Source: Citrifermentans bemidjiense Bem | GTDB lineage: Bacteria; Desulfobacterota; Desulfuromonadia; Geobacterales; Geobacteraceae | DNA: 64,000 bases | NCBI RefSeq assembly: GCF_000020725.1 | Contig: NC_011146.1 | Location: 3,161,501-3,225,500 of the forward strand | Direction: 5' to 3' | Part shown: in pieces, positions 1 to 64,000 of the stretch | Layout: every line of letters begins with the position of its first letter | How positions within the stretch are numbered: the stretch's first letter is position 1 | Program-made: the position numbers and the translations under genes | Notes under the pieces: model-generated | What the model saw: the letters and a program-made list of their open reading frames with translations, nothing else | Databases searched by the model: none | What the model was told of the DNA's origin: nothing

Positions 1-12
1 GCGGCCGGGCTG

Positions 13-789
13 CTACAGGAGCACCCGGGTCAGGATGTAGTCCGCGACCAGGATCAGCATGAACGACAGCACGACGGACCTGGTGGTGGACTGGCCGATG
101 CCACGGGCGCCGCCGGAAGTGCTGAAACCGACGTAGCAGGAAACCAGGGCGATGATGGAGCCGAAGGCGACCGACTTGGTGAGGCCGATCCCGATCTCCT
201 TGATCTTCAGCGCATCGGTGAGGCTGTCGTAGTAGGTCGCGTAGGAAACGAAGATCTGGGGGTGCAGGTTGCTGATCAGCGCTCCCCCGATGATCCCGAT
301 CACATCCGAGTAGATCACCAGCGCCGGAACGCAGACGATGCAGGCGATGAAACGGGGCATGGCGAGGTAGCGGACCGGGTCGATGTCCAGCGTCTTCAGG
401 GCGTCGATCTCCTCGTAAACGGTCATGACCCCGAGTTCGGCGGCCATGGCGGAGCCGCAGCGCCCGGCGACCAGGAAGCTGGTCATGACCGGGCCGAGTT
501 CGCGCACCATGGAATGCCCGACGATGGCGCCGATGATGTTCTGCCCGCCGTATTTTTGCAGCTCGACCCCGGTCTGCAGCGCCAGCACCATGCCGACGAA
601 AAAGGCCATTACCGAGGCGACCGGGAGGGTGTCCCAGCCGATCACGGCCATCTGGGTCAGGATGCTCTGCACGTTGCGCGGCGCCTCGCGCAGGAAGTAG
701 AGTATCTTTCCCTGGAGGATGACCATCTCCCCCAGCACCTGGTTGAAATAAAGCACCCGTTTGCCGAGCGGTTCCAGAAATTGCGTCAC
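13..789 (-). CDS. mlaE: MlaE-type ABC transporter permease
   Basis: This is an inner-membrane permease of the MlaE family, the membrane part of the Mla/Ttg2 ABC system that moves phospholipids between the inner and outer membranes. The 258-residue protein has about five hydrophobic segments and the family core with the stretch RELGPVMTSFLVAGR near residues 96-110, followed by an acidic region (YEEIDAL, about 125-131). It starts with GTG, overlapping the TGA stop of the upstream gene in a GTGA arrangement, so the two are probably translationally coupled. The partner ATPase and MCE-domain genes would lie to the left, outside the window. The family call is firm; the transported substrate is inferred from the family. 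Confidence 0.93.
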   Translation of the reverse strand: MTQFLEPLGKRVLYFNQVLGEMVILQGKILYFLREAPRNVQSILTQMAVIGWDTLPVASVMAFFVGMVLALQTGVELQKYGGQNIIGAIVGHSMVRELGPVMTSFLVAGRCGSAMAAELGVMTVYEEIDALKTLDIDPVRYLAMPRFIACIVCVPALVIYSDVIGIIGGALISNLHPQIFVSYATYYDSLTDALKIKEIGIGLTKSVAFGSIIALVSCYVGFSTSGGARGIGQSTTRSVVLSFMLILVADYILTRVLL

Positions 790-2258
790 TTATGCCCCCA
801 TTTGAGGCCGAAGGGGAGCCACAAAAGGCTCAGGTCCTCTTCTTCGCCGTTGCGCTTCAGGCTGATCAGCCCCTTCAACAGTTTGAGCTCCCGCTCTGAC
901 TTGGTGTTGCGGTAGGAGATGAGCGGGAAGAGCTCATAGGCCAGCTCGTCGCCGCGCCTTTCATGCCAGTACAGGTTCCAGAAAAGCGTGGAGGCCGAGT
1001 TCCCGGCCTGGTCCCAGCGGCGCTGGTAGATGCGCCACAAAGGCGCCCAGTTCTTCTCGATCCCTTCCTTGTCTAGTATGGATTCCACCGGTGCCGGAAG
1101 CGAGACGGAGGAGACCCCGTCGGTGGTCCTTTTGTAAAGGAAAAGGGGCCAAACCGCGGTGCGCTGCCTGTCCTGGCCGTCCTTGGGCCAGTACTCGTGG
1201 TTGCTCCGGTACAAGAAGAAGAGCACGCGGTCGATCTCCTGACGGAAGATATCGGATTTGATCTCCTCGTGCTTGTAGATGGGCCAGAAGTACCAGCTTT
1301 TCTCCCACTCGGGACGCGTTTCGTGCGAATAGAAGGGAAGGTAGGAGTCCTTGCTCCTGTTTTCGCCTCGCACCGTGCCGACCAGGGGCCAGAGGTAATT
1401 GACCTCCTCGTACTTCTTCTCGCGGTTCTCCGTATAGCCGAAGAAGGGCCAGAGGTAGGTGCGCGAGGTCATCATAGGCGAATCGGTCGAGGCGTAGAGG
1501 GGGAAGAAGGTCTTTTTCTGCGTCGGGTTGTCCGTATCTAGCCCCGACTTCTCGGACAGGTAGAAAGGCCAGAGCACGAAGCGCTTCTGGTACACCCCTT
1601 CTTTTTGCGACTGGCCGTAGAGCGGGAACACCTCGAAGCCGTCTTCCTTATCCCCTTTTGTACTGGAGAAGATAGGCCAGAGGTAGTGCTTGGTGGTGGT
1701 CCCTTTTTTCACCGCCGAACCGTAAAGCGGAAACAGGACGAAGTGGTACTCGTCGCGCCAGAAGCGCTCGTACGTGTCGCCGTAGAAGGGGAAGAAGGCG
1801 CGGTAAGGGCCGTACTTGGCAGACGTTCCGGAGACGTAGAAGGGGAAAAGCATGGTCGACTTTTCCTGTTCCGCCCCCTCCTGTTTCCGGTAGGTGGTCT
1901 TGCGGAAGAGCTGCAGCGCCGTCGAGGTGTCTGACTCGGGGGTACTCTCGTGGTACGCCAGTGGGTAAAGGTAATAGGTGGAGTCCGACTTCTCCGTCGT
2001 ATGGCTGCTGGTGTAGAAGAAGGGACGTATGGCGAAGTCGGTGTCTTCCCCCTTTTTCTGGTACTTCACGATGGGACCCAGAAGCGAGAGGTTGCTGAAA
2101 CCTTCAGCCGGGCTTTCCCGGTAGTCCACGAGCGGCCAAAGGGTAAAGATGGTACCTTTGCCCCGCTCGACCGCACCATCCCCCTCGCCGGCACTGCTTG
2201 AGCCTGCAAAGGCAAGCATCAACAAGGATGCCGTTATGAACTTCCTGAGAACTGGCAT
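786..2258 (-). CDS. Exported protein of unknown function with repeated LWP(L/F)F / FPLY motifs
   Basis: I do not recognise a named family. The 490-residue product begins with a signal peptide (hydrophobic core about 8-20, then SSSAG). The mature part is a series of roughly 12-15 short repeats centred on aromatic strands such as LWPLV, LFPFY, FFPLY, LWPIF and FPLYG, separated by charged, often KEG- or RGE-containing linkers. This spacing of aromatic beta strands suggests a beta-rich envelope protein, possibly a beta-propeller or barrel, but that is inference. An AGAGG-type ribosome site precedes the ATG. It overlaps the MlaE-type permease gene by 3 nt (GTGA), which points to an envelope or lipid-transport role. 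Confidence 0.75.
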   Translation of the reverse strand: MPVLRKFITASLLMLAFAGSSSAGEGDGAVERGKGTIFTLWPLVDYRESPAEGFSNLSLLGPIVKYQKKGEDTDFAIRPFFYTSSHTTEKSDSTYYLYPLAYHESTPESDTSTALQLFRKTTYRKQEGAEQEKSTMLFPFYVSGTSAKYGPYRAFFPFYGDTYERFWRDEYHFVLFPLYGSAVKKGTTTKHYLWPIFSSTKGDKEDGFEVFPLYGQSQKEGVYQKRFVLWPFYLSEKSGLDTDNPTQKKTFFPLYASTDSPMMTSRTYLWPFFGYTENREKKYEEVNYLWPLVGTVRGENRSKDSYLPFYSHETRPEWEKSWYFWPIYKHEEIKSDIFRQEIDRVLFFLYRSNHEYWPKDGQDRQRTAVWPLFLYKRTTDGVSSVSLPAPVESILDKEGIEKNWAPLWRIYQRRWDQAGNSASTLFWNLYWHERRGDELAYELFPLISYRNTKSERELKLLKGLISLKRNGEEEDLSLLWLPFGLKWGHK

Positions 2259-2421
2259 GAACCTCTTCTAGTAACCTTTCGTTAAAGGGACAGCACCGGA
2301 TAGTAACTGCTGCCGTCGCGCCTAGTCAACCAAAATATATGGTGGCCGCCCCGCTGACAGCAGCACACCTTGAATGGTGATTATGTCAACAAAGTCGCGA
2401 CTGTCAATCAAGGACGACAGG

Positions 2422-2468
2422 AAAACAATGAGGCAGGAAACCGTCGGGTCTCCTGCCTCATTGTTTTT
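2422..2468 (-). terminator. Intrinsic terminator after leuD
   Basis: A near-perfect hairpin has a 17-bp stem (arms 2422-2438 and 2451-2467) with a 12-nt loop and A/T runs on both outer sides. It lies 23 nt past the leuD stop and would end the leuCD transcript. The T/A tracts would let it work in either direction. Nothing else is seen between 2259 and 2421. Confidence 0.85.
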
Positions 2469-2490
2469 GGACGCTGTTAGTGCCCTGCTG

Positions 2491-3018
2491 CTAGTATTTG
2501 CTGTCGGCGTAATCCACCCAGCCGCCGGCCAGAACCAGAGCTTTGTCAAAGGGAGAGATCTCGAACTGCATAGACTCCTGACGCCCGCCCCCCTTGATAG
2601 TGAGAGTGCCGTTTTCCACGTCTACGTCCACGGTGGCGTCTGCTGCGCCGGCAAAGCCGAAGAGGCGGTCGATCTGCTCAGCTGAGAGTTCGATGGCCAC
2701 CATGCCGCAGTTGAACATGTTCTGCCTGAAGATCCTGGCGAAGGACTGCGCCAGGACCACGTTGATGCCGTTCACCTCGAAGACCCAGGGTGCGTGCTCG
2801 CGGGAGGAGCCGCAGCCGAAGTTGGCGCGGGTCACCACGACGCCTGCGCCATAGGTCTTCTCAGACTTGGCGTCGAAGCCGGGGAGCTTCAGGTCTTCGA
2901 GCAGGTAGGGCTTCAGGTCTTCCTTGGTGATCTCCGTCAGGTATTTTGCCGGGATGATCTCGTCGGTGTTTATGTCGCTACGGTCCAGAAAGAGGGCCGG
3001 GCCGCCAAATTTTTTCAT
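2491..3018 (-). CDS. leuD: 3-isopropylmalate dehydratase small subunit
   Basis: This is the small (swivel-domain) subunit of isopropylmalate isomerase, which with LeuC converts 2-isopropylmalate to 3-isopropylmalate in leucine synthesis. It has 175 residues, the short bacterial/archaeal-type length. The swivel-domain signature GCGSSREHAPW is at about residues 68-78 and the early NTDEIIPAKYL segment at about 17-27. An AGGAGATGAGAT ribosome site precedes the ATG. It lies 97 nt downstream of leuC on the same strand and is followed by a strong terminator, so the two form an operon. A homoaconitase-type or citraconate-type hydratase is possible from sequence alone, but the other leucine genes nearby favour leuD. 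Confidence 0.92.
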   Translation of the reverse strand: MKKFGGPALFLDRSDINTDEIIPAKYLTEITKEDLKPYLLEDLKLPGFDAKSEKTYGAGVVVTRANFGCGSSREHAPWVFEVNGINVVLAQSFARIFRQNMFNCGMVAIELSAEQIDRLFGFAGAADATVDVDVENGTLTIKGGGRQESMQFEISPFDKALVLAGGWVDYADSKY

Positions 3019-3081
3019 ATCTCATCTCCTGAAAGTCGAAGTTCGCATCATGAGTAACGCTGCCGGTAACGGTTGGGCGTT

Positions 3082-3120
3082 CATCGTCAATTGTCAATTA
3101 TCAATTGTCAATTGGTTACA
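3082..3120. repeat. TCAATTG-type short repeat after the leuC stop
   Basis: A run of overlapping TCAATTGTCAATT units directly abuts the leuC stop codon. The same units occur beside ilvN (about 12929-12957) and ilvB (about 13084-13118), so this is a dispersed repeat. No function can be seen. Confidence 0.7.
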
Positions 3121-4399
3121 AGTAGTTGCGCGGATCGGCGATCTTACCCTCGATGGCGGAGGCAGCTGCCGTCGCCGGAGAGAGGAGATGCACCATCCCC
3201 CCCTTGCCCATCCTCCCCATGAAGTTGCGGTTGGTGGTGGAGGCGCAGACTTCGCCTTCGGCGAGGACGCCGTTACTCATGCCGAGGCAGGCGCCGCAGG
3301 TCGGGTTGGTGACGCAGAAGCCTGCGTCCATGAAGATCTGGATCAGCCCTTCGGCAACCGCATCCTTGTAGATCTGCGGCGTTGCCGGAGAAAGGATGGC
3401 GCGCACGTGGGAGGCGATCTTCTTCCCCTTGAGGATCTGGGCTGCAACCCTGAGGTCTTCCAGCCGGCCGTTGGTGCAAGATCCGAGGTAAACCTGGTCC
3501 ACCTGGGTGCCGGCCATCTCGGTCACGCTCTTCACCTGGTCCGGCTTGTAGCCGAAGGTGCAAAGCGGGGCGAGGTCGGAAAGATCGAGATCGATCACCT
3601 GCTCGTAAGCGGCGTCGGCGTCCGAGCACCAGACGCTGTAGGCGGCAAGCGCCTCTTCCTTCGATCCGAACGATCCGGAGATGAAGGGCCAGAGGTAATC
3701 GACGGTGACCTGGTCCGGCATGCAGATGCCGGAGGTGCCCCCCGCCTCGATCGCCATGTTGCAAAGCGTCATCCTCGACTCCATGGTCATCTGGGCCACG
3801 ACCGGCCCGCCGAACTCGATGACGCGGTCGGTGGCGCCGTTAACACCCAGGTGCCCGATCACGCGCAGGATGGCGTCCTTGGCGAAAACCCCTTTGGGGA
3901 GGGTGCCGTTCAGGTTGACGCGGATGGTCTTGGGCTCGCGGAAGGCGCAGACCCCCTTGAGGATCCCTACTTCGAGGTCGGTGGTGCCGACGCCGGCGGC
4001 GAAGGCCCCGAAGGCGCCGTGGGTGCAGGTGTGGGAGTCGCCCATGATCACCGTGTTACCCGGGCGGATGAAACCCTTCTCCGGGAAGAGCGCGTGGCAG
4101 ACGCCGTTGGCCCCGATGTCGAAGAAGTCCTTGATGTCGTGCCGCCTGGCCCAGTCGCGCAGCATCTTCGCCTGGGTGGCGGTCTTGCTGTCCTTGCTCG
4201 GCGTTACGTGGTCGATGACCGCCTTGATCTTGGTGGGGTCGAAAACCCTGTCTTTACCGCGCGCCATCAGATCGGCGATGGCGATCGGGGTCGTGATCTC
4301 GTGGCACATCACGACGTCGATGCTGAGCACCTTGGTGCCAGCAAAAGGCTCATCAACCAGATGGGCCGAAAATATTTTTTGAGCCGTAGTCATACCCAT
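3116..4399 (-). CDS. leuC: 3-isopropylmalate dehydratase large subunit
   Basis: This aconitase-superfamily subunit carries the 4Fe-4S cluster of isopropylmalate isomerase. The product is 427 residues from the chosen start. Seen motifs include the substrate/metal region GDSHTCTHGAFGAF, and cysteines in GSCTNGR and PTCGACLG that would ligate the cluster. I chose the ATG at 4399 because AAGGAAG lies just upstream; a further in-frame ATG at 4450 has no ribosome site. It is the first gene of a leuCD operon. The upstream region to 4450 is AT-rich and divergent to the LOG-family gene, so the promoter should lie there, but I could not choose a clear one. Confidence 0.93.
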   Translation of the reverse strand: MGMTTAQKIFSAHLVDEPFAGTKVLSIDVVMCHEITTPIAIADLMARGKDRVFDPTKIKAVIDHVTPSKDSKTATQAKMLRDWARRHDIKDFFDIGANGVCHALFPEKGFIRPGNTVIMGDSHTCTHGAFGAFAAGVGTTDLEVGILKGVCAFREPKTIRVNLNGTLPKGVFAKDAILRVIGHLGVNGATDRVIEFGGPVVAQMTMESRMTLCNMAIEAGGTSGICMPDQVTVDYLWPFISGSFGSKEEALAAYSVWCSDADAAYEQVIDLDLSDLAPLCTFGYKPDQVKSVTEMAGTQVDQVYLGSCTNGRLEDLRVAAQILKGKKIASHVRAILSPATPQIYKDAVAEGLIQIFMDAGFCVTNPTCGACLGMSNGVLAEGEVCASTTNRNFMGRMGKGGMVHLLSPATAAASAIEGKIADPRNYL

Positions 4400-4503
4400 A
4401 AATAGCGCTTCCTTTTGCGATTGGATTGGAGGTTTTACCAATCGCCACAATAATAAAATATGCCCTACAAATCAAACTAATAATTGTTCAATGTTATTAA
4501 ACA

Positions 4504-4532
4504 TTTGCCCTCAGGATTCACCGTGCTATAAT
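4504..4532 (+). promoter_or_regulatory. Predicted sigma-70 promoter of the LOG-family gene
   Basis: A perfect TATAAT (4527-4532) lies 17 nt after TTTGCC (4504-4509). This would give a transcript start near 4539, about 24 nt ahead of the ATG at 4563. The -35 box is weak. Read by eye only. Confidence 0.5.
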
Positions 4533-4562
4533 GGCCGCCTCATTCCAACAGGGAGCGCCCTC

Positions 4563-5591
4563 ATGCAACTGCGTTTTAACAGAACAAACGATGAAATCGA
4601 CCAGATGATCGACCAATTGATGGAGAAAGCCGGAGGGGTGCACCACCCGGACCTGGCACGCGAGATGATCATCTCCGCACTCAAGGCGGGGCAGGATACC
4701 GACTATTTGGCCGACCTCAAACTTCTGAGCAACACCATGAAGGAGATGCGCTACACCACGAAGATCTTCGCCCCCTACCGGCATAAGAAGAAGGTGACCA
4801 TCTTCGGTTCAGCCCGGACCAACCCCGAAGAGCCTATGTACAAGAAGTGCATCGACTTCGCCGCCCTTTTGGCGGACAAGGGGTACATGATCATCACCGG
4901 CGGCGGCGGCGGGATCATGCAAGCCGGAAACGAAGGAGCCGGCAGCGAATCATCCTTTGCCGCCAACATACGGCTACCGTTCGAGCAGTCCGCAAACCCG
5001 GTCATGCTTAAGAACCCGCGACTCATTACCTATAAATACTTCTTCAACCGCAAGGTGGCCTTCGTGAAAGAATCCGACGCCATCGCGGTATTCCCGGGCG
5101 GCTTCGGTACGCTCGACGAGGCGATGGAGGTATTTACCCTGATCCAGACCGGGAAGACTTCGCCCAAACCGCTGGTTCTCGTAGACGACGAGGAAGGGTA
5201 CTGGGAACACTTCTTCAGGTTCATCAAAGAAAGACTGCTGGTTATGGGGTTCATCTCCGCAGAGGACTTCTCCATCTTCACCATCACCAAGAGCTATGAG
5301 GAAGCGGTCCAGGTCATCGAGGAGTTTTATACCAACTACCATTCTATGCGGTTCGTTAACGGCGAGCTCATCATCCGCCTAACGAAAATTTTGACTCCCG
5401 AGCAGATCGAGATGCTGGAGAACGAATTCCCCGAATTGAGATTAGACAACAGCCGCATCGAATTAATTAGCGCCCGGCCGGAGGAAGCTGACGAGCCGGA
5501 TCTCCTTGATTTGCCGAGGATAGCCTTCCACTTCCACCACCAGCACTACGGGCTGCTGATGGCCTTCATTAGGCGGCTTAACACCTTCTGA
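4563..5591 (+). CDS. LOG-family protein (TIGR00730-like, Rossmann-fold phosphoribohydrolase family)
   Basis: The product belongs to the LOG / lysine-decarboxylase-like family, whose characterised members hydrolyse nucleotide 5'-monophosphates such as cytokinin ribotides. Seen are the phosphate-binding segment GSARTNP (about 82-88), the glycine-rich GGGGGIMQAGNEGA and the family signature PGGFGTLDEAMEV (about 180-192). At 342 residues it is longer than the roughly 190-residue core family, with about 75 extra N-terminal residues and about 90 C-terminal residues. The ATG at 4563 is preceded by AGGGAG; an upstream in-frame ATG at 4491 lies ahead of the predicted promoter. The real substrate is unknown. 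It stands alone, divergent from leuCD. Confidence 0.85.
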   Translation: MQLRFNRTNDEIDQMIDQLMEKAGGVHHPDLAREMIISALKAGQDTDYLADLKLLSNTMKEMRYTTKIFAPYRHKKKVTIFGSARTNPEEPMYKKCIDFAALLADKGYMIITGGGGGIMQAGNEGAGSESSFAANIRLPFEQSANPVMLKNPRLITYKYFFNRKVAFVKESDAIAVFPGGFGTLDEAMEVFTLIQTGKTSPKPLVLVDDEEGYWEHFFRFIKERLLVMGFISAEDFSIFTITKSYEEAVQVIEEFYTNYHSMRFVNGELIIRLTKILTPEQIEMLENEFPELRLDNSRIELISARPEEADEPDLLDLPRIAFHFHHQHYGLLMAFIRRLNTF

Positions 5592-5629
5592 GAGGGCCAT
5601 CATAAAAAAAGTGTTCTGAAAATATTTTC

Positions 5630-5658
5630 TTGACAAGGTTATTATACGATGTTAATTT
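5630..5658 (+). promoter_or_regulatory. Predicted promoter and long leader of the cold-shock gene
   Basis: TTGACA (5630-5635) is followed after 17 nt by TAATTT (5653-5658). Transcription would start near 5665 and leave a leader of about 150 nt before the ATG. Long structured leaders are typical of cold-shock mRNAs. The match was found by eye. Confidence 0.65.
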
Positions 5659-5812
5659 TTATCCCAGCAGCTAGTTTCGGAAGTTGACAGCGTCGAAAAG
5701 CCAAAGGGATCCAACCACTTTGCGCCGTTTCCAGCCTAGAAACTCTCCGGAAATTGCAGCATCAAACGTAGATCCGGCAGAGTTCCGGAGGTAACAAAAA
5801 GGAGGCAGGAAA

Positions 5813-6019
5813 ATGGCACAGGGGAAAGTGAAATGGTTTAACGACGCAAAAGGATTCGGCTTCATCGAGCAGGATAACGGCGAGGACGTGTTCGTGCACT
5901 TCTCCGCTATCACAGGGGACGGCTTCAAGTCCCTGGCCGAAGGGGAGTCTGTTTCCTTCGACGTCACCAACGGGCCGAAGGGTCTGCAGGCTGCCAACGT
6001 TAAGAAACTCGGCGCCTAA
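5813..6019 (+). CDS. Cold-shock domain protein, CspA family
   Basis: This 68-residue protein is a single cold-shock (OB-fold) domain that binds single-stranded RNA or DNA and acts as an RNA chaperone in the cytoplasm. RNP1 (KGFGFIEQ, about 14-21) and RNP2 (VFVHF, about 27-31) are both intact, as is the N-terminal GKVKWFND. Length is exactly that of the family. A strong AAAGGAGGCAGG ribosome site precedes the ATG. It is monocistronic, with its own promoter, a long leader and an intrinsic terminator. Whether it is really cold-induced cannot be told from sequence. Confidence 0.97.
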
Positions 6020-6039
6020 CGTCGGCACAAATGCAAAAA

Positions 6040-6073
6040 AGCCCCGCCGGAGCGCTCCGGCGGGGCTTTTTTA
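6040..6073 (+). terminator. Intrinsic terminator of the cold-shock gene
   Basis: A GC-rich hairpin (stem AGCCCCGCCGGAGC / GCTCCGGCGGGGCT, 6040-6067) is followed by six T residues. It lies 20 nt past the stop codon. Confidence 0.95.
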
Positions 6074-6145
6074 TTTTTAAGAAGCATCCCCTCCCAGTTT
6101 GAACTCTGGACGCCCCCTTTAAGTACCCTCTCCCTCAAGGAAAGT

Positions 6146-6180
6146 CCCTCACCCCAACCCTCTCCCAAAGGGAGAGGGAG
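6146..6180. repeat. Short palindromic intergenic repeat (CCCTCTCCC / GGGAGAGGG type)
   Basis: The stretch contains CCCTCTCCC-AAA-GGGAGAGGG preceded by a CACCCCAACC arm. Related palindromes occur at about 25866-25904, 39897-39993, 44506-44652 and 62433-62578. It resembles REP-like dispersed elements. Confidence 0.75.
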
Positions 6181-6192
6181 AATTGATTTTAG

Positions 6193-8025
6193 TTACCGCC
6201 GCACCCGGACCAGGGCGAGCTTCCTCCGCCTCACCACCCCCGCTCCTCCCATCAGCAGCAGTACTGCCGCCAGCGCTCCCGCCGGGTGCTCGACCGACAG
6301 CACCACCGGCACCAGCATAACCCTCACCCCACCCTTCATCCATTCGTGCTCCGCGATGATCTCGGCGATCGGCGGGCTGAGCCGGTAATAGAGCGAGACG
6401 AAGAGCCGCCCCGGTGCGTTGGTGAGAAGATGGCGGTCCCGGAATTGTCTCAGCTCGGCGACCTTGGGATGCAGGTAACTCCCATATGCCGCGGTGGCGA
6501 TGAAGCAGCCGCCGCCGCTTGAGCCTCCCCCGCCCCCCGCCGAAGCAGCCACGGTCGGCTCGGAGACATTCAAGGAGCTCCCGTCAGTGCTGAAATTGGC
6601 CTGGTGGTTGTCGACGTCGGTGGTATTGGCCACAAGCAGCACCACCTCGTCGCTGGCAGGGTTGAGCGCGTTGAAACCTATTACCGAATAAGCGTTGCCG
6701 CCAGTGTCGGCACTTATTTCGCTCACCACCCCGCTTTCTTTCTTGAAGAGGGCGGTCTGGATGCCGCTGGTCTTGGTGATCCTCACGTTGAAGGTGGTGA
6801 TGACCGGCGAGGGAACGAACCGGTAAAAGGCAAAGGTATACCGCGGCAGGGTGACCGACGGCCTATCGGTGGAACTGATGTTGACCGGATAGGAGGAGTA
6901 CGTAGCCGCGACAGCATGGAGCGGGATCATACTTATGTCAGGTATGTGGGTATTCCAGTCTCTGGTGTAGACCTTCTTGGCAAAACCCAGGAAATCGGCG
7001 CTGAGGCTGCTGCTGTAAGAGGTTGAGAGCACCGAGTCCAGCACCGGCCCCATCTGAATGTCCCCGTCGCTGGTGGTCGGACTGCTGGAAGGCTGCAGCG
7101 TGGCCAGCTTCTCCCACGCGGCCTTTACCGCGCCGGCGCCATGGCGTTCGGCGAGGTACCGGTTGAAGATCCAGCGGCCGTACTCGGAATTCTGGTACAG
7201 ACCCATGTTGAGGGAGATGGTGCTTGCCAAGGGCAGGTACTTGGGAAGGTAGCTGTAACACTGGTTCACCGAGTCGTACACCTCATCCTCCATCCAGGTG
7301 GAGGTGACTTCGCCGTACCAGATATCGAAGTAGTAGTTATAGCCGAACTGGATGGCGTGATGAAACTCGTGGGCAGCCGTGATCTGCAGCATCTGATCGC
7401 TGCTGTATAAGCCATTGACAGTGAAGATATGGTCGCTGAAAGCCTTGTCAATCTCGATATAGCTCGGCACCGAGACTGCGGAGGCAGGCACGCTGTCGAA
7501 CTTGGTATAACCGTAGGCCTGCTCGGTTAGAAGGTCACGGAGATACACGTCGTATCTGCCGCTGACCGGAGGCGGGCGGTAACCCTTGGCGGTTACCTCG
7601 TCGGCATAGACGTATTCGAAAACCTGGGCCACGCGTTCGACCCAGTCCGGGATCCCGTTGGCGGGGGTGGTGTCGGTAAGCACGGGAGCATCGGAACCGG
7701 AGGTCGCGTAGTGGATGTTGAAGTGTCCGCCAGGGGAGACATAGACAGCCTCCGACGAGAGGACAGGCCTTGCGACGTATTTCGCCAGCGTCTTCTGGGT
7801 GGCGGGTTCCAGCGCCTTGAAGTCGCGCTTCAAGCTGCGATAGAGGCCGGTGCGGCAGCGCTCGGCAGGCCCGGTCTCAAGCCCCACCACCGCGCTCAAA
7901 GCCTTGGCCAACTGAGCCCGCTCCCCTAATTTCGAGAGGTAGTAGTCATCAAGCGGGGCTGCGGAAGCGGCGACCGGAATGAGCAGCAACATGAGTACAG
8001 CGCGCATCTTAGAGAAAAGAGCCAC
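6193..8025 (-). CDS. Exported putative zinc metalloprotease (MXAN_6640-like) with CFI-box C-terminal domain
   Basis: The 610-residue product has a signal peptide (hydrophobic core about 8-22, ending AASAAP). The middle has a zincin-like motif, [13 protein letters not shown], at about residues 215-227, consistent with a zinc peptidase. The C-terminal part begins with a glycine/serine linker and [16 protein letters not shown] (about 505-520), the CFI-box domain, which ends in a hydrophobic segment and an RRRK tail; such tails are thought to act in surface sorting or anchoring. It starts with GTG overlapping the upstream TAG by one base (AAGGATGG lies upstream), so the pair is coupled. Substrate and true activity are unknown. 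Confidence 0.8.
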
Positions 8026-8543
8026 TAGTCCACCATCCTTTTGCCCACGCGAAGCGGAGCAAATGTTGTACTGCCTTTTGTCACCTTGACCTCGACCGCG
8101 CCCCTGGCGCCGATCTTATAGCTGCCGGGAGGGAGTGCCGCCACGAAGTACCCGTTACTGTCGGTTTCGACCGTCGCAACCGGCTTGCCGCCGGCAGAGA
8201 TCTCGACCGGGATCAGCGGCACCGCGTCAAAACCGGAGCCGGTGCGAAGCTTTCCCCCGGACGACTGTACATAGCAGATACCCACAACCGCGCCGGTCCC
8301 GGCAGGAAGCGGTACCCCCCGGAGCGTTTCCGCCCGGGCCGTCACTATAGGCTGCACCCCGTCCTGGACCGCGATGAAGATTCCAGCCTCAGGCTTACTT
8401 GGGATGAACTGCCCGCCCTCGAAATGAAAGTAGGCCCACTGCCCGGCGGGTCGCCGCGCCAGAGCGCTGGCATCGAAGGAAAAGAGCATCACACTCAGGG
8501 TCAACAGCAATAACGAAGGAAATACTCTCATAGCAGGTACCAT
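8025..8543 (-). CDS. Small exported protein, possible carboxypeptidase-regulatory-like beta domain
   Basis: This product of about 170 residues has a signal peptide ([13 protein letters not shown], ending ASA). The C-terminal half includes [22 protein letters not shown], the pattern of carboxypeptidase-regulatory-like or transthyretin-type beta sandwiches (xxTDxxGxFxxxLPPGxYxIxA). I do not recognise a specific family for the whole protein. It is co-transcribed with, and overlaps by one base, the metalloprotease gene downstream, so it may be its partner, inhibitor or chaperone. A second in-frame ATG at 8531 is an equally possible start; neither has a strong ribosome site. Confidence 0.7.
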
Positions 8544-8692
8544 TATGTATCGGGTGGCATGTCAAAATGGTTGAGAGAAAATGCTCCCTGGCAAGCCGAA
8601 GGGAAGCTGAAGACAAGGGAGCATTTTAAAAAGGGACATCGAAAAAACGCCTGTAGCATTACACAGGCAGCTGACAATTAACAACAAAAAAA

Positions 8693-8717
8693 GGAAGCCC
8701 CTGAGCGGGACTTCCTT
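8693..8717 (-). terminator. Intrinsic terminator after leuA
   Basis: On the minus strand, GGAAGTCCC and GGGGCTTCC form a hairpin followed by a run of seven T residues. It lies 27 nt past the leuA stop codon. Confidence 0.88.
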
Positions 8718-8743
8718 TCTTGTCTCTGCCTGTGTCTGCTATT

Positions 8744-10291
8744 TTACAGCGTTTCCAGATCGCGGTCGGTGGCGAAGTAGAGCCGGTTCAGCGCGTCGAT
8801 GTAAGCCTTTGCCGAAGCCTCGATGATGTCGGTCGAAGAGCCGCGGCCGACCACTGGGGTCCGGTCCTCTTCGGTGATGCGCACCGTGACCTCGCCGATG
8901 GCATCGGTGCCTCCGGTGATGGCGCCGACGTTGTACTGCAAGAGCTTCACGTCGCGCTTGGTGAGCTTCTTGATCGCCTTCATGGTCGCGTCTACCGGCC
9001 CGTCGCCGAGTTCCGCCGCGCGCACCTGCATGCCGTCGATCTCCATCTGCACCGTCGCGGTGGCGACGGCGAAGGATCCGCAGGTGACGGTGATGTGGGA
9101 GAGCTTGTACTTCTCCTCGATGTTCTTCGCCTCGTCCAGCACGATGGCGTCCAGGTCCTCGTCGAAGACCTCCTTCTTCAGGTCGGCAAGGGCCTTGAAC
9201 CTGGTGAACGCCTTGTTCAACGCCTCATCGTCCAGCTCGTGACCGAGCTCTTCAAGCCTCTTTTTGAAGGCGTGGCGACCGGAGTGCTTGCCGAGCACCA
9301 GGGCGCTCGACTTGAGGCCAACCGACTCGGGAGTCATGATCTCGTAGGTGGACTTCTCCATCAGCATGCCGTGCTGGTGGATCCCCGCCTCGTGGGCGAA
9401 GGCGTTGGCGCCGACGATGGCCTTGTTCTGCTGCACCACGATCCCGGTGACCTGGGTCAAAAGGCGGCTTGCCGGGGTGAGTTGGTCGGTGACGACGTTG
9501 GTCTTGAAGGGAAGGATGTCGCCGCGGGTCCGGATCGCCATGACGAACTCTTCCAAAGAGCAGTTGCCGGCGCGCTCGCCGATGCCGTTTATGGTGCACT
9601 CCACCTGCCCCGCCCCCGCCTGGACCGCGGCGATGGAGTTGGCGACGGAGAGCCCCAGGTCGTTGTGGCAGTGCACCGAGATGATGGCGTCGTCGATGTT
9701 TTTAACGTTGTCCTTCAAGTACTTGATGATGTTGAAGTACTCGAAGGGTATGGTGTAGCCGACCGTGTCGGGGATGTTGACCACCGAGGCCCCGGCGTCG
9801 ATCACCGCGCCGACCACTTCGGCGAGGAACTTAAGATCGGTGCGCACGGCGTCCTCGCAGGAGAACTCAACGTTGGCGGTATAGGAACGTGCCCTTTTCA
9901 CACCCTTGACGGCGCTCTCCAACACCTGCGCCGGCGTCATCTGCAGCTTGTACTTCATGTGGATGTCGGAGGTCGCGATGAAGGTGTGGATGCGCCCCTT
10001 CTCCTCGGCGTACTTGAGCGCCTCCCAGGCGCGGTCGATGTCCTTGAACCCGGAGCGGCACAGGCCGGCGATTTCGGGTCCCTTGATGTTCTGGGCCACC
10101 TTCTTGACCGCCTCGAAATCACCCTCGGAGGCAATAGGGAACCCGGCCTCGATGACGTCAACGTTCAGTTTCTGCAGCTGCTTGGCGAGGCGAAGTTTCT
10201 CCTCGATGTTCATGCTGGCGCCTGGGGACTGCTCCCCGTCTCTGAGCGTGGTATCGAAGATCTTGATGGTTCTTGGTTCCGTGTTGTTCAC
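8744..10291 (-). CDS. leuA: 2-isopropylmalate synthase
   Basis: LeuA condenses acetyl-CoA with 2-oxoisovalerate in the first committed step of leucine synthesis. The 515-residue product has the DRE-TIM barrel start [14 protein letters not shown] (about 12-25), the metal-binding HCHNDLG (about 206-212) and [11 protein letters not shown], then the C-terminal allosteric LeuA dimer domain (about 370-505) with [21 protein letters not shown] near the end. Length fits LeuA type 1 and the domain order is complete. A T-box leader with a leucine specifier precedes it, which supports LeuA over citramalate synthase. It is separated from pssA by a terminator-like hairpin and has its own promoter. Confidence 0.96.
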
Positions 10292-10409
10292 GTGCGCTCC
10301 TCCTGTGTGAAGTTGGGCTGCATCAAATTTCCCTCCCCTGTCTGCCGGTCAAAGCGAGGTTCCCGGCAAAAGCCAGGAGAGGTTCCGCGAGCCATGGTTG
10401 CTGAAAATA

Positions 10410-10675
10410 AAAAAAGCCTCCGCCCCAGCAAGGGGCGAAGGCTTTCATAAAAGCTTCCGCGGTACCACCCTCATTCATCCGCATCATGCGGACCTCGTTT
10501 ACCCTTTACGCGGGTGACGGCCACAGCTAGCACGCGGTACCGAAGTAGAACACGTGTTTCACTGCAGCGGCTCAAAGGCGAGTTCACCTTGCTTCCTCAC
10601 CGGTTCGCACCAACCACCGGCTCTCTGAAGGGGAAGGGAAAGGCTACTACTCCTCATCACTGCCTTTACATTTCA
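10410..10675 (-). ncRNA. T-box leader (tRNA-Leu sensing) upstream of leuA
   Basis: On the minus strand, the conserved T-box sequence AGGGTGGTACCGCG lies at about 10458-10471. Upstream are stem I elements: an AGAGAGCCGGTGG region and GGTGAACTCGCCTTTGAGC, in which CTC (10580-10582) sits at the specifier position, a leucine codon. Downstream is the terminator hairpin (10415-10446). Uncharged tRNA-Leu would stabilise the antiterminator and allow leuA transcription. T-boxes are chiefly a Gram-positive mechanism; leuA T-boxes in Geobacter-type deltaproteobacteria are an established exception. The specifier was assigned by eye from its neighbours. Confidence 0.9.
10415..10446 (-). terminator. T-box regulated terminator hairpin
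   Basis: On the minus strand a GAAAGCCTTCGCCCC / GGGGCGGAGGCTTTTT hairpin ends in a T run. It lies about 12 nt after the T-box sequence, so the antiterminator and terminator can compete. Confidence 0.9.
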
Positions 10676-10679
10676 CGCG

Positions 10680-10709
10680 ATAATAGGAAAAACCGCCGAC
10701 TGCTGTCAA
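10680..10709 (-). promoter_or_regulatory. Predicted promoter of the leuA T-box transcript
   Basis: TTGACA (10704-10709) and TATTAT (10680-10685) are 18 nt apart on the minus strand; CTATTA read one base earlier gives 17. The start would be near 10673, just ahead of stem I of the T-box. Confidence 0.75.
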
Positions 10710-10720
10710 GCGGTTTTTCC
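10686..10720 (-). terminator. Terminator-like hairpin after pssA, overlapping the leuA promoter
   Basis: Perfect 11-bp arms GGAAAAACCGC (10686-10696) and GCGGTTTTTCC (10710-10720) enclose a 13-nt loop. The T run sits inside the stem, as in some intrinsic terminators. The loop holds the -35 box of the leuA promoter, so the end of one unit and the start of the next coincide. Confidence 0.6.
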
Positions 10721-10797
10721 GTTTGAATCATTAAAACGATGTTGGCGGCAGGCGGCGCATCCTCAGGAGCGTGCCCGAAATCGGTCCTGCGGCGGCG

Positions 10798-11586
10798 CTA
10801 CTGCTGCCTTTTCATCCCCTCGTGCGCCCGGTGCATCGCCCGCTCCAGTCTGCGTCTGCGCGGGTAGGTGAGCACGAATCCGACCGGCCCCGAAAGGATG
10901 TAGCAGGTGAAGATGGTGAACAGCATGGTCACCGGTTCGGCCGCGATGACGATCAAAAGGAGCACCGCCAAGACCAGAAAGGCGAACGGCTGACGCTTGA
11001 TGAGGCTCGGGTCCTTGAAGGAGTTATAGCGGACGTTGGAGACCATGAGGAGCGCCAGGAAGTAGATCAGGACCAGGATCAGAAGCTTGTTGTAAGAGGC
11101 GGGCCAACCCATGTGGTAGAAGAAGAGCACCGTCGCGGAGACCATGCTGGCGGCGGCCGGAGTCGGAAGGCCTACGAAGCGCTTGCTCTCAACCGTGTCC
11201 ACCTGCACGTTGAACCGGGCGAGCCTAAGCGCGGCGCAGGCCAGGAACAGGAACCCGGCGAGCCAACCGAGGCGACCGAAGGGGCGCAGGGCCCAGCAGT
11301 ACATGAGCAGCCCCGGCGCTGCCCCGAAGGAGACCACGTCGGCTAGAGAGTCGAACTCGACGCCAAACTTGCTGGAAGTCCCGGTCAGGCGGGCCACCTT
11401 GCCGTCCAGGCCGTCGAAGATGGAGGAAGCAAGGATCCAGAGCGCGGCGGTGCGGAAATCGCCGTTGACGGTGGAAACCATGCAGTAAAATCCGGCGAAA
11501 AGGCTTCCGGCGGTGAATAGGTTGGGGAGGATATAGATCCCCTTGCGCATCCCTTCCCTTTCGACTCTAGGTGTTTCTTCACTCAC
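10798..11586 (-). CDS. pssA: CDP-diacylglycerol--serine O-phosphatidyltransferase
   Basis: This integral membrane enzyme makes phosphatidylserine from CDP-diacylglycerol and serine. The CDP-alcohol phosphotransferase motif is seen as DGLDGKVAR then GVEFDSLAD (about 59-83), giving the conserved aspartates. The rest of the 262 residues is a set of hydrophobic segments. The GTG start overlaps the psd stop (GTGA), and a second possible start is the ATG at 11550. It directly follows psd, the next enzyme of the pathway, so phosphatidylethanolamine synthesis is encoded as a coupled pair. Confidence 0.94.
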   Translation of the reverse strand: MSEETPRVEREGMRKGIYILPNLFTAGSLFAGFYCMVSTVNGDFRTAALWILASSIFDGLDGKVARLTGTSSKFGVEFDSLADVVSFGAAPGLLMYCWALRPFGRLGWLAGFLFLACAALRLARFNVQVDTVESKRFVGLPTPAAASMVSATVLFFYHMGWPASYNKLLILVLIYFLALLMVSNVRYNSFKDPSLIKRQPFAFLVLAVLLLIVIAAEPVTMLFTIFTCYILSGPVGFVLTYPRRRRLERAMHRAHEGMKRQQ

Positions 11587-12242
11587 GGCAGTATCCCCAG
11601 TACGGTCTCCCCTGCAACCGTTTTCTGTCCCATGACCACGTCTATGCTGGTCCCGAGCGGGAGGTAGATGTCCAGGCGCGACCCGAAGCGAATCAGGCCG
11701 TAACGGCGACCGCGGCTCAGGGAGTCGCCGGTCTTGGCGTAGCAGACGATGCGCCGGGCGATGAGGCCTGCCACCTGCACCACGACCATCCTAAGCCCTG
11801 CGGCCGTCTCCAGCACGAGTCCCTGCTGTTCGTTCTCGAAGCTGGCGCGCTCGTCCCGCACGTCGAAAAATTTTCCCTTGGTGTAAAAGCCGTCCACCAC
11901 CTTGCCGCTGATCGGCGCGCGGTTCACGTGGACGTTGAAGACGGACATGAAGATGCTGATCTTTTCGAACTCGCCGTTTGTGTGCGGCTCGATTACTTTC
12001 CCCAGAAAAATCACCTCGCCGTCGGCCGGGGCGACCACGGTGTTCTCGTCGCCGGGCGTCGCGCGCTCGGGGTTTCTGAAGAAGAAGACGGTAAACACGG
12101 TGAGTACGAAGAAGAGAGTGGCAGGGACGAAGAATCCGCAGTGCAGGAACTGCCCAAGCAGCGCCAGCAGCAGGGTTGCTGCGGCGAATCCGGCTATGAA
12201 GGGGTACCCCTCTACAGCGATCGGGGTATCAGTGTTGCGCAT
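11583..12242 (-). CDS. psd: Phosphatidylserine decarboxylase (short, proenzyme type)
   Basis: Psd removes CO2 from phosphatidylserine to give phosphatidylethanolamine. The 219-residue product is of the short form. Near the C-terminus, in the segment RFGSRLDIYLPLGTSI, the GS pair is the expected self-cleavage site that yields the pyruvoyl group. The N-terminus carries two hydrophobic segments. The ATG at 12242 follows GAGGTACATTG. A small hairpin (about 12269-12285) lies in the leader. It sits between ilvN and pssA; the 171-nt gap to ilvN holds no gene. Confidence 0.93.
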   Translation of the reverse strand: MRNTDTPIAVEGYPFIAGFAAATLLLALLGQFLHCGFFVPATLFFVLTVFTVFFFRNPERATPGDENTVVAPADGEVIFLGKVIEPHTNGEFEKISIFMSVFNVHVNRAPISGKVVDGFYTKGKFFDVRDERASFENEQQGLVLETAAGLRMVVVQVAGLIARRIVCYAKTGDSLSRGRRYGLIRFGSRLDIYLPLGTSIDVVMGQKTVAGETVLGILP

Positions 12243-12413
12243 CAATGTACCTCATTGTCAGTAGTATCCGACGCCGTCGGCGTCGTGAGCGGATCCCGCC
12301 CGGCGTAAGGGCGATAAAAAGGCCGGATTCGGGCGGACTCCACAACAACGCGGGAGTATAGCCCGAAAACGGCCTTCGGTGCAACGAAAGATTAAAGAGA
12401 AGGCGCGCGCGGG

Positions 12414-12905
12414 CTACCCCTTCCACCCCTTGGCGCCCCGCCCGATCACGACCGGCCCGGTGCTGACCAGTTCCTTGAGACCTAGCGGCCTCAAAAGTTC
12501 AACCATGGCGCTGACCTTGGCCGGAGCCCCGGTCGCCTCCAGCGTGTAGGACTTCGGGGTGACGTCGATGACCTTGGCGCGGAAGATATCGGCGATCCTC
12601 AGCACCTCGGCGCGGCTTTGGTCCTCGGCCGAGACCTTGACCAGCACCATCTCCCGCTCGATGGCGTTTTCCGGTTCGAAGTCTATGACCTTGATGACGT
12701 CGATCAGCTTATTGAGCTGCTTGGTGATCTGCTCGATGATCTGTTCGTCGCCGCGGGTGACCAGCGTGATCCTGGAAAGCGCCTCGTCGTTGGTGGGCGC
12801 GACGGTGAGCGAGTCTATGTTGAAGCCGCGGCCGGAGAAAAGACCGACCACGCGGGAGAGAACCCCGAATTCATTCTCTACGAGCACTGCTATGGTGTGT
12901 TTCAT
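12414..12905 (-). CDS. ilvN: Acetolactate synthase small (regulatory) subunit
   Basis: This is the regulatory subunit of acetohydroxyacid synthase and mediates valine feedback. It has 163 residues, with an N-terminal ACT domain (KHTIAVLVENEFGVLSRV at about 2-19, then GRGFNIDSLTVAPT) and a C-terminal domain with SYTLEATGAPAKVSAM. A GGAGG site precedes the ATG at 12905; an upstream in-frame ATG (12965) lies inside repeat DNA. It follows ilvB with a 264-nt gap filled by TCAATTG repeats. It probably belongs to the ilvD-ilvB-ilvN-psd-pssA unit. I use ilvN, although ilvH is used for the same family. Confidence 0.95.
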   Translation of the reverse strand: MKHTIAVLVENEFGVLSRVVGLFSGRGFNIDSLTVAPTNDEALSRITLVTRGDEQIIEQITKQLNKLIDVIKVIDFEPENAIEREMVLVKVSAEDQSRAEVLRIADIFRAKVIDVTPKSYTLEATGAPAKVSAMVELLRPLGLKELVSTGPVVIGRGAKGWKG

Positions 12906-12928
12906 AAAACCCTCCAAAGGCGGATCAA

Positions 12929-13118
12929 AGGCAATTGACAATTGATAATTGACAACGATAAACAACGCGCCTTAAAGAACTGAAGACATCGACAATGTGC
13001 AAATAGCAATCGTCAACGACTATCTAAGTGAATGGAAATCCCCGTCAACCGCAATGACAGTAATAACTGACTGATGACTTTTCGTTGTCAATTGTCAATC
13101 GTCAATTGTCAATTGGGT
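12929..13118. repeat. Inverted pair of TCAATTG repeats between ilvB and ilvN
   Basis: GCAATTGACAATTGATAATT near 12930 and its inverse GTCAATTGTCAATCGTCAATT near 13086 flank about 125 bp of AT-rich non-coding DNA. The same units occur after leuC (3082-3120). This looks like a small insertion with inverted ends, but no target duplication could be fixed by eye. Confidence 0.6.
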
Positions 13119-13174
13119 TACGCCGTCAATTGGGTTACGCCGTCAATTGGGTTACGCCGTCAATTGGGGTTACG
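13108..13174. repeat. Tandem 17-bp repeat covering the ilvB stop codon
   Basis: The unit GTCAATTGGGTTACGCC is repeated exactly three times (13108-13158), with a diverged fourth copy (13159-13174) that contains the ilvB TAA. Each unit carries a copy of that TAA context on the minus strand. It appears to have arisen by tandem duplication of the gene end. Confidence 0.85.
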
Positions 13175-14870
13175 ACGCCAACACCATCTCGGTGAGGGAC
13201 GCTCCGGCGGGAACCATCGGGAGCACCTTCTCCTCGCGGGCGACCTTGAACTCCATCAGGACCGGGCCGTTGGTGGCGAACCCTTTCTTGATCACCTCGT
13301 CGACCTCGTCGACCTTGGTGGCCTGGAGACCGGTGGCGCCGAAGGCCTCGGCGAGCTTTATGAAGTCGATGGGGAGTTCCATGCAGGTGGAGGAGTAGCG
13401 CTTGTCGAAGAAGAGCTCCTGCCACTGGCGCACCATGCCCAGAAAATTGTTGTTCAGGATGCAGATCTTCACGTTGAGCCGGTTCTGCACTATGGTGGCT
13501 AGCTCCTGCAGATTCATCTGGAAGCCGCCGTCGCCGCAGACCACCATCACCTGGCGCTCGGGAAAGGCAGCCTGCGCGCCCATGGCCGCGGGAAGGCCGT
13601 AACCCATGGTGCCGAGGCCGCCGGAGGAAAGAAGGGTCCTGGGGGTGGTGAAACCGAAGAACTGCGCGGTCCACATCTGGTGCTGCCCCACGTCGGTGGC
13701 GACGATGGCGTCGGGGTCGGAAAGCGCGCGCAGCCTCTGGATCACGTACTGCGGCTTGATGGTGGTGGTGGACTGCTTGTAGGACATCGGGTGCTTCGCC
13801 TTCCACCCCTCGATCTCGGCGGTCCAGGGGGCGATGGCGTCCTGGCATACCTTGGCGTCGGGGCAGACCAGCTCGGCCGCCTTCAGCATCTTGGCGAGGA
13901 CGTCGCGCACATCCCCCACGATGGGGAGATCGACGCGGACGTTCTTCTTGATGGAGGTGGGGTCGACGTCGACGTGCACGATCTTCGCGTGCGGCGCGAA
14001 GGAGGCGATCTTGCCGGTGACGCGGTCGTCGAAACGGGCGCCGATGGCTATCAGGACGTCGCAGTTCGACACGGCCATGTTGGCGTAGTAGGTGCCGTGC
14101 ATGCCGAGAAGCCCCAGCGACAGCGTATCGTTCTCCGGAAAGGCGCCGAGCCCCATGAGGGTGGTGGTGACCGGTATGGCGAGGCGCTTGGCAAAGGCGG
14201 TGAGCTCCGCCGCGGCGTTCCCGAGGATGACGCCGCCCCCCACGTAGAGCACCGGGCGCTTGGCCTGGGTGATCATGGTTACCGCCTTCTCCACCTGCTT
14301 CGGGTGCCCTTCGAGGTTCGGCTTGTAGCCGCGGATCTCGACCGTCTCCGGGTAGTGGAACTCGGCCTGCGCCATCTGCACGTCCTTCGGCAGGTCCACG
14401 AGGACCGGGCCGGGGCGGCCGGTGCGGGCGATGTAGAAGGCCTTCTTCATGATGGTGGGGAGGTCTTTGACATCCTTCACCAGGAAGTTGTGCTTGGTGC
14501 AGGGACGGGTGATGCCGATGATGTCGGCTTCCTGGAAGGCGTCGTTGCCGATCAGCGCGGTGGGAACCTGCCCGGTGACGATCACCATCGGGATGGAGTC
14601 CATGTAGGCGGTGGCGATGCCGGTGATGGTGTTGGTGGCGCCCGGACCGGAGGTGGCTATGGCGACCCCTACCTTCCCGGTCGCGCGTGCGTAACCGTCC
14701 GCTGCGTGGACCCCTGCCTGCTCGTGACGCGGCAGGATGTGCCTGATCTCCTTGAACGAGAAGAGCTCGTCGTAGAGGTTGATGACCGTACCCCCGGGAT
14801 AGCCGAAGATCGTGTCGACCCCCTCCCGTTTGAGGCACTCCAACAGAATTCGTGCGCCGTTCATTTTCAT
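13170..14870 (-). CDS. ilvB: Acetolactate synthase large (catalytic) subunit
   Basis: This thiamine-diphosphate enzyme condenses pyruvate with pyruvate or 2-oxobutyrate for valine and isoleucine synthesis. The 566-residue product shows the N-terminal GYPGGTVINLYDE, the RHEQAGVHAADGYAR segment with the catalytic glutamate, GPGATN, and the TPP/Mg motif GDGGFQMNLQELAT with the later NN. Length is typical. The ATG at 14870 follows GGGGGA; an ATG at 14882 has no ribosome site. It lies between ilvD and ilvN and pairs with IlvN. The gene ends inside a tandem repeat. Confidence 0.97.
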   Translation of the reverse strand: MKMNGARILLECLKREGVDTIFGYPGGTVINLYDELFSFKEIRHILPRHEQAGVHAADGYARATGKVGVAIATSGPGATNTITGIATAYMDSIPMVIVTGQVPTALIGNDAFQEADIIGITRPCTKHNFLVKDVKDLPTIMKKAFYIARTGRPGPVLVDLPKDVQMAQAEFHYPETVEIRGYKPNLEGHPKQVEKAVTMITQAKRPVLYVGGGVILGNAAAELTAFAKRLAIPVTTTLMGLGAFPENDTLSLGLLGMHGTYYANMAVSNCDVLIAIGARFDDRVTGKIASFAPHAKIVHVDVDPTSIKKNVRVDLPIVGDVRDVLAKMLKAAELVCPDAKVCQDAIAPWTAEIEGWKAKHPMSYKQSTTTIKPQYVIQRLRALSDPDAIVATDVGQHQMWTAQFFGFTTPRTLLSSGGLGTMGYGLPAAMGAQAAFPERQVMVVCGDGGFQMNLQELATIVQNRLNVKICILNNNFLGMVRQWQELFFDKRYSSTCMELPIDFIKLAEAFGATGLQATKVDEVDEVIKKGFATNGPVLMEFKVAREEKVLPMVPAGASLTEMVLAS

Positions 14871-15027
14871 GTTTTCCCCCATGCCGCGGGCAGTTTGCCT
14901 GCCTGCTATTGATCGGTCCCGGGCTTGGTAAGCCTGGAACCACTAGTAATGAAGCCGTCCCCTGAGGCCGACGCCGCCATGGTAAAGGCGTGCCTGCCCC
15001 TGCCCCTTGGTAAAGGGGGTCGAGGTT

Positions 15028-16689
<1,662 letters not shown>

Positions 16690-16800
16690 ATAGATTTCCC
16701 CTTAAACCGGCGCGACCCTGTTCGGAATCGCCAAACCGGCAGTTGATATAGCCAAAAACAGAGTGTTTAAGAGAGGTTATAGGAGAACGAAGGAAGGGAC

Positions 16801-16829
16801 AACATAATACATTAAAACTGAACTGTCAA
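16801..16829 (-). promoter_or_regulatory. Predicted promoter of the ilvD-ilvB-ilvN unit
   Basis: TTGACA (16824-16829) and TATGTT (16801-16806) are 17 nt apart on the minus strand, in an AT-rich gap between tsaB and ilvD. The leader would be about 105 nt. The same -35/-10 pair with the same spacing is seen ahead of the riboswitch at 36.3 kb. Confidence 0.65.
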
Positions 16830-16845
16830 CAGCTACCAAACGGCG

Positions 16846-17538
16846 TTAAAGTCCGTCGCGGCGGCGTTTGGCGATCTCCGCCTCGGAGGCGCGCAGGTAG
16901 GTGGGGTTGAGCAAAGCAAGCGGGGTGAACTTCCCGGAAAGCGCGGCCTCGTGCGCGATGACGGCACCGGCGCAGGCTCGGGGGAGGTTGGCGTGCCAAG
17001 GGGGAAAGATGGCGAGCTCCCCAAGGGTCGAGACGATCAGTTCGCGGTAGCGCACGGCGCCGTCGCCCACGAAGATGGTGGGCTTCACGATCCCCGAAAG
17101 AAACTCCTTCGGCCCTATAACCGCGTCAGAGCGGAGCGTTTCGGGAAGCGAACCGCAGCGGTAAAGCGCGGCGTACACCTCGCCCTTGCGGGCGTCGTAC
17201 ATGGGCGCCACCGGGTGGGAGCTGAAGGGAAGGTTCATGGCCAGCATGGCTAGCGACGAGAAACCGACGACGGGCTTCCCGGTGGCCAGGGCAAGCCCCT
17301 TCACCGTGGCGATGCCGACCCGGACCCCGGTGAAGGAGCCAGGCCCTAGGGAGACCGCGAAAGCGTCGAGCCCCTCGGGGGTAAGCTTGGCCGCCTTCAA
17401 GAGGCCCGAGACCGATTCCAGCAGGCGCCCGGAATTGGAACGGTCCTCGCCCAGGATGCACTCGCCCAGAAGGGTGGAGCCGTCGCTCAAGGAGACGGAG
17501 GAGCAGTTGCTGGAGGTGTCGATGGTGAGTATCTTCAC
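16846..17538 (-). CDS. tsaB: tRNA threonylcarbamoyladenosine synthesis protein TsaB
   Basis: TsaB is the non-catalytic ASKHA-fold partner of TsaD in making the t6A37 modification of ANN-decoding tRNAs. The 230-residue product has the N-terminal ILTIDTSSNCSSVSL and the family motif GPGSFTGVRVG (about 65-75). As expected for TsaB it lacks the metal-binding HxxxH of TsaD. I chose the GTG at 17538, preceded by AGAGGAAAA; a much longer in-frame extension reads back through rseP and is not real. It lies 17 nt after rseP. Confidence 0.93.
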   Translation of the reverse strand: MKILTIDTSSNCSSVSLSDGSTLLGECILGEDRSNSGRLLESVSGLLKAAKLTPEGLDAFAVSLGPGSFTGVRVGIATVKGLALATGKPVVGFSSLAMLAMNLPFSSHPVAPMYDARKGEVYAALYRCGSLPETLRSDAVIGPKEFLSGIVKPTIFVGDGAVRYRELIVSTLGELAIFPPWHANLPRACAGAVIAHEAALSGKFTPLALLNPTYLRASEAEIAKRRRDGL

Positions 17539-17555
17539 GTCGTTTTCCTCTGCCG

Positions 17556-18620
17556 TCACGCCTTTTGGGCGAACATGCGGGCGATGTCGTTGTAGAAGGC
17601 GAGCATCATGAGGCCGATCAGGAGCACGAGCCCAACCTGCTGGGCGATCTCCCGGGCCCTCTTGCTGAGCGGTCTCCCCGTCACCAGTTCGATCAGGAAA
17701 AACGCCAGGTGCCCGCCATCGAGAATCGGCACCGGCAAAAGGTTCAGGACGCCCAGGTTCACCGACAAGAGCGCCACGAAAGCGAGGAAGCTCACCCCGC
17801 CGGCTGCCGCCTGTTCCCCCGCCATCTTCACGATCATGATCGGGCCGCCGATGTTGTCCAGCGGGATGGCGCGCTCGACCAGGCGCACCAGCGAGAGCAC
17901 GGTGAGCCTGATCACGTTCCAGCACTGGGCGCTCCCCCTCGTTATCGCCTCGCCCGGGGGGAAATGGTCAATCACGGTCTCGCCGGCTGCAACCACGCCT
18001 ATCACCGGCTGGGTCACCGTGTCCCCCAAGAGGTTCTTGCTGGTGCGGCTCTCCGGGACCATGGTGAATTTCAGGGGGGTCTGCCCCCGCTGCACCTCTA
18101 CCTCGACCGGCGCGAGCTTCCCCTCGGCGATGATCTTCGCGAAGTCGTCCCAGCGCGCCACGGGCTTGCCGTTCACGGAGCGGATGGTGTCGCCGGCCTT
18201 CACGCCTGCCTTGGCGGCGGGTTTATCGGCAACGACGTCCCCCACCTTGGTGGTGACGGCGGGGACCCCAACCATGAAGATGATGATGAAAAGGATGTAG
18301 GCGAAGAGGAGGTTGAAGATGGGCCCGGCCGCGACGATCACGATCCGCTGCAGCACCGGCTTCTCGGCGAAGGAGCGGGCGCGGTCCTCTTCGGAGATCT
18401 CGACGTCCTCCCCCTCCCCCACCATCTTCACGTATCCCCCCAAGGGGAGCGCCGACAGGAGGTACTCGGTCTCGCCTATTTTCCTGCCGTAGATCTTGGG
18501 GCCGAAGCCGAGAGAGAATTTCTCCACCCCGACCCCGAAAGCCTTGGCGAAGAGGAAGTGTCCGAGCTCATGGAAGAAAATCAGAGCCCCGAGGGCGATG
18601 ATTGCGAAAAGTATGCTCAT
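17556..18620 (-). CDS. rseP: Site-2 / RIP zinc metalloprotease RseP
   Basis: RseP is an intramembrane metalloprotease that cleaves membrane-bound regulators and leftover signal peptides. The 354-residue product has HELGH in the first membrane segment (residues 17-21), a single PDZ domain (about 110-190, with AGVKAGDTIRSVNGKPV) and the third metal ligand in LLPVPILDGGH (about 293-303). E. coli RseP has two PDZ domains, so this is the shorter form. TGAGGAAA precedes the ATG. It lies between dxr and tsaB. Confidence 0.95.
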   Translation of the reverse strand: MSILFAIIALGALIFFHELGHFLFAKAFGVGVEKFSLGFGPKIYGRKIGETEYLLSALPLGGYVKMVGEGEDVEISEEDRARSFAEKPVLQRIVIVAAGPIFNLLFAYILFIIIFMVGVPAVTTKVGDVVADKPAAKAGVKAGDTIRSVNGKPVARWDDFAKIIAEGKLAPVEVEVQRGQTPLKFTMVPESRTSKNLLGDTVTQPVIGVVAAGETVIDHFPPGEAITRGSAQCWNVIRLTVLSLVRLVERAIPLDNIGGPIMIVKMAGEQAAAGGVSFLAFVALLSVNLGVLNLLPVPILDGGHLAFFLIELVTGRPLSKRAREIAQQVGLVLLIGLMMLAFYNDIARMFAQKA

Positions 18621-18715
18621 AACGTTTCCTCAACCGGACCGCGGCCGGCAACCGGACCGCACCGGAAAGCTGGTGCCTTCGCGTGCCCTATTGCACCCGA
18701 AGAAAAGCCTTTGTT

Positions 18716-19873
18716 TCAGCAGCCTACGCCAAGGACTTCCTTGGCGGTTCTCCTACCCCAACGGTCCGCCTCCAGCACCTCTTCGATCGATGCCAGCGCG
18801 TGCGGCTCGTGCAGGTCCATCACCTTCTCGATCGCCTCGGCTATGGCCATGAAGCCGATCCTTCCACCGAGGAACGCCTCGACGGCGATCTCGTTGGCGG
18901 CGTTCATGACCGCCGGCATGCTTTCCCCGGCGTCAGCCGCGCGATAGGCGAGCTGCAAAGCGGGGAAGCGGTCCGTGTCCGGCTTGAAGAAGGTGAGCCC
19001 CGAAAGCGCGGTGAGATCAAGCGCCTTGACCCCGGAGGGTACGCGGCCCGGGTAGGTGAGCGCGTAGGCGATGGGCCCCTTCATGTCGGGAGTCCCCAGT
19101 TGCGCCATCACGCTCCCGTCCACATATTCCACCATGGAGTGGATGATGCTTTGCGGATGGATGTTCACCCCTATTCTCTGCACCGGGATATCGAAAAGCC
19201 AGCGGGCCTCGATCACCTCAAGCCCCTTGTTCATCATGGTGGCCGAGTCAACGGTGATCTTTCTCCCCATGCTCCAGTTGGGATGGTTGAGCGCGTCGGC
19301 AACCGTCGCGGCTTGCAACTTCTCTCTTCCCCAGTTGAGGAAGGGGCCGCCGGAAGCAGTGAGGATCACCCGGGCAATGTCCTGGCTGCGGTGCCCCGCC
19401 ATGGACTGGAACACCGCGCAATGCTCGCTGTCGACCGGATAAAGATTCACCTTCTTCTCGCGCACCATCTGCATCACCAGATGGCCTGCGGTTACCAGTG
19501 TCTCCTTATTGGCGAGCGCCACGTCCTTTCCCGCCATGATCGCGGCCGTGGTGGGAACAAGCCCTGCGGCACCGACGATGGCCGCCACCACCATGGTGGT
19601 TTCGGATGCGGTCGCGGCGGCTATCATCCCCTCCACGCCATGCATTATCTCGGGCTTTTTGCCGGTGAGCGACCGGCTGAGGGCCTGGGCCTTCTCGGCG
19701 GTCAGCACCGAGACCAGGTCGGGGCTGAAGGTCTCTATCTGGGTCTTTAAGAGTTCGAGGTTGTTCCCTGCGGTAAGCGCGACCACCCGGAACATGTCGG
19801 GATACGCTTTGACCACGTCGAGGGTGCTGACCCCGATGGAACCTGTGGAACCTAGGATGGTGAGGTTTTTCAT
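18716..19873 (-). CDS. dxr: 1-deoxy-D-xylulose 5-phosphate reductoisomerase
   Basis: Dxr makes methylerythritol phosphate with NADPH, the second step of the MEP isoprenoid pathway. The product has 385 residues, with the nucleotide-binding ILGSTGSIG at the start, NKETLV (about 141-146), the metal/substrate site PVDSEHCA (about 167-174) and [10 protein letters not shown] (about 225-234). All regions of the family are present. It sits between cdsA and rseP, the usual Gram-negative order. Products of this pathway feed UppS, encoded two genes upstream; ispE lies at 39 kb. Confidence 0.96.
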
Positions 19874-19975
19874 TGTCCCTCGCAGTTATCTCAAGTCAAA
19901 TACGCCTGGGCCCTCGTAGATTGGGACCGGAAGCGGCGGCGGCGACAGCCGGGCGCGGGAAGGCGCCCCGCTTTA

Positions 19976-20767
19976 TCAGCGAAGCAGGAAATAGGCGTAG
20001 TAATACGCGGCAGGCGCCGCAAAAAGTATGCTGTCCAGCCGGTCCAGTATGCCGCCATGCCCGGGGATGATGGTGCCGGAATCCTTGACCCCGCAGTTTC
20101 TTTTGATCAGCGATTCGAAGAGGTCCCCCAACTGCCCCAACACGCCCAGAAGGAGCGCCGTGGCGATGCAGTCAGAGATGGCCAGCTCCGGGAAGAAGGT
20201 GTACTTGGCGATCACGGCGCCGGCGAGGCTGCCCGCGAGTCCTCCCAGGGAACCTTCGATGCTCTTTTTCGGGCTCACCGCGGGGTAGAGCCTGTTTTTG
20301 CCGAAGGTGGAGCCGACGTAGTAGGCGGCGCTGTCGCCGGCCATGACGATGACCATGATCAGGAAGAGCCAGGAGGTGCCGTGGGGGAGCATCCGGATCA
20401 GGACCAGGTGGGCAAGGAGCAGCGGCACGTAGAGAAAACCCGTCAGCAAAAGGGCCGCGTCGGGGGCCGCCTGCCGGATCTCCTTAAGCCTGAAGAGCGA
20501 GACCAGGCAGAAGGCGAGCACCAGCAAGGTAAGCGCCATGAGGGGGAAGACGGGATTCCCGGCGAAGATGGTGAAAAGGGAAAGCGCACCTGCCGCTGCG
20601 GCCGCCCTCCCCTCGCCGCGACGGGCAGGGAGCGACATCCGGTAGAACTCGTCGAGCCCCAATAGCGCGAGCAGGAAAACCAGCAGCGAGAACTGGAATG
20701 CCGAGGCCTTCAGGATGAACAGTATCACAAGCGGCAGCAGCACCGCTGCGGTGGCTAGTCGTTTGAT
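19976..20767 (-). CDS. cdsA: Phosphatidate cytidylyltransferase, probable AUC start
   Basis: CdsA makes CDP-diacylglycerol, the precursor of all phospholipids. The membrane protein has many hydrophobic segments and the C-terminal family signature SLIKRNCGVKDSGTIIPGHG, with DRLDS after it. The start is unusual. An in-frame TAG lies at 20777-20779 and the only standard start after it is GTG at 20743, which would remove the expected opening residues. Translated from the ATC at 20767 the protein begins (M)KRLATAAVLLPL, as in typical CdsA, and GGAG lies 6 nt before that ATC. I therefore favour the ATC (263 residues), with GTG as the alternative. Confidence 0.88.
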   Translation of the reverse strand: MKRLATAAVLLPLVILFILKASAFQFSLLVFLLALLGLDEFYRMSLPARRGEGRAAAAAGALSLFTIFAGNPVFPLMALTLLVLAFCLVSLFRLKEIRQAAPDAALLLTGFLYVPLLLAHLVLIRMLPHGTSWLFLIMVIVMAGDSAAYYVGSTFGKNRLYPAVSPKKSIEGSLGGLAGSLAGAVIAKYTFFPELAISDCIATALLLGVLGQLGDLFESLIKRNCGVKDSGTIIPGHGGILDRLDSILFAAPAAYYYAYFLLR

Positions 20768-20800
20768 GGCGTACTCCTATGGGGCTTCCCCCCGGGAAGA

Positions 20801-21550
20801 TTAAGCCTCGGGCTCGCCTTGGCAGAGCTGTTCGCTGGTCATGCCGAATCTGCGCTCCCTGGACTGGAAGTCCCGGAAGGCGCGGGCCAACTCGTTGCGG
20901 TCGAAGTCGGGCCAGTTCACCTCGGTGAAGTAGAGCTCCGCGTAGGCCAACTGCCAGAGGAGGAAGTTGCTGATGCGCATCTCCCCGCTGGTCCTGATCA
21001 GCAGGTCCGGGTCCGGGATTCCCGCGGTGAAGAGCGAGCCGGTGAAGCTCGCCTCATCGATCGCCTCGGGGTCGAGCCTTCCCGCCGCCGCATCCTTGGC
21101 GAGCCTTTTGGCCGCCGCTACGATCTCCTGGCGGCTGCCGTAGGAAAGCGCCAGGGTGAGCAGCATGCCGCGGTTCCCGGCGGTCTTCTGGATGGCGCTT
21201 TCGATCTCGCGGTTCACGTCCTCGGGGAGGTCGCAGCGGTTTCCTATCACGTTGAAACGGATGTCGTTTTGCATCATCCGCGCGGTCTCGCCGCGGATGT
21301 ATTGCTTCAGGAGCGCCATCAGTGCCTTGACCTCGGTCTTGGGCCGGAGCCAGTTTTCGGCGGAGAAGGCGAACAGGGTAAGATAGCCGATGCCCAGACG
21401 CGAGCATTCCTCCACTATCACCCGGACAGTCTCAACTCCTTTTTGGTGCCCAACGATCCTGCGTAACATGCGCTGCTTGGCCCAGCGGCCGTTGCCGTCC
21501 ATGATGACGGCGAGATGCGCCGGGAGGTTCTTCCGATCTAAGCTATCCAT
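20801..21550 (-). CDS. uppS: Undecaprenyl diphosphate synthase (cis-prenyltransferase)
   Basis: UppS extends farnesyl diphosphate with isopentenyl units to the C55 carrier lipid for wall and O-antigen synthesis. The 249-residue product shows MDGNGRWAKQR with the catalytic Asp (about 16-26), FSAENW (about 66-71) and the C-terminal RTSGEMRISNFLLWQ and ELYFTEVNWPDF. The ATG at 21550 has AGGA 5 nt upstream; the ATG at 21556 is too close to it. It lies between frr and cdsA. Confidence 0.96.
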   Translation of the reverse strand: MDSLDRKNLPAHLAVIMDGNGRWAKQRMLRRIVGHQKGVETVRVIVEECSRLGIGYLTLFAFSAENWLRPKTEVKALMALLKQYIRGETARMMQNDIRFNVIGNRCDLPEDVNREIESAIQKTAGNRGMLLTLALSYGSRQEIVAAAKRLAKDAAAGRLDPEAIDEASFTGSLFTAGIPDPDLLIRTSGEMRISNFLLWQLAYAELYFTEVNWPDFDRNELARAFRDFQSRERRFGMTSEQLCQGEPEA

Positions 21551-21655
21551 GACCATCCTGAAAACAAAAAATCCCCGGCGGGTCGGGGGTTTGCGCAAAT
21601 GGAGAGGGGCCGGTCGGTCAGCAGGGGGGAGTGCTCCCCCCTGCCGCACAGGCCG

Positions 21656-22213
21656 TTAGACCTCCATAACCTCTTTTTCCTTGTGGAGCAGCACCTCGTC
21701 CACCTTGGCGACGTGGCTGTTGGTGAAGTCCTGGACTTCCTTCTCGGCGCGCTTTTGCTCGTCCTCGGAAATGGACTTGTCCTTCTCCAGCTTCTTCAAC
21801 TGGTCGATGGCGTCGCGACGGATGTTTCTCAGAGCGACCTTGGCGTCCTCGGCGTCACGCTTCAGCTGCTTCACGATATCCTTGCGCCTCTCCTCGGTGA
21901 GGGGAGGAAGAGTCAGGCGGATCATCTTGCCGTCGTTGGCCGGGTTGAGCCCCAGGTTGGAGTTCATGATGGCCTTCTCGATGGGCGCGATCATCTTCGA
22001 GTCCCAGGGCGAAATGGTGATGGTGCGCGCCTCGGGGATGGCGAGGGTCGCTACCTGGTTCAGCGGCGAAAGGGTGCCGTAGCTGTCGACCTTGATATCG
22101 TCCAACAAAGAGGTGCTGGCACGGCCGGTGCGCACCTTCTGGTACTCTTTCCTGAGCGATTCTATGGATTTGTCCATATGGACGTTCATGCTGGAGATGA
22201 CATCCTTGACCAT
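21656..22213 (-). CDS. frr: Ribosome recycling factor
   Basis: RRF splits post-termination ribosomes with EF-G. The product has 185 residues, the usual length, with the coiled helical ends [19 protein letters not shown] (about 14-32), the central [12 protein letters not shown] and the C-terminal [14 protein letters not shown]. The ATG at 22213 has GGAAGGAG upstream. It is separated by 1 nt from pyrH, so it is translated with it. Confidence 0.97.
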
Positions 22214-22214
22214 G

Positions 22215-23018
<804 letters not shown>

Positions 23019-23068
23019 TCAGCGGGGAAAAACGGACGGTGCCGGGGCACCGGCCTTGCTGCAGATAG

Positions 23069-23105
23069 AAAAAGAGCCGCCCATGGTTCATGGCCGGCTC
23101 TTTTG
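23069..23105 (-). terminator. Intrinsic terminator after tsf
   Basis: A hairpin with AAAAGAGCCG / CGGCTCTTTT arms lies between the tsf stop and pyrH, with T runs on both sides. It would separate rpsB-tsf from the pyrH unit, at least partly. Confidence 0.8.
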
Positions 23106-23112
23106 GGACGTC

Positions 23113-23763
23113 TTACTGGCCGACCGCCGCAGCGACCTCAGCCGCGAAGTCGCTTTCTTTCTTGGCAAGCCCTTCGCCCAGGACGAACTTGGCGAAGCGG
23201 CGGATGCTCATGTTCTCGCCGATGGAGGCGATGGTCTCGTTGAGGAAGGTCTGGATGGTCTTGTCCGGGTCCTTCACGTAGGTCTGCTCGAGGAGGCAGA
23301 TGTCTGCGAAGAACTTGTTGATCTGGCCGTCGAGGATCTTCTCGATGATGGCTGCCGGCTTGCCGCTTTCCTTTGCCTTCTCGCGGTAGATCGCCTTCTC
23401 GCGCTCGATCAGTTCAGCCGGCACTTCTTCACGGCGAACGTAGAGCGGGGATGCTGCAGCGATGTGCATCGCGATGTCCTTCACGAAGCCCTGGAAGTTC
23501 TCGTTCTTGGCGACGAAGTCGGTCTCGCAGTTGACTTCCACCAGGACGCCGATCTTGCCGCCGGCGTGGATGTAGGAGCCGACGAGCCCTTCGGTTGCCG
23601 CACGGCCGGCCTTCTTGGAGGCGGCTGCCAGGCCCTTGGTACGGAGGTAGTCGATCGCCTTCTCGTGATCGCCGCCGGTTTCGGTCAGCGCCTTCTTGCA
23701 GTCCATGAGGCCTGCACCAGTTGCTTTTCTGAGTTCGTTTACCTGTGCCGCTGTAATGCTCAC
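23113..23763 (-). CDS. tsf: Translation elongation factor Ts
   Basis: EF-Ts exchanges GDP for GTP on EF-Tu. The 216-residue product begins [25 protein letters not shown], the family start, and has the [10 protein letters not shown] core signature (about 79-88). It is a short EF-Ts, with one core subdomain reduced compared with E. coli (about 283 residues), as in many non-gamma bacteria. I chose GTG at 23763, with GGAGG 5 nt upstream. It follows rpsB by 95 nt. Confidence 0.96.
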
Positions 23764-23858
23764 GTTATCCTCCACAGTCGCCCGCGCCCAAGGACGCGGG
23801 CTTCATAGATGTTGTTATCGATCGGTACTGCAGTTTCGGCAGGAAGGGGCGGAGCTGA

Positions 23859-24626
23859 TTAAGCCTCGGCCGGAGTCTCTTCCACGACCTCTTCGCCCTC
23901 GGTGGAGAACTCTTCCTCGGCGCCGGTCTGGAGACGTGCGTTCCTTGCCTGACCGCCTTCGAGGACTGCGTCAGCCATCTTGCTGGTCAAGAGGCGAATG
24001 GCGCGGATAGCGTCGTCGTTGCCCGGGATGACGTAGTTGATGTCGTCCGGATCGCAGTTGGTGTCGACGATGGCGACGACCGGGATCCCCAGCTTCTTCG
24101 CTTCGCTGACAGCGATCTCTTCGTTTTTCGGGTCGACAACGAACAGAACGCCCGGGACCTTGCCCATACCCTTGATGCCGCCCAGGGTCTTCTCCAGCTT
24201 CTCGCGCTCTTTGGCAAGTTTCAGCTGCTCTTTCTTGGTGTAAGCCTCGATGGTGCCGTCAGCGATCATGGCGTCGAGACGCTTGAGACGGTCGATGCTC
24301 TGCTTCACGGTAGCGAAGTTGGTGAGCATGCCGCCCAGCCAACGGTCGTTGACGTAGAACTGCCCGCAGCGCTGTGCCTCTTCCGCCACGGAGTCCTGTG
24401 CCTGCTTCTTGGTGCCGACGAAGAGAACGGTCTCGCCTGCCTGTGCTGCGTCGGTGACGAAGCTGTAAGCGTTCTTGAAGAGCCTTACGGTCTTCTGCAG
24501 GTCGATGATGTAGATCCCGTTACGAGCGCCGAAGATGTATGGCTTCATTTTCGGGTTCCATCTCTTGGTTTGGTGACCGAAATGGACACCGGCTTCCAGC
24601 AGTTCCTTCATGGTGATGTTCGACAT
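23859..24626 (-). CDS. rpsB: 30S ribosomal protein S2
   Basis: The 255-residue product shows the S2 signatures [22 protein letters not shown] (first part at about 6-20), the [13 protein letters not shown] segment and [16 protein letters not shown]. The C-terminal tail is acidic ([19 protein letters not shown]). AAAGGAGAAACACC precedes the ATG at 24626. It leads the rpsB-tsf operon with a promoter about 110 nt upstream. Confidence 0.97.
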
Positions 24627-24734
24627 GTGGTGTTTCTCCTTTTGGTTTTCCCTCCGCCACCTGGAATGCCGGAACCCGCGTTGCGGGCACCACCGGCAAT
24701 GATTAGGGGGCGTGCGAATTTTAAACAGCGAACT

Positions 24735-24763
24735 TATATAGCACAGGGGAGAAGCGAAGGCAA
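24735..24763 (-). promoter_or_regulatory. Predicted promoter of rpsB-tsf
   Basis: TTGCCT (24758-24763) and TATATA (24735-24740) are 17 nt apart on the minus strand. The start near 24728 gives a leader of about 100 nt that contains GGTGGTGCCCGCAACGCGGG, which could fold and might serve S2 feedback; that last point is only a guess. Confidence 0.55.
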
Positions 24764-24775
24764 GGCGAAAACCAT

Positions 24776-24908
24776 GTGACGCAAAGCCGCAAAGACGCAA
24801 AGACAACAGAGCGTGAACTCCCTCTTGGTGACAGTCGCGGCAGGATCAATGACAATCGATGAAGAGGAAATATAGATTTTACTTGGCGCCTTTGCGTCTT
24901 TGCGTGAC
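24776..24908. repeat. Inverted GCAAAGACGCAAAG repeat between rpsB and ilvY
   Basis: TGACGCAAAGCCGCAAAGAC (from 24778) and its inverse GCGCCTTTGCGTCTTTGCGT (from 24886) flank about 85 bp. Units of this type are common intergenic repeats. The right arm encodes the last residues of ilvY. Confidence 0.7.
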
Positions 24909-25802
24909 CTTCTTTTGGTTTATAGACTGCTTCTCCGCCAGTTGCCAGAATGCCTTCACGCTGGGGCGCTGCAGGTTGCGCCTGCCGCAGCAAAGCCCCA
25001 CCTCGTACGGTTTCAATGAAGGCGCCTTCTCCAGCACCGCCACCTCGTCCCTGAAGGGGCTTCGCTCCAGAACCAGTTGCGGCACGATGCCGACCCCGCA
25101 GCCAAGCCGCACCATGGCGATAATGGCCTCATTGCCCGAGACCTCGGAGGTGATGTTTGGCGAAATGCGGTGCTCCTTGAGCCACTGATCGAGCCTCCTT
25201 CGGGAAAGCCCTGTCTGCGGCAACACCAGCGGTGCCCGGGAGAGGTCGAGTTCGCCACCCTCCTGCGGAACATCCGCAGCAATCGCGTGGCGCGGCGCGA
25301 TGAAGATGAGCGGTATGGTGGCGATGGGGAGAAATTCCAAGTTCGAGCTATGCCGGTCGGGGAGTGCCGCCACGGCAAGGTCTATCTCCCCGTTTTGCAC
25401 CTGCGTCACCGCCTGCTCCGCGGCCCCCGTCCTCAATTCAAGTTGGACCTCCGGGTACTTTTCCCGGTACGACTCCAGCAGTTCGGGAAGCAGGCTGTAG
25501 ACCGCGGTGATGGAAGCGTATATAGATAACGTTCCCGCCACCGACTGCTCGTCCTTTATGGCGGCGCGGAAGCTCTGCCACTCCTGCAGGCAGAGGCGGG
25601 CGTAGCTTTTGAGGCGCTCCCCCGCCGGCGAAAGCGTTACCGTCCTGTTGTCGCGCAGGAAAAGCGGCTGTTCCAGTTGCTCCTCCATGCGCTGAATAGT
25701 CCGGGTCAAAGCCGACGGGCTCAGGTTGCAGGCCTGGCTGGCGCGACCGAAGTGGAGTGTCTCGGCGACGGTGAGAAATACTTCCAGTTCCCGCAGGTCC
25801 AT
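24879..25802 (-). CDS. ilvY: LysR-type regulator, IlvY
   Basis: This LysR-family regulator has an N-terminal winged helix-turn-helix (MDLRELEVFLTVAETLHFGR, then ACNLSPSALTRTIQRME at about 24-40) and a C-terminal effector-binding domain (about 90-290). It is divergent from ilvC, as IlvY is in enterobacteria, where it activates ilvC in response to acetolactate or acetohydroxybutyrate. AGAGGACAAAAC precedes the ATG at 25802, giving 307 residues. An upstream extension reads through a palindromic repeat and is not real. The last residues, VTQRRKGAK, are encoded by a dispersed repeat, so the tail may have been acquired. Confidence 0.9.
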   Translation of the reverse strand: MDLRELEVFLTVAETLHFGRASQACNLSPSALTRTIQRMEEQLEQPLFLRDNRTVTLSPAGERLKSYARLCLQEWQSFRAAIKDEQSVAGTLSIYASITAVYSLLPELLESYREKYPEVQLELRTGAAEQAVTQVQNGEIDLAVAALPDRHSSNLEFLPIATIPLIFIAPRHAIAADVPQEGGELDLSRAPLVLPQTGLSRRRLDQWLKEHRISPNITSEVSGNEAIIAMVRLGCGVGIVPQLVLERSPFRDEVAVLEKAPSLKPYEVGLCCGRRNLQRPSVKAFWQLAEKQSINQKKVTQRRKGAK

Positions 25803-25865
25803 GTTTTGTCCTCTAGTGATCATCAGTTCAAGGTTGTCCATCGCGTCCATCAAGACCATGAGTCC

Positions 25866-25904
25866 ATTCCCCCTCGCCCTCCGGGAGAGGGCCGGGGTGA
25901 GGGA
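25866..25904. repeat. Palindromic repeat in the ilvY-ilvC intergenic region
   Basis: CCCCCTCGCCCTCC-GGGAGAGGGCCGGGG is a member of the same dispersed palindrome family as at 6146-6180. It lies 64 nt upstream of the ilvY start. Confidence 0.65.
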
Positions 25905-26034
25905 AGTCCACGTTGCGCCAGGCGCAATACAATATGCACAATAATTCAATTTACGCAATGTGAAATATGGTATACAGTCGGCACACTTTCAGACTTGTAA
26001 CCACACCACAACATAGATTCAGGAGGGAATACCG
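25905..26034 (+). promoter_or_regulatory. ilvC control region with a possible IlvY operator
   Basis: A perfect palindrome TTGCGCCAGGCGCAA (25913-25927) and AT-rich partial repeats (CAATACAATATGCACAATAATT) precede a TATACA -10-like box at 25971-25976. No good -35 box is seen, as expected for an activator-dependent promoter. The operator assignment is inference. An AGGAGGGAATACCG ribosome site precedes the ilvC ATG. Confidence 0.45.
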
Positions 26035-27507
26035 ATGGGAGTGAACTATTTCAACACCCTGCCGCTGCGCCGCCAGCTCCAGGAACTGGGCACCTGCCGC
26101 TTCATGGACGCATCCGAGTTCGCCAACGGCTGCGAGTACGTCAAAGGTAAGAAGATCGTCATCGTCGGCTGCGGCGCACAGGGGCTCAACCAGGGTCTCA
26201 ACATGCGCGACAGCGGGCTGGACGTCTCCTACACCCTGAGGAAAGAAGCGATAGAGCAGAAGCGTCAGTCCTACCTGAACGCCTCCGAGAACGGCTTCAA
26301 GGTAGGCTCCTACGAGGAACTGCTCCCCGGCGCCGACATCGTCATGAACCTCGCCCCGGACAAGCAGCACAGCAACGTCGTCGATACCGTCATTCCCTTC
26401 ATGAAGCAGGGCGCCGTGTTCAGCTACGCCCACGGCTTCAACATCGTCGAAGAAGGGACTCAGATCCGCAAGGACTTAACCGTCGTCATGGTCGCCCCTA
26501 AATGCCCCGGCTCCGAGGTGCGCGCCGAGTACAAGCGCGGCTTCGGCGTCCCGACCCTTATCGCCGTGCATGGCGAGAACGACCCCAACGGCGACGGCCT
26601 TGAGATCGCCAAAGCGCTTGCTTCCGCTCAGGGTGGCGACCGCGCCGGCGTGCTGGAGTCCTCTTTCGTGGCCGAAGTCAAATCGGACCTGATGGGCGAG
26701 CAGACCATCCTCTGCGGTATGCTGCAGGCGGGCGCCCTTCTTTGCTTCGACAAGATGACGCAAAACGGCATCGCCGCACCCTACGCCGTCAAGCTGATCC
26801 AGTACGGCTGGGAGACCATCACCGAGGCGCTCAAGCACGGCGGCATCACCAACATGATGGATCGCCTCTCCAACCCGGCGAAGCTCATCGCCTTCAAGCT
26901 GGCCGACGAGCTGAAGGACATCATGCGCCCGCTGTTCCAGAAACACATGGACGACATCATGAGCGGCGAGTTCTCCCGCACCATGATGGAGGACTGGGCC
27001 AACGACGACGTGAAACTCCTCACCTGGCGCGAGCAGACCGGCCAGACCGCGTTCGAGAAGACCGAGGCAGCCGGCGAGATCTCCGAGCAGGAGTACTTCG
27101 ACAAGGCGATCCTGATGGTCGCCATGGTCAAGGCAGGCGTGGAACTCGCCTTCGAGACCATGGTGCAGACCGGCATCGAGCCGGAGAGCGCCTACTACGA
27201 GTCTCTGCACGAGACCCCGCTCATCGCCAACACCATCGCCAGAAAGAAACTGTACGAGATGAACCGCGTCATTTCCGACACCGCCGAGTACGGCTGCTAC
27301 CTGTTCTCCCACGCCTGCGTACCCCTGCTCAAGGACTTCATGTCCAAGGTCGGCACCGACGTGATCGGCAAAGGGCTTGCGGCTAAGGACAACAGCGTGG
27401 ACAACCAGCTCTTGGTTGCGGTCAACGCCGAGATCCGCAGCCATCTGGTCGAGGAAGTCGGCGCCGAGCTGCGCGCCGCCATGAAGGGCATGCAGAAGAT
27501 CGTCTAG
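26035..27507 (+). CDS. ilvC: Ketol-acid reductoisomerase, class II (long form)
   Basis: IlvC converts acetolactate or acetohydroxybutyrate to dihydroxy acids using NADPH and Mg. The 490-residue product is the long class II form with a duplicated C-terminal knotted domain. Seen are the Rossmann motif [20 protein letters not shown] (about 41-60), LRKEA of the coenzyme site, [10 protein letters not shown] (about 157-166) and the repeated helical [12 protein letters not shown] and [20 protein letters not shown] segments with acidic metal ligands. It is separate from ilvBN and paired with ilvY. Geobacter relatives known to me have a short class I ilvC between ilvN and psd; that position is empty here. 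Confidence 0.96.
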
Positions 27508-27540
27508 CCTGAAGCTGTAGTTCCAAAGAGGTAACAAAAA

Positions 27541-27575
27541 AGGCGCTTCCGTATAACCACGGAAGCGCCTTTTTC
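27541..27575 (+). terminator. Intrinsic terminator after ilvC
   Basis: AGGCGCTTCCG and CGGAAGCGCCT form a hairpin followed by five T residues, 33 nt past the stop. An A run on the other side means it could also serve the convergent hydrolase gene. Confidence 0.93.
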
Positions 27576-27594
27576 ATTTGAGATGGCGGGAGAG

Positions 27595-28464
27595 TCAGTC
27601 GGGGAAACCCATCATCGACTGCTGTTCCTCCACAGGCACCTTCCGTAACGGCCCCTCCAAAAGCGACCCCAGGAGGTACAGGGTAGGCTTGATCACGCTG
27701 TCATCGGTCCAGTAGGCGGCATGGCTGGTGGGGTTCCAGGCCGTCAGGATGTTGCCGACGCTCACCTCGATATCCTCGCTCACCGCTTTCTCGTAGCTCG
27801 GACTGAGCGGCTTCAGCGGCCACCCCAAGACGTCGTCTGAGTCGTAGAGGTTCAACCACTTGGCCTTTTTCCGGTAATCCTCGGCGAGCGAGGAGGGGGG
27901 GAATTCTATCGCCGCCACCTCGTCCAAGGCCACAGTCATCATGGGGATATTGCTTCCCAAGGTGATAAAGCCGGCCAGCGTCTCCATCCTTTCGAAAGGG
28001 GTCGCTCCGTAGCGCTCCTCATCCTTACCTTTCTGCCGGTCCCAGATGTGGTCGGACATGATCACCGACCCGAGCGAATGGGCGATCACCAGCAGCGGCC
28101 GGTCGGCGCCGATGTTTGCGCGCAGCTCCTTGAGTGAGTCGCGGACCAACCCGTGGATCCTCTGATACAGGGAATCCGGCTGGTCTCTGTCATATGCGTA
28201 GGCGGTGATGGTGCCGAAGCTGTTTATGAAGAACTTGCGCAACTTGGCCCAGTTGAGGTCGTTGTCCGCGCAGAGGTCCACCCAGAGGCGGTTCTCCTTG
28301 GCGGAGAGCAGCGGGTTCCAGTAGACGGATTGCCAGGCGATCTCGTCGCGGTTCAGGCCACGTCCGGCGATCCGCTCCCGCAGTTCATGCACCGTGTCGT
28401 GCGCGAAGTCGTCAGACACCGCACCTAGCCCATGCACCAGCAACACACCGACTTTCTTGTTCAT
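27595..28464 (-). CDS. Alpha/beta-hydrolase-fold protein of unknown substrate
   Basis: The 289-residue protein has GVLLVHGLGAVSDDF at the start (oxyanion HG motif), a nucleophile elbow AHSLGSVIMSD (about 128-138, Ser in GxSxG form H-S-L-G) and a late His in NPTSHAAYW that could complete the triad. No signal peptide is seen, so it is probably cytoplasmic. Lipase, esterase or another hydrolase cannot be separated. TAGGGGG precedes the ATG. It lies tail to tail with ilvC and a 9-bp inverted repeat lies just upstream. Confidence 0.72.
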   Translation of the reverse strand: MNKKVGVLLVHGLGAVSDDFAHDTVHELRERIAGRGLNRDEIAWQSVYWNPLLSAKENRLWVDLCADNDLNWAKLRKFFINSFGTITAYAYDRDQPDSLYQRIHGLVRDSLKELRANIGADRPLLVIAHSLGSVIMSDHIWDRQKGKDEERYGATPFERMETLAGFITLGSNIPMMTVALDEVAAIEFPPSSLAEDYRKKAKWLNLYDSDDVLGWPLKPLSPSYEKAVSEDIEVSVGNILTAWNPTSHAAYWTDDSVIKPTLYLLGSLLEGPLRKVPVEEQQSMMGFPD

Positions 28465-28477
28465 TTATACCCCCTAT

Positions 28478-28516
28478 GGTACCGGCTGGTTGAATGATCG
28501 ATGCTGTGCCGGTACC
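28478..28516. promoter_or_regulatory. 9-bp inverted repeat upstream of the hydrolase gene
   Basis: GGTACCGGC (28478-28486) and GCCGGTACC (28508-28516) are separated by 21 nt. The pair begins 14 nt before the hydrolase ATG, overlapping where its promoter or leader should be, so it may be an operator or a leader hairpin. Confidence 0.45.
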
Positions 28517-28627
28517 TGCTCGTCCGACTCTTACGGTTGAATTCAAGGTCACATTAAATTTACCACACAAATATATAGGGAGAATCAACCTGTGCAAGCA
28601 TGGGCTCTTGTCACCGACCATGGAACC

Positions 28628-29011
28628 CTACCCCTTTCCCGCACGAAACTCCCGATCGAAGCGGAGCATCTCTTCCGTCGCACTCCCCTCCAGCGCGAGG
28701 TAGTCGTCCACGCTGCGCCCCAATAGAAATAGAGCCTCCTGACGCAGGTCCAGGTGCAGGTAGATTTCGCTTTCATTCAAGGTGCCGGACGAAACGGGCT
28801 CTGTTTTGGGGCTGGTGAAAAGGTGCATCACCGACTGGAACCCTCTTCTCTCCTCCCCTTTCTTTTGGCGCAGCAGTTCGCCCAGTATCTCCTCTGCGGC
28901 CGCAGCCAGCGTGATGACGCTGAAGAGGTCAGCGCCGGCAAAGAAAAGCTTGAGCGCGGTCTGCAGTTGCCTGTAGGCGACATCCTTCTTGTGAAACTTT
29001 TCGATATTCAT
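28628..29011 (-). CDS. Small all-helical protein of unknown function, possibly HEPN-like
   Basis: The 127-residue product is predicted almost wholly helical: KDVAYRQLQTALKLFFAGADL, then SVITLAAAAEEILGELLRQK, then LDLRQEALFLLGRSVDDYLAL. It resembles, in my reading, uncharacterised HEPN-like helical proteins, but the RNxxxH or NxxKH-type catalytic segment expected between helices 2 and 3 is not visible. If the relation holds it would be inactive as an RNase. GGAG precedes the ATG. It is followed upstream by a bidirectional terminator and stands alone. Confidence 0.6.
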   Translation of the reverse strand: MNIEKFHKKDVAYRQLQTALKLFFAGADLFSVITLAAAAEEILGELLRQKKGEERRGFQSVMHLFTSPKTEPVSSGTLNESEIYLHLDLRQEALFLLGRSVDDYLALEGSATEEMLRFDREFRAGKG

Positions 29012-29051
29012 GCTCAGGCTCCGGTTTCGGGGTTCGCAGCTACTCTGGATA

Positions 29052-29092
29052 AAAAAAGGCCGCGCTCCTTGTCGGGAGCGCGGCCTTTTTAA
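29052..29092 (-). terminator. Intrinsic terminator after rplI
   Basis: AAAGGCCGCGCTCC and GGGAGCGCGGCCTTT form a 14-bp stem with a 5-nt loop, flanked by A and T runs. It closes the rpsF-rpsR-DUF2232-rplI operon 43 nt after the rplI stop. Confidence 0.93.
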
Positions 29093-29131
29093 TGATGCCG
29101 GCGAACTGTGAAGCAGCTGGAACCGCAGCGC

Positions 29132-29575
29132 TTAGGCTTTGGTCACGGCCACTTTCAGGGTTGCGCTCACTTCCGGGTGGATCTTCACGGTTGCGGTGAA
29201 ATCGCCCAGCTGCTTGATCGGCTCGGCGAGGACGATGCGCTTGCGGTCCATTTCGATGCCGTTTGCCTTGAGCTGCTCTGCCAGTTCCATGTTGGTGACG
29301 GCGCCGAAGAGCCTGTCGTCTGCGCCAGCCTGATGCGCGATGGAAAGGGAAAGGCCTTCGATCTTGGCTGCCAGCTGCTTGGCTGCCTCGAGAACCTTGT
29401 TTTTCTTGTATTCGAGGTGACGCTTGGCGTGCTCGAGCGCTTTAGCGTTCTTCTCGGTAGCCTCGATGGCGAAGCCTTTCGGGAGCAGGAAGTTGCGGGC
29501 GTAGCCCGGTGCTACCTTTACGATGTCGCCGATGTGGCCGAGATTGTCTACGTTTTCTTTGAGAATTACCTTCAT
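29132..29575 (-). CDS. rplI: 50S ribosomal protein L9
   Basis: The 147-residue product has the L9 N-terminal domain MKVILKENVDNLGHIGDIVKVAPGYARNFLLP (first 20 shown at residues 1-20), a central connecting helix rich in Ala/Lys, and the C-terminal RNA-binding domain with LFGAVTNMELAEQLKANGIE. The length is typical. GGAGGCAAC precedes the ATG. It is last in the rpsF-rpsR-DUF2232-rplI operon. Confidence 0.97.
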   Translation of the reverse strand: MKVILKENVDNLGHIGDIVKVAPGYARNFLLPKGFAIEATEKNAKALEHAKRHLEYKKNKVLEAAKQLAAKIEGLSLSIAHQAGADDRLFGAVTNMELAEQLKANGIEMDRKRIVLAEPIKQLGDFTATVKIHPEVSATLKVAVTKA

Positions 29576-29605
29576 GTTGCCTCCTAGCCTGGTTATTTAC
29601 AGGTT

Positions 29606-30550
29606 TTACTGTTTTTTGGGGGATCTGAAATCTCCCCAGAGGTCGAAAACACCCAGCACCGCGACCGCCAGCACCATGAAGGGCTGGATGATCAGGAACA
29701 GGGCGGACAAAAGCCTGATGAACTTCGGAACCTGGAGCTTGCAGAAGTAGTGGCTGATGACGGCGAAACCCTGAACTGAGTAAAGGGCGGCAACCACGAT
29801 CAGCACGTTCAGCGAGGCCAGGTAAACAGGGGTGCTCGGCGCCAGCATACCGAACCCCGAGGCAATCAAAAGCCATACCAGCGGCTCGGGATTGCGGTAC
29901 TTCTTGAAATCTCCAACGTAGAGCGGCATCCGGACCCGGTTGGCGACCCTGGCTAGAACCAAGAGGTTCATGCAGGCCACAAGTCCAAGCGACACGGTGA
30001 CGAGCGCGGGGTAGATGGTGATGACCAGTTCGCCCGCCTGCTGCATCGACTCCTGCATCGCCTTGAGTTCGTCCCCCTTGACCCCCGCCTTCTCATAGAG
30101 CAAAGCGGTCTGGGTGATGCTCGACTGCACCCCCTTGGTCACCTTGGCGTGCAGATCGGCCCCGGTGTCCCAGCTGTAGAGCAGGGCGGCAACGAGCATG
30201 ACCAGCAGGTTGATGGCGACCGAGTAGACGATCGATCGGGCGCCCCCTTTCAACCGGAGCAAAAACTCGGGAAGCGCCAGGGAGAGAACGCCTGCCTGCA
30301 GCAGGTAGACCAGCAGGAGCGTTGAATCCGCCAGGCCGAGGAGCAGCGCCGACGAGGTCAGCAGCACCAAAAGCCCGATCTTCCTGTCGTTCTTCAGGGC
30401 GTAGTAAGCGCCGGGGAGCGGCGCGAAAAAGCCCGGGATCATGCCGAGCACGGGGAAGTAGACGAAAGCAAGGAAGAGCGTCACCGTGGCGACGCTCCCC
30501 TTCACTACATCAAGAATCTGCCCCTGTACTGGGTTCACCTTAAGCGACAC
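29606..30550 (-). CDS. DUF2232 (YybS-like) membrane protein
   Basis: The 314-residue polytopic protein has about eight hydrophobic segments, including GLLVLLTSSALLLGLADSTL and a C-terminal FLIIQPFMVLAVAVLGVFD. It matches the DUF2232/YybS type found between rpsR and rplI in many bacteria. Function is unknown; some members look like substrate-binding subunits of transporters. It starts with GTG that overlaps the rpsR TAG by one base, so translation is coupled to S18. The C-terminal tail DFRSPKKQ is charged. Confidence 0.85.
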   Translation of the reverse strand: MSLKVNPVQGQILDVVKGSVATVTLFLAFVYFPVLGMIPGFFAPLPGAYYALKNDRKIGLLVLLTSSALLLGLADSTLLLVYLLQAGVLSLALPEFLLRLKGGARSIVYSVAINLLVMLVAALLYSWDTGADLHAKVTKGVQSSITQTALLYEKAGVKGDELKAMQESMQQAGELVITIYPALVTVSLGLVACMNLLVLARVANRVRMPLYVGDFKKYRNPEPLVWLLIASGFGMLAPSTPVYLASLNVLIVVAALYSVQGFAVISHYFCKLQVPKFIRLLSALFLIIQPFMVLAVAVLGVFDLWGDFRSPKKQ

Positions 30551-30828
30551 TAGGCGGTAGCGTGGCTGCCGGCGATCGGAAGCAGGGCTATGTTCCTTGC
30601 CCTTTTGATCGCTTCGGTGATTTCCCTCTGGTGCTTGGAGCAGTTACCGGAGATACGGCGCGGGATGATCTTGCCGCGCTCGGACACGAAGTAACGCAGG
30701 GTACGCGGGTCCTTGTAATCGATGGTTACCTGCTTGTCAGCGCAGAAACGGCAAACTTTACGACGCTGAAACGGCCTTTTCTTCCTGGGGCCGCTGGTGC
30801 TTCTCTGGGGTGCTCTTTCGTCAGCCAT
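30550..30828 (-). CDS. rpsR: 30S ribosomal protein S18
   Basis: The 92-residue product contains the S18 core [20 protein letters not shown] and [19 protein letters not shown]. The N-terminal tail is basic ([17 protein letters not shown]) with CRFC. It follows rpsF by 3 nt and is the S6 partner on the ribosome platform. Confidence 0.97.
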
Positions 30829-30831
30829 CTT

Positions 30832-31236
30832 TTATCCCTCCACCGTAGTAGTCGTTTCGGCCGGTGCCTCGGTAGCAGCCTCAGCGGCAACTTCCTCAGT
30901 CCCTTCCTCGGCGCTCTTCACCGGAGCGGCAGCCGGGGCAACCACTTCAGTTTCGAGCTTGACGCTCTGGTACCTGATGACCTTGTCGTCAAGGCGCAGG
31001 CGGCGCTCCAGTTCGGCGATCAGTCCGGAATCGCCGTCGAAGCGGAGGTAAAAATAACGGCCGCGCGGGTTCTTGTTGATCGGGTATGCCAGTTTCCTGG
31101 TGCCCCAGTCTTCAACCCTTTTGAAATCGCCGTTCATGCTGGCGATCACGTCCTGTACCTTGGTGGAAAGAGCTTTGATCTCTTCATCACCGAGGTCCGG
31201 CTGGACGATGTAGATCGTCTCGTACATCCTGCTCAT
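30832..31236 (-). CDS. rpsF: 30S ribosomal protein S6
   Basis: The 134-residue product begins with the S6 ferredoxin-like fold YETIYIVQPDLGDEE and has GTRKLAYPINKNPRGRYFYL. A C-terminal extension of about 35 residues is rich in Ala, Glu and Thr (VAAEAATEAPAETTTTVEG) and goes beyond the roughly 100-residue core. It leads the rpsF-rpsR-DUF2232-rplI operon. GAGG lies just upstream of the ATG. Confidence 0.96.
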   Translation of the reverse strand: MSRMYETIYIVQPDLGDEEIKALSTKVQDVIASMNGDFKRVEDWGTRKLAYPINKNPRGRYFYLRFDGDSGLIAELERRLRLDDKVIRYQSVKLETEVVAPAAAPVKSAEEGTEEVAAEAATEAPAETTTTVEG

Positions 31237-31365
31237 TGTTAAGCCTCCTCACGGTTAATTTAGCCCCGGTCCGACCCGGAGCAAGGAGATACGGCACTAG
31301 GCCGTTCTGGTGAACGCGTTTATTTACTACAGATAATCCTGTTTGACAAGGAAAAAACAGAGGTG

Positions 31366-31518
31366 AGGCAGATTAAGATTGAGATTAAGAAAACAAGCAG
31401 CACCAGCAGGAGCATCGCCCGCCTCTGCAGTCCGCCTTTCCTTAATCTCTATCTTTATCTCTACCTGCCTCCCCTAACCCCGCCTTTCCTCAATCTTAAT
31501 CTCAATCTTAATCTGCCT
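31366..31518. repeat. Perfect 24-bp inverted repeat abutting the ychF stop
   Basis: AGGCAGATTAAGATTGAGAT... (24 nt, 31366-31389) is exactly inverted at 31495-31518, with a third related tract (CTTAATCTCTATCTTTATCTC) between. The element fills the 283-nt gap between rpsF and ychF. The right arm ends one base from the ychF stop codon. Confidence 0.88.
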
Positions 31519-31519
31519 T

Positions 31520-32614
31520 TTAGACGTTAAACCTGAAGTGCATCACGTCGCCGTCTTGCACCACGTATTCTTTACCTTCCAGCCGCATGAGCCCCTTCTC
31601 CTTGGCGCCGGCCTCGCCGCCGGAGGCGATGTAATCCTGGTAAGCGATTACCTCGGCGCGGATGAAGCCCTTTTCGAAGTCGGAGTGGATGACGCCCGCG
31701 GCTCCGGGAGCCTTGGTTCCCTTGGTGATGGTCCAGGCGCGGACTTCCTTGACACCGGCGGTGAAGTAGGTGATCAGGCCCAAAAGCTCGTAGCCGGAAC
31801 GGATCAGACGGTCAAGGCCCGACTCCGCCAGCCCCATTTCCTCTAGAAACGCCTGTTTCTCCTCGCCTTCCAGTTCGGAAATCTCGGCCTCGATGGAGCC
31901 GCAGATGAAGACGACGCCGTTTCCTTCCTTCGCTGCCAGCTGGCGCACTTCCTCGACGTAGGGGTGCTTCCCTTCCAGGTCGTCCTCGGCCACGTTCGCC
32001 ACGTAAAGAACCGGTTTGGCCGTCATGAGGTGCATGTCGCGCAGTATCAGCTTCTCGTCCTCGGTCTCGGCCATGTCGCGCGGCGAGAGCCCCTGCTCCA
32101 GGGTGGATTTCACCTTGAGGCAGAAATCTACGTCTTCCTTCGCCTTCTTGTCGCCGCTTCTGGCCTGTTTCTCGGTACGCTGCAGGCGCTTTTCCACCGT
32201 GTCCAGGTCTGCCAGCGCCAGTTCGGTCTGGATCACCTCGATGTCGCGCACCGGCGAAACGCTGCCGCTTACGTGCACCACGTTCTCGTTGTCGAAGCAG
32301 CGCACCACGTGCAGGATTGCGTCGACGGAACGGATGTGCCCCAGGAACTTGTTCCCCAGCCCCTCACCTTGGCTTGCGCCTTTGACCAGCCCCGCGATGT
32401 CGAGGAACTCGATGGTGGTCGGCTGCATCCGCTCCGGGTGTACGATCTCGGCGAGCCTGTCCATGCGCGGATCCGGAACCGCGACGATGCCGACGTTGGG
32501 ATCGATGGTGCAGAAGGGGTAGTTGGCGGACTCGGCCCCGGCCGAGGTGAGCGCGTTGAAGATGGTGGACTTCCCCACGTTGGGGAGGCCGACGATACCG
32601 CAATTGAAACCCAT
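31520..32614 (-). CDS. ychF: Redox-regulated ATPase / GTPase-family protein YchF
   Basis: YchF is an Obg-family P-loop protein that prefers ATP and binds the ribosome; it is linked to stress and catalase control. The 364-residue product has [18 protein letters not shown] (about 8-25), [17 protein letters not shown] (about 72-88) and a C-terminal TGS-type domain ending [18 protein letters not shown]. NKxD is replaced by NVAE, as expected for ATP-preferring YchF. It lies in the ychF-pth-rplY-prs order. Confidence 0.96.
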
Positions 32615-32689
32615 GACGTATCCTTTTGAAAACTCAACCCATTGCCGGGGGGAGTGCTATAAAGTCCACCTTCGTGAAGTGGGGATCTG

Positions 32690-33256
32690 CTACCTGGCGT
32701 TGAAGATGCTCATTGCCTTGGGCATCCCTTCCTTGATCATCATCTCCAGCGCGTCGACCGAGGTGTCCAGCACCTCGAGGAGAGAATCCATCTCTTCCTT
32801 GGCGAAGTTCGTGAGCACGAAGTTCACCACGTCGCCGTGCACGGGGCGGCCGATGCCGACGCGGATGCGCGCATAGGCGGAAGAGCCGAGCTCCTGGGCC
32901 AGCGAGCGCAGGCCGTTGTGCCCGCCGTGGCCGCCTCCCTCCTTGAGCTTTACCTTGCCGAACGGGATATCCAGGTCGTCATGGATCACGATGAGATCTG
33001 AGAGGGACAGTTTGTAGAAGCGAAGCGCCTCCGCGACGGAGCGCCCCGACAGGTTCATGAAGGTCTGCGGCTTGAGGAGGTAGACCCGCTCGGAGGACCA
33101 GTTTCCGTCACCAGAAAGGCCGGAGAAGGCCTTCCTGGTGACCTGGATTCCCGAGAGGCTGGCTAAGCGGTCCAAAACCATGAAACCCGCGTTGTGGCGG
33201 GTCCATGAGTACTTTGGCCCGGGGTTGCCGAGCCCTACGATAAGTTTTGCTGCCAT
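32690..33256 (-). CDS. pth: Peptidyl-tRNA hydrolase
   Basis: Pth frees tRNA from peptidyl-tRNAs that fall off the ribosome. The 188-residue product has IVGLGNPGPKYSWTRHNAGF with the catalytic His, LLKPQTFMNLSGRSV (about 58-72) and HDDLDIPFGKVKLKEGGGHG with the catalytic Asp. Length is normal. It lies 12 nt downstream of rplY on the same strand. Confidence 0.97.
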   Translation of the reverse strand: MAAKLIVGLGNPGPKYSWTRHNAGFMVLDRLASLSGIQVTRKAFSGLSGDGNWSSERVYLLKPQTFMNLSGRSVAEALRFYKLSLSDLIVIHDDLDIPFGKVKLKEGGGHGGHNGLRSLAQELGSSAYARIRVGIGRPVHGDVVNFVLTNFAKEEMDSLLEVLDTSVDALEMMIKEGMPKAMSIFNAR

Positions 33257-33268
33257 ACGATTCCTGGA

Positions 33269-33862
33269 TTAGGCGGCGGGAGCGGCCTCTTCCTCTGCGG
33301 CACCCTTGCGGCCGAGGATGCTGACCACGGACGCTTTGGGGTCGGAGAGGATTGCGGTGCCGATCGGAGCGACGATCTGGCCTACGTGAACGGAGTGGCC
33401 GATCAGCAGTTCTGCCACGTCGACGTTGATGTGGGCCGGGATGTGGACCGGGAGGCACTCGACTTCGACTTCGTGCATGGCGAAGTCAAGGAAGCCGCCG
33501 GCTTTGACGCCGGCCGGGGTGCCTACCAGGTTCAGCTTGACATGAACCTTGACCTTGTCCGCCAGGTTGATCTTGTGCAGGTCGACGTGACGCGGCACGT
33601 TCTTCAGGCTGTCGCGCAGAAGGTCGGCGACGATCACGCTGGCGCCGTTCAGCTCGCCCGCGCACTCAAGGGTCAGGATGTGGTTGCGGCCACCCTCGCC
33701 TGCGATGGCTTCGGAAAGTTCCTTCTGCCCCAGGGAAATGGATACGGGAGCGATCCCTTTGCCGTACACAACGGCCGGAACGCGGCCGGCAGCCCTCAGG
33801 CGGCGGCAGATACCCTTGCCAGTTTGCTCTCTCAGTTCAGCTTTCAGCACCTGCTTACTCAT
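33269..33862 (-). CDS. rplY: 50S ribosomal protein L25 / general stress protein Ctc
   Basis: The 197-residue product is the long (TL5/Ctc) form: an L25 5S-rRNA-binding domain (about 1-95, with [15 protein letters not shown]) followed by a beta-rich C-terminal domain (about 100-185) that includes [20 protein letters not shown]. The tail is Ala/Glu-rich. CGGAGGATGT precedes the ATG. It lies between prs and pth. Confidence 0.96.
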
Positions 33863-33921
33863 ACATCCTCCGATGTCGATCTTGGTATTTAATGACCCAA
33901 TGACGTTTTTTTGAATTTCAA

Positions 33922-34872
33922 TTACACGAAAAGCGAGCTGACCGATTCATCCTCATGGATGCGGCGGATCGCTTCTCCCAAAAGTTCTGCAACGGAAAGC
34001 ACCCTGATCTTGTCCGAAAGCTCCGCTTTCTCGCCCAGGGGAACCGTATCGGTGATGACGACTTTCTCGATGACCGAGGCGTTGATCCTGTCGATCGCGG
34101 GGCCGGAAAGCACGCCATGTGTGGCGCAGGCGTAGACGTTGGCGGCGCCGTGCTGTTTCAGAGCGAGAGCTGCCTGGGTCAAGGTCCCTGCCGTGTCGAT
34201 CATGTCGTCCAGGATGATGGCGTTTTTACCTTTCACGTCGCCGATCAGGTGCATGATCTCGGCCACGTTCGGGCCGGTACGGCGCTTGTCGATGACGGCC
34301 AGCGTGCAGCCGAGCCTCTTGGCGAAGGCCCTGGCGCGTTCGGTCCCGCCTGCGTCCGGCGACACCATGACCAGGTTGTCCGGATCGTCGGCGAAGCGGC
34401 TCTTCAGGTGGGCGAGCAAAACCGGAGCGGCGTAGAGGTTGTCCACAGGGATATTGAAAAAGCCCTGGATCTGCCCCGCGTGAAGGTCCACGGTCACCAC
34501 CCTGGCGGCGCCGGCAGTAGTGATCAGGTCGGCCACGAGCTTGGAAGTGATCGGGGTCCTCGGTGCGGCCTTGCGGTCCTGGCGCGCATAGCCGTAGTAG
34601 GGGATAACGGCGGTGATGGTAGCCGCCGAAGCCCTCTTCAGGGCGTCGATCATGATCAGCAGTTCCATCAGATTGTTGTTGGTCGGACAGCAGGTCGACT
34701 GCACCACGTAGATGTCACGCCCGCGGACGTTCTCGCCGATCTCGACCATGATCTCGCCGTCGGAGAAGGTCTTGACCTTTGCCTTCCCCAGGGGCACCTT
34801 CAGGCAATCACAGATCTTTTCTGCCAGAATAGGATTGGAGTTACCGCTGAACACCCTGATCTTGTTTTCCAT
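33922..34872 (-). CDS. prs: Ribose-phosphate pyrophosphokinase
   Basis: Prs makes PRPP from ribose 5-phosphate and ATP. The 316-residue product has the typical [13 protein letters not shown] start, [10 protein letters not shown] (about 97-106), the PRPP signature [18 protein letters not shown] and [14 protein letters not shown] (about 220-233). The ATG at 34872 follows AGAGCTTC; a longer in-frame extension to 34938 has no support. It leads prs-rplY-pth-ychF. Confidence 0.96.
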
Positions 34873-35195
34873 TGAAGCTCTGCCCTCGTAACTTCTTTTA
34901 TTTAGGTTCTGCGCGGCCTGCAGGCTTCCCAACCCCACCTAGACCGGCATCACAAATCCAGGAAACGCTACTTAATACAATAGTTGCCCCCCGAAGTCAA
35001 TGGAAAAGCTGTCCGGACACGCGCCCGGCGGCCTTGCTGCAGAAGTCGACAGAGCCCCGCGCAACGGCAAAGAGAGTCGGCACCCGCACAGCGTTAGGCT
35101 GTAATAATTTTTCCAAAAACTCCTAATGTCGGGTATCCTCTTTGACGATAAGAATCCTGCCCGACGTCTATTACACTGCAGAGGGGGATGACTAT
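34873..35195. other. Intergenic stretch with no gene seen
   Basis: No coding or RNA gene can be supported here. It should hold the prs promoter and that of the divergent PilZ gene. In relatives I know of, tRNA-Gln lies just upstream of prs; here it is 4 kb away. Confidence 0.6.
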
Positions 35196-35600
35196 ATGGA
35201 ACAGCGGCGTTTTCACCGGGTACAAAGCAGGGCGCCCGGCGAACTGTCACATTTCGGGATGGACTACAAGTGCCGACTGGAGAATGTCTCCTTGAGGGGC
35301 GCGCTGATCAGCGCGGACGAGTGCATAATGATCCCTGTCGGCGACTGCTGCACGTTCTCTGTCGTTTTGGAGCCCGAGACCGCGCCTGTAGTCATTACCG
35401 CCTGCATCGTGCACAGCTTTTTTTCCATGGTGGGGGTGAAGTTCATTAATTTTTCAGGGGACGCCGAGGAGCGATTGCTCAGCTTCATGCAGAGGTTGAC
35501 CACCGAACCCGAGAAATTGAAGCAGGAGTGGGAAATGATACAGGAGAAAAGACGTAAAAGCCGCGAAGAGTGCTGCCTGCCCACAGCAACCAGATCCTGA
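35196..35600 (+). CDS. PilZ-domain protein (probable c-di-GMP receptor)
   Basis: The 134-residue protein has the PilZ c-di-GMP motifs RRFHRV near the N-terminus (RxxxR form) and NVSLRGALISAD (D/NxSxxG form, about 28-39), followed by beta strands and a C-terminal helical tail with basic residues (EKRRKSREE). The ATG at 35196 has AGAGGGGG upstream. It stands alone on the plus strand, about 700 nt from the genes of the riboswitch cassette, and would link the locus to cyclic dinucleotide signalling. Target unknown. Confidence 0.85.
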   Translation: MEQRRFHRVQSRAPGELSHFGMDYKCRLENVSLRGALISADECIMIPVGDCCTFSVVLEPETAPVVITACIVHSFFSMVGVKFINFSGDAEERLLSFMQRLTTEPEKLKQEWEMIQEKRRKSREECCLPTATRS

Positions 35601-35677
35601 TCCCTCAAAAAAAGAAAAGACCCGCCGCCTTGTAGCGCCAAGCCTTCACGAATCAAATTAAGCCCGCCGACCCTTCC

Positions 35678-36073
35678 CTAGCTCTCGCCCTGAATACCGC
35701 CTTTCCCCTGGGAGCAGTTCACCCGCAGTTCGTAAGGGAGGCAGCTGTTGATGTTGAGGACCTCCTCTGCGAGGGCCAGGCTCTTGTATCGCAACGAGAC
35801 CTGCTCCAGCTTGGACTTTAACTGCACCAGCACGACCAGATCCTCAGTTCTCGCGTACTCGTTGTACAGCTGCAACACCTCGTCAAATACCATATCGATC
35901 GACGCTTCGACCGGCGCCTTGGCGCCTGCCGCATAGGTCAACACCTTTTCCTTGTCATCTTCAAGTTCGCCCCTGAGCACTGCGGATTGCCTGGCTTCGC
36001 GCATAAATCTCTTCAGCGCGTCACAGTTGATCTCGTACTTGGCATTACCGATCTCGAGAATGGTTCTAACCAT
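35678..36073 (-). CDS. Hypothetical cytoplasmic protein
   Basis: I do not recognise a family. The 131-residue product starts VRTILEIGNAKYEINCDALK, then is mostly helical with charged residues (RGELEDDKEKVL, then DEVLQLYNEYARTED and LKSKLEQVSLRYKSLALAEE). No signal peptide or membrane segment is seen. GAGGGG precedes the ATG at 36073. It is divergent from the riboswitch unit and convergent with the PilZ gene. Confidence 0.65.
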   Translation of the reverse strand: MVRTILEIGNAKYEINCDALKRFMREARQSAVLRGELEDDKEKVLTYAAGAKAPVEASIDMVFDEVLQLYNEYARTEDLVVLVQLKSKLEQVSLRYKSLALAEEVLNINSCLPYELRVNCSQGKGGIQGES

Positions 36074-36277
36074 TTTATCCCCTCGTGCATCTCGATATAA
36101 CATTGAAGCAATGTAAGTGGGTCCACGCATATTCCGCATCCGCATTGATTATCTTCGGCAAATTTAGTGAAGACTTTAAGTCTTTTTACTGTCTGGGAAC
36201 TTGAGGCACTACAATCCTTTCACAAAAGCGGATACCCTCTGACAAAAGTCCCGGAACCAACTGATTGAAAAGCAGCC

Positions 36278-36306
36278 TTGACATGCCTCAGACCTTGCGC
36301 TATGTT
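36278..36306 (+). promoter_or_regulatory. Predicted promoter of the riboswitch transcript
   Basis: TTGACA (36278-36283) is followed after 17 nt by TATGTT (36301-36306). Transcription would start near 36313, about 15 nt ahead of the aptamer. Confidence 0.72.
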
Positions 36307-36327
36307 TCCATCACATTCCAGCATAGA

Positions 36328-36438
36328 TAGACGACAATACTAAACCATCCGCGAGGATGGGACGGAAAGCCTACAGGGTCTCCAAGAGACAGCCGGGTCG
36401 CCGAAATATCGATCGATATTTTTGGCCCCGGCTTTTTT
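36328..36438 (+). ncRNA. GEMM-I riboswitch, bases suggest the 3',3'-cGAMP subclass
   Basis: The aptamer has the GEMM-I core: TAAACCATCCGCGAGGATGG (hairpin with GNRA-type GCGA loop), GACGGAAAGCCTACAGGG and AGACAGCCGGGTCGCCGAAA (tetraloop receptor side). Aligned to the Vibrio Vc2 aptamer, the base at position 20, which is G in c-di-GMP riboswitches, is A (36339), and the 21-46 pair is C-G (36340, 36365) rather than G-C. A at position 20 is the mark of cGAMP-selective GEMM-Ib members described in Geobacter. The expression platform is a terminator: GCCGGGTCGCC pairs with GGCCCCGGC, followed by six T residues (to 36438). The left arm is also part of the aptamer, so ligand should turn expression on. 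Confidence 0.88.
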
Positions 36439-36505
36439 GTTGCCGCAATCCCGGATAACGCCCGGCGCGGCGACACGCCGGGCGCCCTTAAAACGGAGGA
36501 GACAA

Positions 36506-36811
36506 ATGAAAAAAGTCGTTTTAACCCTGGCAGTTGTAGCCGCTGCCGCCTTCGCCGTCGCTAGACCGGGAGCGGCCCAAGCCAGCTCGGTGGACCTGAA
36601 CATCCAACTGGGCGCTTACATCCCGGCCCCTCCGGGGGTGAGGATCTACGTCGAAGCCGGGCGCCCCTATTACGTGGAGAACCACAGGCGCGTCTACATG
36701 AAAAAAAGGCACCACGAAGACCACGGCAGGCATTTGGGGCACTACAAGGAAGAACACCACGACAGGGAAGAGGGGCACGGGAAAGAGCACGGCAGGCACG
36801 GCCGCGACTAA
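36506..36811 (+). CDS. Small exported His-rich protein under riboswitch control
   Basis: The 101-residue product has a signal peptide (KKVVLTLAVVAAAAFAVA, ending AQASS). The mature part has a short beta-type segment (LGAYIPAPPGVRIYVEAGRP) and a C-terminal tail very rich in His, Glu, Lys and Gly (HHEDHGRHLGHYKEEHHDRE), which could bind metal ions. I know no function. ACGGAGGAGAC precedes the ATG at 36506. It directly follows the riboswitch and lies 33 nt ahead of the DUF4382 lipoprotein gene, so both are probably on the same transcript. Confidence 0.8.
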   Translation: MKKVVLTLAVVAAAAFAVARPGAAQASSVDLNIQLGAYIPAPPGVRIYVEAGRPYYVENHRRVYMKKRHHEDHGRHLGHYKEEHHDREEGHGKEHGRHGRD

Positions 36812-36844
36812 AAGAAAACTGTGACTAAAAGAGGAGGAGAGACC

Positions 36845-37777
36845 ATGAAAAGAATAACGGCAGCATTCAAACCGGCTGTCATCGCTATCTGCGTTATCGT
36901 GGCAGCCTTCGCGTATCTTGCCGGTTGCAGCGGCGGAGGAGGCGACGCCAGCAAAGGGACCCTCAAGCTTTCCATAACCGACAGGCAAAGCGACAACTTC
37001 GGCAAGGTAATCATCGCCATACGCGAGATACGGGTAGTCCCCAGAGGATTTGAAGGCGCAGCCGACAACGATGCCAACCTGCCGGTGCTGGTCCGGTTCA
37101 CCACGCCCAAAGTGATCGACGTCATGGCCTTGAGGTTTATCCAGGAACCCCTGGGAGACATCATCCTCCCCGCAGGGAACTACAGCCAGATCAGGCTGGT
37201 CCTGGAACCCAACCCCACGGGCAATCGTCCCCCGGTCAACTACCTCACGCTCAGCAGCGACGTCAACGGCACCAATCCGATTCCCCTGGACACCCCCAGC
37301 GGGCAGCAGTCCGGGCTCAAGGTGCTCGGGCCGATCGAGGTAAAGGCCGGAATCATCAACGCAGTCATGATCGACTTCGACCCCAACACCGCCATAGTTT
37401 CGCGAGGCAACGGCGGCTACAACCTGAAGCCGACCGGGATCAGGATGGTGCAGATGGCAAACGAACTGCCGCAGTTCGGTTCCATCGTCGGCAACGTCAG
37501 TTCCAGCTTCGGGCATTGGTCCAGCGCCACCGTCGCCATCAAGAGGCGCGGGACGGTTAACGACACCGACCCCATCGCCGCCGGGCGCATCTTCTCCAGT
37601 TACACCAGCGGCAGATGGCAGGCCCCCTTTGCCGCCTTCGTACCGGCGGCCAGCGGCAGCCTCGGCTATAAGACGTTCATAACCACGAACGGCTTCGCCT
37701 TGTATTCGTCCCAGACAGTATCGGTGGTACAGAATCAGGCGACCGATCTGGGCGAGATAGTACTGACACCACGGTAA
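36845..37777 (+). CDS. DUF4382 lipoprotein
   Basis: The 310-residue product has a lipoprotein signal (hydrophobic core, then LAGC with Cys 28) and a glycine-rich linker. The mature part begins GTLKLSITDRQSDNFGKVII, the start of DUF4382, a beta-sandwich of unknown function in exported proteins, and continues with LPAGNYSQIRLVL and GIINAVMIDFD. A second beta domain may follow from about residue 215 (GSIVGNVSSSFGHW). AGGAGGAGA precedes the ATG. It is the second gene of the riboswitch unit and ends before a GC hairpin. Confidence 0.85.
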   Translation: MKRITAAFKPAVIAICVIVAAFAYLAGCSGGGGDASKGTLKLSITDRQSDNFGKVIIAIREIRVVPRGFEGAADNDANLPVLVRFTTPKVIDVMALRFIQEPLGDIILPAGNYSQIRLVLEPNPTGNRPPVNYLTLSSDVNGTNPIPLDTPSGQQSGLKVLGPIEVKAGIINAVMIDFDPNTAIVSRGNGGYNLKPTGIRMVQMANELPQFGSIVGNVSSSFGHWSSATVAIKRRGTVNDTDPIAAGRIFSSYTSGRWQAPFAAFVPAASGSLGYKTFITTNGFALYSSQTVSVVQNQATDLGEIVLTPR

Positions 37778-37788
37778 GAGCAAACCTG

Positions 37789-37820
37789 CGGCGCCGGTCC
37801 TTCACAGAGGGCCGGCGCCG
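37789..37820 (+). terminator. GC-rich hairpin after the DUF4382 gene
   Basis: CGGCGCCGG (37789-37797) and CCGGCGCCG (37812-37820) form a stable hairpin followed only by TTGTTG. It may be a weak terminator or a processing signal, with read-through to the hemerythrin gene. Confidence 0.55.
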
Positions 37821-37836
37821 TTGTTGGGAGAGCGGT

Positions 37837-38274
37837 ATGCCTATAATTCAATGGAATGTAAATCTTTTGGTGGGAATACAGGAAATCGACCGGCATCACA
37901 AGCAGTTGGTGCAATCGCTGAACACGGTCTATGACGAGTTTCGGGAAGGTAAAGAGATCGAGTTGTCGTTCCTGCAGGAGTTGATCGCCTACGCCGCTCA
38001 CCACTTCGCCTGTGAAGAGCAATGGATGAAGAAGACGGGGTACCCCAAGCTGCAAGCCCACCGGGAAGAGCATGCCCTCTTCACCAGCAGGGTCGCCGAT
38101 TTCAAGACGGGCCTGAAAGACAACGGCAAGATATCAGTAGAGTTGATCTGGTTTTTGTGCAACTGGGTGACGCACCACATAGGCGAAAGCGATGCCGAGT
38201 TCGGACGCTTCGTCGATGTCCACAACATCCGTACCAGGGGCGACCAGCCCGGCAAGATCGCCGGCGACAGCTGA
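37837..38274 (+). CDS. Bacteriohemerythrin
   Basis: The 145-residue protein is a four-helix diiron O2-binding hemerythrin. Iron ligands are seen as IDRHHKQLV (H about 20), HHFACEE (H and E at about 55-60), HREEHALF (about 74-81) and HHIGESD (about 113-119). The length is that of single-domain cytoplasmic hemerythrins, which bind or deliver oxygen; it might serve oxygen sensing or scavenging in an anaerobe. It follows the riboswitch unit on the same strand, 16 nt after a GC hairpin. It is convergent with a ferritin-like gene. Confidence 0.93.
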   Translation: MPIIQWNVNLLVGIQEIDRHHKQLVQSLNTVYDEFREGKEIELSFLQELIAYAAHHFACEEQWMKKTGYPKLQAHREEHALFTSRVADFKTGLKDNGKISVELIWFLCNWVTHHIGESDAEFGRFVDVHNIRTRGDQPGKIAGDS

Positions 38275-38288
38275 CATCAGCGGGCCGT

Positions 38289-38780
38289 TTAGGGCTGCGG
38301 CAACGACTTCAGGTACTCCCGCAGCGCTTCCACATGCTCCCTGTCGTGGTCCATCATCGCCTGGAAGAGCTTCTCCAGTTCGCTATCGGCGAAGATCACG
38401 ATGGTGGACATGTGCAGCACCGCCATCTGCTCCTCCAGCTTGATCGCCAGGGTGAGCGCCTCCACCTCAGACAGGGTCGACGCCATCAGCTGGTCGACCT
38501 TCTCTTCCAGCTTCTGCAGACTGACCATCGCCTTGGTCAGATCAGTATTCACCCCCGACATCCCCACGCCCTGCATCCTGGCCGCCATGGCGAACTGCTG
38601 CGCGTGGCTCTCTTCCTCAAGCGCCGTCTTGCTCCAAAGCCTTGACAGCGGCTTGTTGTCGGCGAAACTGCGTGCGAAGTGGTAGTAGAGCTCCGCGCCC
38701 TTAAGCTCGAACCGCTTGCACCTGTCGATGAAGTGGAGTTGGTCCATGGTCAATCTGGCTGCGGCTTCCTTTTCGATCAT
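38289..38780 (-). CDS. Ferritin-like / rubrerythrin-type diiron protein
   Basis: The 163-residue product is a four-helix ferritin-like protein. Candidate metal ligands are seen in ELKGAELYYHFA, ALEEESHAQQF (ExxH), KLEEQMAVLHM and MMDHDREHVEAL. No rubredoxin domain is present. The ATG at 38780 has GAGGTG upstream. It lies tail to tail with the hemerythrin gene, with a 14-nt gap, so both may serve oxygen and iron handling. Exact activity is unknown. Confidence 0.75.
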   Translation of the reverse strand: MIEKEAAARLTMDQLHFIDRCKRFELKGAELYYHFARSFADNKPLSRLWSKTALEEESHAQQFAMAARMQGVGMSGVNTDLTKAMVSLQKLEEKVDQLMASTLSEVEALTLAIKLEEQMAVLHMSTIVIFADSELEKLFQAMMDHDREHVEALREYLKSLPQP

Positions 38781-38890
38781 AAAAACACCTCGGAACAATA
38801 GGTTTGCAGCATATAGGGCTATTCGGACAAAGGAAGATTTACTTGAATAAGCATCCTCATCCTGCAACATGATCGTGCCATTTAAAGAAA

Positions 38891-38921
38891 CAGGGGACTA
38901 GCTGCATGTGCTAGTCCCCTG
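38891..38921 (-). terminator. Terminator after tRNA-Gln
   Basis: CAGGGGACTAG and CTAGTCCCCTG are perfect 11-bp arms with a 9-nt loop, followed on the minus strand by TTTCTTT. It lies 8 nt past the CCA end. Confidence 0.85.
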
Positions 38922-38928
38922 AATTGTT

Positions 38929-39003
38929 TGGCTGGGGCGCCAGGGATCGAACCTGGGAATGACGGGATCAAAACCCGTTGCCTTACCGCTTGGCGACGCC
39001 CCA
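38929..39003 (-). tRNA. tRNA-Gln (UUG), CCA encoded
   Basis: The 75-nt gene on the minus strand starts TGGGGCGTCGCCAAGCGGTA and folds as a full cloverleaf: acceptor TGGGGCG/CGCCCCA, anticodon arm CGGGT-TTTGATC-CCG style with TTG anticodon, and TpsiC arm around GGTTCGATCC. The CCA end is encoded. It lies 11 nt after ispE and is probably transcribed with it. Confidence 0.97.
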
Positions 39004-39014
39004 ATATTTGATTT

Positions 39015-39857
39015 TTAAATGGTCCTGACGGCGGCTGCGAACCAGCCACGCGCTTTTGCTATCTCAGCTGCCGCATGTCGCGCCGCGCTTTCGCTCTCGA
39101 AAAGACCGAAAACGGTGGAGCCGCTTCCTGACATCAGCGACCCGCGGGCACCTGCTGTCAACAGCACCTCTTTCAGTTCGCTCACCAGGGGGAATCTCCC
39201 GCAGGTGACCGGCTCCAAATCGTTGGAAAGGAGCTCGCAGACCTCGTTGAGGCTGCTGTATGAACGCGGGATTATAGTGGCGGGATCCGGCGTTGTCAAC
39301 CTTAAATTTTGATACACCCAGGCAGTGGAAACATGTATCCCGGGATTCACCAGCACCACCCAGAGGGAGGGAACTTCTTCCAGCGCGGTGAGGCGGTCGC
39401 CGATCCCCTCGGCAAGGGCGGGCTTTTTGAAGACGAAGAACGGAACGTCGGCACCCAGCTTGACGCCGATCTCCATCAACCGCTCGTCCGTAAGACCCAA
39501 TTCGAGGAGCTCGTTCACTCCCATCAGGACAGTGGCGGCGTCGCTGCTCCCCCCCCCGAGCCCTGCCCCTACCGGTATCTTCTTGGCAATGGTGATCTCT
39601 ATGCCGACTTCCTTGTCCGAAAGCTTCAACAGTGCGTCGGCTGCACGCCAGGCTATGTTTCCCGGCCCGTCGGGCACCCCTTTCCTGCCGCAGGTAACCC
39701 GGATCCCGGGGGAATCGGAAAGGGCAATCTCTATCTCGTCGCAGAGGTCGACCCTCTGCATGATCATGCGCAGCTCGTGATAGCCGTCCGGCCTCTTGCC
39801 CAATACGTCCAGCCGGTAGTTGACCTTGGCCGGCGCCAGCAGTTGCAGTTTTTTCAC
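39015..39857 (-). CDS. ispE: 4-diphosphocytidyl-2-C-methyl-D-erythritol kinase
   Basis: IspE is the GHMP-family kinase of the MEP isoprenoid pathway. The 280-residue product has [23 protein letters not shown] (first 20 at about 7-26), the ATP site [17 protein letters not shown] (about 95-111) and the C-terminal [18 protein letters not shown]. The length is typical. GGAG precedes the ATG. It lies directly upstream of tRNA-Gln. Confidence 0.96.
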
Positions 39858-39896
39858 GACAACTCTCCTTGAGGTGTTTTGAAGATCCCACTTTTC

Positions 39897-39993
39897 TTGT
39901 CCCCCCTCCCCTCGCGGGAGGGGGAGAGCTGGAAAAAGCTCGGCAGCACAGTCTCCCCTCGCCCTCTGGGAGAAGGGCGGGGGTGAGGGAATC
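39897..39993. repeat. Two palindromic repeats between truD and ispE
   Basis: CCCCTCCCCTCGCGGGAGGGG and a second CCCTCGCCCTCTGGGAGAAGG palindrome lie side by side. They belong to the dispersed family listed at 6146-6180. Confidence 0.75.
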
Positions 39994-40006
39994 CCTGCAC
40001 ACCTAC

Positions 40007-41203
40007 CTATTCGCTCTTCATTATCTCGCTCATGACGCAGGTGGCGTAGGCGCCTCGCGGCAGCGAGAAGCCGACCAACAGGTCGGAGCCCTCCTGCTGC
40101 ACATCCGCCCCGGCGATAGGGACCCGCAATGGGCGCCGCTCCCCTTCCATACGCAGACCTCCCGAGAGGTTGAAGCTCTCCAGGGTTAACTCTTGCGCTG
40201 CCAGCACCTCGCGCTCAAGCTCGCCCTGCGCGCCGTGAGGCTCCATCATGGTGCAGCCGAACATGGGGCCGGTGGGGGAAATGTCGAAGGCTTCGGCGCG
40301 CGGCGCCTCCGCTGCCAGATCCTGCACCAGGAAACGGGCGCCGTTCTCGTGCTTGAAGGCGATGTCGCCGACGTTCACCTTGTCGAAGCTATCGAGCCTT
40401 TTTTCCAACACCAGGTCGAAGAGGGAGGACTGGAAGGCGGAGAGATACAACCTCTTCATGCGCGGCTGCACCGAGTTGAAGGCCCTCTCGAAGCCGTCCG
40501 GACGCTGCACTAGCCGGGTGAGCAGTTCGCGCTCGACCCGGAAATGCCCCGGGAAAAGCGCCAGGCTTTCCTCCACTTCGCCGCGCCGGTACGCCTCTAT
40601 GGCCTGGCGCCAGCGCTCGTCGGTCACCGCAGCCGGGTCGCCGATCAGCCGGTCCACCGCCGACTTGAACTCGCGGCGCAGCATCGCCGCCCCTATCTCG
40701 TGGGTGTTGCCTTGGGCACCGTAGCGCTGGACCCCGAAACGGTTGGGTACCCCGCGCCTGGTCATGACCTCCAACGCGGCCTCCGCATTCTTGACCGCGC
40801 CTTGGGCCACGTCGCGGACCCTGATGACGAAACGGTTTCCCTTGAGGTGACCGAGCCTCAACTTGTTGCCATGCATACGGGCCGAGAGGATCTTGATCCC
40901 CGGAATCTCAAGCGCCAGCACCTTATCGGGCGCCACGCGCGGTATGGAGACGGTTTGACGGGTGACGCCAATGGCATCCTTCATCCCGGCGTAGCCCAAA
41001 TCGCGCTCCTGGACACCCAGGGTCTTCGCGATGCGGCGCAGCGCCTCAAGCGTCGCAATGCCGCGCTTTTCCAGGACCGCGAAACAGTGCTCCCCCTGCC
41101 CGCTCGGCAGATAGGCCGGGATCTCCTCGACCAGGAAATCTTCCGGGCTCCCCTTGATGGTGCCGCCGGTCCCCGGGACCTCTGCTGTAAGATATATGGA
41201 CAA
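40007..41203 (-). CDS. truD: tRNA pseudouridine(13) synthase TruD, probable TTG start
   Basis: TruD makes pseudouridine 13 in tRNA-Glu. Seen are [20 protein letters not shown], then [17 protein letters not shown] with the catalytic Asp (about 76-92), [10 protein letters not shown], and [18 protein letters not shown] (about 151-168). The TRUD insertion domain follows. GGGAGGGG lies 2-6 nt before a TTG at 41203, which gives 398 residues. The nearest in-frame ATG (about 41245) would add about 14 residues with no family support. It is divergent from the glutamate dehydrogenase gene. Confidence 0.92.
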
Positions 41204-41399
41204 TGCCCCTCCCTGAATCCGTTTCCGCAACCACAGCATCATACCCAGTACCAGCTGCTCTTTCAACATCTTTCCATTCCACCCGCGGACAGAATCTGCA
41301 GGAACGGCGACTAAAGAATTCGCCCGTAATGCCGACCAATAAGCATCGTCATAATGCTTCTCTGACAGCAATATTTATTTGTCGTGACACAATCCATGA

Positions 41400-41429
41400 T
41401 TGAGCAAAAAGGTTCAAGTTCGATATACT
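41400..41429 (+). promoter_or_regulatory. Predicted promoter of glutamate dehydrogenase
   Basis: TTGAGC (41400-41405) is followed after 18 nt by TATACT (41424-41429). The start near 41436 gives a leader of about 37 nt with AAGGGGAAC before the ATG. Confidence 0.55.
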
Positions 41430-41472
41430 GGCACCAGCAAAGACAACAGTTACGAGATAAGGGGAACTAAGC

Positions 41473-44433
41473 ATGAGCAGCACGGGCAATGTAAAAAAAG
41501 GAACATCTGCTGAGCTTGCAACGAACCGTAAGTGGCTGAAAGAGTCGATAAGTCCATACTTCTTCAGTGCAATGCGCGACGAACCCGAAGCTTTGAACGT
41601 ATTGGAGCTGGGATTGGGAACGCTCAGGCACAACCGGCGCCTGATACTTGCCGACCGCGACAAATCCCTGATACTGGCACGCGTCAACGCACCCGGGTCT
41701 CTGTACGACGCGCTGCGCCACTTCCAGGACCGCGAAATATCCTACGCCATGATCACCCACTCCGACGCTCCCATGCCCGGGATGCAGGAGGCGCTGGAGA
41801 TTCAGCGTTTCGAGTTCGACCGCAAGAAAAACGAGGAAGTGCTCGCCTGGAAGGAAGCGAAGGTTCCTGCCGGCATCGCGCGCAAGGTGGCGGCGGAACT
41901 CAAAAGGAGCTATCCCGAATTCGACCTGAAGGAATTCGACCGTCTGCTGCGTATCCTCTGGCTCAACAACGAAAGCTACGTCAGGGTCTCTTCGCCGCTG
42001 CGTGTGGCGCAGGTGCTCCAGTTGCACCAGAAAGCGAGCAGGAGCGGCGGCCTCTACCTCTACGTCGAGCCGAGCAGCATTCAACAGGTGTCTCGGGTCC
42101 ACTTCGCCGTAGGCAACCCCCCGCAAAAAGAGTTCCTGCTGCAGCTCATGGAGGTGTTCAACCGGCTCGACCTGGCGGTGAACCGGGCCTATTGCCTCAC
42201 CATCACCACCGGCGTCCACCCCTATTTCCTGGGGACCTTCCTGGTCAACCAGCGCCACGGCGGCGTGCTTGAGGCGGGGAGCGAGCTTTTCTCCCGCCTG
42301 CAAAAGGAGCTCTACAACACCCAGATCGTCTCCACCAGGGGATATACCTACCGTGAGTTCGTCACCACCGGCGTCATGTCCGGCGAGGACGCGTCCCTGA
42401 CCAACGCCTTTATCGCCTTCTGCCACACGAACCTGGCCCACAACCAGCCCGACCGCTTCGGCCTGGACGACGTGCAAAGCGCCTTCCACTCCCACCCGGA
42501 GATGTCGCTGCAACTGGTGAAGCTCTTCCGCGCCCGCTTCGATCCCGCCGTCACCGCTAGCGATCCGCGCTACCAGTCAATCCTGGAGGAAACGGTCGGG
42601 GCGGTGGAGGAATACAACACGGGGCACCGCTACCTGGACGAGATGCGGCGCACCATATACCGCTGCTGCCTCATCTTCATCACCCATACCTTGAAGACCA
42701 ACTTCTTCGTACTGGAAAAGCAGGCGCTGGCCTTCAGGCTCGACCCCACCTACCTAGCGGCGCTGGAAACCTCGTCCACCTCCGACCTCCCGCCGGCGCA
42801 GCCCTTCCGGGTGACCTTCTTCTTCAGCCGCTACGGCTTCGGCTACCACATAGGCTTCTCCGACATCGCCCGCGGCGGCTGGCGCACCGTCATCGCACGC
42901 AACGTGGACGACTACATCACCAACTCCAACACCATCTTCAGGGAGAACTTCGTGCTCGCCCACACCCAGCACCTGAAGAACAAAGACATCTACGAGGGTG
43001 GGTCGAAGCTGGTGCTGATCCTGAACGCGGCCGACCTGCAACGCGGAGGGGAGCGCGAACTGGAAGTCTGCCGCCTCTACAAGCTGCAGCACGGTGTCGT
43101 CAACGCCTTCCTCGACGTATTCGTCACCAGCGACGGCGTGGCGAAGAATCCAGCCGTGGTCGATTACTATCGCGAGGACGAGCCGATCGAACTGGGCCCC
43201 GACGAGAACATGCACGACTCCATGATCGAAAACATCGCCCGCATCTCCAAGCGGCGCGGCTACATCCTGGGGATCGGCATCATGTCCAGCAAGGAAGTAG
43301 GCATCAACCACAAGGAGTACGGCGTCACCTCCACGGGGGTGATCAAATTCGCCGAGATCACCATGGCCGAGCTGGGGATCGACATCTACCGCGACCCCTT
43401 CAGCGTGAAATTCACAGGGGGCCCCAACGGCGACGTCGCGGGGAACGCCATGCGCATCCTGCTGAACCGTGCCCCCAAGGTCGCCATCAAGCTGATACTG
43501 GACGGGACCGCCGCCTTGTGCGACCCGGAGGGAGCCGACCACGAGGAGTTGGGGCGCATCGTGCTCAAGCAGGACCTGGATGCGTTCGACCCGCTGCAGC
43601 TGCACCCCGGCGGCTTCATGCTCTTCAGAAGCGGCAGCCGCAGAGAGGGGCTGCGCGAACTATTCCGGAAGGTCACCCGCACCGGCGACGGAGTGCGCGA
43701 AGAGTGGATCTCCACCGACGAATTTTCCAAGTGGTACGGAAGCCTCCCCTTCACCGTCAAGGCCGATCTCTTCATCCCGGCAGGCGGCAGGCCCGAGTCC
43801 ATCGACAAGGACAACTGGCAGAACTACCTGCTGCCGGGGGGCGCGCCCTCGACCGCGGCCATCGTCGAAGGTGCCAACTCCTTCATCACCCCCGAGGCGC
43901 GCGTCCAACTGCAGAAAAAGGGCATCATCATCATGCGCGACGCCTCGGCCAACAAGTGCGGCGTCATCTCGTCATCCTACGAGATCATCGCCAACCTGCT
44001 GCTGTCCGAGTCCGAGTTCCTGGCCGAGAAGGAGCGCTATGTGCGGGACGTATTGGAGATCCTGGAAAAGCGGGCGGGAGACGAGGCACGGCTGATACTG
44101 AAGAGGCGCCGCGAGCAGCCCGGGCTTCTCTGCACCGAGATCTCCGACGCCCTAAGCGGCGAGATCAACGAGGAGTACGCCACCATCTACCGCTTCTTCC
44201 AGAACCGGCCCAACCTTTGCCTGCAGCCGATCTACCGCAAAGCGATTCTTGCCCACCTGCCGCGGATGCTGCGGGAAGAGCCGAAGTACGCAAAGAGGTT
44301 GAAGAACCTGCCGCGAAAGTATCTCTTCGCCATACTGGCTGCGGAAATAGGTTCGTCATTGGTTTACCGGGGAGACAAGGAGGCGGATCTGGAGGCAACG
44401 CTCAAAGGGCATCTGATGCGGCAGTTCGAGTAG
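41473..44433 (+). CDS. Large NAD-dependent glutamate dehydrogenase
   Basis: The 986-residue product is of the large NAD-GDH type (about 115 kDa), which deaminates glutamate to 2-oxoglutarate. The N-terminal 450 residues are a long regulatory or assembly region. The catalytic part begins about 460 with YGFGYHIGFSDIARGGWRT, followed by EGGSKLVLILNA, NHKEYGVTSTGVIKF, KFTGGPNGDVAGNAMRILL (nucleotide binding, about 640-660) and IVEGANSFITPEA. It is much longer than hexameric GdhA (about 450 residues). It stands alone, divergent from truD. Confidence 0.9.
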   Translation: MSSTGNVKKGTSAELATNRKWLKESISPYFFSAMRDEPEALNVLELGLGTLRHNRRLILADRDKSLILARVNAPGSLYDALRHFQDREISYAMITHSDAPMPGMQEALEIQRFEFDRKKNEEVLAWKEAKVPAGIARKVAAELKRSYPEFDLKEFDRLLRILWLNNESYVRVSSPLRVAQVLQLHQKASRSGGLYLYVEPSSIQQVSRVHFAVGNPPQKEFLLQLMEVFNRLDLAVNRAYCLTITTGVHPYFLGTFLVNQRHGGVLEAGSELFSRLQKELYNTQIVSTRGYTYREFVTTGVMSGEDASLTNAFIAFCHTNLAHNQPDRFGLDDVQSAFHSHPEMSLQLVKLFRARFDPAVTASDPRYQSILEETVGAVEEYNTGHRYLDEMRRTIYRCCLIFITHTLKTNFFVLEKQALAFRLDPTYLAALETSSTSDLPPAQPFRVTFFFSRYGFGYHIGFSDIARGGWRTVIARNVDDYITNSNTIFRENFVLAHTQHLKNKDIYEGGSKLVLILNAADLQRGGERELEVCRLYKLQHGVVNAFLDVFVTSDGVAKNPAVVDYYREDEPIELGPDENMHDSMIENIARISKRRGYILGIGIMSSKEVGINHKEYGVTSTGVIKFAEITMAELGIDIYRDPFSVKFTGGPNGDVAGNAMRILLNRAPKVAIKLILDGTAALCDPEGADHEELGRIVLKQDLDAFDPLQLHPGGFMLFRSGSRREGLRELFRKVTRTGDGVREEWISTDEFSKWYGSLPFTVKADLFIPAGGRPESIDKDNWQNYLLPGGAPSTAAIVEGANSFITPEARVQLQKKGIIIMRDASANKCGVISSSYEIIANLLLSESEFLAEKERYVRDVLEILEKRAGDEARLILKRRREQPGLLCTEISDALSGEINEEYATIYRFFQNRPNLCLQPIYRKAILAHLPRMLREEPKYAKRLKNLPRKYLFAILAAEIGSSLVYRGDKEADLEATLKGHLMRQFE

Positions 44434-44505
44434 CTGGACCCTTCAAAAAGACAGCTCCACGGTGAATTCGAGGGAATGTTGCTCTTGCCCCCCCTCCCCT
44501 TGCTC

Positions 44506-44652
44506 TTGGTCCCCCCTCCCCTTGCGGGAGGGGGTTAGGGGTGGGGGAAGGTGCCATCATTTCCATCCTGAGCGGCTTCACCCACCCCTCGGCCCCCTCC
44601 CGCCTTCGCGGACCGAAGCGCTACGGCGCGCAGGCCCGTCAAGGGAGGGGGA
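44506..44652. repeat. Composite palindromic element, copy 1 (about 147 bp)
   Basis: Two palindromes, CCCCTCCCCTTGCGGGAGGGG and CCCCCTCCCGCCTTCGCG ... AAGGGAGGGGG, are joined by about 40 nt. The whole unit occurs again in reverse orientation at 62433-62578, with the second half (TTCACCCACC to AGGGAGGGGG) nearly identical. It fills most of the gap between the glutamate dehydrogenase gene and trmB. Confidence 0.85.
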
Positions 44653-44688
44653 GACTGTTCCCGCCAATCCTTGATGAGCCAAAAGAAA

Positions 44689-44718
44689 AACGCCGGCGCG
44701 TTTTATAGCGCCGGCGTT
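44689..44718. terminator. Bidirectional terminator between glutamate dehydrogenase and trmB
   Basis: AACGCCGGCGC and GCGCCGGCGTT arms flank an 8-nt loop. An A run lies on the left and TTCGTGTTT on the right. It can end both convergent transcripts. Confidence 0.85.
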
Positions 44719-44758
44719 CGTGTTTCTCGTCCCCCGAGGGAGCGTGCAGGCGCCCTTC

Positions 44759-45382
44759 CTACTTCACCTTGTAGTGCAGGAAGTAGATCTTTTTCCCTTC
44801 GGCCATGAATTTCCGCATGTACTTCGACAGGTGGTAGCCGGGGAACTCGTGCCGGTACAGGTCGGTCCCGAACTGGTTCTGCAGCATGGAAACCTTGGGG
44901 AGCATCTCCGCCACGTCGATGCCGTAGTCGTCGAAGTCGGTGGCGAAATAAAAGTCGGCGCCCGGACGCATGTAGTCCATCATGAACTCGACGAACTCCC
45001 GGTTCACCAGGCGGCGCTTGCGGTGCCTTTTCTTAGGCCAGGGATCGGGGCAGTTGATATATAGCGCCGACAGCCCCCCCTTGGGGACGCGGTCGGTGAC
45101 GAACAGGCGCGCCTCGTCGCGCAGCACGCGGACGTTTTTGACCTCATGCCGGTCCATGCGGCGGCAGGTCTTGTAGCACCCCTTGTTGTAAAAATCGATG
45201 GCGACGAAGTTCACGTCCGGCTGATCCAGCGCCGTCTTCAGCATGAAGTCGCCCACGCCGCAGCCGATCTCCAGCGCGAGCGGGTTGTCGTTGCCGAACA
45301 CAGCGCTCCAGTTCGGCGGTTTCGGCAGGTCTTCCAAACGGATGTAATTGGGTGAATCAATGTGGATGAATGATTGCGTCAT
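44759..45382 (-). CDS. trmB: tRNA (guanine-N7-)-methyltransferase
   Basis: TrmB uses SAM to make m7G46 in tRNA. The 207-residue product has [17 protein letters not shown] (SAM motif I, about 36-52), [17 protein letters not shown] and the family signature [18 protein letters not shown] (about 109-126). AAGAGGGGCAG precedes the ATG at 45382. It stands alone, convergent with the glutamate dehydrogenase gene. Confidence 0.95.
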
Positions 45383-45533
45383 CTGCCCCTCTTGCGTTTT
45401 AGTCGCGGGGAAGATAGCACAGCGAGCCGTTGGGGTGAAGGGGATTTTGTATGGCGGCACCCATTCCTTGCCATTTTTAACGGGACGTGTTAATTATATC
45501 CGGTTGAAATAAGGCAAAAAAAGGAAAGCAAGC

Positions 45534-46982
45534 ATGAAATTCACCGAGCTGCAGATACCAGCGGAGGTCCAAAAAGGGATCGACGAGACCGGTTTCACCC
45601 AATGTACACCAATCCAGGAAAAGGCACTTCCCCTGGCTCTCACCGGGAAAGACGTCGCAGGGCAGGCACAGACCGGCACCGGCAAAACGGCCACCTTCCT
45701 CATCTCCATCTTCACCAAGCTCCTCAGCCAGGCAAAAACCGGCGGCGAACACCATCCCAGAGCCCTAATCCTCGCTCCCACCCGCGAACTGGTGGTCCAG
45801 ATCGAAAAGGACGCCCAGGCACTTGGCAAATACACCGGCTTCAACATCCAGGCGATCTACGGCGGCGTCGACTACATGAAGCAGCGCGACGCCCTGAAGG
45901 CTGGCGCCGACATCGTCATCGGCACGCCGGGCCGCCTCATCGACTACTTGAAACAGAAGGTCTACTCCGTGAAGGACGTCGAGGCGCTGGTCATCGACGA
46001 GGCCGACCGGATGTTCGACATGGGATTCATAGCGGACCTCCGCTTCATCCTGAGAAGGCTTCCCCCCTACGACAAGAGGCAAAACCTCCTCTTCTCCGCG
46101 ACCCTTAACACCCGCGTTATGGAACTCGCCTACGAGTTCATGAACATGCCGGAGAAGGTGTCGGTGACCCCCGAGCAGATGACCGCTGAGCGTGTCGAGC
46201 AGGTGCTCTACCACGTTTCGCGCAAAGAGAAGTTTCCGCTACTCTTAGGCCTGCTCAGGAAGATGGGTATGGAGCGGACCATGATCTTCGTGAACACGAA
46301 GCGCGAGGCGGAGTACCTGCAGGACCGCCTGAACGCGAACGAATTCCCGGGCAAGGTCATCTCTGGCGACGTCGAACAGAGAAAGCGGATGAAGATCCTG
46401 GCGGATTTCAAGGATGGAACCCTTCCCATCATGATCGCCACCGACGTCGCCTCCCGCGGCATTCACATCGAGGGAGTCTCCCACGTCATCAACTATGACC
46501 TGCCCCAGGACTGCGAGGACTACGTGCACCGCATCGGCAGGACCGCACGCGCCGGAGCAGAAGGGATGGCGATCTCGTTCGCGGACGAGGACGGCGCTTT
46601 CTACATCGAGCCGATTGAGGATTTCATCAAGCAGAAGATCCCCACCGAGTGGGCCGAGGACGACATGTTCGTCCACGACTACAAAAGGACCAAGCCCCGC
46701 CCCCGCACCGAGTTGCCTCACGGCAGGGGCGGCAAGCCCGGCGACAGGGGAAGGTCGGGCGACAAAGGAAGACCGGCAGGGCGAGGAAGGTCCGGCTCGG
46801 GGAGCAGCAAACCCGCAGCAGGCGAGAAGAAAGTCGCCGCCGAAAAGCCCGCCACCGAGACAGTCGCAACGGCAGGTGAAGGAACCGAGGCGGCCAAGCG
46901 CAAGAGACCGCGCCGCCGCAAGCCGAAGAAGGCTGCCGAGGGCACCGAGTCCAATCAACCGAGCCAGCCCGATCAGCCGTGA
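45534..46982 (+). CDS. DEAD-box ATP-dependent RNA helicase
   Basis: The 482-residue product has all DEAD-box motifs: Q motif GFTQCTPIQEKALPL, AQTGTGKT (motif I, about 46-53), PTRELVVQ, GTPGRLIDY, DEADRMFDMGF (motif II), SATL, then RGIHIEGVSHVINYDLP and HRIGRTARAG (motif VI). A C-terminal tail of about 95 residues is basic and Gly/Pro/Ala-rich (for example GRGGKPGDRGRSGDKGR), as in RhlB/RhlE-type RNA-binding tails. The next gene overlaps its stop codon (GTGA), so the two are coupled. Confidence 0.94.
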   Translation: MKFTELQIPAEVQKGIDETGFTQCTPIQEKALPLALTGKDVAGQAQTGTGKTATFLISIFTKLLSQAKTGGEHHPRALILAPTRELVVQIEKDAQALGKYTGFNIQAIYGGVDYMKQRDALKAGADIVIGTPGRLIDYLKQKVYSVKDVEALVIDEADRMFDMGFIADLRFILRRLPPYDKRQNLLFSATLNTRVMELAYEFMNMPEKVSVTPEQMTAERVEQVLYHVSRKEKFPLLLGLLRKMGMERTMIFVNTKREAEYLQDRLNANEFPGKVISGDVEQRKRMKILADFKDGTLPIMIATDVASRGIHIEGVSHVINYDLPQDCEDYVHRIGRTARAGAEGMAISFADEDGAFYIEPIEDFIKQKIPTEWAEDDMFVHDYKRTKPRPRTELPHGRGGKPGDRGRSGDKGRPAGRGRSGSGSSKPAAGEKKVAAEKPATETVATAGEGTEAAKRKRPRRRKPKKAAEGTESNQPSQPDQP

Positions 46983-47980
46983 CCGGGAAGGGACGCCCCG
47001 CCAAGAAGTACTCCCAGGCAGGGAGGGTGCATGACGTGATACGCCTCATCGAGGCGCGTCACGGCATCTCCATTTCCGAGCTCGCCGAAGAGACCGGCGT
47101 CAACAAGCGCACCATCCATCGGGACCTCGCCGCCATCCAGGAGGCGGGGTACCCGCTCATTTCCGACTGGCAGGACGGCGAGAAGGTATATCGCTTCCTG
47201 ACCCGCTTCAAGGATGTCCCCCCCATCAGCTTCACGCTGCAGGAGCTTATGACCCTCTCCCTGCTCCGCTCCCAGCTCGACCTGCTCAAGGGAACCCCGT
47301 TCCTTGAGGACATGCAAAGCGTCTTCAGAAAGGTGAACTCCGTCCTGCCGCCGCGGCTCGCCGCGCACATGGAGCGGATAGCCGAGGTCTCCCTGCCGCT
47401 TTTGCAGGGAAAGCGCGATTACAGCCGCTGCGCCGAATCGCTGCAAACGATCCGCCACGCCCTTTTGTACCAGCACAGCATCGTCATCACCTACCAGCCC
47501 CCCAACCGCCCCGAGCCGGTGGAGTACCTGGTCGACCCATACACCCTCCTGTTCCAGAAGGGTGGCATTTACTTGTTGGGCTACGCGCAACAGCGCCAGG
47601 CCTTGCGCACCTTCGCCGTCGAGCGTATCGCCAAGGTCGAGCCGCGCCAGGAACGCTTCGAGATTCCCGAGGGGTTCCGTCCCGGGCAGGCTTTGGGCGG
47701 CGCCTTCGGCATCGTGGCCGAGCCTCCCATGGACGTGGTGATACACTTTTCGGCCGGCATCGCCCACGCCATCAAGGACCGCGTCTGGCACGCCTCCCAG
47801 CAGGTAAAAGAAGAGCGGGACGGCTCGCTTACCCTCACCTTCCACGCCGGCGGCAAGATGGAGATCCTTTCCTGGCTCCTTTCCTACGGCGCCCACGCCG
47901 AACTCATCTCCCCCCCCGAACTGCGCGAGGAACTGACCCGCCTGGTGCAGGACACCTCCCGACTGTACCAGACCGCGTAG
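46979..47980 (+). CDS. WYL-domain transcriptional regulator (DeoR/HTH_11 type)
   Basis: The 333-residue protein has an N-terminal winged HTH (RVHDVIRLIEARHGISISEL, then AEETGVNKRTIHRDLAAIQE at about 36-55) and a WYL domain (about 150-235, with VEYLVDPYTLLFQKGGIYLLGYA). A C-terminal WCX extension (about 250-330) ends VQDTSRLYQTA. WYL regulators often sense nucleic-acid ligands. It starts with GTG overlapping the helicase TGA, an unusual pairing that suggests a shared RNA-stress role. Targets unknown. Confidence 0.88.
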   Translation: MTGKGRPAKKYSQAGRVHDVIRLIEARHGISISELAEETGVNKRTIHRDLAAIQEAGYPLISDWQDGEKVYRFLTRFKDVPPISFTLQELMTLSLLRSQLDLLKGTPFLEDMQSVFRKVNSVLPPRLAAHMERIAEVSLPLLQGKRDYSRCAESLQTIRHALLYQHSIVITYQPPNRPEPVEYLVDPYTLLFQKGGIYLLGYAQQRQALRTFAVERIAKVEPRQERFEIPEGFRPGQALGGAFGIVAEPPMDVVIHFSAGIAHAIKDRVWHASQQVKEERDGSLTLTFHAGGKMEILSWLLSYGAHAELISPPELREELTRLVQDTSRLYQTA

Positions 47981-48111
47981 GCTCCTTCCGGCACCTAGCT
48001 CGGCGCCTTCTTTTGTTTTAGTTTTCGGTTGTTCTTATTGACATTGGGCCACACTCTGGTGAAATCTCTTTTTGCAGCATGAAAGAAAGTCAATCTTTAC
48101 GGGGGATGCCC

Positions 48112-48852
48112 ATGTCTCCAATCAGAAGATTTGGCACCGATCGATTCTCCCTACCTATTAGTACACCCGGACCTCTGGGGCATCAGGATGCAGCTTCTCC
48201 AGATTCTCCAGAATGGGTTATAGGTGAGACACCTGGTCCTTTAGGTTTTAATGATTATGCCGATCCTTCATACAGATTCCGAATTGAAGATGGTAACAGC
48301 TGCAGATTGACTGACAAAGTACCAGTTCCACAACATATCAATCGCGGGTTAACAGCCCCCTCACCTGATTTTCTAGTCCTACTACTTGGCAAACCACGTG
48401 AACTCTACTCCAATGAATGTGAACGAGTAACTAACCCAATTCTCGCTTCGCAGATGTTAGTGTCGCAGGTGGGTCCATTTAAAGTACACGGACTGCGCCC
48501 GGCAATTGAGAGTCTAAAAATGATCTTAAATGAGATAAGACAAGAGCATCCAAATGTATATGCTTCATTGGGATCTTCCGGGATGCTCTGTTGCCGTAAA
48601 CAGCGAGGATCTCCACGGATTAGCAGTCACTCTTGGGGAACCGCAATTGACATCAATATAAAGGGAGCACTCGATGAACGAGGAGACGGCAGAGTACAAT
48701 ATGGGTTGACCTTGATTGCTCCCTTTTTCAATCGTTACGGGTGGGTTTGGGGTGCTGCATTTCGTAAGGAGGACGGGATGCACTTTGAAGCCAGCAAAAG
48801 CAAGCTCCTACAGTGGGAAGCGGAAGGAAAGATCCACAGTCAGCGTACGTGA
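48112..48852 (+). CDS. M15-type peptidase domain protein with N-terminal TPGPLG repeats
   Basis: The 246-residue product has no signal peptide. Near the N-terminus the motif TPGPLGHQDAA is repeated about 25 residues later as TPGPLGFNDYADP. The C-terminal domain (about 130-235) has the M15 / VanY-type zinc peptidase signs SHSWGTAIDIN (Ser-His-x-x-Gly-x-Ala-x-Asp form) and a final GMHFEASK with the third ligand His. Such enzymes cut peptidoglycan cross-links. I chose ATG 48112 because GGGGG lies 6 nt upstream; an ATG at 48079 has no ribosome site. TTGACA at 48038 may be the promoter. Use of AT-rich codons differs from the neighbours. Role as an exported effector is inference. Confidence 0.78.
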   Translation: MSPIRRFGTDRFSLPISTPGPLGHQDAASPDSPEWVIGETPGPLGFNDYADPSYRFRIEDGNSCRLTDKVPVPQHINRGLTAPSPDFLVLLLGKPRELYSNECERVTNPILASQMLVSQVGPFKVHGLRPAIESLKMILNEIRQEHPNVYASLGSSGMLCCRKQRGSPRISSHSWGTAIDINIKGALDERGDGRVQYGLTLIAPFFNRYGWVWGAAFRKEDGMHFEASKSKLLQWEAEGKIHSQRT

Positions 48853-48939
48853 AGGAGTAGCTAACCCACCGGGTTTAATCCGTACACGAAAGTGTGTGGG
48901 TAGTGCGAGGGCCGCGCTTGCCACAAAAGGAGGCACAGC

Positions 48940-49554
48940 ATGAGTACACGAAGGACCAAACTAGCAGTGGTATGCGCATTGTTAACGATCGGAGTGCCAG
49001 CTTCTTTAGGAGCAGAATCCATTTACACTTCTTTAAAAGAGGAAGATTGCCATAATCCACCTTTGGCTATTTCTGCTGCTTACGATGCTGATGATCTCAC
49101 TGTCCAAGAGTGTGCAGCTCCAAAGGGATGGAGGCTCTTTGTGGTTTCTTCTGAAGAGAGGTCATGGGTAGATATCAGTCGAGGTTCTTTTCTATGGAGC
49201 ACCGAAAGAGCGGTGGTGTACGAAAATTCATTCGGTTTATTTCCCAATGTCGGAAGCGCAGTAGCTGAGTGGATGGTTGCAGGAGATGGGCGGCTATCTT
49301 CATTAATCTTTCGAATCTCCGCTCAGGATCCGAATCTGCCTGTCGCTGGCGGTAACGTTCGACGGGTCTCTCGACTCCTCGTCATCGATCTGCGAGACAA
49401 GGAGCCAACTTCCTGCGGACTAGCTAAAACCAATCAAGAAGCAAGAAACCTTGCGGCTAGGGGACGGTTATGCAGAGAGAAGTTGCCACAGAAGAAGTTT
49501 CGTTCACCCTCACCGTCAGTGCCGGGCGGCAAGAGCCTGCGGCGTCCTGCATGA
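48940..49554 (+). CDS. Exported protein of unknown function next to the M15 peptidase
   Basis: The 204-residue product has a signal peptide (LAVVCALLTIGVPASLGA, cut near AES). The mature part has two Cys pairs (EDCHNPP, VQECAAP and later TSCGLAK, RLCREK) and no domain I recognise. AAAAGGAGG precedes the ATG. It lies 87 nt after the M15 gene and 24 nt before another exported protein. The position suggests a periplasmic partner or immunity protein, but nothing in the sequence proves it. Confidence 0.65.
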   Translation: MSTRRTKLAVVCALLTIGVPASLGAESIYTSLKEEDCHNPPLAISAAYDADDLTVQECAAPKGWRLFVVSSEERSWVDISRGSFLWSTERAVVYENSFGLFPNVGSAVAEWMVAGDGRLSSLIFRISAQDPNLPVAGGNVRRVSRLLVIDLRDKEPTSCGLAKTNQEARNLAARGRLCREKLPQKKFRSPSPSVPGGKSLRRPA

Positions 49555-49578
49555 ATAACCAGTCGACCAAGGAAAATA

Positions 49579-50109
49579 ATGGCCCTTCTCAGATCGCTGA
49601 TTATCGAGTCGATAATCTTCTTCATTCTTGTTTTAACTGAAGCTAATGGCTCATATGGCAAAGAGGGCCTTGCCACTTTAGAGGGCCGATGGCAGGTGGT
49701 CGGAGTACGTATCGACGAGACACTTATGAGAACGCCTAATTACAACATCAACGATCCGGCACTCATGGGCCGATGGATCAAGATTACTAAGAACAAAATC
49801 ACAACGAACTTGCCTGAAAAATCAAAGTGTCAGACTCCAAGCATAAAAGCAGAAACTTCTACGATTTCAGATTTGATCAACCTGACTATGGGGAGAACAG
49901 ATTACAACCAAGACGAGCCTAATAAGTTCCGTTTGCCAGAAAACCCGAACGAGAAGCGGGAAGTGCTCTGGGTAACCTGTACAGAAGGAGACATTGGCCC
50001 CGATTACCCATTCGGACCAGAAAACTACAACTGGATCGCCCGCCTTTCGGACAACAAACTCGCACTGCGCTGGTACGACAACACCATCCTGCTGTTAAAG
50101 CGCCAGTAA
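49579..50109 (+). CDS. Exported small protein of unknown function, lipocalin-like start
   Basis: The 176-residue product has an N-terminal signal or membrane anchor (SLIIESIIFFILVLTEANG). The mature part begins LEGRWQVVGVRIDETL, like the first strand of lipocalin-type beta barrels, and ends IARLSDNKLALRWYDNTILL, like the last strands. Two Cys are seen. AAGGAAAA precedes the ATG. It is the third gene of the 48-50 kb cluster and is convergent with the TAXI gene across the minisatellite. Confidence 0.62.
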   Translation: MALLRSLIIESIIFFILVLTEANGSYGKEGLATLEGRWQVVGVRIDETLMRTPNYNINDPALMGRWIKITKNKITTNLPEKSKCQTPSIKAETSTISDLINLTMGRTDYNQDEPNKFRLPENPNEKREVLWVTCTEGDIGPDYPFGPENYNWIARLSDNKLALRWYDNTILLLKRQ

Positions 50110-50222
50110 CCGATACCCAAGTACGCCCCGGACACAGCTCTACAGAACCTTGCACTCTCCTGACTCCTCTCCTACGGCGCCCACGCCCTCCCCCCCATTT
50201 ACACAAAATCCTTCACACGCCC

Positions 50223-50642
50223 TTCGTAGTCGCGGGTACGAGCTTCGTAGGCGCGGGTACGAACTTCGTAGTCCCGGGTACGAGCTTCGTAGTCGTGGGT
50301 ACGAACTTCGTAGTCGCGGGTGCGAGCTTCGTAGTCGCGGGTGCGAGCTTCATAGTCGTGGGTGCGAGCTTCGTAGTCGTGGGTGCGAGCTTCGTAGTCG
50401 TGGGTGCGAGCTTCGTAGTCGCGGGTGCGAGCTTCGTAGTCGTGGGTGCGAGCTTCGTAGTCGTGGGTGCGAGCTTCGTAGTCGTGGGTGCGAGCTTCGT
50501 AGTCATGGGTACGAGCTTCGTAGTCGTGGGTGCGAGCTTCGTAGTCGAAGGTACGAGCTTCGTAGTCGAAGGTACGAGCTTCGTAGTCGTGAGTACAAGC
50601 GTGGGAATCGGGGGTGTAAGCGTCGTGGACGTGGGTTTATCC
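50223..50642. repeat. 21-bp minisatellite, about 18 full and 2 degenerate units
   Basis: The unit TTCGTAGTCGTGGGTGCGAGC repeats head to tail at an exact 21-nt period from 50223. Eighteen units match well and the last two (from 50601) are degenerate. Variation is mainly CGCGGG / CGTGGG and GGTAC / GGTGC, with two GAAGG units near the end. Because 21 is a multiple of 3, long open frames exist on both strands, encoding FVVVGAS, LRSRGCE or KLAPTTT repeats; none has a convincing ribosome site. It lies between two convergent genes. Confidence 0.95.
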
Positions 50643-50690
50643 GGCAGTTATCGTTTTGCATCCGCGCAATCCGCGTGCGATGCCTTTGAT

Positions 50691-52031
50691 TCAAGGGGTT
50701 TTTGCGTACCTCTCCCTGACGAACGCGATGTGATCGCGGAGCACGTAAAACTGGTCGGCGAACGACAGCGGTATCTTCATCTTGTTCACCTCCGCCTCGA
50801 TCTCATCGAGCCGCTTGAGGGTTTCTTCCCTCTCCTCGGCGGAGTGCTGTGCCAGGAGGGTTCTTTCCAGCGCGATAAGGTTGCCGTACCAGCGGTAGAT
50901 GCGCGATCTGACCCGCCAGTTGTAGAGCGCAGGCACGAGTTTCAGGCCGGGTATGAGCAGCACAACGATAGGGACGAACACCACGAGGAACCTGTCCACC
51001 AGTGTCGCCAGCCAGAAAGGAAGATAACGGTAGAGAAACTTTTTGCCGGAGGTGTAGTACCTTAACGCGTCCTCGCTGAGCCGATACTCGTGCTCCACCG
51101 GCGCGGGGAATTCCCCTGCACGCTGCAACAGCGTGGCGCGGCCATGAACCTCCCTCGCTGCCTCGATCAGAAGATCGGAAAGCGCGGGGTGGAGGGTGTC
51201 ACGTGCCACAAGATCGACCGTTGGCGCTATCAGGTGAACGTCGGATGTCGGCACATTCCTGCCGAAGTCCAAAGCGCCCATCGGGATGACCAATTGATTC
51301 AGGTAAGGGTAGCGACGCGAGTATGCTTCAGCCTGAACAAAATTGAAAAGATGCACGCCCGGGCTCCAGATGAGGCTACGCATATCGCCGGGAGTCGCCG
51401 AATCACCCATGAGAAAAGCAGCGTCAGCCTTTCCATCGATAAGGGCCCAAGTAGCAGCTTCTCCGCTTATGTCGAGGAGCGTTGCGTTCCTGGCGTCGAT
51501 ACCGTTCGCCTTGAGGAGTTCCATGGCAACGGCCCGGGTGCCGCTCCCTTCCGGGCCAATGGCCAGCCGCTTCCCTGCAAGTTCCGAGACAAGGGTGATC
51601 GGCTTGGCCGCACTGTAGAAAAGAGCGAGAGGTTCGTTAAAGACACTGCCAAGGGAGAAGAGCCGGTCGATCTGCTTCCCCTTGGCGAGCCCCCCCTGGA
51701 CGAAGCCGACGTCGACCTTGGAGGATGGACTGAGCAACCGGTTCAGGTTCTCCAGAGAGCCGTTTGAAGGGAGGATGACGAGCTTAACCCCCTTCTTCGC
51801 CAGCGCCTTTTGGTATTTCTCCGCGTTGAGCTGGAAGATGCTCCCTTTCGGCCCGGTCGTTATGGTGAGCGTGTTGGGCGGCGCCGGGCGCATAAACCGG
51901 TAGGCCGCGCAGATGCCAAGGGCAGTCACCAACAGAACTGGCAGCACGGTGACAACGAGATCGCGTAGCGAAATCCGGGTGAAGCGGGCAAATGGCCTCA
52001 TGGCCGCCAATATCTTGATGTTCTCGTTCAT
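50691..52031 (-). CDS. TAXI-family TRAP-type solute-binding protein, membrane-anchored
   Basis: The 446-residue product has an N-terminal membrane segment (VVTVLPVLLVTALGICAAY) and a TAXI / NMT1-like binding domain (about 50-310), with LTITTGPKGSIFQLNAEKYQ and VGFVQGGLAKG. A second membrane segment (VVFVPIVVLLIPGLKLVPAL) and a helical cytoplasmic tail follow. This is longer than the roughly 320-residue soluble TAXI proteins. No TRAP permease genes are next to it, so it may be an orphan sensor or binding protein. AAAGGAG precedes the ATG. Confidence 0.82.
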   Translation of the reverse strand: MNENIKILAAMRPFARFTRISLRDLVVTVLPVLLVTALGICAAYRFMRPAPPNTLTITTGPKGSIFQLNAEKYQKALAKKGVKLVILPSNGSLENLNRLLSPSSKVDVGFVQGGLAKGKQIDRLFSLGSVFNEPLALFYSAAKPITLVSELAGKRLAIGPEGSGTRAVAMELLKANGIDARNATLLDISGEAATWALIDGKADAAFLMGDSATPGDMRSLIWSPGVHLFNFVQAEAYSRRYPYLNQLVIPMGALDFGRNVPTSDVHLIAPTVDLVARDTLHPALSDLLIEAAREVHGRATLLQRAGEFPAPVEHEYRLSEDALRYYTSGKKFLYRYLPFWLATLVDRFLVVFVPIVVLLIPGLKLVPALYNWRVRSRIYRWYGNLIALERTLLAQHSAEEREETLKRLDEIEAEVNKMKIPLSFADQFYVLRDHIAFVRERYAKTP

Positions 52032-52162
52032 AACTCCTTTGCACTCCGGGACCAGATCAAGCTTCAGGACAGGGTTCTAGCATATTTTAGTCTTACGGTT
52101 TATCAGATTTTATCCGTAGATGTTTCCGATTTGATCCGTGTGCAACGCCTTTTGCAAAATAA

Positions 52163-53230
52163 CTACTTTAACTTTAAGTCCTTTTTTACCGACTTGACGA
52201 ACTTGCCGAAATCGCGGTCCTTCTTTCTCTTTTCCGCATAAGACATCTGGTGGAACTCTGACTCTTCGGTGAGTTTAAGGTAGTTCTCCAGATGCTCCCT
52301 CTTTATCGCACCGGATTGCACGGCCTCGTGGACAGCGCAACCGGGCTCGCCGGAATGGCTGCAATCCCGAAAGCGGCAGCTGGATGACAGGGTAGTGATG
52401 TCGGAGTGGCTGACGCCCAAGCCCTCCGCCGCTCCCAAGATGCCGAATTCGCGCATCCCCGGGTTGTCGATCACGAGCGCGCCTGAGTCCAGCCGTATCA
52501 GCTCCCGCCGTACCGTGGTATGCCGCCCTTCCCCGCTCTCGCTAACTGACTTGGTTTCCAGCTTTTCCAGCCCGATCAACTGGTTGATCAGCGTGCTCTT
52601 GCCAACCCCCGACGAGCCGACGAAGCAATAGGTCTTCCCAGGGAGCAACAGCCGGGTCAGATCATCCACACCGTCCCGCGTAATGTTGCTCAACGTCAGT
52701 ATCGGCGCGGTGATGCCAGCAGAACGTATTTCCGCTATCTGCGCAGCTACGACCTCAGGAGCAACCAAATCCGTCTTGGTTAGCAGAATGCAGGGCTCAG
52801 CCCCGCCATCCAGCACCATAACGAGGTAGCGCTCCAGCCGGTTCACATTGAAATCGAAATGGCACGACTGCACGATCACCACATAGTCCAGATTGGAAGC
52901 GATCATCTGGTACTCGATGGCGTCACCGGCGGACTTTCTGCGCAGCAGCGTCCTTCGCTCCAACAGCGCGCGCACCACCCCAACGTCGTCACCCGGCGCC
53001 TTCTCCAGACAGACCCAATCGCCAACGCAGGGGAGCTCCTGGGAGAGGTGATGGCGGTGCAGATAACCCCCTGCCACCCTTCCCCGGAAAGCATGTGTCT
53101 CATCCACGAGCAACAACTGGTCGCGGTCCACAGCAGCAACGCGGGCAATATGGTCCGTTGCCATATCTGCCGCCTGCTGCTCAAACCAGTCGTTCCAGCC
53201 AAGCCCATTCAATTCGATGTGCTTATCCAT
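52163..53230 (-). CDS. rsgA: Ribosome small-subunit-dependent GTPase RsgA
   Basis: RsgA is a circularly permuted GTPase in late 30S assembly. The 355-residue product has an OB domain (about 30-110), then G4 TKTD (about 150), G1 GSSGVGKST (about 206-214), G3 DNPGMREF (about 257) and a C-terminal zinc knuckle CRFRDCSHSGEPGC (about 289-302). AAGGAGG precedes the ATG at 53230. It stands alone in an accessory region, so it may be a second copy; no other is in the window. Confidence 0.93.
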   Translation of the reverse strand: MDKHIELNGLGWNDWFEQQAADMATDHIARVAAVDRDQLLLVDETHAFRGRVAGGYLHRHHLSQELPCVGDWVCLEKAPGDDVGVVRALLERRTLLRRKSAGDAIEYQMIASNLDYVVIVQSCHFDFNVNRLERYLVMVLDGGAEPCILLTKTDLVAPEVVAAQIAEIRSAGITAPILTLSNITRDGVDDLTRLLLPGKTYCFVGSSGVGKSTLINQLIGLEKLETKSVSESGEGRHTTVRRELIRLDSGALVIDNPGMREFGILGAAEGLGVSHSDITTLSSSCRFRDCSHSGEPGCAVHEAVQSGAIKREHLENYLKLTEESEFHQMSYAEKRKKDRDFGKFVKSVKKDLKLK

Positions 53231-53305
53231 GAATCTCAGCCTCCTTGAATCGCACCATCTCTCAAGTCGCCACAACTCCCAAACTAGCTCGAACTATGAC
53301 AGCAA

Positions 53306-53818
53306 TCAGTCATCTGTAACATAAATCAACCTGCTCGTGTCAAAACCAAGTGCTGCAGCTTTTGCAATCAATCGGTTTCTCACCTCTGTCTGCATCGCAG
53401 GAGTTCTAGACAGAATCCATAAATATGATTTGTCGGGACCACAGACGAGAGAATATTGATAGTTGTCTTGATCAAGATCCATAACAACATAGGAGCCGTA
53501 AAAAGGTCCGAAGAATGACACCTTCAGGTAACCCTTGCTCAGCTCTTCGACAAAATACGCCTTACCAACGGCTTCCTTCCACTTGTCCTTCTGAGCTGAA
53601 TAGCCGCGATTGATCATCTTCAGCCCGCCGTCCTCCCGCAACGCATACTCAGCGGAGACACGTGTCAGGCCACGTTCAAAGGAATGTTCCAAGCGCGCAA
53701 TCTCATACCACTTCCCCAGGTACCTGTGAATATCGAAGTTATCGACCGGCTTCACATTCTCAGGTACTCCCACACAACCGGTGAAGAGCAAAGACAACAA
53801 CAGCGATAACTTTTTCAT
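53306..53818 (-). CDS. Blc-type outer-membrane lipocalin lipoprotein
   Basis: The 170-residue product has a short lipoprotein signal (KKLSLLLSLLFTGC) and a bacterial lipocalin fold: YLGKWYEIARLEHSFERGL, then SVVMDLDQDNYQYSLVCG-type strands and ILSRTPAM. Bacterial lipocalins bind fatty acids or phospholipids in the envelope. ATG at 53818 or 53824 are both possible; AGGA spacing favours 53818. It lies between rsgA and the toxin-antitoxin pair. Confidence 0.9.
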   Translation of the reverse strand: MKKLSLLLSLLFTGCVGVPENVKPVDNFDIHRYLGKWYEIARLEHSFERGLTRVSAEYALREDGGLKMINRGYSAQKDKWKEAVGKAYFVEELSKGYLKVSFFGPFYGSYVVMDLDQDNYQYSLVCGPDKSYLWILSRTPAMQTEVRNRLIAKAAALGFDTSRLIYVTDD

Positions 53819-53861
53819 AGGCATGCTTCCTTGCCCTCTCGTCGGTACACTGTTTATTTAT

Positions 53862-54161
53862 TCACTTTTCTGGATGTTTGTCGGTGACTAATCTCAATTC
53901 CAATCGGCATCCAAGAGCGTGAGCGTATTTTTCCAACGTCGCTATTGATGGGGAGTGTTTCCCTCTCCCAGATTCAAGACGGGCGACAGCAGATTGAGTT
54001 GTGCCGATACGTTCAGCAATTTCAGCTTGTGTAACACCCGCGGCGGCACGTGCCTTGAGAAATTGGTCGAGGAAATGAAACTCCTCGTTCAACCGATCAT
54101 ATTCATCTTTTACATCTTCGCGCTCAAGTGCGCGGGCTTTAAGTTCTTTGTGAGTTAGCAT
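53862..54161 (-). CDS. HigA-like antitoxin, XRE family
   Basis: The 99-residue product has a C-terminal XRE helix-turn-helix (AGVTQAEIAERIGTTQSAVARLESGRG, first 20 at about 42-61). The N-terminal 35 residues are helical and charged. It overlaps the upstream toxin gene by 23 nt, the toxin-first order of HigBA modules. It should neutralise the toxin and repress the operon. A palindrome lies at the promoter. Confidence 0.85.
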   Translation of the reverse strand: MLTHKELKARALEREDVKDEYDRLNEEFHFLDQFLKARAAAGVTQAEIAERIGTTQSAVARLESGRGKHSPSIATLEKYAHALGCRLELRLVTDKHPEK

Positions 54162-54480
54162 TTTTGAACTCCTTCATTCTTCGCCGAGCTGTTTCAAGTT
54201 CTCTTGGCGGCGTCTTGTCCGATTTCTTGACGAACTGGTGCAAGATCACGATTTTTCGGCCGATCATCGTACAGTAGAAAACCCGAGCAATTCCTTCTGT
54301 GGATTTCAGACGCAGTTCAAATAATCCTTCCCCCATGGCGCGGGTGTGAGGCATGCCAAGATCAGGACCGTGGACCTCCATCCTGTCGGCGTATCGGAGA
54401 TAGCGGCCAAGAAAACCAGCTGGCATGGCAAGGATCTCTTCTTGCACTGAATCATTGAAGTAAGTGATCGTCCAAGTCAT
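54139..54480 (-). CDS. RelE/HigB-like toxin (Gp49-like)
   Basis: The 113-residue product is of the phage-derived Gp49 / HigB-like RelE superfamily, mRNA interferases. Seen are the strand DLGMPHTRAMGEGLFELRL, followed by GIARVFYCTMIGRKIVILHQFVKK (first 20 at about 62-81), with the basic and aromatic residues usual in this fold. The start codon lies at or next to the predicted transcription start, with no clear ribosome site. The antitoxin gene overlaps its 3' end. Confidence 0.85.
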   Translation of the reverse strand: MTWTITYFNDSVQEEILAMPAGFLGRYLRYADRMEVHGPDLGMPHTRAMGEGLFELRLKSTEGIARVFYCTMIGRKIVILHQFVKKSDKTPPRELETARRRMKEFKNANSQRT

Positions 54481-54486
54481 GGCAGC

Positions 54487-54506
54487 AGTATAGCGTATTT
54501 GCTATA
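54487..54506 (-). promoter_or_regulatory. Toxin-antitoxin promoter with palindromic operator
   Basis: TATACT (54487-54492, minus strand) lies only 6 nt before the toxin ATG. A perfect TATAGC-N6-GCTATA palindrome (54489-54506) overlaps it, a likely operator for the antitoxin. The -35 region (AAGACG) is weak. Confidence 0.6.
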
Positions 54507-54681
54507 GATCGTCTTTATTTTCTTTTGGCTTCCGATGAGCTGCGGCGTGACCTGCGCGGCGGGGTTTGCCGACAGGTAAAGGGGGATGAGGCGAGGCCGT
54601 TAAGCAGGAAAGGGGGTCGGGAAAGGGGGGCCTTGACACAGGACACTTTTGTCTGATGTCCAGGGCTGACCCCTCTTTTTG

Positions 54682-55074
54682 TTAACGTGACATGCATATG
54701 TTGCATTTAATAGTTCCGTTGCCAAGTATCAAACTCACCAATTTTTTGTCATAGTCCCAGCAAGTCAAACAATACTTATTCTTTTCACCATCGGGATCGC
54801 CTTCAATGACATAGTAGTTTCCCTTGCGAACAACTTTCCCATTCATCTCTAAAGCATCTTTGAGTCTTTTGATCTCTGAGTCCTTTTCTTGAAGGACATC
54901 CCTGACTTCTGCAACACTCATTTTTGCATCTGTTAAAGCCTCGATTAACTCAGCTACCTTGTATTTCATTTCTGCTTTTTCAAGGGATAAATCTGAGTTC
55001 TTGATTGCTTTTGCAATATCGACAGCAGCCTTAATACCGCTAAGTGCAGCCCCAATAGTTGTCAAATCCGTCAT
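54682..55074 (-). CDS. Small protein with coiled coil and C-terminal zinc-ribbon-like Cys pairs
   Basis: The 130-residue product has an N-terminal helical part (GAALSGIKAAVDIAKAIKNS) and a coiled-coil stretch (about 65-80). The C-terminal 40 residues carry two Cys pairs, CLTC and CNIC, about 20 residues apart, a zinc-ribbon-like pattern. I do not recognise the family. GGAG precedes the ATG. It has a low-GC coding style and lies among palindromic repeats, so it is accessory. Confidence 0.65.
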   Translation of the reverse strand: MTDLTTIGAALSGIKAAVDIAKAIKNSDLSLEKAEMKYKVAELIEALTDAKMSVAEVRDVLQEKDSEIKRLKDALEMNGKVVRKGNYYVIEGDPDGEKNKYCLTCWDYDKKLVSLILGNGTIKCNICMSR

Positions 55075-55104
55075 TATTTTTCTCCTGCCAATGAGGTGTC
55101 CACT

Positions 55105-55254
55105 GAGGTGTCAGCTCTGGACATGGACATAGCGTGAAGAAGTGGTATCCCCCGACACATCAGGCCCAGTGACCTTCTTTATTCAGCCCGTGCATGGTCC
55201 AGCCCTGACGCCTTAGCCTCATTCAGTTCTGTCCATGTCCAGACTTGACACCTC
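55105..55254. repeat. 24-bp inverted repeat with 102-nt loop
   Basis: GAGGTGTCAGCTCTGGACAT (24 nt, 55105-55128) is inverted at 55231-55254 with two mismatches. The element fills the gap between the 130- and 177-residue protein genes. A related tract (about 54633-54676, with GTCTGATGTCCAGGGCTGAC) lies downstream. Confidence 0.75.
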
Positions 55255-55285
55255 CGCCCCCGTCAGTGTTTACGCCGGTGTTATA

Positions 55286-55819
55286 TTAATTCTTTTTCGT
55301 CCAGTTGAGGATCTTTGAGTCTTCTAGATCAAATGTAGGCCAGTCAGGCGAATAAATTTTCCCTGTAACCGTGGCTGTGTCATTAGCCTTAAACAACCTG
55401 ACATTAGGGTAGTCTTTCAAATTAATATCGAAAAATGCTCTCAGCCTCTGATCGGAAAAGGTCATCTGTATTCTAACTGCTTCGCCACCATTTTTTAAAG
55501 ATACTGTGCAAATTCTGCCCTCCCATATAACAGTGTGACCGATAAAAGAATTAAAGTATTCATCAAACTCAATTTCGGAAAGGTGATCTCTTTTGTTGAC
55601 TATATCTTTCGGTGTAATGGCTAATGCAACTAAGTTATTTGGTTCTTTTATTTCTAGATCATCACCAAAAGTGCCGCCACTCCTGATTGACTGAAGCGCA
55701 AGATTCTCAATAGCAGGTTCGTCCTTAATGCCTATGAGCTTGGCGAAGCTCCTCCGAGGTGTCTCAAACGCAAAAACAACTCCGAGAACTCCAAGGATAA
55801 GACCAATTATTTCAACCAT
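55286..55819 (-). CDS. Membrane-anchored protein of unknown function, OB-like C-terminal part
   Basis: The 177-residue product has an N-terminal hydrophobic segment (VEIIGLILGVLGVVFAFE) and a soluble part with beta strands such as IGHTVIWEGRICTVSL and ANDTATVTGKIYSPDW, which may form an OB-like fold. No family is recognised. AGGTG precedes the ATG. Low-GC coding style. It may form a unit with the 130-residue gene downstream, across the inverted repeat. Confidence 0.62.
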   Translation of the reverse strand: MVEIIGLILGVLGVVFAFETPRRSFAKLIGIKDEPAIENLALQSIRSGGTFGDDLEIKEPNNLVALAITPKDIVNKRDHLSEIEFDEYFNSFIGHTVIWEGRICTVSLKNGGEAVRIQMTFSDQRLRAFFDINLKDYPNVRLFKANDTATVTGKIYSPDWPTFDLEDSKILNWTKKN

Positions 55820-56138
55820 AATTCACCTACTTTCTAACTCGTTATGAGGGGAAATCGTCACCACCCGCTCTCTTTGTGTCTCGGAGGACGTTTTGGGGTA
55901 GAGTAGAGAGCAGGATTTCCCTTGCCCTCCCACATCAAACCATCCCCCCACACGGCTTGTTCACCTTAAGGCATGCGCTTTCGTCCAAGGTGCTGTCGTT
56001 GGCACTCTAAATGATGAATCACTTTTTACTGACAAAAACCTTACAATTCAAGACCTGCACGCCTGTCCGCTTTCTGGGTAAACTTAACAATTGAACAACG
56101 TCAACTTGATTCCCTAGAATGTCCCCGAAAGCCCTTGT
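55820..56138. other. Intergenic stretch with one repeat copy, no gene seen
   Basis: I see no coding gene. From 56017 to 56099 it holds a degraded copy of the repeat at 57600-57677. The remainder (CCATCCCCCCACACGGCTTG region) looks like relic mobile DNA but could not be assigned. Confidence 0.55.
56017..56099. repeat. Direct repeat, left copy (about 83 bp)
   Basis: AATCACTTTTTACTGACAAA ... AATTGAACAAC matches 57600-57677 (AATCACTTTTTATTGACAAA ... AATTGAACAAT) with scattered differences. The two copies bracket the STAS-ATPase-STAS gene in the same orientation. Confidence 0.75.
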
Positions 56139-57389
56139 CTACCTTCTGCTCGAATAGCCCCGCTGAGTTAGTGCTCTTTCGATCAGGCCGTGGACGGTTT
56201 TATTCATATTTTTCAAACCAAACCTCCTGTTGAAGTTGGTTTGTCCAATTTCCATAAATATCTTACCAAGGACTTCATCGGCAAAGCTACTGGATATCAC
56301 TGGTATCCCAGACATATCTATAATTATTTTCTGTCCACCTGACATTTCATATAGGTTCAAAAGTTTCCTGCGAATAGGAATACCCACAAGTCTTGTACCA
56401 AAAGACAAAGTTTCATTTAAGAGGTTGAACTCGATAATCTCGTCGTCAGCTTCATATCGCATTTCTATAAAGTCAATTGGTTTATGTTGCTTGCCACCAA
56501 ATTTCAAGGCTTCTGCTAAAACTCCTGTTTTAGTACACTCAATACAGGCCACTACCAAAGTCCCTGAATATGGAACACGTTCGTCTCTGAGATGAAGTTC
56601 TGACCTTTGGTCATACGCCAATCGCGCATTTCCTGAATGAATTTGGAAATATCCACCACTTATTCTACTAACTTCGAAGCTGCCAAACAAACCATTGCCC
56701 ATTCCGAGACCATTAGTCACGCCTTCTCGTATGGCCTGATCGAGAGCATCCATATCGGTTTGAATGTGCTTATGCGCAGGTTTTAAGGTTGCGGGGATAC
56801 CAACTCCAGCATCGCATACTGCATATTCTATTCTTGGTCTTGTTCCCTTAAATGTAGTCAGTTGAACGAATCCGCCATTTTTACTATTGGAGTGAACCAA
56901 GACGTTATCTGTTATCTCATTAATTGCCCATTCAATTGATGCTAGGTCCTCCCTGCTTAATCCGTCCATTGAACAAAGAATAGCGTTTATAATTTTATCA
57001 ACCGATTCAGCTTGTTGGTTGGCATCGCTGAAATGGGTAACAGGCACATGTGAAAAACCTCGAAAACTTGACATGTTAAATCTATTCGGGTCAATTGTGT
57101 AAGCCCAATTTGTGCTTATAAACAGTTTGGCTAGAGTCTCTTTATTAGGCAAGATCAAGTGAGTACTTATGCCACGGTTTCTTATTTCCTGTATCTGAGC
57201 GCAGACACTCAGCATAGGCGCGTTAAAGGTAGCTGTGCACTGAGAAAAGTCGAGAGTAATATCTTGGTACCCTCGTCTACTAGTTGCATCGAAGATGACC
57301 CCGATCAATCTATGGAATTCGCCCATTCCGAGATTTCCAGTAATCGCGATAGTATTTTCATGCCGTCTTACAGGATCAAATGCAACCAC
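56139..57389 (-). CDS. STAS - HATPase (GHKL) - STAS-like (DUF4325) fusion protein
   Basis: The 416-residue protein has three parts. Residues about 10-100 look like a STAS anti-anti-sigma-type domain (DITLDFSQCTATFNAPMLS). Residues about 130-260 are a GHKL ATPase: N box EWAINEITDNVLVHS, G1 CDAGVGIPATL and NGLGMGNGLFGS. Residues about 310-410 are a STAS-like DUF4325 domain (IIIDMSGIPVISSSFADEVLGK). Anti-sigma kinase and its antagonist domains are usually separate proteins; here both kinds are in one chain. A GTG start follows AGAGAGG. No sigma factor gene lies nearby. Function unknown. Confidence 0.8.
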   Translation of the reverse strand: MVAFDPVRRHENTIAITGNLGMGEFHRLIGVIFDATSRRGYQDITLDFSQCTATFNAPMLSVCAQIQEIRNRGISTHLILPNKETLAKLFISTNWAYTIDPNRFNMSSFRGFSHVPVTHFSDANQQAESVDKIINAILCSMDGLSREDLASIEWAINEITDNVLVHSNSKNGGFVQLTTFKGTRPRIEYAVCDAGVGIPATLKPAHKHIQTDMDALDQAIREGVTNGLGMGNGLFGSFEVSRISGGYFQIHSGNARLAYDQRSELHLRDERVPYSGTLVVACIECTKTGVLAEALKFGGKQHKPIDFIEMRYEADDEIIEFNLLNETLSFGTRLVGIPIRRKLLNLYEMSGGQKIIIDMSGIPVISSSFADEVLGKIFMEIGQTNFNRRFGLKNMNKTVHGLIERALTQRGYSSRR

Positions 57390-57901
57390 TTTTGCACCTC
57401 TCTTTTCGGTAAGTTCCTACAAGCTACGAAGACAAAGCCGCTCTAGTGTGTTGTTGCGCGGCAGAGTCGGTACATCTCCAAGAAATGACTGGTATGGCGT
57501 CATTTGTCGATTTTCTCCCTGTTCGTCCCTTTCTTCTTCACAATGCCATCCGATAAACTCTATAATCTGACAGTGACTTTGCTGTGCCAGGTCTTGCAAA
57601 ATCACTTTTTATTGACAAAACCTTATAATTCTAGACCTGGCACACCTGTCCCCGGAATCACCACAGCAATTGAACAATATGATCAGCGTCCCCCTGCCCC
57701 AAATGCTGTAGTCTTGCGGCCGAGGGGGACGTTGGTCAGATTGTCGAGTTTCTGGCACGACCTTTGGGGAAGAGCCCACCTGCCCCCATGGCCGTAGTTC
57801 CCATTATTGGTCCGGACTCTGCACTTCCCAAACGTCTGGACATGCTATTCGGCAGGAATGGGCTGACATATCGCAATTTACGCGACATGACTGCAGCTGG
57901 G
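57390..57901. other. Intergenic stretch with palindromic repeats, no confident gene
   Basis: The stretch holds the hairpin repeat at 57583-57644, the right direct repeat, and a CGTCCCCCT / AGGGGGACG inverted pair (about 57685-57731). Short open frames on both strands show no family features and no good starts. Confidence 0.55.
57583..57677. repeat. Hairpin element (12-bp arms) and right copy of the direct repeat
   Basis: TGTGCCAGGTCT (57583-57594) and AGACCTGGCACA (57633-57644) are perfect inverted arms around 38 nt. The part from 57600 to 57677 is the right-hand copy of the repeat at 56017-56099. Elements of this kind are often found beside REP-associated transposases; none is in the window. 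Confidence 0.8.
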
Positions 57902-58063
57902 CTATTGCTCTCCTCCGCAACCAGAAGCACAGGCGTAAAGGTTGCTTTCGCATGTATTGAAACAACGCTTCCCGGCATCAGAGGACCATCTGTAGTATCT
58001 CGTTGGTGAAGCACAGCCCGAGATTGATACGGCCAAAAGCATATACGTCATCCACCTTTTCAT
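57902..58063 (-). CDS. 53-residue Cys-rich lipoprotein
   Basis: Read directly from the minus strand, GAGGAGACT precedes ATG at 58063 and opens a 53-codon frame to a TAG at 57902-57904. The product starts MKRWMTYMLLAVSISGC, a full lipoprotein signal with Cys 17. The mature part has four spaced Cys in RCFNTCESNLYACASGC. The signal, lipobox and ribosome site support it as real despite its size. Function unknown. Confidence 0.72.
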   Translation of the reverse strand: MKRWMTYMLLAVSISGCASPTRYYRWSSDAGKRCFNTCESNLYACASGCGGEQ

Positions 58064-58111
58064 AGTCTCCTCGTACTTACTAGTATAACGAGTGCGGGCC
58101 GCACCAGCGAG

Positions 58112-58813
58112 TCAGCGCCTGCGTGCAGCCCTATTGTTCCGCGCCTTTTTAGACAAAGTGCTTAAAAAGATCATCATTTCCTCTTCAATTTCATCACGAT
58201 TGATTCCGAAGTGTGCTTCCTTGTGGTGCTTTGGGCAAAGAGCAATTACGTTATCGGGGGTATCCCTACCTTCGTCAGCAAGGGCGATAACATGATGTGC
58301 CTCCAGGTAGTAGCTCTTGCCATTAGACATCAGAAAACCAAGTTCACCGCAATACTCACAGGTACCCTTTGCTCGCGCTATCACATAAGCCCTTACCTTA
58401 TGGTCCCTTGCGTATGAAGATGTAGTATGAGAACTCCTTTCAGGCTCAGCCACCCCCTGCGGGATTTCGTCTAAATCATTAATCGCATTAGATGCAAATT
58501 CGTGCACCTTCTCTTCGTTCATAGTCGGTTCTTTCTCTGAGAACGCCTTGATCAGGGCCAGTATGTATGAAGAGTTCACCGTGAGGTCTGTGTACTTAGA
58601 GGTCTTCAATGATCCGATCTCGAGGTAACGCTCAAAAACCCGCCCCGCATGGATTAACTTTTGGCGACGGGGCCGTTGTGTCGTAACAGGAGTATATGTA
58701 AACGAGGATTCTGACACCTCCAGCAGGAACGAGCTTCTGTTCCCAAGAGTCGAAAGCGGCCGCCCTTGATGCTGCTCAGCGAATTCCACAAGTTGCGAAA
58801 ATTTAGAGTTCAT
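58112..58813 (-). CDS. HNH endonuclease family protein
   Basis: The 233-residue protein ends in an HNH nuclease domain: CEYCGELGF, then YLEAHHVIALADEGRDTPDN and IALCPKHHKEAHFG (about 155-205), with the catalytic His in EAHHV and metal-binding Cys pairs. The N-terminal 130 residues have no recognised domain. GGAGGGGG precedes the ATG at 58813. Single HNH genes of this kind occur in phage, restriction or defence contexts; no partner is evident except the small lipoprotein downstream. Confidence 0.85.
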   Translation of the reverse strand: MNSKFSQLVEFAEQHQGRPLSTLGNRSSFLLEVSESSFTYTPVTTQRPRRQKLIHAGRVFERYLEIGSLKTSKYTDLTVNSSYILALIKAFSEKEPTMNEEKVHEFASNAINDLDEIPQGVAEPERSSHTTSSYARDHKVRAYVIARAKGTCEYCGELGFLMSNGKSYYLEAHHVIALADEGRDTPDNVIALCPKHHKEAHFGINRDEIEEEMMIFLSTLSKKARNNRAARRR

Positions 58814-58987
58814 AGCATCCCCCTCCATATGCAGATCGTTATTGAGGGGAAATTGTCATGATTCGCCCTTTTCCATACCTCATGCGCCATTATGACGCCT
58901 ATGTCAGCTAAGAAATATGTCATTTAAATTAGGCCGCAATATATAGACATCTCTTATCTTTGTCAAAGCCGAATGGGGACGCATTCG

Positions 58988-59016
58988 TTGACATCAATTA
59001 GCGTTGCGTATATAAA
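58988..59016 (+). promoter_or_regulatory. Strong predicted promoter of the MidA-like gene
   Basis: TTGACA (58988-58993) and TATAAA (59011-59016) are exactly 17 nt apart. The leader would be about 17 nt, with CAGGAGGG as the ribosome site. Confidence 0.78.
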
Positions 59017-59039
59017 AGTGTGCTTCAGGAGGGCTCTCA

Positions 59040-60200
59040 ATGGCCGATGGCACTGCAACTACTAAACTTGCCGAAATCATCCTCAACCGCATCCGCACCA
59101 GCGGGGATATAACTTTCGCTTCCTTCATGGAATCAGCTCTCTACGAGCCGGACCTGGGGTACTACACCTCCGCGGGTCGCAAAGTAGGCGCGGAGGGGGA
59201 CTTCTACACCAGCATGAACGTCCACAGCGCCTTCGGACGGCTCATCGCTCAGGAGATCTGCCGGTTCTGGGAACAACTCGACTCCCCCGCCTCTTTCACC
59301 ATCGCCGAGGCTGGCGCGGGCGGCGGCCAACTGGCCCAAGACATACTGGACGCCATCAGCGAGGACAACCCGCGATTCTACAACGGCCTCACCTATCGCC
59401 TCATTGAGAAGGAACCTTCCCTGCAGCAGGCCCAGGCCGCGCGCCTGTCGCGCCACGCCGACCGGCTTGCCTGGAGCTCCCCTGACGAACTCGCCTCCGG
59501 CACGCTCTCCTTCACCGGCTGCATCATCTCCAACGAACTCTTCGACGCCATGCCGGTGCACATCGTGGAACTGACCGAGGCGGGACTGCGGGAGGTCTAC
59601 GTATCCGCCAACGCCGACGGCTTTGTCGAGAGGCTGCTCCCACCCTCCACCCCGGAGCTGGAAAAGTACCTGCGCAAATACGAAGTAAGGCTCCTGCCGG
59701 GCCAGCGCGCGGAGATCAACCTGGCGGCTTCGGGCTGGATCGCCCAGGCGGCCGCCACCCTCACCCGCGGCTTCGTGCTCACCATCGACTACGGTTTCCT
59801 CTCCGGTGAGTTGTACACGCCGCAAAGGAGAAACGGGACGCTTCTTTGCTACTACAAGCACTCCACCAACGAAAACCCCTACCAACTGGTGGGTGAGCAG
59901 GACATCACCACCCACATCAACTTCAGCCAGCTCATCGTCGACGGCGAAGAGGCCGGCCTCAAGAAGGCGTGGTACGGCGAGCAGTACCGCTTCCTCCTCT
60001 CCGCTGGGCTCATGGAAGAGCTGATCAGGCTGGAGGCGCAGGCGAAGGACGAGCAGGAGAGCCTCAAGCACAGGCTGGCGCTGAAGAAGCTGATGCTTCC
60101 CGAGGGGGGGATGGGCGATACCTTCAAGGTACTGATCCAGTCCAAGGGGGTCGACAACCCGCAGCTTCTCTGCATGAGGAAATGGGGGATGGGACTGTGA
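59040..60200 (+). CDS. Class I SAM-dependent methyltransferase, MidA/NDUFAF7 family
   Basis: The 386-residue product belongs to the MidA / NDUFAF7 (COG1565) family; the mitochondrial member methylates an arginine of complex I subunit NDUFS2. Seen are FMESALYEPDLGYYTSAGRK (about 24-43), DFYTSMNVHSAFG, the SAM motif IAEAGAGGGQLAQDIL and SNELFDAMPVHIVE. Length is typical. It overlaps the HAD gene by 4 nt (GTGA). The substrate here is unknown. Confidence 0.9.
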   Translation: MADGTATTKLAEIILNRIRTSGDITFASFMESALYEPDLGYYTSAGRKVGAEGDFYTSMNVHSAFGRLIAQEICRFWEQLDSPASFTIAEAGAGGGQLAQDILDAISEDNPRFYNGLTYRLIEKEPSLQQAQAARLSRHADRLAWSSPDELASGTLSFTGCIISNELFDAMPVHIVELTEAGLREVYVSANADGFVERLLPPSTPELEKYLRKYEVRLLPGQRAEINLAASGWIAQAAATLTRGFVLTIDYGFLSGELYTPQRRNGTLLCYYKHSTNENPYQLVGEQDITTHINFSQLIVDGEEAGLKKAWYGEQYRFLLSAGLMEELIRLEAQAKDEQESLKHRLALKKLMLPEGGMGDTFKVLIQSKGVDNPQLLCMRKWGMGL

Positions 60201-60829
60201 CCTCGCCGCTCCCGCACAGTGAGGACTTGAAGGCGATCGTCTTCGACCTGGACGGGACGCTCTACCGGGAGGACCGGCTGGGCGATGAGGTGAACCAGAG
60301 CGCGATCCGCTACGTAGCAGCGCTGCGGCAGGTGGATATGATCGACGCCGAGGCGATGCTGCAGCGGGCTCGCGCCGAAAGCAGAGACGGCGGTACCTTG
60401 AGCCGCTCCGTGGTGGCGCTGGGGGGAAACCTCCCGGAAATGCACCGCAGGTTCGCCGCCGAAATCCATCCAGAAGAGTTCCTGAAAAGAGACGAGCGGG
60501 TGCCCAAGCTCCTGAAGCTCTTGGCCACCCGCTTCCAGCTCTACCTCTATACCAACAACAACCGTGACCTCTCCGGGCGCATCATGGCCCGGTTGGGCGT
60601 CACCGGCCTTTTCCGGGAAATCTTCACCATCGAGGATTACTGGCTTCCCAAGCCGGACTCCAAGCTCATCACTGACATACTTACCAAAATCGCTGTCAAA
60701 CCTGCCGAGGCTCTTTTCGTCGGCGACCGCTATGAGGTCGACCTGATGGTTCCCGAGTCAATGGGGTGCCCCATATTCGAATCCCAAACAGTCGAGGAAT
60801 TGCTGACGCTTGAACAATTAGTTCATTGA
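60197..60829 (+). CDS. HAD-superfamily hydrolase
   Basis: The 210-residue product has HAD motif I FDLDGTLY, with the nucleophile Asp near residue 16, motif II in YTNNNRD (about 118-124), a motif III Lys in WLPKPDSK and motif IV in FVGDRYEVDLMVPESMG. Phosphatase activity is likely; the substrate is not known. The GTG at 60197 has GGGGGA upstream and overlaps the methyltransferase stop; an ATG at 60182 is possible. Translation is coupled with the methyltransferase. Confidence 0.88.
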   Translation: MTSPLPHSEDLKAIVFDLDGTLYREDRLGDEVNQSAIRYVAALRQVDMIDAEAMLQRARAESRDGGTLSRSVVALGGNLPEMHRRFAAEIHPEEFLKRDERVPKLLKLLATRFQLYLYTNNNRDLSGRIMARLGVTGLFREIFTIEDYWLPKPDSKLITDILTKIAVKPAEALFVGDRYEVDLMVPESMGCPIFESQTVEELLTLEQLVH

Positions 60830-60853
60830 CTGGCAAACGCCATCAGCTAGAAT
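60826..60853 (+). promoter_or_regulatory. Possible promoter of the aspartase-type gene
   Basis: TTGACT (60826-60831) and TAGAAT (60848-60853) are 16 nt apart. The leader would be about 165 nt. The HAD stop codon overlaps the -35 box. No other signal was clear. Confidence 0.4.
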
Positions 60854-61024
60854 GCTTCACACCTAATGCGCAGCTACTGTCTCTGTCTCACGATTGAAGA
60901 GGCTCGACGCTCAAAGTAACAAGGACGCTATAAGGGAAGCTGCAAAGTCTATATTCGAATTCACCTGAAACAGCCCGAGCTTTATTTGATTCTGGACACT
61001 GGCAGAAGCTGGGAAGGAGCAGAC

Positions 61025-62425
61025 ATGGCAACACGACTCGAAAAAGACACTATGGGTGTGGTTGAGGTACCGGAGGGGGCCTATTACGGGGCTCAGACCC
61101 AGAGGGCCGTCGCCAACTTCCCCATTTCAGGACTAAAACCGCACCATGCCCTGGTCCGATCCACGGTGAGGATAAAGAAGTGCGCCGCGCAGGCGAACAT
61201 GACGACCGGCAGGCTCGACGCCGAGGTGGGAGGCGCCATCGTGAAGGCGGCCGATGAGGTTCTGTCCGGAGCGCTCGCCGACCAGTTCGTGGTGGACCCG
61301 TTCCAGGCCGGCGCGGGGACCTCGCACAACATGAACGTCAACGAGGTGTTGGCCAACCGCGCGGCGGAACTGTTGGGCGGCAAGCAGGGCGACTATTCGC
61401 GAGTCAATCCCAACGACCATGTCAACATGGCCCAGTCCACCAACGACGTCTTCCCGACCGCGATGCGGCTCGCCGCGCTGGAATTGGCAGAGCAGACGAT
61501 GACGGAGCTGGCGGGCCTTTCCGCAGCCTTCGAACAAAAGGGTAAGGAGTTCGACGGGATACTGAAGTCCGGGCGGACCCACCTGCAGGACGCAGTCCCC
61601 ATCCGTCTGGGGCAAGAGTTCGCCGCCTACGGCAAGGCCATCGGGAACAATCGCGCCGGCATCGAGCGGGCGCTTCCCGCCCTGAGGGAGCTGGGCATCG
61701 GCGGGACTGCCGTCGGCACGGGGCTCAATGCGGAAGAGGCCTTCATCGACCTGATAGTGCAGGGGCTCGCCCGCGAAACCGGACAGGAAGTCAATCGTGG
61801 GGGAAACCTGGTCGAGCGGATGCAGAACATGGATCCCTTCGTGGCGCTCAGTTCCACCCTCAAGGGGACAGCTCTCAACCTGATCCGGATCGCCAACGAC
61901 TTGAGGCTTCTCTCCTCGGGGCCCAGGACCGGTTTGGGCGAGATCAACCTCCCCGCGATGCAGCCCGGCTCCTCCATCATGCCGGGGAAGGTGAATCCGG
62001 TCATGCCGGAGGTGACCACCATGGTCTGCTTCCAGGTGGTCGGCGCGGATCTTACCGTCGCCATGGCGGCGCAGGCCGGGCAGTTGGAGCTGAACGTCAT
62101 GATGCCGGTCATCGCCTTCAACACGCTCTTCTCCCTGGAGATACTGAAGAACGTGGTGCATCAGTTCACCACCTTGTGCGTCGCCGGCATCAGCGCCAAC
62201 GAGGAGCACTGCCGCAACTACCTGGACCAGTCGGTCGGGCTTGCCACCGTGCTCGCGCCGAGCATCGGCTACGCCGCGGCGGCAGAGGTCGCCAAGGAGT
62301 CGGCCCGGACCGGGAAGAGCATTAGGCAGGTGATACTGGAAAGCGGCATACTGACCGAGGCGGAACTGGACCAGGTGCTGGCCCCCTTCCCGCTCACTAC
62401 TCCGGGCGTGCATGGCAAGGGTTGA
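61025..62425 (+). CDS. aspA: Aspartate ammonia-lyase (fumarase/aspartase superfamily)
   Basis: The enzyme reversibly removes ammonia from aspartate to give fumarate. The 466-residue product has YYGAQTQRAVANFPISG (about 19-35), GTSHNMNVNEV, DYSRVNPNDHVNMAQSTND, and the superfamily signature GSSIMPGKVNPVMPE (about 318-332). The ANFPISG and GTSxNMN pattern and the C-terminal TGKSIRQVILESGILTEAEL resemble aspartase more than class II fumarase. GGAAGGAG precedes the ATG at 61025. FumC activity cannot be fully ruled out from sequence. Confidence 0.87.
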   Translation: MATRLEKDTMGVVEVPEGAYYGAQTQRAVANFPISGLKPHHALVRSTVRIKKCAAQANMTTGRLDAEVGGAIVKAADEVLSGALADQFVVDPFQAGAGTSHNMNVNEVLANRAAELLGGKQGDYSRVNPNDHVNMAQSTNDVFPTAMRLAALELAEQTMTELAGLSAAFEQKGKEFDGILKSGRTHLQDAVPIRLGQEFAAYGKAIGNNRAGIERALPALRELGIGGTAVGTGLNAEEAFIDLIVQGLARETGQEVNRGGNLVERMQNMDPFVALSSTLKGTALNLIRIANDLRLLSSGPRTGLGEINLPAMQPGSSIMPGKVNPVMPEVTTMVCFQVVGADLTVAMAAQAGQLELNVMMPVIAFNTLFSLEILKNVVHQFTTLCVAGISANEEHCRNYLDQSVGLATVLAPSIGYAAAAEVAKESARTGKSIRQVILESGILTEAELDQVLAPFPLTTPGVHGKG

Positions 62426-62432
62426 CCTTAGT

Positions 62433-62578
62433 CCCCCCCTCCCTTGACGGGCCTGCGCGCCGGAGCGCTACGGCTCGCGAAGGCGGGAGGGGGTCGGGGG
62501 GTGGGTGAAGCTGCCAACGTAGTCGCATATGGCGCCTTCCCCCCCCACCCCAACCCTCCCCCGCAAGGGGGGAGGGGG
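62433..62578. repeat. Composite palindromic element, copy 2 (inverted relative to 44506)
   Basis: Reverse-complemented, this 146-bp unit matches 44506-44652: CCTTGCGGGGGAGGG, then GGAAGGCGCCAT, then CTTCACCCACC ... CGTCAAGGGAGGGGG. The middle 25 nt differ. It lies just after the aspartase-type gene. Confidence 0.85.
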
Positions 62579-62682
62579 TTTGATTAAGACGCTCTCCGAA
62601 ACTTTCACACCATTCTTTGCATTTATCGTAAAAATCTTATAGACTCGTCCCTGTTGCTAACCCAGACCAATTGGAGGAGTAA

Positions 62683-62904
62683 ATGACTGAAGAAGTAAAA
62701 GCGATATTGGAACAAATCCGTCCCGCACTGCAGGCAGACGGCGGCGACGTGGAACTTGTTGAAGTAACGGACGACGGCATTGTCAAAGTACGCCTCGTCG
62801 GCGCTTGCGGCCACTGCCCCATGTCCACCATGACTCTCAAGATGGGGATCGAAAGAACCATCAAGGAGAAGGTCCCCGGTATCAAGGAAGTCGTCGCGGT
62901 ATAG
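62683..62904 (+). CDS. NifU C-terminal-domain (Nfu-type) Fe-S carrier protein
   Basis: The 73-residue protein is a lone Nfu domain, which carries a 4Fe-4S cluster to target proteins. The start [20 protein letters not shown] and the CxxC in [13 protein letters not shown] (Cys at about 42 and 45) are the family marks. GGAGG lies 7 nt before the ATG. It stands alone with a hairpin terminator after it. Fe-S targets such as IlvD, LeuC and many others in the cell could use it, which is only general inference. Confidence 0.95.
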
Positions 62905-62932
62905 CCGACCGACTCCTTCAGTCCGCAGTACC

Positions 62933-62972
62933 TGAAGCGCGGAAGTAATGCCATGACGTTATTTCCGCGCTT
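62933..62972 (+). terminator. Hairpin terminator after the Nfu gene
   Basis: GAAGCGCGGAAGTAA (62933-62947) and TTATTTCCGCGCTTC (62958-62972) pair with one mismatch around a 10-nt loop and are followed by TTCGCTT. Confidence 0.75.
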
Positions 62973-63003
62973 CTTCGCTTAAAGAAAGGCAGGCTCGCTA
63001 AAG

Positions 63004-64000
63004 ATGATCAGGATGCGGCGTAAAAGAAAGCAGTTGCTGTTCCAGACCAAGAAGTTCTTCGACTTCTTCAGGAGGAACACGGAGGCTGTTTCCTTTGCGG
63101 GCAACCGCGCCACGCTGTTTCGTTACGGCTCCGACTTTTTTCCCGCCCTTTTCGATGCGATCCCAAAAGCCACCACCAGCATCTGCCTTGAGTTCTACAC
63201 GGTCGCAGACGACGAGACCGGGCGCCTGATGGCGGACGCACTCATGGCCGCTGCCGCCCGCGGGGTCCGGGTTTACCTCCTGTACGACTACATCGGATGT
63301 TTCGACACACCCGCCGCCTTCTTCAAGAGGCTCTCCAAAGGGGGGGTGTGCTGCCGTGCCTTCAATCCTCCTCCGTTTCGCAAAGGAATCGCCTGGTTCG
63401 ACAAGAGGGACCACAGAAAGCTCGCGGTCATGGACGGCTGGCGCGTCTTCACCGGCGGCATGAACATCGCCAACGTCTACTCCGGTCTCGGGAAGAAGCG
63501 GACCAAGTGGCGCGACGTCGGCCTCAAGATCGAGGGCGAAGTCGGGCTGGAACTTTTGAGGCTGTTCCAGGAGACCTGGACCGGCGAATGCGGCACTCCC
63601 CCCATCGGCTGCGATCCCGGCCCCCCGCCGGATATCGTCGGGGACGCGAACGTCATGGTCATCAACGGCGGCCCCCACCACGAACGGAGCTTCATCAGGA
63701 GCGCCTTCCGACTCGCCATAGCCGGCGCCTCGGAGAGCGTCACCATAGCCAGTCCCTACTTCGTCCCCGGCCCCCGTGTGATCCGCTCGCTTTTGCGGGC
63801 GGCGGGGCGCGGCGTGAGGGTGCGGCTCCTTTTGCCGCACAAAAGCGACGTCCCCCTGGTGCGCCTGGTCAGCAGAACCTATTACGCGCAACTGTTGCGA
63901 AACGGGATCGAGATTTGCGAGATGAACAGCGCGGTCCTGCACGCGAAGGTGCTGCTCATCGACGGCAACTGGACCATGGTCGGCTCCGCCAACATGGACC
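63004..64000 (+). CDS. Phospholipase D / cardiolipin synthase family protein (cut by window end)
   Basis: The frame opens at ATG 63004 and is still open at 64000, so at least 332 residues are seen. Two HKD motifs are present: DHRKLAVMDGWRVFTGGMN (about 138-156) and HAKVLLIDGNWTMVGSANMD at the window end (about 313-332). The first lies in a domain that begins about residue 60 (CLEFYTVADDETGRLM). The pair of HKD motifs fits bacterial ClsB-type cardiolipin synthase, which joins two phosphatidylglycerols; it has no strong N-terminal membrane segments, unlike ClsA. The basic N-terminus (RMRRKRK) may bind the membrane. The C-terminus is outside the window. Confidence 0.88.
   Translation, partial: MIRMRRKRKQLLFQTKKFFDFFRRNTEAVSFAGNRATLFRYGSDFFPALFDAIPKATTSICLEFYTVADDETGRLMADALMAAAARGVRVYLLYDYIGCFDTPAAFFKRLSKGGVCCRAFNPPPFRKGIAWFDKRDHRKLAVMDGWRVFTGGMNIANVYSGLGKKRTKWRDVGLKIEGEVGLELLRLFQETWTGECGTPPIGCDPGPPPDIVGDANVMVINGGPHHERSFIRSAFRLAIAGASESVTIASPYFVPGPRVIRSLLRAAGRGVRVRLLLPHKSDVPLVRLVSRTYYAQLLRNGIEICEMNSAVLHAKVLLIDGNWTMVGSANMD

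Follow-up and report, generated by a model that had tools for sequence, protein, structure and literature searches.

Within the window, the whole 64,000-nucleotide stretch of DNA analysed from the metal-respiring bacterium Citrifermentans bemidjiense, a GEMM-I aptamer with an overlapping terminator was identified in front of the genes for a His-rich exported protein and a DUF4382 lipoprotein. Judged from its sequence and its likeness to described Geobacter switches, it is highly probable that this leader is a GEMM-Ib (3',3'-cGAMP) riboswitch that turns transcription of both genes ON. The class of switch is already known; as far as the literature searches show, what is new is the DUF4382 lipoprotein as a widely kept target.

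Results

Aptamer fold and ligand pocket

The aptamer spans positions 36326–36410 (+) from P1 to P1, as delimited by the family match, the pocket letters and the pair counts. An Rfam cmscan of the whole window placed RF01051 at 36329–36405 (+) with 43.0 bits (E 4.3e-5, model positions 1–87), above the gathering score of 35, and the leader is therefore a member of the GEMM-I riboswitch family. With 36326 counted as base 1, the leader nucleotides A14, C15 and G40 are found at 36339, 36340 and 36365. We take 36339 to be equivalent to G20 of the Vc2 riboswitch, and 36340 and 36365 to its G21 and C46. The letter read at 36339 is A and not the G of the c-di-GMP type of GEMM-I. An earlier note on this DNA had claimed the aptamer core, the A at Vc2 position 20 and a C36340–G36365 pair replacing G21–C46, and had named a covariance-model search as the check; the letters and the family score agree with it on each point.

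The pocket of a crystallised cGAMP riboswitch is given as G8, A9, A11, A12, A14, C15, G40, A41, A42 and C75 (PMC6274999, partial text). All of these nucleotides are present in the aptamer; C75 corresponds here to base 76 (36401), since the J1/3 G–C sits one base further on when P3 is taken one base longer. By this mapping, 36401 is the ligand-pairing C. To follow the fold across relatives, 50 leaders were collected and five duplicates removed, leaving 45 distinct leaders. The named aptamer pairs were formed in 98.9% of 990 cells, and pocket base A12 was replaced by C in six of the 45 leaders. Five pairs had changed on both sides compared with an average of 2.1 in shuffles, only 4 of 500 shuffles reaching five; the covariation supports the aptamer.

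A further co-variation, as A–C or G–U, was seen between base 37 (36362) and base 74 (36399) of the leader in 64 of 68 distinct pattern-found aptamers, a count taken over related sequences with uncorrected significance, and in all 13 pattern-found aptamers of the C. bemidjiense genome. A wobble-type contact between these bases is possible. The aptamer described here has A at base 37 and C at base 74, one of the two common combinations.

Terminator and promoter

Folding revealed an intrinsic terminator with a T-run at 36392–36438 (+). Its stem, GCCGGG..GCC/GGC..CCCGGC, followed by TTTTTT, shares sequence with P3 and P1 on their 3' side. For the 117-nt leader a folding energy of −44.2 kcal/mol (z −4.3) was computed, a value equalled by none of 200 shuffles, and this fold of the free leader is that of the terminator; when the aptamer pairs are enforced, the energy is −25.5 kcal/mol, a difference of 18.7 kcal/mol favouring the terminator. 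In shorter transcripts the P2 and P3 hairpins are formed, and at 104–107 bases the long stem of the terminator emerges. From the shared strand and the computed energies, the terminator is predicted to be mutually exclusive with the aptamer, as in an ON platform.

A simple terminator scan did not list 36392–36438, probably because the stem is bulged; the two sites that it gave lie elsewhere on the minus strand, a number no greater than expected by chance. Across the leaders, the terminator pairs were formed in 92.8% of 443 cells, with the terminator spoiled in L058 and L109. One pair had changed on both sides, which is not above shuffles (81 of 500 reach one doubly changed pair). The terminator, whose 5' arm is the nearly invariant aptamer strand, shows little covariation and is supported by its fold and its T-run.

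A sigma-70-type promoter, TTGACA-17-TATGTT, is located at 36278–36306 (+) with 10 of 12 matches. As a single match it is not above chance (one found, 1.5 expected in the 3.25 kb scanned), and its weight therefore comes from the relatives. In 29 of the 30 leaders scanned out of the 50 collected, the best sigma-70-like pair begins with TTGAC, the exception being L113, and these promoter-like pairs end 10–32 bases before the first base of the leader. The overlapping terminator and the promoter just upstream, both proposed in the earlier note, were thus recovered by folding and by the similar boxes at the same place in relatives.

Downstream genes

The first gene behind the switch (36506–36811, +; ATG at 36506) encodes a His-rich exported protein of 101 aa with a signal peptide, recognised by eye, and 10 His within its last 36 residues; no Pfam or NCBIfam match to it was found. 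The second (36845–37777, +) encodes a DUF4382 lipoprotein of 310 aa, which matches PF14321 over profile positions 1–136 of 136 with 112.1 bits against a cut-off of 25 (E 3e-32) and is thereby a member of that family. A lipobox-like LAGC was recognised by eye, and residues from about 207 to 310 were modelled as a transthyretin/CnaB-like beta-sandwich by structure prediction and fold comparison. The PF14321 match, the signal peptide and the lipobox-like motif agree with the two targets that had been named for the switch.

A bacteriohemerythrin gene follows at 37837–38274 (+; NF033749, E 1.8e-34), and between it and the DUF4382 gene stands a 15-bp hairpin lacking a T-run at 37788–37821 (+; z −4.49 for 37775–37836). 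The partial text of PMC2996986 gives Gbem_2773 as a hemerythrin locus tag in Geobacter bemidjiensis, the earlier name of C. bemidjiense; judging by where that number should fall in the series of locus tags, it would be the gene at 37837–38274. A literature search by the locus tags Gbem_2770 to Gbem_2773 returned mentions of Gbem_2773 only.

Near the switch, a gene at 35142–35600 (+) encodes a PilZ-domain protein (PF07238), a possible cyclic-dinucleotide receptor, and a PilZ-like gene was seen by eye at the same place in six of ten loci viewed. Elsewhere in the window, a T-box leader was found at 10428–10669 (−) with 114.4 bits.

Conservation of the target

Of 97 genomes, 47 have a relative of the His-rich protein and 52 a relative of the DUF4382 protein, C. 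bemidjiense included. Within the genus, the two genes are adjacent and in the same order in 15 of 19 genomes, and the His-rich gene lies between the switch and DUF4382 in 15 of 19. Altogether 59 DUF4382 places were listed, and the survey covers 48 of them in 47 regions (30 loci and 17 further stretches), the other 11 being partial or more distant. RF01051 was found upstream on the same strand in 37 of the 47 regions (28 of the 30 loci and 9 of the 17 stretches). Upstream GEMM-I was not found in the other ten (L073, L074, L137, L142, L143, L144, L145, L148, L149 and L151); L137 and L145 are second DUF4382 copies, and the other copy in those genomes has the switch. A separate named collection, which overlaps the 47 regions in species, held RF01051 in 32 of 38 loci, and two of its six misses, L126 and L131, start at the DNA edge.

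All typed RF01051 matches in the relatives' loci have A20 (35/35, 39/39 and 45/45, in sets that overlap and include some matches not in front of DUF4382); the typing leaves out an RF03167 match in L114. Every typed GEMM-I upstream of DUF4382 has A20. Among the His-rich loci, an upstream same-strand match was present in 22 of the 29 scanned (L025, L030 and L040: more than 450 bases away). DUF4382 is thus a more constant target than the His-rich gene, which is its partner in most of the genus.

A second A20 GEMM-I was observed downstream of DUF4382 in L102, L104, L105, L107 and L128, near 4414–4541. This second aptamer has, in L104 and L105, a hemerythrin-like gene on its upstream side and another gene (Ysc84 in L104) on its downstream side. 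The C. bemidjiense aptamer L014 precedes a similar-looking gene, judged by eye, elsewhere.

GEMM-I aptamers and candidate synthases in the same genome

The C. bemidjiense genome contains 14 GEMM-I aptamers above the cut-off; A20 is present in 12 of them and G20 in the other two. L001 is of the canonical type, and L003 has G20 in an Ib-like context. A search with the Ib-core pattern gave 11 exact copies, one copy with one mismatch and one further site with two mismatches, against five sites for the reversed control pattern. L013 (C1:2179112–2179188) and L003 (C1:2178925–2179000, minus) form a tandem, an A20 aptamer and then the Ib-like G20 aptamer, in front of one lipoprotein-like gene; a two-signal arrangement responding to cGAMP and c-di-GMP is possible there.

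The genome has 22 GGDEF matches, L094 and L095 being pieces of one frame. A Hypr Ser in place of the cyclase Asp was found in L087 (REC-GGDEF; GHLIGS, GGDEY) and L096 (GYAKGS by eye, GGDDF), and a Thr occupies this place in L093. L087 and L096 are thus putative Hypr GGDEF enzymes and candidate synthases for cGAMP. They resemble GacA (Ser348) and GSU1937 (Ser, GGDDF) as given in the partial text of PMC8835794.

Discussion

Ligand, direction and extent of control

In the proposed mechanism, transcription would start from the promoter at 36278–36306. When the ligand is absent, the downstream arm would capture the 3' side of P3 and P1, C36401 included, and the terminator would form. If cGAMP supplied by a Hypr GGDEF enzyme occupies the pocket before this happens, P1 and P3 would stay paired; the terminator would be prevented from forming, and transcription would run on into the His-rich and DUF4382 genes. 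We infer the ON direction from the architecture, which is like that of the pilM switch, described as a cGAMP ON riboswitch whose aptamer and terminator are mutually exclusive (PMC9262584, partial text).

The ligand is very probably cGAMP, judging from A20 and the pocket around it, which resembles that of cGAMP riboswitches already tested. According to the partial text of PMC6456294, changing A20 to G in the Gmet_0970 GEMM-Ib switch gave a variant selective for c-di-GMP, and A20 in such a context is for this reason a good sign of cGAMP preference. The same text states that deletion of gacA in G. sulfurreducens lowered all genes behind GEMM-Ib riboswitches. It also describes the OmcST riboswitch as sensitive to both cGAMP and c-di-GMP. 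In the available part of PMC12285248, several predicted cGAMP targets were up where cGAMP was lower, which counts against a cGAMP ON switch, and c-di-GMP binding to GEMM-I switches is suggested as one explanation. The OmcST sensitivity and this suggestion speak for a switch that is promiscuous or prefers c-di-GMP in vivo: with A20 accepting either ligand, c-di-GMP as the more abundant one would be the effector. We consider this unlikely, as the pocket matches the residue list of the crystallised cGAMP riboswitch, selectivity for c-di-GMP was obtained by the A20G change, and no typed GEMM-I in front of DUF4382 has anything but A20, while G20 aptamers (L001 and L003) are present elsewhere in the C. 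bemidjiense genome. It could further be argued, from the 18.7 kcal/mol by which full-leader folding favours the terminator and from terminator-side covariation no higher than in shuffles, that the aptamer is decayed or non-regulatory and that the terminator merely attenuates the operon. The nearly invariant pocket and the paired stems across the 45 distinct leaders, together with the TTGAC box upstream of 29 of the 30 scanned, make this very improbable.

A functional cGAMP switch might reach beyond its two targets, as the earlier note had suggested for the hemerythrin gene. Read-through would then join three genes in one operon with a link to oxygen handling. A hemerythrin-like gene, recognised by eye, follows DUF4382 in six of the ten loci viewed (L097, L098, L104, L105, L108 and L115) and was not found there in the other four (L113, L120, L129 and L134). 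A strong GC hairpin separates the two genes here and in four relatives that were folded, but it has no T-run and may not stop RNA polymerase. The gene order thus lends the extension some weight and the hairpin takes some away; control of the hemerythrin gene by the switch is possible, though we would stop short of calling it probable.

Comparison with known systems

The partial text of PMC6456294 links signalling by cGAMP in Geobacter to the reduction of solid iron. The cGAMP targets named in the literature, as far as the partial texts go, are cytochromes, pilus genes and a lipoprotein transpeptidase operon, several others being left as hypothetical genes; the part of PMC10599522 at hand gives the G. 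sulfurreducens gene GSU1018, which has a GEMM-I element, as hypothetical. The 2010 genome paper noted that the C. bemidjiense genome, too, carries riboswitches already described in G. sulfurreducens and G. metallireducens, and the present switch may already be listed in the 2015 PNAS papers (Kellenberger, Nelson) or their supplements. With its gene preceded by an A20 switch in 37 of 47 regions, the DUF4382 lipoprotein makes a good candidate for a surface component still missing from this picture. We tentatively suggest that it may be a core cGAMP output across Geobacterales, an adhesin-like surface protein made on touching solid metal oxides and accompanied in most of the genus by a His-rich metal-binding partner. 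Both proteins may act at the cell surface while the cell is in contact with solid electron acceptors. Compared with DUF4382 (PF14321) itself, the protein described here matches the full profile and adds a lipobox-like motif and a C-terminal part predicted to be transthyretin/CnaB-like.

With the Vc2 GEMM-I c-di-GMP riboswitch, the main type of RF01051, the switch shares its fold and family model; taking the Vc2 letters as we assume them, G20 is changed to A and G21–C46 to C–G. Its closest likeness is to the Geobacter cGAMP (GEMM-Ib) riboswitches Gs1761/pgcA, Gm0970 and pilM, a comparison drawn through the partial texts of PMC6456294, PMC8835794 and PMC9262584, with Kellenberger 2015 and Nelson 2015 cited via them. 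A20, the pocket letters, the overlapping terminator and a putative ON design are common to both. The combination of A at leader base 37 and C at base 74 sets the present switch apart from them. The Geobacter switches precede cytochromes or pili, whereas the one described here precedes a His-rich protein and a DUF4382 lipoprotein.
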